Shown: positions 1 through 34,178 of the stretch, one piece after another
Numbering within the stretch: position 1 is the stretch's first letter
How the letters are laid out: each line of letters begins with the position of its first letter
From: a virus
DNA: 34,178 nucleotides
Reading direction: 5' to 3' (one strand)
Virus record (IMG/VR): IMGVR_UViG_3300035698_019347
Coordinates: 1 to 34,178 of that record
Position numbers and translations under genes: made by a program
The notes under the pieces: model-generated
Databases searched by the model: none
What the model saw: only the letters and a program-made list of their open reading frames with translations
What the model was told of the DNA's origin: nothing

Positions 1-1943
1 ACAAGCTGTTTGACATCAATGACGATAGCCTTGATGGCTACATCGAGAGGTACAAGAAGCAGATTGAAGAGCTGAAGTTTATAACCCAAAATGGGGATTT
101 AATAGCTTCTGGCTGGGACTCCGACCGCGTTAAACGCGAGATCGAAAATCTTGAATTCAAGATCTCCATGCACGAGAGAAACAAGCAAGCCATGCTTGAT
201 GCAGCAACAGCAGCAGAGGAACTGGCCATAAAGGAGGCCAGGGTTGCTTTGGCCAGGGAAAACTATGCTGCTCTTGAGAAGGTGATTGGCACCACGGGCA
301 AGGCCTATGAGCAGTACGCCAAAATGGTGGACGTGGTAACGGAGGCCCAGAAGCAAGGAGTTATTGAAGTAGACGAGATGCGACAGCAGCTGGGCAAACT
401 TTCTTTTGAGCTAGGGAAAGCGGAAAGCGCTTTTGCAAACAACTACAACGAGCAGACGAAGCAACTCCGCATCCTGCAGGAGGCCACTGAGAAGTATTAC
501 TCGACCCTCAGAAAGACGGGATCAAAAAAAGAGGCTCGGGCAGCAGCTCGGGAGCACAACGATCTTTTAACCCAAGAGGCCGCGATCCGAAAAAGGCTTC
601 AAGAGGCTGCAGGCAATAATTCCAAAGAGACTAGAGACCAGATAAAGCGAGACACTGCGCTAGAAATGGGCCAGCTCCGAGAAATCGCTGCAGCGAAAAA
701 GTTGCTTGCCACGTTGTCGGACGATCCAAAAAAAGGTGGAAGAGAGACCAAGGAAAAAGAAGACAAGGGCCTCGCAGCGCTAAGAGACCTAGCTAAGGAA
801 AATGCTAAGCTGGGCCAGCTGTACCGGCAGACGGCGGCGTTCCGCCGAGAGAACGCCACGGCGATGGAGATTGAGACCCGGCTAACGGACGCTCTCGGTG
901 GCCGAATAAAGGAGCTGGTTCCTTGGATTGCTAAGTACTCAGGTCACTTTCAGGATCGCGTCAACAAGAGCATGGTGGAACAAGACGCCTCCGATGCCCG
1001 CATCCAGGCAATGATCAACGAGACCACTGCAGCTCAGAAGTATGCGGTGGCGATTAAGGAGATAGAGGCTGCCCGGAGAGGGGGAGCGCCAGTAGAAGCT
1101 ACAGAACCTGCCAAGAAGAGTGCCGAGGAGGATTTTTATGGAAGCAGGCAGCTAGAGCTAATAGAGGGCGTACGCAACGGCACGTTAGGTATGAGCCGAG
1201 CCGAGCGAGAGCTCTACGATGAGAAGGCTCGCGTATTGGAGATCACTAGAGCAGTCAACGTGGTGGCATTAGAGCGTGGGCTAAATGCAACTCAGACGGC
1301 AGATCTGGTGGCCCAATCCATTCGCAAAGAAGAGAAGGCGGTAAAATCGGTCGGCTCAGCTATAAAAGCACTCAACGAGTCGTACTTTACGCTGAACGCG
1401 GTACAAGGTCAGCTCAACAACACCGTTTTAAACGCCTACGCACAGATGGAGGACGCGATGGTGGCTTTTGTGACTGGCCAAAAGGTAAATTGGAAGGGCA
1501 TGGTGGACTCAATGCTCGGAGACGTCACCAGGCTACTCCTGCGCATGGCAGTCCTGAACAGCATTGAGGCCATTGGTGGAGGGGGATTCGGTGCGGTAAG
1601 CAAACTGGATTTAAATAGACATGGCACGAACCAGAGCGTTGGTGCGGACATACCAAGGTTCGCTCACGGAGGTGAGTACCATGTCGGCGGCTCTGGGGCT
1701 CCCGACAGCAAGCTTGTGCAGTTCATGGCATCCCCAGGAGAGCGCGTCCAGGTCACCAACCCTGGGCAATCCAAACTTGACAGAAAGAACTCCAGCAAGG
1801 CACCTGAGCAGGCACCAGTGACAATCAACAACATTATTGATCCTAGAGCTATAGCATCTGCACTATCTTCCCCCGCGGGCAGCCGTGCGATCATGAACAC
1901 CATCCAACAAAACGGAGCAACGGTTAGAAGGCTCCTTAGGTAA
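1..1943 (+). CDS. Tail tape measure protein, C-terminal part (5' partial)
   Basis: The frame is open from base 3 to the TAA at 1941-1943, so this is the last ~646 residues of a longer protein whose start lies upstream. The visible part is rich in Ala, Glu, Lys and Arg and mostly predicted coiled coil. Near the end it has a conserved stretch (VTGQKVNWKGMVDSMLGD) followed by a hydrophobic segment and a Gly-rich tail (FAHGGEYHVGG, then SPGERVQV). This layout is typical of the lambda-family tape measure C-terminus, which sets tail length and passes through the tail tube. The next gene starts at the base after the stop. The assignment is by family pattern; the missing N-terminus prevents a length comparison. 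Confidence 0.85.
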   Translation, partial: KLFDINDDSLDGYIERYKKQIEELKFITQNGDLIASGWDSDRVKREIENLEFKISMHERNKQAMLDAATAAEELAIKEARVALARENYAALEKVIGTTGKAYEQYAKMVDVVTEAQKQGVIEVDEMRQQLGKLSFELGKAESAFANNYNEQTKQLRILQEATEKYYSTLRKTGSKKEARAAAREHNDLLTQEAAIRKRLQEAAGNNSKETRDQIKRDTALEMGQLREIAAAKKLLATLSDDPKKGGRETKEKEDKGLAALRDLAKENAKLGQLYRQTAAFRRENATAMEIETRLTDALGGRIKELVPWIAKYSGHFQDRVNKSMVEQDASDARIQAMINETTAAQKYAVAIKEIEAARRGGAPVEATEPAKKSAEEDFYGSRQLELIEGVRNGTLGMSRAERELYDEKARVLEITRAVNVVALERGLNATQTADLVAQSIRKEEKAVKSVGSAIKALNESYFTLNAVQGQLNNTVLNAYAQMEDAMVAFVTGQKVNWKGMVDSMLGDVTRLLLRMAVLNSIEAIGGGGFGAVSKLDLNRHGTNQSVGADIPRFAHGGEYHVGGSGAPDSKLVQFMASPGERVQVTNPGQSKLDRKNSSKAPEQAPVTINNIIDPRAIASALSSPAGSRAIMNTIQQNGATVRRLLR

Positions 1944-3122
1944 ATGGGTGTTGCAACCCTAGCCCCCGAAGCCTATTCGCAGGTTTACGAGTGGATGACT
2001 GATGTCCTCGTCGCTAGAGACGGGGATGAGCAGCGCATTGCCATAAGACAAGTTCCTAGACAGAAATTCTCTGTAACTTACCTGGCAGACAACAACGAAG
2101 AGATTCAAAACTGGCGCTACCAGTTTTTGCGTGATCTAGACACGTCCTGGGCACTCCCTCTTTGGCCGGAAGCAGAGCTGATTACGCTTCCTGTTACAGC
2201 AGGTACATCCACTGTGGATGCAGACTACACGTTGATGGATGATGAGTTTGACCTGCTGATAATCATCCACCCAGATGGGGAGACCTACGAGATATTCTCG
2301 CCAACATCCAGGACAGCAACACAAGCTACAAGGCTATCAACCTGGGCGAACGACTACCCTCTCGGGTCCTACGTAGCTCCGCTGCAGTATTGCTTTGTTA
2401 ACAACAACTCGGGGTACCAGGCAGGCTCGGTGAATGTGGCTACCCTAAGCCTAGAGTTTGTCAACCGAGACCACACGGTGGTCTCGGGCAAAGGGTCCGC
2501 AGCTCTAACCACATATCGAGCATTCCCTGTTCTCGACAAAAGGCCAAGCAACTCTAGTGATATATTCGACGAGCAGTTAGATAGAATTGATTATGGGCAC
2601 ACCATTCAGGTAATGAGCGACCCAGGCCAAGGTTATGCGAACATCACCTCCGGGAGAGAGTACATTTCACAGACCAAGGAAGACCGGCAGTGGTGGAAGT
2701 TGTTTATGATCACGGTAAAGGGACAGCAGAAACCCTTCTACACCAGTACGTACCGACCCGACATGACCCTATCGGCACAACCTGCAGCGGCGGCAACAAC
2801 ACTAGTGGTTCTTGATGAGGCAACCATTGCCTCTGGGTGGGATGGCTCTCTTGCACACAAAGACTTATCTATCGAGGCCGAGGATGGCACCACGCAATTT
2901 GTGACCATATCCAGCGCTGTCGACAATGTTAATGGCACACACACCATCACGATATCCCCAGCACTCAGTGGCACAGACCCCACAAGCAACCCGATTAGAA
3001 CCATCTCCTTTTTAGAGATGGTTCGCCTCGGGGCGGATGCTGTCACGGTACAGCACTACTCACAATTCAGGCAGGTCACTCTGAGCCTGCGAACACTTAG
3101 TGAAGTAAACCCCACACCATAA
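1944..3122 (+). CDS. Tail protein, probable distal-tail/tip component
   Basis: 392 residues, starting with ATG directly after the tape measure stop. It has no signal peptide and no membrane segment. The composition (many Tyr, Trp, Thr, beta-rich) and the position between the tape measure and a DUF2163-type hub gene match the slot of distal tail proteins in lambda-like and gene-transfer-agent-like tails. Two Ala/Thr-rich segments (around residues 80-95 and 275-295) flank beta-rich blocks, which suggests inserted beta domains. I do not recognise a diagnostic motif, so the role is inferred mainly from gene order. Confidence 0.6.
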   Translation: MGVATLAPEAYSQVYEWMTDVLVARDGDEQRIAIRQVPRQKFSVTYLADNNEEIQNWRYQFLRDLDTSWALPLWPEAELITLPVTAGTSTVDADYTLMDDEFDLLIIIHPDGETYEIFSPTSRTATQATRLSTWANDYPLGSYVAPLQYCFVNNNSGYQAGSVNVATLSLEFVNRDHTVVSGKGSAALTTYRAFPVLDKRPSNSSDIFDEQLDRIDYGHTIQVMSDPGQGYANITSGREYISQTKEDRQWWKLFMITVKGQQKPFYTSTYRPDMTLSAQPAAAATTLVVLDEATIASGWDGSLAHKDLSIEAEDGTTQFVTISSAVDNVNGTHTITISPALSGTDPTSNPIRTISFLEMVRLGADAVTVQHYSQFRQVTLSLRTLSEVNPTP

Positions 3123-3128
3123 AATAAC

Positions 3129-3956
3129 ATGACCTATACGCAAGACGAAGAGTCCCGCTTCGATGGCAACCCTGTTGAGTTGTACGAGTTCATTGGAACT
3201 CACAACACATATCGTTACACCAGTTCAGAGGTCGACATCGACCACGATGCAGGATTAGGTGACGGCCTAGTGACGTACACGTCCGTTCCCCTGATGAGGA
3301 ACGAGATCACCACACAGGATGATGGCGACGCTCCAGCCCTTTCAGTAAAAATTCCGATCAACCTCACCTTGGCGTCTGCCTATGCGTTCAGCGTCTCTCC
3401 GCCTAAGCTGTACCTCTATGCTCGTCGCGTACACGCCTCTACAGGCAACTGGATAAGCTTTTGGGAAGGGGAGGTCTCCGCATGGTCGGTGCAAGAGAGG
3501 GAAGTAAGCATCAGGGTTCCCGACCCAATGACCCGGCACATGAATCAGGAGCTGCCTAGAGTCTTCTACCAGGGCCTCTGCAACAATGTGCTGTTCGATG
3601 CCCAGTGTGGGGTCACAGAAGACGTGCCCTATACAACTCTCGCCGTTTTGGTTGACGCAATCAGCGCAGACTCTAAGACGTTCACAATATCCGAGATGTC
3701 TACGCACCCGGACCAATGGGCTCGCGGGGGGAGGCTCACCCGTGTAGCTAGCAGTGAAAGTCGCTTGATCATTGATCACGTCGGAACACTGGTAACGGTT
3801 CTGTGGCCGTTTAGCCTGATCGCGGTGAATGACTCCGTTATCGCAACCGCGGGCTGCGACCACAGCCTGGATAACTGCCACAACAAATTCGGTGCCAATA
3901 CTGCAAATTTCATTGGGGCCCCGTACATCCCGACTGCAACTGTCTTCGATAAGTAG
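3129..3956 (+). CDS. Tail hub/assembly protein, DUF2163/BR0599-like, four-cysteine
   Basis: 275 residues, starting at ATG 3129 just after the previous stop. The N-terminal two thirds resemble DUF2163 and the C-terminus resembles the phage BR0599 domain. The clearest marks are the cysteine pairs LCNNVLFDAQCG (near residue 155) and GCDHSLDNCHNKFG followed by FIGAPYIP at the end. These are the only four cysteines. In lambda gpL four conserved cysteines hold an iron-sulfur cluster, and the same pattern occurs in hub proteins of gene transfer agents; a cluster here is an inference. It probably joins the tail tube to the tip protein encoded next. Confidence 0.75.
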   Translation: MTYTQDEESRFDGNPVELYEFIGTHNTYRYTSSEVDIDHDAGLGDGLVTYTSVPLMRNEITTQDDGDAPALSVKIPINLTLASAYAFSVSPPKLYLYARRVHASTGNWISFWEGEVSAWSVQEREVSIRVPDPMTRHMNQELPRVFYQGLCNNVLFDAQCGVTEDVPYTTLAVLVDAISADSKTFTISEMSTHPDQWARGGRLTRVASSESRLIIDHVGTLVTVLWPFSLIAVNDSVIATAGCDHSLDNCHNKFGANTANFIGAPYIPTATVFDK

Positions 3957-3968
3957 TATCGTGCCGCA

Positions 3969-6900
3969 ATGGCAATAGGTATCGGCACAGTACTAGCTAT
4001 CAACGCTGCCCTGTGGGGCATCAGCTACCTATTGCGTGATGACGAGCTGGATGCGGAGATTGATAGTGCTACTGGCCAAGGCAGTGGGCAGGTGGCACAG
4101 GAAGGTGACCCCATAGCCATAGTCTACGGGACCGCTAGAGTTTCACAGCCGAACATGCTGCTCCATAGAGAGCGAGCTGTTCGACAGGTATACAAAAAAG
4201 GAAGTTCCATCAACGACCGCTCAAAGGTGGGAGGTGCATTTGAGAATGTTTTTGACGGGCAATTAGCTTTCTGCATAGTGCCAAGGGTTGAGACGGTAGC
4301 CAGCATTAGGCGACTGTGGTTTAAGGACACAGAACTGACTGCGGTAGCAACGTCCAACATTACATTTCACGTTTCACAGAAAGCTCCGAACAGCTCCCCT
4401 ATTCCAGCAGGTACCACGCAACTGAAGGTGCAAGACTTCTTTGCTAAGCGAGGAGAAGGGGGGACCATCGGAACCGGTAACAGCCCAGGCTCATACCAGC
4501 CGTCGGCTAGCTCCTCCTTCAATGCGAAAAATGGTGCACGAGGCTTAATCCATGTCCACCTCGGCACCTATCCGCAGGCTGAGCATGCATTCGTCACGGA
4601 GCTGGTTGAGGACATATTTCAAGCAGACCTTAATGCAGACCCACCGGAGCCTGGACTCCCCACCGTAGATTGGGCTCACCATGCGGGTGGACTACAAGGC
4701 ATCACGCACTTAGTTTTTCAAGACTTCGTTGTTGGTGAGGGCAACTCTTTTCCAGACATTGCAGCAGAAGTAAGGTGCCTGCCAGCACCCATAAATTTAC
4801 CTGCCATTGCCTCTTCGGTTGGTTTCGGAGTTGATGCCAACCCAGCAGCAGTCCTGTGGAGCATTCTTACAGATCCTGTAACCGGTCTAGGTCTTTCAGA
4901 AGACCTACTGGACATGGGTACCTTTGCGAGTGCCTCAAACACCTTGACCACAGAGGTCAACGGGTTTTCCATGGTCCTGCGGCAGAGGATGTCGGCCAAG
5001 AAGCTAATAGGAATTGTTCTAAAGCAGATCGATGGCACCCTCTTTGTAGATCCTGCCACGCAACTAATAACACTTGATCTTGTCCGAGAGGACTATGGGT
5101 CCTTTCCTTACCCCTCACTCGATAGCTTCGGTGCCAGCGACGTGCTGGAGGTTTTAGAGTACCGACTGACATCTTGGGACGACACCTTCAACGAAGTCCG
5201 AATTAAGTACGAGGACCGCTCAAAAGACTATGAGGAGCGCTTTGCGGTCGCTCAGAATATGGGCGGCTTTGCTATGCAGGAGAGGACAACTCCAGTGGAG
5301 TTGTCCTTCCCAGGAATCAAGACCTCAGCAAACGCCAATGCTATCGCTGGCAGAGAACTGAAGTTCAACTCCACTCCGCAGCTAATAGTTAAGCTGAAGA
5401 TGAAGCGGACCGCGCAGGGTCTGCGGCCTGGAAGCGTATTCAAGTGGTCCAGCCCAGAGCACAACGTCGAAGACATGGTGCTCCGTGTACACCAGATCAG
5501 CATGGGACAACTGGAGGACAACGCGATCACAGTTGAGTGCAGCAGGGATAAATACTCTAGCGTTGCGTCTGGGTTCTCTGAGCCACCAGCCCCAGGGATC
5601 AATAAGAAAGGGCTCCTAACCCCGAACAACAGCGTTCCTCACGGTGCTACAAAAGAACTTCCTTGGAACCCTGTCTACATTGACACGTTCCTCCCCTTCA
5701 CAGGCAACAGCTCTTTTGTAAATCTGTCGGGCTCTTCTCAAGAAGCACTAGGTGGGTCTAACGTCGTCATGGATGTAGAAGGGTCTGATGACGGTGGTGC
5801 TAGCTATAGAACAGCCCGGTCCACAGTCCCCCAGGTGCCAGCCGCGTCCGTGGATACGGCTTACGGACGGACCACAGGGGGCTACTACGATACGGTCACA
5901 GGCCTAATAGTAAAGGATGTCACGGACTCGTCTCCACTCAAGAGTTATTCCTCGGAGGGAATAAGAGCTGGGGAGAACCTTGTTTTCATAAATGATGAGA
6001 TCCTCAGCTTCGAGTCTGTCACAGACTTAGGTTCGGGCAGGTATCGACTTAATAACGTGTGGAGGGGGCTGCTTGACACAAAGCCCGCGAGTCAGTCGGT
6101 GGACGATAGTGTGTTTTTTGTTAGTAAGGACACACTGAGAGAAACGCAGCTGCAGGTTGCGCCAGCCCCAGCTAGAGTTTGTGACACGGAAGTAGTGTTT
6201 CAAACCACTGCCCGGGTCGGAAGAAAATCTGCCACACAAGGAGAGTCTCAGGCGCTGGTTACCACGCAGCGGTACCACAGAGCCCCTCATCCCGAGCGCG
6301 CGACGCTCCATATCGATGGCGCTGATGCGGCTGCGTCCACTGCGGAAAACACCTACGACTACAATGAGGTGGACCCTCTGGCAACCACCATCGCACCATC
6401 AATCGGCAACGATGCTGTATCGAGCACAACCGACCTGGGAGAGGTCTTCACCAATGACCTCCGAGGCTCCTGGGTTAGGCGACCCAGGGACATCTACTGT
6501 AACAACACCATCATTCGAGGCGACGAGGATGACATTGAGTTTCCAGCGGACGACCTAACTCGACTCCAGGTTGAGTACAAGATTGACACGACCTCGACAT
6601 GGTCGACACTAACTAGAACTAGCACGTTCGACACTAAAAGGCAGATCCAATCGGCAGGGGAGTATCTATCCATTGCAGAGCTCTCTAACAAGCCACAAAA
6701 GATTCGTGTATCCGCCTACCGAAAGGCAGAGGGGGGAGGAGAGGAGCTCGGCTCCAGGCACGCCGAAGAGATAGCACTGGTCCCGGCGAGCTCTAGGCAA
6801 CTCCTCCTCAACAGGAACTTCGTGCCGTTCTGGGATGTCAACGGACACTCTTCTGCTTCCTATGGGGCAGGGTCTTCCTACCCAGGCAATCCGGTCTATT

Positions 6901-9900
6901 CTGCCCGTGGCTGGCGCAACGTGACCATCGGTGGTGGTCGTCCACGTTACAAGGTCCCGACCAACCCGCTTGTACAAGGATCTCTCGGAGAGGGCTTCTG
7001 TTTTTCTGGAGAGTTCGCTGCGAATGAGTACGTCCGAATCCAGCAGGTTGTGCCTGTTCCTTACTTGGACACAGAACTCAGTGTAGTGAACCTTTCCTGG
7101 TGGTTCTTGAATGCCACCATCGGAGAGGAGTGCGGGTTTCTAGTTACCCTAGAAACCCTGGACGCTAGTGGAGTTGTGCTCAACACAACGTCTGATGAAC
7201 AAACTCCGGGGACGACCGTAGACACATGGTCTAAGTTCACACTGTCGCTAACCGCAACCGCTCCCGCGGCGAGGTCTATCAGAGTAATTCTTGCCCTTAA
7301 GAATCTGACCACTGGCGAGCCTGCAATAAGCAAAGTCTCCATGGTAATGGGTCGAGCTATTGCAACGAACCAGCTGCTTAATAGTAATTTTGATGCACTC
7401 ACTGCGTGGACAGCCACTGGATGGACAGCCATATCTAGTGATGGAGCGCTCACTCCGATCGACAGCCAGTCCACTAACTTCGCTCTCGCTCCTGTTACAG
7501 GCACGTCTGGCACGATGACTCAGACCGTGACTATCCCCGCTGCCTATGGCACAGGGGACTACGTCCGTCTGCAATGGTGGGGCGCAAACCTCGGGTCTCT
7601 TGATGGGATTGGCGGCAGCCTGAAGGTATTGGATGCAGGCTCTTCAGAGATAGCCCAGCATGTTATCGAGGCACAGGCGAACCCAAATGAAGACCAGTGG
7701 TACTTCCATGAGCAGTACCTGCGAATCCCTGGAGAGGCAGTAACAATCGAAGTCGTGTTTGACTCTGCCCAAGTGGCCGGCGCCATGGAAGTGGCAGTCG
7801 ACGAGGCTGACCTAACATTCATCAAAGGAGAAGCGCGAGACTTAGAGCTGAACTGGACCAACACACAGCTTCAGCTGCAACCAGCCACTCCGGTATCCTT
7901 CGCTGTAGCCGCAAACAACCCTAGACTTATTCCCAGCCACATCTTTCCAATGAACGACGGTGCAGGTGTTGCCCCCGTTGACACTGTCAACGGAGCCACG
8001 TTCTCCACCCCCGTTGGGACTGTTGACGTTGACTACTCCTTCGGCGCCCCTGCCTATGGCCTATACAACGGCACCGACCACTCCTCACGAACCGCCCTCG
8101 AGATAAGCTCTGCCAGCGGAGGCATGTCGTCACCGGACGTAGATTTCTTGAATCCGAACCACCAGTCGTTCGGAATTTACATGCAGTACCGCATCGTCGA
8201 AGGCGACAGCGGTGGAACCGTGAGCATCCTGCGCAAAGGTGGTGACCACCTAACCCCTGCGCTGGGAGATGCCACAACACAACTGCACTACGATGAGACC
8301 ACTCACAGGGTCTATCTCGCGGTTGCCTACAATTCGACCGACGCGGGAAGCTTCGCCCTGAATGCCTATGTCGGTGGCACCGTTGATGATGCTTGTTGGC
8401 ACTGGCTATACGCCAAGTTCGACATGACCGAGCAGACCATCGAAGTCTTTGGGGACACCGATGCAGGCACGTCCACCTCAATCACCGCAATGGTTGACGC
8501 CATCGAAGCCGCCGATGAGAGGTTCGAGAACACCACCGACCTAGTTGAGATCGGAGCCAATGCAGATCTAGACGCCAACGACAACCCAGTACAGATTACA
8601 TACCTGGCGATCTTGCGGGGCCGGTCCTCGGATCTATTCGAGCGATCCCATGGGCAAGCCCTGTGGAAGCATGGCCTCGACCAGAACATCATCGACACTG
8701 GCTACACCCCCGTCTACACGCGCACCTCGCGAGTGGCCTACCCCATCTCCGCAACCGACGTCGCGATGTGGGCTGGGTCTGCTGGCGGCGGGGCTGTCCA
8801 AGTCCCACTGGAATACAACGCCAACGTCGCAGGCAACGGCTTAGGCTTAGGCTGTTTCTCAGCCACCGAGAACCTAGCGACCTACGCCAATGATCTAACT
8901 CAGTGGACCGCTAGCAGTGCAGCATCTGGTGCCAAACTCATCTCTGAGCGAGGGCTCCGTGAGATGAACGTGGTGGACGCCACGGCAAACGGGGGTCACT
9001 ACTACCGCGACTTCACTGTTGTAGATGCCACCACGTACCGAGTGAGCTTCTTCGCCAGAGCCGAGACTGGTTCCCACACAGCAACGGTTGAGGCCACAGA
9101 ATCTGACCTGTCAACGGTGGCGGGAAGTGTTGCACCAGCTATTACGACAACCCGAGGGCGCTACACCTTCACGTTTGTCTCATCTGGTACGACAGCTCGC
9201 ATCAAGCTCTTCGGAGGCACCGCAGGCACACAGACCAACACAGGCTACCACGGCATCATGCTCACCGAAGGGACGGAGTATGGCCCAGTCATCTACAACG
9301 ACATCGATCAGGATGGCACCACAGAGACGCTGGCAGCACAGACGCAAGTCCTTACCGTCACCGGCAACGAACTGACCTCGCCTGATGAGGGATCTATCTA
9401 CGTGGCCTACGTGCAGGCTGTCGTCGACACAGGGTCCATACGATCTCTCTGCGAGATTCACAGTGCATCAGGCAGCCAAGACCGTCGCGTCATGCGCATC
9501 CTTGCCAATGGCACACAGGAGTCTGTGGCCTACGACGGTGTCGGGGCTAACTATCACACCACGACCGCACACGCCGCGCTCACGGCCAACAGCGAGTACA
9601 ACCGAAGCACCAAATGGCGACGCAAGGCGAACCTAGAGGCAGGCGCCTACACTCTTGAGGACGACATCACGGCCCCAGGAGCCCTCACGGTTAATGCCAC
9701 AGGCACAGCCAACACCGAAGGCACCGGTGGGCACACGCTCATCTACATCGCATGCCGCTCCACCGGTTCAGGGCAGCTCTCCGGTCCCCTGCAGACGCTC
9801 AAGCTCTACACGGGGGAGGCACGGAACTTCAACATCGTTCCAGCTACCGTCACGCAGAACACAACCCTGTTTACAACGAACCCCGCGGAGTCTGGTGGCG

Positions 9901-12488
9901 GTGGCGTAACGGACCACGGCGCCCTCGCGGGTCTGGCAGACGATGACCACACTCAATACCTACTGGTCGATGGCACCCGAGCCTCCACCGGAGCTCAGAC
10001 CTTTTCTGCTGGCATTGCCATAGGAGGCAACACTGCAAGCGACATCCTGATATCCACAGACGGGGCCAGTACATCCGACGCGGCGATCGTAACGGCAGGG
10101 TGGATTGACGCCAACGTGGCGGGCGGTGGAACTCTCGACTCTAGCTACGACTCCGGCGGTGCAGGGGCAGGTCGGGCGATTGTAGTCGACACAGGCGCCA
10201 TCACGCTAACCACGGACGCCATAGCAACTGCCGCCACGCCAGCACTTGAACTAATAAACTCCACCGCAGCTGCAGCCGGTGCTCAGCAGTACTCCCCAAT
10301 GCTGGTGCTAGAAGCGCAGGGCTGGAAGACCGATGCAACGGCAGCCACTCAGGAAGTTCTCATGGCGCTTCAGTTGCGCACACTTCAGAACGATTCTCAG
10401 CCAACCGCAGAGCTGGCATTCAGATCAAACATAAATGGTGCCGGGTACCAGGACACCTTTGTCATCGGAAACTTCTACAAGGGGGCTCTTTGGCAGATAG
10501 AGGCCCCGGGGGCATCATCTGGATCGGTCCCCTACCCAGACTACTCCTTCGCGCTAGACCGAGGGCTGGGGATGGGCCGGGGCGCAGCAGGAACACTGAG
10601 TTTCTCTGCTGCCTTCTCTCGTCGCATGACGATGACGTCGTCGCAGCTTCGGGCATACTTCGCAGCCAGCGGCACGCTGCCCCACATCGCTGTCGAAAAC
10701 GTAAACACAGGCTTCGGAAGCCCCGGAGTGGGTCGAGCGTCGGTAATCACAGCAGGTACTCAGGCGGTAGAGTGGGACAACACACAGAACCAGATCAACG
10801 CAGGCAACATAACCGCGGCAGAGGACACAGATGCAACATTCATCTTTGGCAGGGCAAGGATAGATACTCGCGCAACAGACATTGCGTACTTCTCTCATTA
10901 CGATGCGGCCACTACGGTTAACTATGCCCTCCGGCAAAACGCTGCTGGCGCGACTCGTCTCAACAGCGTCTACGCCATGTCGTTTACTCTGAGCAACACA
11001 ATCGAGTTCAACATCACCGCAGACAGCGGGCTTTACGCGGACGACGCCAACGGACCGGCGGTGCTGAACGAAGTGCCATCAGCCACGAATCCAACGCTCA
11101 TCCCAGACAGAGCGGACCTAACTACGGGTGTCAGCAACACAGGTACTACAGGGCTAGTGTCCGTCATCACAGGAGCCCTCGAAGCCGTCCGCTGGGATGG
11201 CTCACAGAACCAGATCAACGCAGGGAATATAGCTCTTGGGAATACCCAGAGACTGATCCTCGATACTGACCAAGACACGTACATTATGTCGGACGCTGAT
11301 GACGACATAAGCTTTATCGTCGGAGGGTCGGAGCGCCTCTATATACAAAATAGTGTTATATCCGCAACTGTCCCCCTAAGTCCTATCACGGGTACTGCGG
11401 CGGCGCCGGGCATCCGCAACAATGGGGATGCCGACTCAGGCTTCTTCTTTGATGTCGTTGGAGAGGTCGCCGTTACTACGGCAGGGACCGAAGCCGTCCG
11501 CTGGGATGGCTCACAGAACCAGATCAACGCAGGCAATGTCTTACCCGATGCCCACAACACACTGGACCTCGGGGCACTGGCCACTAGATGGGCCAACATC
11601 TACACAGAGTACACGCGCACCACTACCATCGAAACTGGCGCTGGCTCAGTCGGTACCCCCGCCGTCCGCTTAGGTCCTGGCAATGCGTATGGACTCTACA
11701 ACCTTGGAGGCACAGCGTTAGCGATCACAACCAATGGGAGCCTAGCGTGCTCCTGGGGGGCGGGTGGTCAGATGGACCTGGCCATAGCAGGTGCAGTGGG
11801 CGCTGCAGCGTTCTACTTGAACGGTGATTTCAACACAGGAATCTACCAAAGCTCCGTGAACGAGTTCGCCATCACAACGCAAGGATCACAGGCAGTCCGC
11901 TGGAACTCTGCACAGAACCAAATAAACTCTGGAGACGTGATACCAAGCGCGGACAGCACGCACGACCTTGGTTTGACGGGGACTCGCTGGAGAGACCTGT
12001 TTGTCGACGATGTCACTGCCACCACTGATATCACGGCAGGAGGGGACTTAGATGCAGCCGGCGGCTTCCGGCGAACGCTCAATGTTCAGTCGCTGAACAA
12101 CCCCGCAACTGGAACAGCTTACCGAATGACTGCCGATGGCTCTCTGTCGACTGCCGATAACACTAGCCACCCAGGATGGTTCGTTATGCCTCGGAATGGC
12201 TCCGTGGTAGAGATTTCCGTTTGGATCAATGACATCGTAGCTGCAGGGCAAATCGACTTTTGGATACAGTCCTCGACAGACGGGGGTGACACCTGGGCAG
12301 ACGAGTGGGGATCTTCAGGTACCCCCATCCTGAGTCTCGACACCGCAAACGATAAAGTCAACGCAGCCGCCCAGGCAAAGGGAACCAGTGCTGTGAATGC
12401 AGGAAATGTTCTCCGAATTAGGGCCACTACGAATGGCTCATTTACAGCAGGGCGAACAGTCTACGCAGCTATTGGGGTAGAGTGCTAG
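3969..12488 (+). CDS. Giant tail tip/fibre protein (J-like N-terminus, modular C-terminus)
   Basis: 2839 residues, by far the largest gene here. Residues 1-25 are hydrophobic and are followed by GDPIAIVYGTARV, typical of phage tip attachment proteins. About residues 1-560 form the J-like/tail-tip part. From ~938 there are jelly-roll, carbohydrate-binding-like units (LLLNRNF near 940, LLNSNFDALTAW near 1134, a third near 1634), a LamG/concanavalin-like region (~1321-1555) and a second one (~1806-1950). At ~1983 comes the fibre motif GLADDDHTQYL, then a shaft with four copies of a repeat ending in QNQINAGN (near 2260, 2400, 2500, 2632) alternating with DLG..xRW units. There is no S74-type self-cleaving chaperone at the end. 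Likely role: host recognition and surface glycan binding. Domain edges are by eye. Confidence 0.85.
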   Translation: MAIGIGTVLAINAALWGISYLLRDDELDAEIDSATGQGSGQVAQEGDPIAIVYGTARVSQPNMLLHRERAVRQVYKKGSSINDRSKVGGAFENVFDGQLAFCIVPRVETVASIRRLWFKDTELTAVATSNITFHVSQKAPNSSPIPAGTTQLKVQDFFAKRGEGGTIGTGNSPGSYQPSASSSFNAKNGARGLIHVHLGTYPQAEHAFVTELVEDIFQADLNADPPEPGLPTVDWAHHAGGLQGITHLVFQDFVVGEGNSFPDIAAEVRCLPAPINLPAIASSVGFGVDANPAAVLWSILTDPVTGLGLSEDLLDMGTFASASNTLTTEVNGFSMVLRQRMSAKKLIGIVLKQIDGTLFVDPATQLITLDLVREDYGSFPYPSLDSFGASDVLEVLEYRLTSWDDTFNEVRIKYEDRSKDYEERFAVAQNMGGFAMQERTTPVELSFPGIKTSANANAIAGRELKFNSTPQLIVKLKMKRTAQGLRPGSVFKWSSPEHNVEDMVLRVHQISMGQLEDNAITVECSRDKYSSVASGFSEPPAPGINKKGLLTPNNSVPHGATKELPWNPVYIDTFLPFTGNSSFVNLSGSSQEALGGSNVVMDVEGSDDGGASYRTARSTVPQVPAASVDTAYGRTTGGYYDTVTGLIVKDVTDSSPLKSYSSEGIRAGENLVFINDEILSFESVTDLGSGRYRLNNVWRGLLDTKPASQSVDDSVFFVSKDTLRETQLQVAPAPARVCDTEVVFQTTARVGRKSATQGESQALVTTQRYHRAPHPERATLHIDGADAAASTAENTYDYNEVDPLATTIAPSIGNDAVSSTTDLGEVFTNDLRGSWVRRPRDIYCNNTIIRGDEDDIEFPADDLTRLQVEYKIDTTSTWSTLTRTSTFDTKRQIQSAGEYLSIAELSNKPQKIRVSAYRKAEGGGEELGSRHAEEIALVPASSRQLLLNRNFVPFWDVNGHSSASYGAGSSYPGNPVYSARGWRNVTIGGGRPRYKVPTNPLVQGSLGEGFCFSGEFAANEYVRIQQVVPVPYLDTELSVVNLSWWFLNATIGEECGFLVTLETLDASGVVLNTTSDEQTPGTTVDTWSKFTLSLTATAPAARSIRVILALKNLTTGEPAISKVSMVMGRAIATNQLLNSNFDALTAWTATGWTAISSDGALTPIDSQSTNFALAPVTGTSGTMTQTVTIPAAYGTGDYVRLQWWGANLGSLDGIGGSLKVLDAGSSEIAQHVIEAQANPNEDQWYFHEQYLRIPGEAVTIEVVFDSAQVAGAMEVAVDEADLTFIKGEARDLELNWTNTQLQLQPATPVSFAVAANNPRLIPSHIFPMNDGAGVAPVDTVNGATFSTPVGTVDVDYSFGAPAYGLYNGTDHSSRTALEISSASGGMSSPDVDFLNPNHQSFGIYMQYRIVEGDSGGTVSILRKGGDHLTPALGDATTQLHYDETTHRVYLAVAYNSTDAGSFALNAYVGGTVDDACWHWLYAKFDMTEQTIEVFGDTDAGTSTSITAMVDAIEAADERFENTTDLVEIGANADLDANDNPVQITYLAILRGRSSDLFERSHGQALWKHGLDQNIIDTGYTPVYTRTSRVAYPISATDVAMWAGSAGGGAVQVPLEYNANVAGNGLGLGCFSATENLATYANDLTQWTASSAASGAKLISERGLREMNVVDATANGGHYYRDFTVVDATTYRVSFFARAETGSHTATVEATESDLSTVAGSVAPAITTTRGRYTFTFVSSGTTARIKLFGGTAGTQTNTGYHGIMLTEGTEYGPVIYNDIDQDGTTETLAAQTQVLTVTGNELTSPDEGSIYVAYVQAVVDTGSIRSLCEIHSASGSQDRRVMRILANGTQESVAYDGVGANYHTTTAHAALTANSEYNRSTKWRRKANLEAGAYTLEDDITAPGALTVNATGTANTEGTGGHTLIYIACRSTGSGQLSGPLQTLKLYTGEARNFNIVPATVTQNTTLFTTNPAESGGGGVTDHGALAGLADDDHTQYLLVDGTRASTGAQTFSAGIAIGGNTASDILISTDGASTSDAAIVTAGWIDANVAGGGTLDSSYDSGGAGAGRAIVVDTGAITLTTDAIATAATPALELINSTAAAAGAQQYSPMLVLEAQGWKTDATAATQEVLMALQLRTLQNDSQPTAELAFRSNINGAGYQDTFVIGNFYKGALWQIEAPGASSGSVPYPDYSFALDRGLGMGRGAAGTLSFSAAFSRRMTMTSSQLRAYFAASGTLPHIAVENVNTGFGSPGVGRASVITAGTQAVEWDNTQNQINAGNITAAEDTDATFIFGRARIDTRATDIAYFSHYDAATTVNYALRQNAAGATRLNSVYAMSFTLSNTIEFNITADSGLYADDANGPAVLNEVPSATNPTLIPDRADLTTGVSNTGTTGLVSVITGALEAVRWDGSQNQINAGNIALGNTQRLILDTDQDTYIMSDADDDISFIVGGSERLYIQNSVISATVPLSPITGTAAAPGIRNNGDADSGFFFDVVGEVAVTTAGTEAVRWDGSQNQINAGNVLPDAHNTLDLGALATRWANIYTEYTRTTTIETGAGSVGTPAVRLGPGNAYGLYNLGGTALAITTNGSLACSWGAGGQMDLAIAGAVGAAAFYLNGDFNTGIYQSSVNEFAITTQGSQAVRWNSAQNQINSGDVIPSADSTHDLGLTGTRWRDLFVDDVTATTDITAGGDLDAAGGFRRTLNVQSLNNPATGTAYRMTADGSLSTADNTSHPGWFVMPRNGSVVEISVWINDIVAAGQIDFWIQSSTDGGDTWADEWGSSGTPILSLDTANDKVNAAAQAKGTSAVNAGNVLRIRATTNGSFTAGRTVYAAIGVEC
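11180..11533 (+). repeat. Exact 45-bp direct repeat inside the fibre gene
   Basis: Bases 11180-11224 and 11489-11533 are identical over 45 bp and lie 309 bp apart in the same frame. They encode the core of the EAVRWDGSQNQINAG repeat. A third, partly matching copy lies near 10760-10805 and a more diverged one near 11890-11930. Identity at the nucleotide level, not only in protein, points to recent duplication or gene conversion between shaft units. Confidence 0.9.
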
Positions 12489-12518
12489 CCCACAACACAA
12501 ACTAGAAAGAGAAAAAAA

Positions 12519-12926
12519 ATGGCCAGAGTAAAAACCCTCTACGCATCCAACTTCGCAGATGGAGAGATCGCAGACGACACTGAGATCCGCTTCCGTCTCT
12601 TCAGTGATGATTTCACCAACACCCAGGCAGATGTCTGGGCCGCCTTTGACTCCAACAACGCCCAGTGGCGGATAGACAACCCTGGGCAAGCGGACCCTCG
12701 TCATTGTGTAGTAGCAGTGCCTGCCAATCCAACCAACCCAGAGAAGACCTTTGTGGAGGTTCGCTTCAAGGTCGCCAACGACGTAGACGGCGAGATTCTC
12801 AGTGAGAACTCCCAATGGGCGCAGTACAGCACCACCAACTACCCCGACCAGTCAGCAGGCTTCCTGGGAGACCTCAAAGAGACCTACGACGCAGAGCGCG
12901 TGCTAAAGTCGCTCGTGCCAGTTTAG
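12519..12926 (+). CDS. Unknown protein after the tail fibre gene
   Basis: 135 residues, ATG preceded by AGAAAGAG and an A-rich run, a weak match to the AGAAAG part of the 16S complement. The product is acidic, without signal peptide or membrane segment, and begins with alternating polar/hydrophobic residues suggesting a beta-rich fold. It lies 30 bp after the giant fibre protein, so a role as a small virion or fibre-accessory protein is possible, but I do not recognise the family. Confidence 0.7.
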   Translation: MARVKTLYASNFADGEIADDTEIRFRLFSDDFTNTQADVWAAFDSNNAQWRIDNPGQADPRHCVVAVPANPTNPEKTFVEVRFKVANDVDGEILSENSQWAQYSTTNYPDQSAGFLGDLKETYDAERVLKSLVPV

Positions 12927-12948
12927 GCGAAAGAAAGAACGAATTTAT

Positions 12949-13416
12949 ATGAGCGAACGATACATCTCAATTCCCGCAGCGGCAGAATTCCGCGACTCCT
13001 TTACCAAAGAAGTAATCAAGGTCCAAAACGAGGAAGGTGTCCTCGTAGACCACCCAGAGCGGACGTTCGACTGGTTCATGCATGTCTTCATGCTGTCTCA
13101 CCTGCAGTTCTCTATGGACGTCGGTGGCTACGACGCTGTGAAGGCAGCCAAGGAAATTGCCAAGTCGTTGGAGAAGGCCATGGACGCGAAGGAGGGCTTC
13201 TTTGCTGTGTCGGCAGACAACTGGCGCCGTCTCAATTGCTGCCTATCCCGTCCCGAGGACAAGGACTCGGACGAGCGCATGAAGGAGAAACCCAATCAGA
13301 AGGTCTTGGCAAAGTCCTCCCACGGGATGACACGAGCCATGGACAACTTCACCGCGCAGTGCTTCATGGACCACATGGACGCGATTGCCAACGCCTCCAC
13401 CAACAAGCCTGAGTAG
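12949..13416 (+). CDS. Unknown soluble protein
   Basis: 155 residues, mainly helical, with many Met, Asp and Lys and no membrane segment. The start ATG at 12949 lacks a Shine-Dalgarno sequence of the AGGAG type; AGAACGA sits at 12936-12942 instead. It is the last gene before the replication promoter at 13441, so it closes the tail-side transcription unit. Family not recognised. Confidence 0.7.
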   Translation: MSERYISIPAAAEFRDSFTKEVIKVQNEEGVLVDHPERTFDWFMHVFMLSHLQFSMDVGGYDAVKAAKEIAKSLEKAMDAKEGFFAVSADNWRRLNCCLSRPEDKDSDERMKEKPNQKVLAKSSHGMTRAMDNFTAQCFMDHMDAIANASTNKPE

Positions 13417-13430
13417 ATCCACCTACTCCA

Positions 13431-13464
13431 ACACCAGCGCTTTACAGGTGTAAAGCGCTGGTGT
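13431..13464. promoter_or_regulatory. Perfect 34-bp palindrome, probable operator
   Basis: Left arm ACACCAGCGCTTTACA (13431-13446), two-base centre GG, right arm TGTAAAGCGCTGGTGT (13449-13464): 16 bp each side with no mismatch. It covers the -35 box, the whole spacer and the first base of the -10 box of the promoter at 13441-13469. No T-run follows, so it is not an intrinsic terminator. A dimeric repressor bound here would block RNA polymerase. Confidence 0.85.
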
Positions 13465-13469
13465 ATAAT
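13441..13469 (+). promoter_or_regulatory. Sigma70-type promoter of the replication region
   Basis: TTTACA at 13441-13446, 17-bp spacer, consensus TATAAT at 13464-13469. The expected transcription start is near 13476-13477, giving a leader of about seven bases (AGAACGA) before the ATG at 13484. It is the best promoter match seen in the + strand part of the window and lies at the boundary between tail and replication genes. Confidence 0.85.
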
Positions 13470-13483
13470 GCTCTGCAGAACGA

Positions 13484-13627
13484 ATGGGATACTCCAAGAA
13501 ACCACTCACTCTGTACAAGGAAGTCTTCCCCTGCAGGCGAGACAAAGTGCAGCTTAGACAATTCCATTGGGGCTTCCTCCTGGGGATGGTCTGCACGATT
13601 ATTTATGTTGTGGCAATCGCCCTATGA
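13484..13627 (+). CDS. 47-residue single-span membrane protein
   Basis: ATG at 13484, stop TGA at 13625-13627 overlapping the ATG of the helicase gene (ATGA). The N-terminal half is basic and polar (MGYSKKPLTLYKE start, CRRDKVQLRQ), and the last ~20 residues form one hydrophobic segment (FLLGMVCTIIYVVAIAL). It is the first gene behind the 13441 promoter, with AGAACGA directly before the ATG and no classical Shine-Dalgarno. The four-base overlap with the next gene supports real translation. Function unknown; small membrane peptides at the head of early operons sometimes act on the host envelope or anchor a partner. Confidence 0.65.
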   Translation: MGYSKKPLTLYKEVFPCRRDKVQLRQFHWGFLLGMVCTIIYVVAIAL

Positions 13628-15117
13628 CCTACGAGTTCAAGACCAAGCCCTTCGCTCACCAACTTCGGGTGTTCGAGGAGACCAAGGACAGGGAGGCCTA
13701 CGCAATCTTTTGGGAACAAGGCACGGGGAAGTCGAAGCTAACCCTCGACAACGTCGGGTACCTGTATGACCAAGGGAAGATCGACTGTCTCTTCGTCGTC
13801 GCACCCAACGGTGTGCATCGCAACTGGACCCATGAAGAGGTCGGGAACCACTGGTCTGATGAACTGCTGAAGGAAGTTGGTACTTTCACCTACCACGCCT
13901 CAAAAACCAAAACAAAATACCACCAAAAAAAAGCGGCAGCTATCCTAAAGCACAAGGGTCTGGTGGTCGTGGCCATGAGCTACGACTCCTTCGTGACCAA
14001 AGATGGGAAGATCTTCGCGAAGCTCGTGCTCACGAAGAGGCGATGCATGCTTGTGCTTGACGAGTCGGCTCGCATAAAGAATCCGAGTGCGAAGCGGACG
14101 AAGACGATCATGGCTGCCTCGAAGTACGCAACGTACAAGCGAATCCTAACAGGGACGCCCGTTGCGCAAGGCCCATTTGATCTATACAGCCAAATGAAGT
14201 TTCTCGACGCCAACTACTGGAAGCCCAAAGGGCTTGGCAGCTACACAATGTTCAAGAATTTCTTCGCCATCTGGCGCCAGCAAGTTATGGGCGACCGCAA
14301 GTTCCCTGTGCTGGTCGAGTACCAGAACCTCGATCACCTGCACGATGTGATAAAGCCCGACTCGAGCCGCGTGCTAAAGGAAGAGGTGCTAGACCTCCCA
14401 GCTAAGCTCTACTCTAGGCGCTACTTCCAAATGAGCACCCGGCAGGCGAAGCTCTACAAAGAACTGCGGGATGACTTCGTTGCACAGTTCGACGAGGCTG
14501 GAGGCATCATCACAGCGGACCTGGCTATAACGAGGATGCTGCGGCTGCAACAGATTGCCTGTGGGTACGTGACCGTCGAGCATGAGACTCCGTCCGCCGA
14601 TGGCTTCTCTGTAGACATCCGCAAAGAGGTCTTAGACATAGACGAGGTGAACCCAAGGGTTGCTGCGGTGCTTGAGCTCTTGGAGGACCTGCCACACAAA
14701 GCAATCGTGTTCGCCAAGTTCACTCGGGACATCGACATGTTCATGGAAGCCCTTGGGGACCGGGCGGTTCGCTACAATGGCAAGTGCTCGGTCGACGAGA
14801 AGGCCCACGCCATCGACTCGTTTCAGCATGGCAAGCACAAGGACGCCCAGTTCTTTATCGCCAACGCGCAAGCCGCAGGCGAAGGCCTGACCCTGCACAG
14901 AGCGAAGACCGTGGTCTACCACAACAACAGTTTTCGCTTGACCGAGCGGCTGCAGTCGGAAGACCGGCCCCACCGCATTGGGATGGACAAGAACCCAGTG
15001 CAGTACGTCGACATTGTTGCGGAGGGCACGATTGATGAGAAGGTCATCACCGCGCTGCTAAGCAAGATGGACATCGCCAGCCAGATCACTGGTGACAAGT
15101 TCAAAGAGTGGCTTTAG
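13624..15117 (+). CDS. SNF2-family DNA helicase/ATPase
   Basis: 497 residues from ATG 13624, chosen because it gives an ATGA overlap with the preceding small gene. A start further upstream (TTG 13567) would only read the small gene in another frame. Motif I EQGTGKS is near residue 35, motif II LDESARIKN near 145 (DES in place of DEAD/DEAH), motif III LTGTPVAQGP near 175, and the C-terminal lobe has GEGLTLHRA and ...DRPHRIG, the SNF2 motif V/VI signature, near 420-450. Family members are ATP-driven translocases; in phages they appear in replication or recombination modules and may remodel forks or displace proteins. Confidence 0.88.
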   Translation: MTYEFKTKPFAHQLRVFEETKDREAYAIFWEQGTGKSKLTLDNVGYLYDQGKIDCLFVVAPNGVHRNWTHEEVGNHWSDELLKEVGTFTYHASKTKTKYHQKKAAAILKHKGLVVVAMSYDSFVTKDGKIFAKLVLTKRRCMLVLDESARIKNPSAKRTKTIMAASKYATYKRILTGTPVAQGPFDLYSQMKFLDANYWKPKGLGSYTMFKNFFAIWRQQVMGDRKFPVLVEYQNLDHLHDVIKPDSSRVLKEEVLDLPAKLYSRRYFQMSTRQAKLYKELRDDFVAQFDEAGGIITADLAITRMLRLQQIACGYVTVEHETPSADGFSVDIRKEVLDIDEVNPRVAAVLELLEDLPHKAIVFAKFTRDIDMFMEALGDRAVRYNGKCSVDEKAHAIDSFQHGKHKDAQFFIANAQAAGEGLTLHRAKTVVYHNNSFRLTERLQSEDRPHRIGMDKNPVQYVDIVAEGTIDEKVITALLSKMDIASQITGDKFKEWL

Positions 15118-15130
15118 AAAGAAGACCAAA

Positions 15131-15331
15131 ATGAGCAAAGCAAAATACACAATCACCGTTGAAGTCCACGAAGGCGGCGACGTCACAGCCATTATAACGG
15201 GCCAGGACCCTCTCGACCTGCTTAGATCTGATTCCTGGGACGACGCGCAGAAGTCTGCCGCCGAGATCTGGATTGGATTGGGCTTGCCGGCGGCGACGTT
15301 GGATTCGATGGACACCGAAGGCGAGGCATGA
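15131..15331 (+). CDS. Small unknown protein between helicase and methyltransferase
   Basis: 66 residues; ATG 15131 follows AGAAAGAAG at 15117-15125. The product starts with a likely beta hairpin (KYTITVEVHEGGDVTAIITG), then an acidic helical end. Its stop overlaps the ATG of the methyltransferase-like gene (ATGA, 15328-15331), so the two are translationally coupled. Family not recognised. Confidence 0.65.
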   Translation: MSKAKYTITVEVHEGGDVTAIITGQDPLDLLRSDSWDDAQKSAAEIWIGLGLPAATLDSMDTEGEA

Positions 15332-15900
15332 GCATCGCCACCACCAACCAGAACTACGCTATGACGTGGTGGACACCGCAGGTGTGGCTCGATTGGGCTG
15401 CGGATACGCTGGAAGAGGAGAGCCTGTTCGACCCCTGTCCGAGGAAAAGACCTGAGGGCTTTGACGGTCTTTTGGCATCCTGGCGGGACAAGTGGTACTG
15501 CAATCACCCTGGGAGCCGCGGCTCGACCCAGGTTTGGTGGACCAAAGCCGCCAAGGAACTCCAGTTCACGCATGGCATCTGGTGTGCTTTCAACTGCGAG
15601 CAGCTTCGGCACATGACCCCGAGTCCGCTGAGTCTGCCGGGCTGGCTTGTGATGCCCAAAGACCGCATTGGCTTCATCTGGGGTGGGCCAGACATGGTCA
15701 AGTCCAAGGGCACAGGCAAGCTCGTGCCTTTCGAGGAGGAGCTGCACGAGGGGATGCACATCGAACGAAAGCACGGGCAGGAGATGTGCACCCCTGGCAA
15801 ATGGACCGTCCTCTGGTCGAGCATGTCACCGGCGAAAACTCCTGTCCCTTGCAACATCATACGAACCGGAGAAGGTGTTTGGGATCCAGTCAGCCAATAA
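15328..15900 (+). CDS. Dam-like phage DNA N6-adenine methyltransferase homologue, altered catalytic motif
   Basis: 190 residues. The plan matches phage N6-adenine methyltransferases (PF05869-like): WTPQVWLDWA at the start, LFDPCP at residues 33-38, FDGLLASW near 45-52, then CNHPGSRGS at 58-66 and a later FNCEQLRH. The CNHPG segment stands where the family has NPPY or NPPG, so the first proline is replaced by His60. The enzyme may be altered in activity or inactive. A role in protecting phage DNA or marking replicated strands is inferred from the family. Confidence 0.65.
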   Translation: MSIATTNQNYAMTWWTPQVWLDWAADTLEEESLFDPCPRKRPEGFDGLLASWRDKWYCNHPGSRGSTQVWWTKAAKELQFTHGIWCAFNCEQLRHMTPSPLSLPGWLVMPKDRIGFIWGGPDMVKSKGTGKLVPFEEELHEGMHIERKHGQEMCTPGKWTVLWSSMSPAKTPVPCNIIRTGEGVWDPVSQ

Positions 15901-15905
15901 AAGGA

Positions 15906-16085
15906 ATGTCTGTGGTGGACATGCACCGAATCGAGAAGGTTGTAGGAGGCAGAGTTCGCCCAAAGATAAAGGTGTTCTACGAGTATGTCTTATCTTGTGG
16001 TCACACTGTTACCAGAGAAAAGCGAGCTGGCACACTGGCCCCGGAATGGATCAGCTGCAAGGTCTGCAGGAAGGCAAAGCTTTGA
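15906..16085 (+). CDS. Small zinc-ribbon-like protein
   Basis: 59 residues from ATG 15906. The AAAAGGA just upstream is very close to this ATG; the ATG at 15921 is an alternative. The product is basic, with YVLSCGHTV and CKVCRKAK: one Cys plus His followed by a Cys-x2-Cys pair, a typical small zinc knuckle. It probably binds nucleic acid or a protein partner. The stop TGA overlaps the TTG start of the next gene. Confidence 0.55.
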   Translation: MSVVDMHRIEKVVGGRVRPKIKVFYEYVLSCGHTVTREKRAGTLAPEWISCKVCRKAKL

Positions 16086-16279
16086 GCTACATTGTCGAGG
16101 TTGTACGGATAGAGACTCAGGAGGTGGTGCGAAGCATTGGCCCCACGAGCCTGAACAAGGCAGGACTGGTCCAGAGGGGTGTACTGCGCAATCTGGATGA
16201 ATCAGTCTTCTTTGTTCAGGTTGTTGACGTCTCTAACGAGCCGGAAGCACTGAACTGGATGGACACCATTGATGAGTGA
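16082..16279 (+). CDS. Small unknown protein, TTG start
   Basis: 65 residues. The TTG at 16082 overlaps the previous stop as TTGA, and AGGAAGG at 16068-16074 gives a good ribosome binding site seven bases before it. No ATG is available nearby in frame. The product alternates beta-like segments (SYIVEVVRIETQEVV, SVFFVQVVDVS) and is acidic at the end. Family not recognised. Confidence 0.6.
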   Translation: MSYIVEVVRIETQEVVRSIGPTSLNKAGLVQRGVLRNLDESVFFVQVVDVSNEPEALNWMDTIDE

Positions 16280-16302
16280 AGGTAGGCTCTACCTCAGAAC
16301 GA

Positions 16303-16641
16303 ATGAGTGTATTTATCATCCAGAACCCGATGACAGTCGACAAAAGCCTAGGGTCGATGACACCCAAGTATGACTTCGCTGATGCCGAGAAGTTTGGGGA
16401 GATCGTCTATCTGCTGTCCCCTGTGGCACAGCCAAGCCGGCCTCAAGAGATCATCGAAGAGTTGCAGGAAAAATTATCCAACTTTTCTGACCAAGACTAC
16501 TTGTTGCTGACAGGGAGTCCGTGTTTCATTGGCTGGGCAACTTCGGTGGCAGCGGCGACCAATAACGGACGAGTGAAGATGCTGCAGTGGAACGGTCGGC
16601 GCAAGAGATACTACGAGGTACGGGCGCGAAGCCTGATCTAA
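16303..16641 (+). CDS. Conserved phage protein of unknown function (VFIIQNP-type)
   Basis: 112 residues from ATG 16303; a GTG at 16276 overlapping the previous stop is the alternative. I prefer 16303 because the conserved N-terminus of this family begins at SVFIIQNP, and AGAACGA abuts the ATG as it does at 13484. Recognisable parts are FGEIVYLLSPVAQP, DYLLLTGSPCFIGWA and GRVKMLQWNGR. Similar proteins are widespread in phages and prophages beside replication genes, with no known activity. Confidence 0.75.
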   Translation: MSVFIIQNPMTVDKSLGSMTPKYDFADAEKFGEIVYLLSPVAQPSRPQEIIEELQEKLSNFSDQDYLLLTGSPCFIGWATSVAAATNNGRVKMLQWNGRRKRYYEVRARSLI

Positions 16642-16655
16642 CCAAGGAGAAAGAA

Positions 16656-17228
16656 TTGACGAACGAATTTGACGTCCCAGATTACGCTGGGGAGGAGCTC
16701 GACATTGCGGTCGAGCACAAGGACTCTGGACTACGCGAGCTTTCAAAGCTCGTTAAGGACTTGGCGCTCATCCGCCGAGACCGCGCAGTGCTCGAAGCTA
16801 AGCTCGAGGAATGTGTGAAGGAGGAAAACATGCTGGCTCGGGCTCGGATCCCAGAGCTGGTCAATGACCTTGGTCTTGCCGGGAAGATCACGACCAGCAG
16901 TGGTCTCAGTGTGACCATCAAGAAGGTTGTCAAGGCGAGCATCAAGGATGCGAACCGAGACGAAGCAGTGAAGTGGTTCGACGACAACAACCTGGGCCTC
17001 ATGGTCAAGGACGAGTTCTCGATGAAGCTTGGTCGAGGCGAGGCAGCGAAGCTTCAAGCCGAGGCTATCCGATTGGCACTCGATGAAATGAAAGTGCCTT
17101 ACAAGAACAAGAAGAACGTACACCCAAGCACGCTGGTGTCGTTCATTAAAGAAAGAGATGCGGCGGGAGAGCCCGTCCCAGACGCTCTATTGGGTGTCTA
17201 CAGATACGACGAAGCAAAAATCGGTTAA
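16656..17228 (+). CDS. Unknown replication-module protein with N-terminal coiled coil
   Basis: 190 residues from TTG 16656, which follows AAGGAGA at 16644-16650; an upstream GTG (16587) lies deep in the preceding gene and lacks such a site. Residues ~20-75 form a charged coiled coil (ALIRRDRAVLEAKLEE), the middle is a beta/alpha unit around SVTIKKVVKASIKD, and the end contains HPSTLVSFIKERDAAGEP. Proteins of this layout often precede single-stranded-DNA-binding genes in phages. Function not established. Confidence 0.7.
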   Translation: MTNEFDVPDYAGEELDIAVEHKDSGLRELSKLVKDLALIRRDRAVLEAKLEECVKEENMLARARIPELVNDLGLAGKITTSSGLSVTIKKVVKASIKDANRDEAVKWFDDNNLGLMVKDEFSMKLGRGEAAKLQAEAIRLALDEMKVPYKNKKNVHPSTLVSFIKERDAAGEPVPDALLGVYRYDEAKIG

Positions 17229-17263
17229 CAGCAAAGTAACAACAGGAATAGGGAACGAGAAAA

Positions 17264-18178
17264 ATGTCAGAAATAACTACAGAAACAGAAACAAAAGAAA
17301 CCACTCCTACTGCTAAGAAGTCTTCCAATAAGGCGAAGGAAAAGACGGAGACGGCCATCGCTGTCAAAGGTGAGACCGCAATTGCGGAGTACATCGACTA
17401 CGGCGAGGATGCCGGCGCGGGTTACGGGGAGGACACCGCGAATGACATCCAGGTCCCACGAATCACAATCCTTCAAGCTCTGAGCCCACAGTGTTCTCCG
17501 GTAAAAGAGGGGGGTGTCGAGGGTGCTGCTGCAGGGCTCTTCTTTCACACGCTTGATGGCAGTTGCCACGAGTCGGTGAGCTTTGTCATTGGCAAGATCG
17601 AGAAGTGCTACAACGAGTGGATTCCTCGCGATAGCGGTGGCGGTTTTGTTGCTCGTCACGAGCTAAGCTCCGAGCTGGTTCGCAAAGAGAAGGAAAAGAA
17701 TCCACGAGGTGTCATCAAGCTCGACAACGGCAATGAGCTGGTCGAGACCGTGTACATGTACGTGATTCCGGTTGATGAGAGCCAGCAACCTGCTGGGGGG
17801 TTTGCAGTGATCGACTTCACCAAGTCGAAGCTACAGGCGTGGCGTGCGTTCAACACGCTTCTTCGCTCGTTCACGGTCCCACAACCAGGTGGACGTAAAG
17901 CAGCACCGCCGCTTTACGCACACACGGTGACAGCGACATCAAAGCGACAAGTGTTCGACAAGGGCACCGCGTACAACTACGTCCTCACGCCGATGATTGA
18001 GGCGACGGAGAAGAAGACGGCTCAAGAAATGAGCCTAGTTGGGCGGGACCACCTCGCGTTCAAGCAAGCCAAGCAACTAGCTGGGCTTGTGGAGGCAGGT
18101 TTTGCCAAGGTCCAAGGCCTTGGTGACGAGGATCCAACTGGCTCCTCAGAGGACGATGAGGGGGATGCTCTGTTCTAG
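17264..18178 (+). CDS. Candidate phage single-stranded-DNA-binding protein
   Basis: 304 residues. The first ~45 are a Thr/Glu/Lys-rich disordered lead. The core has aromatic and basic residues, and the C-terminus is strongly acidic and ends in a hydrophobic residue (SSEDDEGDALF). Such a tail is the hallmark of bacterial and T7-type SSB proteins, where it recruits polymerase, primase and helicase. It sits between an unknown replication gene and the RecD-like helicase and polymerase, and an intrinsic terminator follows directly, fitting a gene needed in high amounts. Identity is inferred from tail and context; the core fold was not verified. Confidence 0.6.
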   Translation: MSEITTETETKETTPTAKKSSNKAKEKTETAIAVKGETAIAEYIDYGEDAGAGYGEDTANDIQVPRITILQALSPQCSPVKEGGVEGAAAGLFFHTLDGSCHESVSFVIGKIEKCYNEWIPRDSGGGFVARHELSSELVRKEKEKNPRGVIKLDNGNELVETVYMYVIPVDESQQPAGGFAVIDFTKSKLQAWRAFNTLLRSFTVPQPGGRKAAPPLYAHTVTATSKRQVFDKGTAYNYVLTPMIEATEKKTAQEMSLVGRDHLAFKQAKQLAGLVEAGFAKVQGLGDEDPTGSSEDDEGDALF

Positions 18179-18210
18179 CCTGCAAAGCAACAGGAACTAA
18201 ATAGACTGCT

Positions 18211-18244
18211 AATGGCCCCTATCCCCGGTTAGGGGCCATTTTTT
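18211..18244 (+). terminator. Rho-independent terminator after the SSB-like gene
   Basis: Stem AATGGCCCCT (18211-18220) and AGGGGCCATT (18231-18240), ten-base loop, then a run of six T at 18239-18244. It lies 32 bp after the SSB-like stop and 28 bp before the next gene. It may let part of the transcripts stop so that upstream genes are made in excess over helicase and polymerase. Confidence 0.92.
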
Positions 18245-18271
18245 ACTCATTGCTTTGGGTACTAGAACGAA

Positions 18272-19471
18272 ATGAATTTTTCTGAAGACCAGCTGGTTGC
18301 GCTGGATAAATGCGAGAAGTGGATCAACGGCAAGGCTCCAGGGGTCTTCACACTGTATGGCTGCGCCGGGGTAGGAAAGACTCTGCTGGCTCGCCACCTG
18401 GCCGAGAAGGCCAAAGGCACCGTCTACTTCTGTGCGTTCACTGGCAAGGCCGCGGAGGTCCTGCAGCGCATGGGCTGCCCGAACGCTCGGACCATCCACA
18501 GCCTTATCTACAGCCCTAAGGGTGCATGCCAGAAGCGCTTGACCTCGCTGGAGTTGGAGCTGGCTCAATTGCCAGAGACAGCGCTGGAGATCGTGCGTAG
18601 CAAGCTGGTTCGAGAGGTCGAGGCTGAGCGGGAGAACGCCAATCGCCCCTCCTTCTCCTTGCGTGCCGACAGCGAGATCCGGTTCGCCAGCCTGGTGGTC
18701 GTCGACGAGTGCTCGATGGTCAACAACCAGATGGGTTCCGACCTACTTAGCTTCGGCGTCCCCATACTGGCCTTGGGAGACCCAGGGCAGTTACCTCCAG
18801 TTGGTGGCAAAGGTTTCTTCGACGAGCAGCGTCCCGACCACCTGCTAACCCAGGTCCATCGGCAGGCCAAGGACTCGCCTATCCTCGATCTCGCTACCAG
18901 AGCTCGCACTGGGGAGCCGATCCCTTATGGCGACTACGGGCAGGGCTGCCGGGTCATCGAGAAGGCGACGCCAGAGATGGCCCTCGAAGCCGACCAGATC
19001 ATCTGTGGCCGCAACAAGACCCGGAGGAAGATCAACCTGCGAACCAGGGAGCTGCTGGGCCTCGACCCAAGTGGGCCGGTCACCGGTGACAAGCTCATCT
19101 GCCTGCGTAACAACGCCGAGAACGGATTGCTGAACGGCAGCCAGTGGGTTCTCGAGTCATACCAGCACATGATGCAGGACGTCGCTCTGGTCTCTGTCCT
19201 GCCACACATGAGCGAGGGAGCGTCGGTCGCGACAACTGCGCACACGCACTTCTTCGAGGGCAGGGAGAAGGAGCTGAGCCCTTGGCTGCGCAGCGACGCC
19301 GACGAGTTTGACTACGGCTACGCGGTCACCTGTCACAAGGCCCAGGGCAGCCAGTGGGACAATGTCCTGATCTTCGATGAGTCACACGCCTTTGGTCAGG
19401 ACAAACTGAAATGGCTTTACACTTCGATCACGCGAGCCGCGAAGTCGGTGACGATTGTGAGGGACAGGTAG
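18272..19471 (+). CDS. RecD/Dda-like superfamily 1 DNA helicase
   Basis: 399 residues. Walker A GCAGVGKT lies at 30-37, motif II VVDECSMVN near 144-150, motif III GDPGQLPPVGG near 169-179, and near the end YAVTCHKAQGSQWDNV (~350) with TSITRA: the full RecD2/Dda set for a 5'-3' SF1B helicase. The size fits a minimal helicase without RecBCD partner domains. The ATG at 18272 follows AGAACGA after one base, with no AGGAG site. The polymerase starts at the base after its stop, so the pair is probably co-translated and acts together at the fork or in recombination. Confidence 0.9.
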   Translation: MNFSEDQLVALDKCEKWINGKAPGVFTLYGCAGVGKTLLARHLAEKAKGTVYFCAFTGKAAEVLQRMGCPNARTIHSLIYSPKGACQKRLTSLELELAQLPETALEIVRSKLVREVEAERENANRPSFSLRADSEIRFASLVVVDECSMVNNQMGSDLLSFGVPILALGDPGQLPPVGGKGFFDEQRPDHLLTQVHRQAKDSPILDLATRARTGEPIPYGDYGQGCRVIEKATPEMALEADQIICGRNKTRRKINLRTRELLGLDPSGPVTGDKLICLRNNAENGLLNGSQWVLESYQHMMQDVALVSVLPHMSEGASVATTAHTHFFEGREKELSPWLRSDADEFDYGYAVTCHKAQGSQWDNVLIFDESHAFGQDKLKWLYTSITRAAKSVTIVRDR

Positions 19472-21400
19472 ATGCAACAACTCCCCTTCGAGGCCTTCCT
19501 ACCTACGTCGACATGGCGACCACCAGACATGTCAAGGCTGCCCTCTTGGAAGGCTGCCAAGCGAATCGCCTATGACATCGAGAGCAACGACCCTGGCTTG
19601 AAGGAGCTGGGCATCGGCGTGCGCCGCGATGGCAAGATGGTGGGCTACTCTTTTTCCATCGAGGATGGTCCATCGCACTATGTCCCCTTCCGTCACGAGG
19701 GCGGCGACAATGTCGATGAAGGAGCTGCGCTGGCTTATCTGAGAGACCAGGCTAGAGAATTCAAAGGCGTACTCGTCGGGGGTCGGCTTAGTTACGATCT
19801 TGATTACAGCGCTCAGGAGGGAGCAGTATTCAAAGACGTAGAATGGATTCGTGACATCCAGGTTGCGGAGCCCTTGCTCGATGAGCATCGTAAGCGCTAC
19901 GGAAACGACGCCTTGGCCGAGAAATATGGTGTTCGTAAGAAGGACGAGTCCCTGCTTAACGCAGCAGCGGCAGCCTATCGGGTACACCCAAAGGGAGGCT
20001 TGCACAAGCTGCCCGCTCGCTTCGTGGGAGCCTACGCCGAAAGGGACGCGGCCATGTGCCATGACATCATCCGAAAGCAGGAGCTTCGGATTGACGAAGC
20101 AGAGATGTGGCCTATCTACAACTTGGAGAGCAAGCTCTTGCCAATTCTGGTGAAGATGCGCAGGAGGGGTGTACAAGTCAATCTAAAGCGCTTCGAGAAG
20201 ATGCGCGACCACCTCGACAAGATGAGGTCCACCGTATGCGACGAGATTAATAAGCAGGTCAAGATCAAGATCTCCCCAGCGGATCTGAAGAATTCAGCAG
20301 CCCTCGGGGCGATGCTCGCAGCCGAGGGTGTCAACGTACCCCGTACAGCAAAGGGGTCTTACAGCATTGTTAAAGACTGGTTGGCCAATGAGCCCCATCC
20401 TGCATGCAAGATGCTAAACGATGCTCGGTCAATGGCGACGATGATCAGCTACTCCAATAGCCTAGATAAATACCTAACCCCCGCAGGCCGGATACACCCG
20501 ACGTTCAACCAGCTAAAGACCGACACGTCTGATCAGTCCGACACCAAGGGCACGGTCACTGGCCGACTAAGTTGTGACAAAGTCAATATTCAGCAACAGC
20601 CAATCCGTCATCCGACCATGGGCTATGTGTGGCGGGGCATCTACGTACCGGATTATGGTGACGAAGGAATCTGGGTATCCAGCGATTACTCGCAACAGGA
20701 ACCACGACTCACTGTTCATTATGCAGATGTGACAAGCCGACGAGGAGGAAAAGAGGCCTCCCTTCAGTACCGCGACAACCCTCTGGAGGATTGTCACGAC
20801 ATGTCTGCAAAGATCACCGGACTAAACCGAAAGGATGCTAAGGAAGTTTTCTTAGCCGTGTGTTACTCGATGGGTGGGGCGGCCCTATGTAGGAAGCTTG
20901 GTCTTCCTACAGTCACCAAAGAGCGGCGAGATGGTCGAAAGTACCTCGATGCAGGACCCGAAGGCCAATCGATCCTAGACCAGTTTGATACGCGCATGCC
21001 GTTCGTTAGGCAGCTCAACAAGATGGTTGAGAAGAAGGCCCGACACCGCGGAGAGATTCGCACGCTCCTTGGCCGAGTGATTCACTTCCCAACAGATGAG
21101 CACGGGAATTTCGAGTGGACACATAAAGCACTAAACCGTTTGATTCAAGGTGGAAGTGCGGACCAGATGAAGAAAGCCATGATTGATGCCGACGCGGCAG
21201 GCATAAGACTACAGATCCAAGTCCACGACGAGGTTGACTTCTCCGCACGCTCCATGGAGGAGGCCGAGAAGCTTGCTCAAATCATGCGTGATGCTGTACC
21301 ACTCCGGGTCCCGAGCCGGGTCGACCTTGAATGTGGTCGAAGCTGGGGCGAGATTGACGAGAAGGGACGTAAGCAATGTCAGGAGTTCTACGGTGACTGA
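19472..21400 (+). CDS. Family A DNA polymerase with 3'-5' exonuclease domain
   Basis: 642 residues. The N-terminal exonuclease starts with AYDIESNDP (Asp/Glu pair near 34-37). Polymerase motif A is SSDYSQQEPRL (Asp405), motif B NRKDAKEVFLAVCYSMG (Arg453, Lys457, Tyr465) and motif C QVHDEVDF (Asp586, Glu587). There is no 5'-3' exonuclease domain, as in T7-type replicative polymerases. The position equivalent to E. coli Pol I Phe762 is Leu461. The start ATG abuts the helicase stop, and the gene overlaps the next by 8 bp. It is the main replicative enzyme of this phage. Confidence 0.93.
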   Translation: MQQLPFEAFLPTSTWRPPDMSRLPSWKAAKRIAYDIESNDPGLKELGIGVRRDGKMVGYSFSIEDGPSHYVPFRHEGGDNVDEGAALAYLRDQAREFKGVLVGGRLSYDLDYSAQEGAVFKDVEWIRDIQVAEPLLDEHRKRYGNDALAEKYGVRKKDESLLNAAAAAYRVHPKGGLHKLPARFVGAYAERDAAMCHDIIRKQELRIDEAEMWPIYNLESKLLPILVKMRRRGVQVNLKRFEKMRDHLDKMRSTVCDEINKQVKIKISPADLKNSAALGAMLAAEGVNVPRTAKGSYSIVKDWLANEPHPACKMLNDARSMATMISYSNSLDKYLTPAGRIHPTFNQLKTDTSDQSDTKGTVTGRLSCDKVNIQQQPIRHPTMGYVWRGIYVPDYGDEGIWVSSDYSQQEPRLTVHYADVTSRRGGKEASLQYRDNPLEDCHDMSAKITGLNRKDAKEVFLAVCYSMGGAALCRKLGLPTVTKERRDGRKYLDAGPEGQSILDQFDTRMPFVRQLNKMVEKKARHRGEIRTLLGRVIHFPTDEHGNFEWTHKALNRLIQGGSADQMKKAMIDADAAGIRLQIQVHDEVDFSARSMEEAEKLAQIMRDAVPLRVPSRVDLECGRSWGEIDEKGRKQCQEFYGD

Positions 21401-21653
21401 AAAAGTATTCAAAGCAATGACCCGGGCGGACCTGGATGAGTGGAACAAGCAGCGCCAGGCAAACCTGTCTCCGCAGCGAAAGAACCACTGGTCTATGCGC
21501 AAGGCTCGCAGGGTGCGTTTGATTCAAACCTGTCTGGACTGGAGGCGTGCAGCAATGGTTTGGCGCAAGGAAGCAGAGAACCTACACGCAGAGCTTGAAG
21601 ATGCTCGCAAGGAACTAGACACGCTGCGACGCAGGCCGCTGTTCAATGCTTGA
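21393..21653 (+). CDS. Small basic coiled-coil protein
   Basis: 86 residues from GTG 21393, which overlaps the polymerase stop and follows AGGAG at 21381-21385 by seven bases; longer frame starts lie inside the polymerase gene. Very rich in Arg and Trp, with a C-terminal helix (AENLHAELEDARKELD) that looks like a coiled coil. A nucleic-acid-binding or polymerase-accessory role is possible but not shown. Confidence 0.65.
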   Translation: MTEKVFKAMTRADLDEWNKQRQANLSPQRKNHWSMRKARRVRLIQTCLDWRRAAMVWRKEAENLHAELEDARKELDTLRRRPLFNA

Positions 21654-22053
21654 GCAACAGATGAGGCAGATTGTCGTCAAGGCCCTCGAAGGTCTTGATG
21701 CAATCAGTGTGGAGAACCCCGCTCGGCCAGGGACGCCGGATGTCAACTACATCGAAGGCTGGGTAGAGCTCAAGTACCTGCCTGCGTGGCCGGTTCGAGC
21801 CAACACGCCAGTCAAGATCAAGTGCTTCACTCCGCAGCAGCGGGTGTGGCTAAGTCGCCGGTGCCGCCGTGGCGGCCGAGCCTTCTTTCTGGCACGCATT
21901 GCTGATGACTGGCTGCTCTACGATGGTGCGACGGCAGCAGAATTCATTGGTCACATAACAAAGGAAGAGATGTTCGATAAGGCTCTCCTGCACTGTGACC
22001 TAAAACTAAGAACGAATGACCTAATAAGGGTGCTGAAGACATGGGCAAGCTAG
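21646..22053 (+). CDS. VRR-NUC-type PD-(D/E)xK nuclease
   Basis: 135 residues. The catalytic core PGTPDVNYIEGWVELKYL supplies Asp (PD) and the Glu-x-Lys of the PD-(D/E)xK fold, as in VRR-NUC domains. A later QQRVWLSRRCRRGGRAFF fits the basic helix seen in these enzymes. Phage members of this size are thought to cut branched DNA such as Holliday or replication junctions. The start overlaps the preceding gene by eight bases and the end overlaps the following gene by 13, keeping it inside the replication operon. Confidence 0.8.
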   Translation: MLEQQMRQIVVKALEGLDAISVENPARPGTPDVNYIEGWVELKYLPAWPVRANTPVKIKCFTPQQRVWLSRRCRRGGRAFFLARIADDWLLYDGATAAEFIGHITKEEMFDKALLHCDLKLRTNDLIRVLKTWAS

Positions 22054-22388
22054 CTACCAAGGACTTGACGAGAGGGGAGAAACTCTACATCTACAGACAT
22101 CGATCGGAACTAACGCAGATCCAGATGTCCGTTGAGCTAGGTGTTTGTCTGTCTGAGTATCGCGCTATGGAGTTCGACGAGGAGGGGGTGAGAACTCCCT
22201 ACCACTCGGTAGCTCCGGTCGAGGAGCACGAGTCTTGTGCCGTGCGCCGACGCCGCGAAGGGATGACGAAATCGGAACTGGCTCAGCTCATCGGTGTTTC
22301 GCCATACTGGTTGGGTCAAATGGAAGCTGGTCAAGCACCTATCGGAAGGCTCGTCCGCTACTGGGAGAACGACAATGAAGTGGGATAA
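22041..22388 (+). CDS. Tandem helix-turn-helix (XRE-like) DNA-binding protein
   Basis: 115 residues with two similar helix-turn-helix units. The first is about residues 12-48 (GEKLYIYRHRSELTQIQMSV), the second about 68-100 (RRRREGMTKSELAQLIGVSP). Both resemble Cro/CI-type domains, the second more clearly. A tandem arrangement in one chain could bind two half-sites as a monomer. It lies between a nuclease and the primase-helicase, overlapping both, so it may be a local regulator or an origin-binding factor. Confidence 0.7.
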   Translation: MGKLATKDLTRGEKLYIYRHRSELTQIQMSVELGVCLSEYRAMEFDEEGVRTPYHSVAPVEEHESCAVRRRREGMTKSELAQLIGVSPYWLGQMEAGQAPIGRLVRYWENDNEVG

Positions 22389-24747
22389 CAAAGAGTCTAT
22401 TGAGTTCCTCAAAGAGTGGTCTCTGAATGGACCCTGGGCACTCACTGCGATATCCACCAACTCAAGGGACAAACTGGCGGGCCGAATCTTCTCCCCCGGT
22501 GAAGAGCCCGCATTGGAAGAGTTCTTAGACAAGTATGGAGCAGAGGGCCGCAACCTCTACTTCAGCGTCAACCAGGTTAACCCCAAAGAGTTTCGAGTAA
22601 AGGCCAGCCGGGAGACCATAGAGTACGTCACCCACCTGCACTGTGACCTTGACCCGAGGGCTGGGGAAGACTTGGCTGCTGAGCAGGCTCGCATACTCGA
22701 GCTGATAGAGAACCTGCCAGAAGGAATACCTGAGCCCACCTGGGTAGTGTTCAGTGGTGGTGGCTACCAGGTCTACTGGGAGCTCGTGGAGCCGATAGAG
22801 ATCAAGGGTAGCCTGGATCTCGCCGAGGAGGCGAAGCTCTATAACCTTCAGATTGAAGTGCTGCTGAAGGGGGACAATTGCCACAACGTGGATAGGATCA
22901 TGCGCCTGCCCGGTAGCATCAACATGCCTGACGCACGGAAGGCCAAGAAGGGCCGAGTACCTGCGAAGTCTTACGTGGTGAAGCACGACCCGAGGAACAT
23001 CTACCCGATAACGGCGTTCACTGCAGCAGCTCAGGTGGCGAATGTCGACACAGGGTTCGCATCTACAGCGAAGGTGGAGATATCTGGCAACATCGAAAGA
23101 GCTCAGTCCACAGATGACATCGTGCAGTGGGCCAAGGACGCCGGTGGGCATCTTTCAGACCGCATCAAGATGCTCATACTCCAGGGAGATGACCCCGATG
23201 ACCCAACAAAGTTTACGAGCCGCAGCAATGCGCTGCTGTCTTGCACGACAGGGTTGGTCAACGCCAAGCTCAGTGACAATCAGATCTACGCGATCATAAC
23301 TGACCCGGACTGGGGGATTAGCGCATCTGTCCTCGACAAAGGATCCTCCATCGAGCGCTACGCGAAACGACAGATCGAAAGAGCCCGGGAGTTCTGCAAG
23401 AACCCAGTGCTTTTGGAGATCAACGAGGACCACGCGGTCATAGCTTCCTTTGGTGGCAAGTGCGTTGTCATCCAAGAGATCTGGGATCCGCACTTGCGCC
23501 GGTCTAGCCTCGTCAAACAATCCTTCACCGACTTTCGGAATCGCTACATGCACCAAAAGGTGGTTATTGGCACCGACGGCGATGGGAAGGAGAAGTTTGC
23601 CCCGAAGGGGAAGTGGTGGCTAGAGAATGAAGGGCGCCGCCAATACACTCACATTGTGTTCTCGCCCAGAGGGAAGGTTGAGGATGCGTACAACCTGTGG
23701 CAGGGATTCTCTTGCGAGGCAGTCCCGGGTGATTGCTCGCTGTACCTCGACCACATGCTGAACATCGTCTGCGCAGGAAACCACGCCTTCTACGAATACC
23801 TACTGTGTTGGATGGCAAGGGCAGTTCAGTACCCAGACAGAGCGGGGGAGACTGCAGTCATCTTGCGTGGCCGACAAGGCACAGGTAAGTCGATCTTGGT
23901 GAAGTACTTTGGTGGATTGTTCGGAAGGCACTTTCTGCAGGTCTCCGACCCGAAGCACCTCGTTGGGTCCTTCAACCAACACCTCCGGGACTGCATCATT
24001 CTCTTTGGCGACGAAGCGTTCTTCGCTGGTGATAAGAAGCATGAGGGTGTGCTCAAGACGTTGGTTACAGAAGAGTACCTGATGTCCGAGGCCAAGGGAG
24101 TCGATGCAGAAGTAACTCCCAACTACCTGCACCTCCTGATGGCATCCAACTCCGACTGGGTTGTCCCGGCGGGCATGGAGGAGCGCCGATTCTTCGTGCT
24201 GGATGTTATCGACAAGCAGATGCAGAACATGACCTACTTCAAAGCACTGTCGGATCAAATGGCCAACGGTGGAAAAGAGGCACTACTACATCTTCTTAAG
24301 ACCAAAGACCTGGGCGGGTTCGAGCACCGCAAAATCCCAGAGACCGATGCGTTGTACGAGCAGAAGCAACTGTCCATGACCCATGAGCATGAATGGTGGT
24401 ACGACAAGCTTGTGCAAGGTGCGCTTCTTCCTGAGCATGAGGGCGAGTGGAAGGGTGTGGCAACACTCAACTCCCTCTTCGCCGATTACTCTACCTATCT
24501 GACGGACCTGCGAGCGTTTAAGAAGAACACCAAGACCGTGCTGGGCCGGTTCCTCAAGCGTGTGAACCCAGGCGCTTGCCCACATCACCGATTGGTTTCC
24601 TGGCCAAATGAGAATGGTGGGCAATCCAAGCAGTATGTCTGGGAGTTCCCAGACCTGAAGCTGGCGCGGGACTACTGGGACGAGCGCTTCTTCAAGGGCG
24701 AGTGGCCTGAGGAGCAGCTGCCGACGGAGAGAGCAGAGCCGTTCTAG
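22375..24747 (+). CDS. Primase-polymerase fused to SF3-type helicase
   Basis: 790 residues from ATG 22375, overlapping the previous gene by 14 bp and preceded by GGGAG and AGAACGA. The N-terminal part is a RepB/archaeo-eukaryotic-type primase: LHCDLDPRAG near residue 88 gives the catalytic DxD, VVFSGGGYQVYWEL near 125 is motif II, and RIMRLPGSINMP near 175 is motif III. The C-terminal part has Walker A GRQGTGKS near 500, LFGDEAFF near 540 as Walker B, and the SF3/DUF5906 sequence MASNSDWVVP. It probably primes and unwinds at the origin. No DnaB-type helicase is visible in the window. Confidence 0.9.
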   Translation: MKWDNKESIEFLKEWSLNGPWALTAISTNSRDKLAGRIFSPGEEPALEEFLDKYGAEGRNLYFSVNQVNPKEFRVKASRETIEYVTHLHCDLDPRAGEDLAAEQARILELIENLPEGIPEPTWVVFSGGGYQVYWELVEPIEIKGSLDLAEEAKLYNLQIEVLLKGDNCHNVDRIMRLPGSINMPDARKAKKGRVPAKSYVVKHDPRNIYPITAFTAAAQVANVDTGFASTAKVEISGNIERAQSTDDIVQWAKDAGGHLSDRIKMLILQGDDPDDPTKFTSRSNALLSCTTGLVNAKLSDNQIYAIITDPDWGISASVLDKGSSIERYAKRQIERAREFCKNPVLLEINEDHAVIASFGGKCVVIQEIWDPHLRRSSLVKQSFTDFRNRYMHQKVVIGTDGDGKEKFAPKGKWWLENEGRRQYTHIVFSPRGKVEDAYNLWQGFSCEAVPGDCSLYLDHMLNIVCAGNHAFYEYLLCWMARAVQYPDRAGETAVILRGRQGTGKSILVKYFGGLFGRHFLQVSDPKHLVGSFNQHLRDCIILFGDEAFFAGDKKHEGVLKTLVTEEYLMSEAKGVDAEVTPNYLHLLMASNSDWVVPAGMEERRFFVLDVIDKQMQNMTYFKALSDQMANGGKEALLHLLKTKDLGGFEHRKIPETDALYEQKQLSMTHEHEWWYDKLVQGALLPEHEGEWKGVATLNSLFADYSTYLTDLRAFKKNTKTVLGRFLKRVNPGACPHHRLVSWPNENGGQSKQYVWEFPDLKLARDYWDERFFKGEWPEEQLPTERAEPF

Positions 24748-24764
24748 TCCTCATGGACTAGAAC
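24741..24764. promoter_or_regulatory. Perfect 10-bp inverted repeat with four-base centre
   Basis: GTTCTAGTCC (24741-24750), TCAT, GGACTAGAAC (24755-24764). It includes the primase-helicase stop codon. No T-run follows, so it is more likely an operator or an mRNA-stabilising hairpin than an intrinsic terminator. A closely similar sequence lies at 34144-34158. Confidence 0.7.
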
Positions 24765-24785
24765 TGGTATCCTCCAATCTGGAAT

Positions 24786-25172
24786 ATGGGGGACTTAACT
24801 AAGAAATCTCTGGGGTTCACCGTGACGCCCAAGACGGCGCTGCTCGCTGCCATCCCTGCGCTGCTCATCGCGCTGCAGAGCTACGAGAATGGCAAGAACA
24901 ATGCGAATGACTCCGATGCCGCTCACGCCCTCCTGAAGAGGCAGGATGAGGCTGTGTGGGCTGCGGGGCGACTGGTCGACGTTGGCCAGAACGCTGGCCT
25001 GGAGGCGTGCCACAAGCGCGTGGATGACTTGGTGCTGAACCAAGGGCGGCTCGTCGACCACTTGGAGCGCATGCACAAGAAGAATCGGCAGCACGAGCCC
25101 CTGGGGCTCGTGGACGTGGCCCAGGCGCCAGCCGCAACTGTCATCCCTCTCAGGACGGGCGTTGCGCCCTAG
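24786..25172 (+). CDS. Small membrane-anchored protein, last gene of the + block
   Basis: 128 residues. A hydrophobic stretch TALLAAIPALLIAL lies at about 17-30, followed by a long charged helix (SDAAHALLKRQDEAVW..., DHLERMHKKNRQHE) and a Pro/Ala-rich end. This is the shape of an inner-membrane protein with an external or cytoplasmic coiled coil. It faces the lysis cluster on the other strand, so an i-spanin-like or anchoring role is conceivable but unproven. The stop TAG shares bases with the stop of the opposite gene. Confidence 0.6.
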   Translation: MGDLTKKSLGFTVTPKTALLAAIPALLIALQSYENGKNNANDSDAAHALLKRQDEAVWAAGRLVDVGQNAGLEACHKRVDDLVLNQGRLVDHLERMHKKNRQHEPLGLVDVAQAPAATVIPLRTGVAP

Positions 25173-25672
25173 CGCTTAAGGCTGTCGAAGTCTATCGGGT
25201 CTTCCGCGTGGATGGGTGTGTCCTCGTCGGCGAAAGGTTCGGGGACTGCTTCTGTGTCCCGGGCTTTGTTGCGAAGTTCTTCTAGGCGCTCTTCGGGAAA
25301 GTCCGATGGGTCATAGGGCACGAAGCCGAATGGTGGAGTGACGCCTTTGATCGAGAGGGCCCCACCAATGGTATACTGGAGCTTCTCTGTCTTAGAGATT
25401 CTCCTAGACATGCGATTCATAGAGTCGATCAGCATGGGCCAGTCGCGCTCGAAGAACCTGCGCTCTCTGTCCTGTGCCACCCGCAGCTCAGAGACTAGGT
25501 CACCATCTCGGATGTCTCTGGCCTCAACCATCGACTTGAGCTCAGCAAGGTGCTTGGCCGCGTCTTCCCTTGGGTTGCCGACGAGACGCTCAACAAGCGT
25601 CATCAGCCAGTTGATGACGAACATCGCGAGCGCTGAGTAACCAACTACTTCATAGGGGGAGGGCTCGGACAT
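25169..25672 (-). CDS. Membrane-anchored coiled-coil protein of the lysis cluster
   Basis: 167 residues. One membrane segment lies near the N-terminus (YSALAMFVINWLMTLVERLVG, roughly 9-28), followed by a long charged helix (~35-95) and an acidic C-terminus rich in Pro, Asp and Glu. It is the last gene of the - strand block, behind the endolysin and another membrane protein. The topology fits an inner-membrane spanin or a virion-associated membrane factor. No lipobox partner is adjacent, so the spanin idea remains weak. Confidence 0.6.
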   Translation of the reverse strand: MSEPSPYEVVGYSALAMFVINWLMTLVERLVGNPREDAAKHLAELKSMVEARDIRDGDLVSELRVAQDRERRFFERDWPMLIDSMNRMSRRISKTEKLQYTIGGALSIKGVTPPFGFVPYDPSDFPEERLEELRNKARDTEAVPEPFADEDTPIHAEDPIDFDSLKR

Positions 25673-25703
25673 CTAGGTACATCTTGCAACTCTTGAGTGC
25701 GAA

Positions 25704-26075
25704 CTACTCTACCTTCTCCGGCCAAGGCCAAGCGACTTTAAGTGCAGAGAAAAGTACCTTAAGTTCATCCTTTGTAACCGCTGTGGGGTGGGATACAGCA
25801 GAGTGTGCAGCGATCATCTCCGTGACACCTTCGACGGCGATCTTGTCGGAAGTCTTTTGGACGATGTCCCGGTTCACTTCCTTGATGTCCGTGCGGTGCA
25901 TCGAGAATGTGATGAGCGTCGAGGCGAGACAGACCGCCATACCGACTATCAAAAACCACCGGAAGCTTAGGTCCCGTTGCCGCTGGGACTTCTTGAACTC
26001 CACCAAGTCTTTCCTGGTGAGGGCGCTTAAGGCGCAGGACGTGGTTTCGGTGTGCTTAGGATCTGTCTCAGGCAT
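25704..26075 (-). CDS. Single-span membrane protein next to the endolysin gene
   Basis: 123 residues. A basic stretch (KKSQRQRDLSFR) precedes a hydrophobic segment WFLIVGMAVCLASTLITF (~41-58), then a soluble helical tail. AAGGAGAG lies eight bases before the ATG, inside the end of the endolysin gene, and only four bases separate the two frames. The position suggests a lysis role such as a holin, antiholin or spanin subunit; the class cannot be decided from sequence alone. Confidence 0.6.
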   Translation of the reverse strand: MPETDPKHTETTSCALSALTRKDLVEFKKSQRQRDLSFRWFLIVGMAVCLASTLITFSMHRTDIKEVNRDIVQKTSDKIAVEGVTEMIAAHSAVSHPTAVTKDELKVLFSALKVAWPWPEKVE

Positions 26076-26079
26076 TCAG

Positions 26080-26715
26080 CTACTCTCCTTCGGTGGGGTC
26101 GGGAAGTCTACAGAAACCAATGATCCGTTTGTAGTGGCCTGGCTTCTCTGCAATGAGCGACGGGTAGCGCCCCTCATTGCCGGCAATATAGCTGAATGGT
26201 ACCAGCTTCTTCTCCGACAGGTATACTGCGGAAACAATGCCGATGTGTGCTTCCCAGGAGCCTTGCTTCCCGCGGGCCCAGAGCACCAGAGCACCCACTT
26301 CGGGGCCATCTAGGCGTGTACCTACAGCACACGCGCTTTTGAAGAGCTTGCGAGCACCGAATGTTTTTGTGAGGGGCATTCGCTCTCTCAAAGTGGAGTC
26401 AAGGTCTGTCCACTTCAGTGCGTTGTGAAGCAGTGCCCAAGCCTCCTGTGCCACAAAAAGTTGCAACGCAGCACACCAAGCTCCGTAGACCCGATCCTTC
26501 TTTGGGAGAACATCCTGCCGACGAATCTTGTCGAGAAACGGTCCGCGATTGTTGGTGCCTTGCTCACCCTTGCCCAGGAAGTGTGGCGTCCGGAGCATGT
26601 CAACCATCTCGCAGCCCCAGGCAGACCCAATTGGGTCTGTGGGACCTGCTTTGCTCTTCCTGTCTTGCGCCAGGTAGATTTTGGTGAGCAGGTAGTTGAT
26701 GAAGGGGAGAATCAT
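26080..26715 (-). CDS. Endolysin, NlpC/P60-CHAP-like cysteine peptidase
   Basis: 211 residues. The C-terminal half has the Cys-His-Asn order of papain-like cell wall peptidases of the TIGR02594/CHAP type: Cys81 in GAWCAALQ, His157 in WEAHIGIV and Asn180 in YIAGNEG. A segment GPEVGALVLWARGKQG matches the part these enzymes carry before the catalytic His. The first 17 residues are mildly hydrophobic but not a clear signal peptide, so export would need a holin. Likely role: cleavage of peptide bonds in peptidoglycan at lysis. Confidence 0.75.
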   Translation of the reverse strand: MILPFINYLLTKIYLAQDRKSKAGPTDPIGSAWGCEMVDMLRTPHFLGKGEQGTNNRGPFLDKIRRQDVLPKKDRVYGAWCAALQLFVAQEAWALLHNALKWTDLDSTLRERMPLTKTFGARKLFKSACAVGTRLDGPEVGALVLWARGKQGSWEAHIGIVSAVYLSEKKLVPFSYIAGNEGRYPSLIAEKPGHYKRIIGFCRLPDPTEGE

Positions 26716-26967
26716 TTAGAATGTCCCTCGGATACCCGCCATGGCCCGAGCTTCGATGGTCGTCGACCCACCACGCATGCGTAGGAGGCCAAGGTCGGCT
26801 GCGCCGAAGGCAGAGATGCTCTTGGTCAACCGACTGGAGATGTCGCCGTGGACGCCTGCTCTAGTCGTGCCGGCGGCATGACGCAGGTATGCCTGCAAGT
26901 CGAACGCAGTTGTCCCGACAGGGAGCATGTCAGCGCGGTCGAGCCCTTCGCGGACCCCGACCAACAT
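26716..26967 (-). CDS. Small unknown protein before the endolysin
   Basis: 83 residues; the frame stays open upstream of ATG 26967 and no good ribosome binding site precedes it, so the start is uncertain (ATG at 26928 is another option). No membrane segment or signal peptide. The stop TAA directly abuts the endolysin ATG, which supports co-translation. Family not recognised. Confidence 0.5.
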   Translation of the reverse strand: MLVGVREGLDRADMLPVGTTAFDLQAYLRHAAGTTRAGVHGDISSRLTKSISAFGAADLGLLRMRGGSTTIEARAMAGIRGTF

Positions 26968-27005
26968 ATCGTTGGTCGCAGGGTTTAGATTGATCGCAGA
27001 AGGGG

Positions 27006-27416
27006 CTACGCCTTTGGGGGCGGTGCCGCCGCTGCAGCCTTCATGTCGGCCAAGGTGGCCTCCACTTGGGTGCCGAGCCAGCTGTCCACGGAGCCCCCGA
27101 TGCCCAAGATCTTGGTCATCCGCTTGAGGCCTTTGGCCCCCCAGTTCTCTTTGAACTTGTCGATAGCTTTCTTCTTGGCCTCTTCCATCTCGGCCTTGGT
27201 GAGCACACCATCCTCGTTAGCCTCTTTCAAAGCTTTGACGTAGGTTGCATTGACCTCGGTGATCACTGCGCGAAGCTCTTGGCCAGCGCGGAGGGCCATA
27301 GCACCGACTCGGGAGTCCTTCACCTTATCCCAGAGGAATCGGTAGAAGAGCCAGGCGAGTCCAGACAAGATCGCCGCAAGAACCATGGGTCCGTATTGGA
27401 TGTACAAGTCAAGCAT
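27006..27416 (-). CDS. Holin-like protein, LLH-type layout
   Basis: 136 residues. The N-terminal membrane segment PMVLAAILSGLAWLFYRFLW (~9-29) is followed by an amphipathic helical region (DSRVGAMALRAGQELR..., LTKAEMEEAKKKAIDKFKEN) and an Ala/Pro tail. Holins of the LL-H superfamily have one N-terminal span and a soluble domain with the phrase lt.eea...A...l, which this resembles. It lies two genes upstream of the endolysin in the same direction. It has a possible leaderless promoter: TAGATT ends six bases before the ATG. Confidence 0.6.
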   Translation of the reverse strand: MLDLYIQYGPMVLAAILSGLAWLFYRFLWDKVKDSRVGAMALRAGQELRAVITEVNATYVKALKEANEDGVLTKAEMEEAKKKAIDKFKENWGAKGLKRMTKILGIGGSVDSWLGTQVEATLADMKAAAAAPPPKA

Positions 27417-27422
27417 CCGGCG

Positions 27423-27452
27423 AATCTACCCTTATTTCAGGGGCGAGCGCAA
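27423..27452 (-). promoter_or_regulatory. Possible promoter of the lysis cluster
   Basis: On the - strand: TTGCGC (27452-27447), 18-bp spacer, TAGATT (27428-27423), then six bases and the holin-like ATG at 27416. The -35 is a four-of-six match. The start of RNA would coincide with the start codon. Confidence 0.4.
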
Positions 27453-27453
27453 C

Positions 27454-27651
27454 TTACTCAACAACGCCCTCAAGGGCGACGCACCGGCGGCAATACAGGC
27501 CCTCAACGCGGTGGACCAAGGCTAGTTCTAGCCCTAGACCACAGAGGGGGATTTTGTCGATGGCGCCAGGGGACCAGGCCTGCGCTCGGTAGAGGTGGTG
27601 AACCGCTGGAACGCCTACGCTGCGCCAGCCAACTAGTTTGTGTGCCGCCAT
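27454..27651 (-). CDS. Small zinc-binding-type protein
   Basis: 65 residues. His-Leu-Tyr and IPLCGLG in the middle plus YCRRC near the end give a His..Cys..Cys-x2-Cys set that fits small zinc ribbons common in phages and actinobacteria. The ATG lacks a Shine-Dalgarno sequence; TACACT ends seven bases before it, suggesting a leaderless transcript. It follows the terminator of the ribbon-helix-helix gene. Confidence 0.6.
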   Translation of the reverse strand: MAAHKLVGWRSVGVPAVHHLYRAQAWSPGAIDKIPLCGLGLELALVHRVEGLYCRRCVALEGVVE

Positions 27652-27668
27652 AGCAGGGAGTGTAGAGC

Positions 27669-27751
27669 AAAAAAGACGGCGCAGACGTGGGGTAAAGCAG
27701 CGCTCACCACATTATTGGGGTGCGGGTGCTGCCGCTAGCGCCCGCGCCGTC
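27669..27751 (-). terminator. Branched terminator of the ribbon-helix-helix gene
   Basis: Read on the - strand: GACGGCGC (27751-27744), then after 61 bases GCGCCGTC (27682-27675) and six T (27674-27669). Inside the large loop is a hairpin of nine pairs (GCGGGTGCT/AGCGCCCGC on the + strand, 27722-27745, one G-T pair, six-base loop). The start of the stem overlaps the stop codon of the upstream gene. Confidence 0.7.
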
Positions 27752-27962
27752 AAACTTCATTATCGAGACAGTACAGCTTCAGTCCTTCGGTGGCCAGATC
27801 TCGGATAAAGGTGCTGAAGCCATAGCTAGCTGGGTTCAGGTGCCGTGCCTTTATCCTGTGCTTGTACGCCTTCTCTAGTGGCTGCCTCAACTGAGGGCTG
27901 ATCCTCATGTTGATGTTGATGTCGGCGCCACGAGCTTGCCGAGAGGCATTTACCTTTATCAT
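27750..27962 (-). CDS. Ribbon-helix-helix (Arc/MetJ-like) candidate repressor
   Basis: 70 residues from ATG 27962. A TTG 12 codons upstream (27998) is rejected because it is the -35 box itself. After a basic lead (KVNASRQARG) comes the beta strand DININMRIS, helix A (PQLRQPLEKAYKHRIKARHL), a turn and helix B (STFIRDLATEGLKLYCLDN): the ribbon-helix-helix order. The gene stands alone between its own promoter and terminator. Its promoter shares the nonamer TGTAAAGCG with the replication promoter, so autoregulation plus control of the replication genes is the likely job (inference). Confidence 0.7.
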   Translation of the reverse strand: MIKVNASRQARGADININMRISPQLRQPLEKAYKHRIKARHLNPASYGFSTFIRDLATEGLKLYCLDNEV

Positions 27963-27969
27963 ATAGTTG

Positions 27970-27998
27970 ATTCTACTTGGACGCTTTACAGATGTCAA
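27970..27998 (-). promoter_or_regulatory. Promoter of the ribbon-helix-helix gene, with shared operator core
   Basis: On the - strand: consensus TTGACA (27998-27993), 17-bp spacer, TAGAAT (27975-27970). Seven bases later is ATG 27962, so the transcript should be leaderless. TGTAAAGCG occupies 27990-27982, two bases after the -35, exactly as in the 13441 promoter. TTGACA-TC-TGTAAA also forms an imperfect dyad. The -35 abuts the stop codon of the upstream gene. Confidence 0.82.
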
Positions 27999-28379
27999 CT
28001 AGCGGTACCGAGTGGTGAGCTCGTCGCGAAGTTCCTTGATAGCTAGCTCTTGCTTCACACAAAGGCGCTCAAGGCGCTCGAGTCTTCGCACCTGCCCGGA
28101 GGTGTAGTCTACTTCCGGTGAAACTCTTATCAGCGTAGCAGCTGCCCTGGTAACGGTCCACATCTCGTCAACCTCGCTTGGCACGGGTATGGTGCTCCCA
28201 GCTTGGAGGATCTTGTTTGCCAGAGACGTAATTTCGTCGACTTGATTGCCGTTGATGTTCCCCGCTCTTGCGCAAAGCTCTACGACTCGAGCCCGTTCAG
28301 CTAGAGCTCCGTTGCGATAGCCTCGGGTGTAGTCTAGGAAAGACTTAGGTTCCGAGGGCGAATTTGGTTCTGTAGGCAT
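27999..28379 (-). CDS. Unknown helical protein
   Basis: 126 residues. A disordered Pro/Ser/Glu lead is followed by helices; the C-terminal helix (VRRLERLERLCVKQELAIK) is a likely coiled coil. Its first 46 bases overlap the end of the preceding gene in another frame. No clear Shine-Dalgarno. Family not recognised. Confidence 0.6.
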   Translation of the reverse strand: MPTEPNSPSEPKSFLDYTRGYRNGALAERARVVELCARAGNINGNQVDEITSLANKILQAGSTIPVPSEVDEMWTVTRAAATLIRVSPEVDYTSGQVRRLERLERLCVKQELAIKELRDELTTRYR

Positions 28380-28861
28380 GGTAGGACGCTCGTTGCTATC
28401 TCGTCGGCAAGTGCCGTGGTCTTGAAGAACACCGCGTCGACGAGTGGTTTATTGAGGACGCTCTGCAGAAGGTCCGCCGATGTTGTCTCCATGAGTGCAG
28501 CCACGAACCCGAGGGTGCGCAGGTCGGACACAAATATGTGTACGTGCTCCTGCAGGTCTGGGGCATCTTCTAGGAGACGTGCAGCGGTTTCCAGGAAGTC
28601 TATTTCATAGAAAGACTTGCCCATGATCTTGCTGGCTAGCCACACAGCTGGACGAGAGCATAAGAACTCTTCGAAGGTGGCTGTCCCCCATTGCTCAGGC
28701 TCAGGCCAAGCCCCCGACCAACCACCATCGTCACCAGAGATGGATAGCAGCCCGTAGCTACTCTCCATGGTGACGGCAAAGACCTTGCGTGTGCCAGTGT
28801 CGCTGACAAAGTGCAGGTAGTAGACCTTGGCGTCGGTGACCTCTGTGGCTTCTAGTTTCAA
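28334..28861 (-). CDS. Unknown protein, TTG start coupled to the RlpA-like gene
   Basis: 175 residues. The TTG at 28861 overlaps the stop of the preceding gene as TTGA and has GGGGAG about eight bases upstream; the longer frame beginning 32 codons earlier lies within that gene. The N-terminal third is beta-like (KVYYLHFVSDTG, VFAVTMESSYGLLSIS), the rest helical. No membrane segment. Family not recognised. Confidence 0.6.
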   Translation of the reverse strand: MKLEATEVTDAKVYYLHFVSDTGTRKVFAVTMESSYGLLSISGDDGGWSGAWPEPEQWGTATFEEFLCSRPAVWLASKIMGKSFYEIDFLETAARLLEDAPDLQEHVHIFVSDLRTLGFVAALMETTSADLLQSVLNKPLVDAVFFKTTALADEIATSVLPCLQNQIRPRNLSLS

Positions 28862-29298
28862 GACTTGTTCTCCCCTGTGTCCAGCAACGTAATGCGAACC
28901 TTGTCCTTGCCATCGTGACCAATGGCTTCGGCCAGGTCTGGGGTCAGGTCTGCGCAACCGCAGTAGGCCTTTCGCCCCTTTAAGCCTAAGAGTTCTTCTG
29001 CACGCTCTTTGTTGTCTGGGTGGCGGGAGTTGAACCAGCCTTCGTCATCCCGCATGCCGTAGGTTCCTCGGTCGGCGACGTAGGCAAAGGCCACATCTTT
29101 CGTTCGTAGGTTGCGAACGGACACCAAAGCTCCAATGGGCCAGCGACGATGGGCGATGCCCATGTCTCCGGGTTCTACCGGGCGGTCCCACAAGAGGGTC
29201 GGCGTGCGACCACCATAGCCATCACCATCGTGACCAAATTGTGTTGACATGCAGACCTGTGAGTCCATGCCAAGGAGTAGGATGATGAGTTTGATCAA
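28858..29298 (-). CDS. Secreted RlpA-like double-psi beta-barrel protein
   Basis: 146 residues from TTG 29298, overlapping the stop of a small upstream gene (TTGA). A short hydrophobic N-terminus (MIKLIILLLGMDS) could be a signal peptide or anchor. The core follows the RlpA/expansin-like plan: GIAHRRWPIGALVSVRNL, then AYVADRGTYG with the key Asp, and ADLTPDLAEAIG with the second Asp. RlpA-type proteins bind or cleave glycan strands of peptidoglycan. Five cysteines in total, two of them close together (YCGCAD), are unusual. It may help lysis or act on the envelope during infection; activity is unproven. Confidence 0.65.
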   Translation of the reverse strand: MIKLIILLLGMDSQVCMSTQFGHDGDGYGGRTPTLLWDRPVEPGDMGIAHRRWPIGALVSVRNLRTKDVAFAYVADRGTYGMRDDEGWFNSRHPDNKERAEELLGLKGRKAYCGCADLTPDLAEAIGHDGKDKVRITLLDTGENKS

Positions 29299-29432
29299 TT
29301 GCAGAACCTGTCATGCATCAGTGTCACGTCAGCATCGCTGATGCTGAGCATTCCCTCCCCAGGATACTCTGGGGCCACTCCAACCGCTGTGGTGGAGATA
29401 GCTAACCAGTACCGAATTTTCTTTAGTGTCAA
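29295..29432 (-). CDS. 45-residue protein upstream of the RlpA-like gene
   Basis: TTG at 29432, seven bases after an AGAGGA ribosome binding site; its TGA overlaps the TTG of the RlpA-like gene. The N-terminus has two Lys and one Arg followed by a mildly hydrophobic stretch (YWLAISTTAVGVAP), then an acidic end. It fills what would otherwise look like an intergenic space. An internal dyad at 29329-29347 (TCAGCATC, GCT, GATGCTGA) is probably incidental. Function unknown. Confidence 0.55.
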   Translation of the reverse strand: MTLKKIRYWLAISTTAVGVAPEYPGEGMLSISDADVTLMHDRFCN

Positions 29433-29443
29433 AATAGGATCCT

Positions 29444-29758
29444 CTATCTTTTAGTAGCCAGCGTTCTAAGAGATTTACTAATGTTTTGTAAGACGTCGAT
29501 CAATTCTTGGTGAAATTGTGCTTCGGTGGAGATCGGTGCAGGACTTGTGACCGGTGCAGGGGGGTCGTCAGCTACGACACCGTTCCACTCACCGATGGCA
29601 GTACCTCTGTCTGTTGTGGGTTCTATATCATGCCCGCACTTATTGCAGGTCACCCAAAACACATACTCATCGAGATCCCTGTCGATGTCATGCACCGCCT
29701 CTGAATACAGCTGTGCCGAGCTGAAGCACCGCGGGCACTTCTTTAGTGGCTTGGACAC
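29444..29758 (-). CDS. Lar-like restriction alleviation zinc ribbon
   Basis: 104 residues from GTG 29758, nine bases after AAGGA; a GTG at 29788 is possible but lacks such a site. The first half is a zinc ribbon LKKCPRCFS ... WVTCNKCGHD, followed by TDRGTAIGEWNG, which together match the Lar family (LKPCPFCG...C..CG...AI..WN). Lar of Rac prophage modulates type I restriction-modification. The second half is a Pro-rich linker and a helix not seen in the minimal family. An antirestriction role is inferred. Confidence 0.7.
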   Translation of the reverse strand: MSKPLKKCPRCFSSAQLYSEAVHDIDRDLDEYVFWVTCNKCGHDIEPTTDRGTAIGEWNGVVADDPPAPVTSPAPISTEAQFHQELIDVLQNISKSLRTLATKR

Positions 29759-29802
29759 AGGCGGTTGTCCTTCAGCGAGTCCAACCACCTTCGCAAATGC
29801 AT

Positions 29803-30270
29803 CTAGATATGGCGGGCAGCATTTGCATCTGCGAGCGCATCATGAGCCACCTCTCCCATCTCGAAGTAGGTGTGGGCCTCGCCGCTTTTGACCGGGGACA
29901 ATTTGTCCAACATGGGCATCAGCAGGGTGCCTAGTTCGACACCTCGGTGCTGGAAGATTCTTTGGCGGGAGGCTTGGTTTAAGAAAGCAATATCGAACGA
30001 AGATACGTTGAAGCCCACCGGGGTCATCTTGACCTTGCCGTTGTGCGTCTGTAGGAATTCAACCAACATGGACAGTGCGTTGTGCATCTCTCGCCCTTGG
30101 CCCTCGCTGATCTTCTTCAGATTGTCCGCGTTCATTACCAGAGCGAAGGTTTCAAACTCCCCATCTACCACGCCGGTCTCCGAGTCGAAGACCACTGCAC
30201 CGATCTGCAAGATCTGGTCATGCTGTGGATCGAGTCCTGTTGTTTCTATGTCGAAGGCGCAGAGTTTCAA
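29803..30270 (-). CDS. DEDDh 3'-5' exonuclease (DnaQ/RNase T-like)
   Basis: 155 residues from TTG 30270. The catalytic set is complete: Asp7 and Glu9 in FDIETTGLDP, Asp93 in NVSSFDIAFL, His143 and Asp148 in AHDALADANA. The protein ends shortly after the last motif, so it is a minimal domain. The polymerase carries its own exonuclease, so this enzyme probably serves DNA repair, RNA processing or turnover of host nucleic acid. Confidence 0.88.
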   Translation of the reverse strand: MKLCAFDIETTGLDPQHDQILQIGAVVFDSETGVVDGEFETFALVMNADNLKKISEGQGREMHNALSMLVEFLQTHNGKVKMTPVGFNVSSFDIAFLNQASRQRIFQHRGVELGTLLMPMLDKLSPVKSGEAHTYFEMGEVAHDALADANAARHI

Positions 30271-30281
30271 AACGTATTTAC

Positions 30282-30422
30282 CTATTCCTTGATTTCTTCG
30301 ATTGCTTCAATGGGGATGTAATAGGTCGTGCCCCACTGCTCGCATTGGTGGTTTTTGTGCGTGAAGCCACAGCCCTCCGAGCACCACCAACGGTCGCCTA
30401 CGTTTGGTTTACCTGGGGGCAC
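30282..30422 (-). CDS. 46-residue Cys/His-rich small protein
   Basis: GTG at 30422 shares its last... first base with the stop of the lipoprotein gene and follows GGAG by eight bases. The product has WWCSEGCGFTHKNHQCEQW: Cys-x3-Cys, two His and a third Cys within 14 residues, a likely metal site, and ends in a helical acidic tail. Too short for large-ORF screens. Function unknown. Confidence 0.55.
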   Translation of the reverse strand: MPPGKPNVGDRWWCSEGCGFTHKNHQCEQWGTTYYIPIEAIEEIKE

Positions 30423-30697
30423 TAAATACACTCCGCTTTGAAGACGCTATCGAGCTGCCAGCCGCCACCGTCATCGCAGGAGGAGAAGGTTAGGTCGACG
30501 TATTGGCATGACCCTCCTTCGTAGCAGGCGCAGTACCAGGTGCAGGACTTAATCGTGCAGTACTCTCCGTAGTACACCGAGTAGTCATCCTCATTGTCGC
30601 AGCTGAGCGAGCCCTCGGAGATGGTGTAGTCCGCCTCCTCGCATAGGTCACAGGCTGGGGCGGATAGGAGTATCAGAGTTAGTAGTAGGTGTTTCAT
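30422..30697 (-). CDS. Cys-rich secreted lipoprotein
   Basis: 91 residues from ATG 30697 (TTG 30709 possible). It has a classical signal peptide (MKHLLLTLILLSAPAC), with Cys at +1 after APA as a lipobox-like site. The mature part is acidic and has nine further cysteines (for example SCTWYCACYEGGSC), presumably disulfide-bonded outside the cytoplasm. Phage lipoproteins of this size can block receptors against superinfection, as T5 Llp does; that role here is only a suggestion. It sits among auxiliary genes, not in the lysis cluster. Confidence 0.65.
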   Translation of the reverse strand: MKHLLLTLILLSAPACDLCEEADYTISEGSLSCDNEDDYSVYYGEYCTIKSCTWYCACYEGGSCQYVDLTFSSCDDGGGWQLDSVFKAECI

Positions 30698-30779
30698 TGC
30701 TTTGTCCAATCAACTTTGGTGCATCCATTGCCGCGTATACAGCGAATCGCTCTCGTGCTGATTTTATTGTTTCATTCAT
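30648..30779 (-). CDS. 43-residue protein coupled to the preceding gene
   Basis: ATG 30779 overlaps the stop of the preceding gene as ATGA, and GGGAGGA lies a few bases upstream: a strong ribosome binding site. The last 50 bases overlap the lipoprotein gene in another frame. The product has a helical N-terminus (KSARERFAVYAAMDAP) and a Thr/Pro-rich end. It could be a leader that couples translation into the lipoprotein gene. Confidence 0.5.
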   Translation of the reverse strand: MNETIKSARERFAVYAAMDAPKLIGQSNETPTTNSDTPIRPSL

Positions 30780-31279
30780 AGTGTATCCTCCCACTCCTTC
30801 GGGTAGTTGAGCTTGGCAAACTCTTCGAGATCAGAGACAGTGAACACACGCTCGCCTGATACTTCGCACTGCCAGATGTGTGTGCGCTTGAGCATAAATT
30901 CATGGAGAGTTGTGGACAGACTTTCGACAAGAGGTTTGATCTCCTCTGCCGGTATGTCCTTGGCGATAGGAGGACAGTCGCCATCTACGTCGCCGTATGT
31001 TTCCCACCAGACTTCTGCCAGGCCATCGGCGCACTGGAGCTCGTCTATGAAGCGCTCAACCATATCCTCCGCGAAGGTTATGCTGAGCTCTTTCTTCTTC
31101 CAGGAGTAGAGGGTTAGCGGAGCCATGTCAGCACACTGCTGTTTGATGTGTACCCCTGGCTCTCCGAAGTTATCGAAGTGTTCACCGAGGGCCTCAGACC
31201 AGTCGCTGTGGCTAAGACTCTCGACACAGTCACCGGCGCTGTACCAGTCGGCGTTGTCGAATTGGTCGGTATTGATCAT
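30776..31279 (-). CDS. Unknown acidic protein
   Basis: 167 residues; ATG overlaps the HD-domain gene stop (ATGA) and follows GGAGGG. Strongly acidic, rich in Trp and with several Cys (CVES, QQCADM, ELQCADG, GDCPP, WQCEV), no signal peptide. Acidic soluble proteins in phage auxiliary regions are sometimes DNA mimics or inhibitors, but nothing specific is recognisable. Confidence 0.65.
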   Translation of the reverse strand: MINTDQFDNADWYSAGDCVESLSHSDWSEALGEHFDNFGEPGVHIKQQCADMAPLTLYSWKKKELSITFAEDMVERFIDELQCADGLAEVWWETYGDVDGDCPPIAKDIPAEEIKPLVESLSTTLHEFMLKRTHIWQCEVSGERVFTVSDLEEFAKLNYPKEWEDTL

Positions 31280-31842
31280 ACCACCCTCCGCATAAGACTA
31301 TGGAACTTGCCTAGGAAGAACTCTGCTGCTTGGTCTGGAGGCCAACCGTTGGTGATGTGCAGCTCGGTGCGCGGAACCACGTCTTTAGGCAGGCCCCACC
31401 ACTCGCCACCGGAGGTCATCAAGTCGCGAGCTTCGGTGGCCAATAGGGCCAGGTCCATCTGGGTGACCACTCGTATGGTGTCCAGCGAAGGTGGATCTAT
31501 GTCGAGCCCGTCGCAGATCACTTGGTCGATACGGCTAGCGGTTCGCTTGAAGAATGCATTCACTGCGGGGTCACACATCTTGACCGGGCTAACCACGTCA
31601 CCAATGTATGCCTCGTGGGCATCGTGCAGTAGGCCCCAGAGTGCTACTTCCGGTGGCTGCCCATCCGCCTCGAGCATCTCCGCAACGTAGACGCTGTGCT
31701 GCGCTACGCTGTAGAACCAGAACGTGTGGCCATTGTACCGGCACTGCCTAGATAGCGAGTGCGCTATGTCGAGCAGGTCTACCTGCGCTGGGTCCGGGTT
31801 CAGTAGGTCGAACCGGATTCCGCTTCTTGTTTCTGTTTTCAA
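31276..31842 (-). CDS. HD-domain phosphohydrolase (5'-deoxynucleotidase YfbR-like)
   Basis: 188 residues from TTG 31842, overlapping the phosphoesterase stop (TTGA), with AGGTGG upstream. Motifs: LLDIAHSLSRQCRYNGHT, then His49 in YSVAQHSV, His73-Asp74 in GLLHDAHEAYIGD, and a later VTQMDLALLATE for the last Asp. This is the metal site of YfbR/YedJ-like enzymes that remove phosphate from deoxynucleoside monophosphates. In a phage it may adjust nucleotide pools during replication. Confidence 0.85.
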   Translation of the reverse strand: MKTETRSGIRFDLLNPDPAQVDLLDIAHSLSRQCRYNGHTFWFYSVAQHSVYVAEMLEADGQPPEVALWGLLHDAHEAYIGDVVSPVKMCDPAVNAFFKRTASRIDQVICDGLDIDPPSLDTIRVVTQMDLALLATEARDLMTSGGEWWGLPKDVVPRTELHITNGWPPDQAAEFFLGKFHSLMRRVV

Positions 31843-32417
31843 AACATCCCCACCTGTTCGCGATCAGGAAACACTTGTTTGACCTTCAGCTTTTGGAAGA
31901 CCTCGTTGATGGTCCAGGGTCGGAAGTCATGCGTGTCGACACCCACATCGAGGCGGCGGGTCTTCTTGCCAAGCTTGCCGTGCGAGTGTCCGTGACAGTG
32001 GACGCTCTTGCCTCCGTAGCTGTCATGCCAGGTCTCCAGAGCGTAGTGGCTCATCACGACGAGCTTTCCGTTACGCATGATCTCTAGGTACCCTGGGTTG
32101 ATGTCAGCGAAGAGCTCATGGTCCAGTCGCACCCGCTTGCGCCAGTCTGGATGCCAATCGCCACCGTCGGTCTCGTGGTTGCCAACGATGAGTATCTTGT
32201 GGCCGTTGAGTCGGCTGATGTAGTCGTTGGCGTAGTCGAGTGGGCACTTCTTGTGCGAGATGTCCCCGAGAATGTAGACGAGGTCTTCTGGAGCGACGGA
32301 CTCATTCCATCGCTCCATCATCACCACATCCATCTGCTCTACGTTGTCGAAGGGACGACTGCAGTGCTTGATGATGTTGGCGTGACCTACGTGCAGGTCG
32401 CTGGTTAGGTGGATCAA
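31839..32417 (-). CDS. Calcineurin-like metallophosphoesterase
   Basis: 192 residues from TTG 32417, overlapping the LuxR-type gene stop (TTGA) with AAGG just before. Metal ligands are clear: Asp7 and His9 in SDLHVGH, Asp52 in LGDISH, Asn80-His81 in VGNHET, His124 in MSHYAL, and HCHGHSHG at 140-147. Phage members include phosphatases and nucleases; the substrate cannot be told. Together with the HD protein it forms a phosphate-removing pair. Confidence 0.9.
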   Translation of the reverse strand: MIHLTSDLHVGHANIIKHCSRPFDNVEQMDVVMMERWNESVAPEDLVYILGDISHKKCPLDYANDYISRLNGHKILIVGNHETDGGDWHPDWRKRVRLDHELFADINPGYLEIMRNGKLVVMSHYALETWHDSYGGKSVHCHGHSHGKLGKKTRRLDVGVDTHDFRPWTINEVFQKLKVKQVFPDREQVGMF

Positions 32418-32644
32418 AGAGCCTTGCCATCAGCAGAGAGAACCTGGTTCTTGAGGAGGAACCAGACCAGCTGCACAGCGCAGTTCAGGTCGAGCTTGTG
32501 TAGCACACGCAAGCGGTGGTGGTCGAAGGTCTTGGTGGCGACGCTCATCGCTTCGCCCCCCTCTTCACGGGTTACGCCTTGCGCTACCAGGAGCGCGGCT
32601 TGTTGTTCACGAGGAGAGAGCGTTTCCCAAAGTTTGTTTGACAT
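32414..32644 (-). CDS. Stand-alone LuxR/GerE-type helix-turn-helix protein
   Basis: 76 residues from ATG 32644, preceded by AGAAAG. A longer frame upstream overlaps a membrane protein gene and is not used. The whole product is one GerE-type domain: LSPREQQAALLVAQGVT..., then VATKTFDHHRLRVLHKLDL, matching the LSxRE start and the recognition helix of LuxR-type regulators. No sensor domain is attached, so it resembles small regulators that act constitutively or with a partner. Confidence 0.75.
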   Translation of the reverse strand: MSNKLWETLSPREQQAALLVAQGVTREEGGEAMSVATKTFDHHRLRVLHKLDLNCAVQLVWFLLKNQVLSADGKAL

Positions 32645-32655
32645 GATGAATCTTT

Positions 32656-32925
32656 CTATTCTTCTGTGCTGGTTGGTGCTGGTGTCGGACCAAGGCCGAA
32701 GGCCCGGTTCAAGGTAAGCAGGATGAATATGATTGGTATGTATATACCCAGTGCTAGCAGCCAGGAGCCGGTCTCGGCAGCAAGTACCACAGTTCCGATC
32801 TTGGTTGCCACTGTTAGCCATTTTTCTGATCTGGAGAATGTCTTACTCAACGTAGTTCCCCTTGGCAATGGATGATGGCTCCGCGCTGGACGGGCCTCTT
32901 CTTCTGGTGTCTTGTAGTTAGACAT
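32656..32925 (-). CDS. Two-span small membrane protein
   Basis: 89 residues from ATG 32925, six bases after GGAGG (a second ATG directly upstream is possible). A basic N-terminus is followed by two hydrophobic stretches (WLTVATKIGTVVLAA and LALGIYIPIIFILLTL) and a Pro/Thr tail. Holins have such shapes, but this gene is 5 kb from the endolysin. Function unknown. Confidence 0.6.
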   Translation of the reverse strand: MSNYKTPEEEARPARSHHPLPRGTTLSKTFSRSEKWLTVATKIGTVVLAAETGSWLLALGIYIPIIFILLTLNRAFGLGPTPAPTSTEE

Positions 32926-33145
32926 CATCTTCCTCCCACTCATCATACTTGCGTTGTAGTAGCTCAAGCTCGATGACTCGGTCGCAGAAGCCGGCGACTG
33001 CATCTAGGTGCATCTCCTTCAGAAGCTGGGCTTGTGCCAGGGTGTTGTAGCGGAGGTCCATGATTCGGTCTTCTAGGTCTTCGTAGAAGGCTGCCTGGTC
33101 CTTGGCGTCTGCTTCTGCTTGCAGTGTGGCTAGTACGTCTTTCAT
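32918..33145 (-). CDS. Small acidic helical protein
   Basis: 75 residues; the ATG overlaps the stop of the upstream gene (ATGA). Almost entirely helical, with heptad-like repeats (LLKEMHLDAVAGFCDRVIEL) and an acidic end (WEEDDV). It may form a coiled-coil dimer. Family not recognised. Confidence 0.6.
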   Translation of the reverse strand: MKDVLATLQAEADAKDQAAFYEDLEDRIMDLRYNTLAQAQLLKEMHLDAVAGFCDRVIELELLQRKYDEWEEDDV

Positions 33146-33702
33146 GCCGCCCCCTCCGGGATGTAAAGGTTGGTTGGGTTGTCGTAATGAATCTGAATAG
33201 CCCCGCCGAACTCGTCAACAAGCCTGCGATCAAAGGGACTTGTTAGGACGTGAAACCCCTTCTTGGAAGGTATGCTAACGCTGGACTCGTGCTCCATCAG
33301 CCACTTGTACAGTGGAGTCTCGTCGGGTGTGTCAAAGTCAAACAGCCACACTTTCTCCTTGGCATTCTTTCCACAGGAGGACGAGTAGCCGTGGCGCATC
33401 CCCTCCCAGTTCTCTGCGAATGCCTGGTCTAGCAAGTGCGCTGCGAACTTTCGCCCTACGTGCTTGAAGCTTCGTTTGCTGGGACGAAAGTAGGCCCTGG
33501 ATTTGAAGTAGTTGCACATGTCTACGATCTGTTCTTCTTGGTGCAGAAACCCGGCACGGGTCCGGTGATAGAATGTCTTGAGTCGTCGGCCTTTGTTGTT
33601 ACCAGCCCTCTTGGTCCGGTCCAAGATCTCTGTGTAGAGGAAGGTGTCCCCGTCGAACTCTTCGGGAACGTATTGGCTGAGTAGTTGGAAGTTATTGATC
33701 AT
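33142..33702 (-). CDS. Primase-like (AEP-fold candidate) phage protein
   Basis: 186 residues; the ATG overlaps the methyltransferase stop (ATGA). The second half has WLFDFDTPDE, a hydrophobic-DxD motif, and about 25 residues later SIPSKKGFHVLTSPFD, similar to motif II (SxxGxH) of archaeo-eukaryotic primases. The first half is basic (TKRAGNNKGRRLKTFYHRTRAG is roughly where it begins, near 30). If correct, this would be a second primase-fold protein beside the 790-residue one. The similarity is short and the function unproven. Confidence 0.5.
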   Translation of the reverse strand: MINNFQLLSQYVPEEFDGDTFLYTEILDRTKRAGNNKGRRLKTFYHRTRAGFLHQEEQIVDMCNYFKSRAYFRPSKRSFKHVGRKFAAHLLDQAFAENWEGMRHGYSSSCGKNAKEKVWLFDFDTPDETPLYKWLMEHESSVSIPSKKGFHVLTSPFDRRLVDEFGGAIQIHYDNPTNLYIPEGAA

Positions 33703-34073
33703 GGCAGTTTCCTCCCGACGTGTTCGTGCTCAAAGCTCTTGCGGTACTGCTTCCAGCCAATGAAGTTGCCGCTCCGCATGCTTGTTGGCAGTGCTTGAGC
33801 GCAGTGCTCGAATGCGGACCAATGGCCCGCGTCGCGGCCTGCGGAACTGACGTCTTGGCAAGGGAATCCTCCACAGATGGTGTCGACTGGCTCAAGGTTG
33901 TTCTTTCCGACGCTACAAACGTCGTGGTGGATAGGGCAGTCGGGCCAGTGCTTAGATAAGACTTCTCGGCAGTAGGGGTCTTTCTCTACCTGCCACACAG
34001 TGTCGCCGAGTCCAGACCATTCGAGACCCAGCTCCAGCGAACCTATGCCGCTAAACAAGCTGCCAATTAACAT
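33699..34073 (-). CDS. C5 cytosine methyltransferase N-terminal fragment
   Basis: 124 residues. Motif I SLFSGIGSLELG (5-16) binds S-adenosylmethionine, and motif IV GGFPCQDVSSAG (68-79) carries the catalytic Cys72. The ENV motif, the target recognition domain and motifs VIII-X are missing; intact enzymes exceed 300 residues. After residue 80 the sequence does not resemble the family. The stop overlaps the next ATG, so the short form looks settled in the operon rather than freshly broken. It may bind the cofactor but should not methylate unaided. Confidence 0.7.
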   Translation of the reverse strand: MLIGSLFSGIGSLELGLEWSGLGDTVWQVEKDPYCREVLSKHWPDCPIHHDVCSVGKNNLEPVDTICGGFPCQDVSSAGRDAGHWSAFEHCAQALPTSMRSGNFIGWKQYRKSFEHEHVGRKLP

Positions 34074-34079
34074 ATAAGC

Positions 34080-34109
34080 ATTATACCGAACGGAGGCATG
34101 CCTAGTCCA
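34080..34109 (-). promoter_or_regulatory. Possible promoter before the methyltransferase fragment
   Basis: On the - strand: TGGACT (34109-34104), 18-bp spacer, consensus TATAAT (34085-34080), then six bases and ATG 34073, the leaderless layout. Caution: a - strand frame from the window edge is open across this stretch and ends at TAA 34070-34068, so the boxes could lie in the end of another gene. Confidence 0.5.
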
Positions 34110-34158
34110 GGAAAATTTCCGGTAGTTGGAGTTTTGCGTGGCGAGTCCATAGGACTAG
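34102..34158. promoter_or_regulatory. Cluster of CTAGTCC/GGACTAG half-sites
   Basis: CTAGTCC at 34102-34108 overlaps the -35 of the promoter above, and AGTCC-ATA-GGACTAG at 34144-34158 is a short dyad. Both resemble the palindrome at 24741-24764. The remaining bases to the window end hold no gene I can support. Confidence 0.5.
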
Positions 34159-34178
34159 CATTCTTCCTATCGGAATTA

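Follow-up and report, generated by a model that had tools for sequence, protein, structure and literature searches.

A perfect dyad over a predicted replication promoter as a candidate repressor operator in a phage near Mesyanzhinovviridae

What would a long perfect palindrome do when it lies over the promoter that separates the tail genes of a phage from its replication genes? The question is raised by a virus record of 34,178 bases (hereafter the window, meaning the whole stretch of DNA that was analysed), which its helicase and tandem-HTH homologues place near Mesyanzhinovviridae. The transcription control of Mesyanzhinovviridae-like phages appears to be little described, and nothing direct on it was found in the searchable open literature.

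The palindrome sits in a gap of 67 bp that follows the rightward tail genes, the last ORF of which has its stop at 13416, and that ends at the ATG of a small ORF at 13484. The features of this region are as follows.

13431 to 13464, no strand: perfect 16+2+16 bp dyad, the proposed operator, from sequence and shuffles
13441 to 13469, plus strand: predicted sigma-70-type promoter TTTACA-N17-TATAAT, 11/12, top-scoring in the window
13484 to 13627, plus strand: first ORF behind the promoter, 47 aa long, its C-terminal stretch hydrophobic
13624 to 15117, plus strand: SNF2-type DNA helicase (phrog_62), the first large replication gene

The stop of the 47-aa ORF overlaps the helicase start (13624) as ATGA, and the helicase is followed by a Dda-like helicase, a DNA polymerase, a tandem-HTH protein and a primase. 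On the tail side, a protein of 2,839 aa is encoded at 3969–12488, of which known tail families match the first ~730 residues only.

The initial annotation of this DNA had described a perfect 16+2+16 bp dyad, and this description holds: the left arm (13431–13446, ACACCAGCGCTTTACA) and the right arm (13449–13464, TGTAAAGCGCTGGTGT) are 100% complementary around a central GG, giving 32 paired bases out of 34. No other perfect dyad in the window is as long or has 16-bp arms, and 40 first-order Markov shuffles of the window, with loops of 6 or fewer, gave perfect arms of at most 12. The coordinates likewise bear out the claim that the dyad covers the −35, the spacer and the first base of the −10 at the tail/replication boundary, as it extends from 10 bp ahead of the −35 (TTTACA, 13441–13446) through the 17-bp spacer to the initial T of the −10 (TATAAT, 13464–13469). 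Just two promoters scoring 11/12 are present on both strands of the window, at 13441 (plus) and 27998 (minus), an 11/12 site being found in 3 of 40 shuffles per strand, and, given two such promoters and a single dyad of this quality in 34 kb, an overlap would arise by chance in well under 1% of cases.

The dyad centre falls near −28.5 relative to the predicted transcription start, between near-consensus hexamers with the ideal 17-bp spacing. Because of this position, about 28 bp before the start, a protein bound at the dyad would be expected to exclude polymerase and is unlikely to act as an activator; the placement thus supports a steric repressor site. The ATG of the 47-aa ORF lies ~8 nt past the predicted start. 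A divergent minus-strand promoter at the dyad was considered and rejected, since its −10 would be TTGGAG or TGTTGG, as was a telomere-resolvase or recombinase site, a thought prompted by the length and perfection of the palindrome, there being no such gene among the ORFs scanned. Rfam and tRNA searches of the window returned nothing.

Support for an operator comes from the other 11/12 promoter, which precedes the gene of a small protein, P0003.

27970 to 27998, minus strand: second 11/12 promoter, TTGACA-N17-TAGAAT, with the −35 at 27998–27993 and the −10 at 27975–27970
27753 to 27962, minus strand: P0003, a 70-aa Arc/Mnt-like (ribbon-helix-helix-like) protein

This promoter reads TTGACA-TC-TGTAAAGCG (27998–27982) and the dyad promoter TTTACA-GG-TGTAAAGCG, in identical register, so that nine consecutive spacer bases are shared, for which the chance within a 17-bp spacer is ~3e-5 (9 x 4^-9). 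The window holds three exact copies of TGTAAAGCG, namely the two dyad arms and the one in the second promoter. Over the 29 bases of the dyad promoter the two sites are identical at 20, the best of 100 shuffles being 19, and the shared pattern TTNACA-N2-TGTAAAGCG-N6-TANAAT, drawn post hoc from the two sites, had zero matches in shuffles even at 3 mismatches. Symmetry in the second promoter is confined to the core and includes one mismatch. The promoter begins where the upstream gene ends with its stop codon; the outer left half of the site has no freedom to be symmetric there, being made up of the 3′ terminus of that gene together with its stop. Where the second promoter has the consensus TTGACA, the first has TTTACA, the symmetric partner of TGTAAA, as if symmetry had been selected for there.

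The genes read leftward from ~25.2 kb comprise a methylase fragment, a LuxR-type HTH protein and nucleotide enzymes, followed by P0003 and by holin-like and CHAP-type proteins. The methylase fragment (33699–34073, minus) is a C5 cytosine methylase ORF of 124 aa that covers the N-terminal part of the family only and may be truncated, frameshifted or split, while the LuxR/GerE-type HTH lies in an ORF of 135 aa (32414–32821, minus) with a weak match to a phage sigma-factor family. The ATG of P0003 is 7 nt past its −10, at the predicted start, and its mRNA is therefore probably leaderless. Strong −10 boxes lie 6–14 nt ahead of three gene starts in all, at 27962 and 34073 (minus) and 13484 (plus), which suggests leaderless or nearly leaderless mRNAs.

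We consider it likely, with a probability of about 0.7, that the dyad is the operator of a repressor. The most economical reading of the two sites is that one repressor acts on both promoters. In the model that we favour, a dimeric phage-encoded repressor would bind the dyad, covering the −35 and spacer, and would shut off the rightward replication operon, i.e. the 47-aa ORF, the helicase and the genes downstream of it. On the P0003 promoter, a weaker and only half-symmetric copy of the operator, in the same register, would allow P0003 to limit its own synthesis, and since the replication operator is the perfect dyad, replication would be repressed more tightly than P0003. The model as a whole, with dimeric P0003 on dyad and half-operator, replication shut off and autoregulation, has in our estimate a little less than an even chance. 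The switch that the initial annotation had proposed has thus gained a steric placement and an in-register half-site on a second promoter, while binding and transcription remain predictions.

P0003 is favoured as the binder because the second site is its own promoter. We infer both this identity and repression upon binding from the dyad, the promoter-like sequences, the in-register half-site and the gene order, and that P0003 acts as a repressor at the dyad is, in our view, slightly less than an even bet. Residues N18 and R20 align with the N-x-R strand of Arc and Mnt (NINMRI against FNLRW in Arc and FNFRM in Mnt), and helices are predicted with modest confidence at 23–39 and 49–64, after a strand-like segment. 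The single-sequence structure model is of low confidence, with a mean pLDDT of 61.5 and no PDB match, BLASTP with Arc gave nothing, and no homologues were found in IMG/VR, phages or 28 related records; a lone weak match in phage C75C1 was dismissed, as it sits inside a much longer ORF. P0003 matches no Pfam, PHROG or NCBIfam family model, no HMM library assigns it to the DNA-binding proteins, and the RHH models PF01402 and PF03869 are silent on the window. The protein looks Arc/Mnt-like, an RHH fold being suggested rather than proven. The earlier proposal that this 70-aa protein is the binder is supported by the half-site TGTAAAGCG in its promoter; a ribbon-helix-helix family match did not materialise, and a second protein is also a candidate.

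22041 to 22388, plus strand: P0004, a 115-aa tandem-HTH protein, inside the replication operon

P0004 is a serious rival to P0003 as the binder and is favoured by family evidence and conservation: it has two HTH segments, with HTH_31 above its cut-off, and is conserved through Mesyanzhinovviridae, where it is annotated ‘repressor’. If the operator belonged to P0004, the result would be negative feedback on replication with the P0003 promoter as a second target, and the two HTH units of one subunit could read each 16-bp arm. Phage promoters with the same TTTACA-N2-TGTAAA core also precede Xre-type genes in L055, L063 and L074. However, an exact scan of the window finds no copy of TGTAAAGCG near 22041–22388, leaving the P0004 gene without an operator copy nearby, and the protein, present in 11 of 19 records searched, is encoded among them by reference phages that lack such a dyad at the helicase promoter; we regard this reading as unlikely, if a good deal less so than those that follow. 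The TTTACA-N2-TGTAAA core is a generic palindrome, and TACA-N2-TGTA sites are used by several bacterial regulators of the CopY/BlaI type, no gene of which was found in the window, so the dyad might instead be bound by a regulator of the host, through which the phage would sense host state. Yet across 84,980 species of bacteria and archaea, each represented by a single genome, CGCTTTACA-N2-TGTAAAGCG occurs at 4 places, about what chance would give (257e9/4^18 = 3.7), and their contexts are unrelated, which makes a host regulator improbable.

A different kind of explanation is that the palindrome is an RNA hairpin ending the tail transcript, as a terminator, an insulator or a stabiliser of the 3′ end, and that only the compactness of the genome makes it overlap the promoter. 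The hairpin begins 15 nt past the tail gene stop and folds at −27.4 kcal/mol (z = −5.5), and a bacterial dyad of the same geometry (L174) also directly follows a stop codon; but the U-tract of an intrinsic terminator is absent after it (UGUAUAAUGCUC), unlike the terminator at 18211–18240, and the half-site at the P0003 promoter, where there is no such hairpin, would go unexplained, so we give this account a low probability, near that of a host regulator and slightly under it. That the dyad is a relic or arose by chance, and that two strong promoters share the nonamer by coincidence, agrees with its exact sequence being conserved in no relative, but shuffles produced neither the 16-bp arms nor the joint promoter match, and we find this very hard to credit. 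The bacterial dyad just mentioned lies in a Bacillota MAG (L174:1724–1763) as a perfect ACAAAACCGCTTTACA-AT-TGTAAAGCGGTTTTGT running into TATAAT, with the 16+2+16 geometry and register of the window; it is placed between two co-directional bacterial genes and may represent a fusion of terminator and promoter.

The expectation that related phages would carry the same dyad before the SNF2 gene failed, in relatives with at most about 50% helicase identity, many of which have other inverted repeats there. The exact dyad is absent from all relatives found (reference phages, 80 IMG/VR helicase loci and pattern scans), neither it nor its 20-bp core occurs in IMG/VR, and a 65-bp query of the region gave no meaningful match to phages and plasmids. 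Since the helicase of the closest relative is only ~50% identical in amino acids, this absence neither confirms nor refutes function.

In many relatives the same helicase is preceded by repeats peculiar to them and unrelated to the dyad, iterated in GC-rich relatives and inverted around the promoter (TTGACA...TGTCAA) in AT-rich ones. Among the GC-rich relatives, an 8-mer is present upstream of the helicase in both orientations in 7 copies in L111 and L095 and in 4 in L002, L005, L094 and L112, counts unmatched in 100 shuffles; in L008, L010, L011 and L012 the repeats do not clearly exceed the shuffles, and they are absent from several relatives. In the window, the 600 bp upstream of the helicase contain no 8-mer in more than 2 copies, against up to 7 in relatives, and thus lack an iteron-type region. 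Opposite-orientation iterated repeats (such as AACCTAAG, ACTCGACT and GACCATACT) lie before the SNF2 helicase at L005:297–640, L007:3458–3920 and L002:4763–4944 and in L095, L111 and L112, and some such repeats surround an AT-rich stretch; these regions are candidate replication origins or control regions. In the distant AT-rich relatives, GTCAA (the mirror of the −35 TTGAC) follows the −10 within 14 nt in 32 of the 48 helicase promoters with a recognisable −35 and −10, against 1.6% of shuffled tails, although the sequences are related and the counts not independent. The promoter in these records (L119–L173) is TTGACA-N16-18-TATATA, ~40–70 bp upstream of the helicase start, and TTGACA and TGTCAA/AGTCAA inverted repeats flank it in the same 32 of 48.

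A further proposition is that a single tiny Arc-like protein, unrecognised by family models, runs a switch of two promoters that replaces the iterated-repeat region that relatives have at the same place, the P0003 half-operator possibly also setting the level of the lysis genes behind P0003; we offer this tentatively and think it rather doubtful. If the readings are true, they name an operator and a candidate repressor and supply two testable promoters, and the helicase-upstream region would act throughout the group as a hub for control or as an origin.

Among known systems, Mesyanzhinovviridae (Yuavirus, Abidjanvirus, Vojvodinavirus and Epaquintavirus) share the region between tail genes and SNF2 helicase, which in them spans ~200–500 bp as opposed to 67 bp and one dyad in the window; opposite-orientation iterated repeats stand out in Vojvodinavirus and in one Abidjanvirus, those of the others compared being weaker. 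Xre/HTH_3-type phage repressors resemble the present case in a dyad that lies over the promoter and overlaps the −35, the TTTACA-N2-TGTAAA core occurs in register in other phage promoters, some of them before Xre genes, and a phage-encoded HTH protein of repressor type is at hand in P0004; in contrast, neither operator copies by its gene, a multi-operator control region nor a divergent repressor/Cro pair was seen in the window. With P22 Arc and P-ant the system shares a small protein with a putative N-x-R strand, an operator between −35 and −10 (O-arc, 14798–14818, lies inside the promoter at 14793–14821) and a repressor gene first behind a promoter that carries its site. It differs in that the operator sequence is unrelated, the stronger site belongs to a different promoter, that of replication, the inter-helix segment of P0003 is longer and no RHH model matches. 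Of what marks an Arc/Mnt-type switch, an operator inside the target promoter and the same site in P0003's own promoter are thus present, an RHH regulator recognised by family model (Pfam, PHROG or NCBIfam) is not. Judged from its sequence, the operator-like dyad is real, well placed and independently supported by the second promoter; it adds a new case to a type of switch already known, and is both ordinary in kind and a useful test case.
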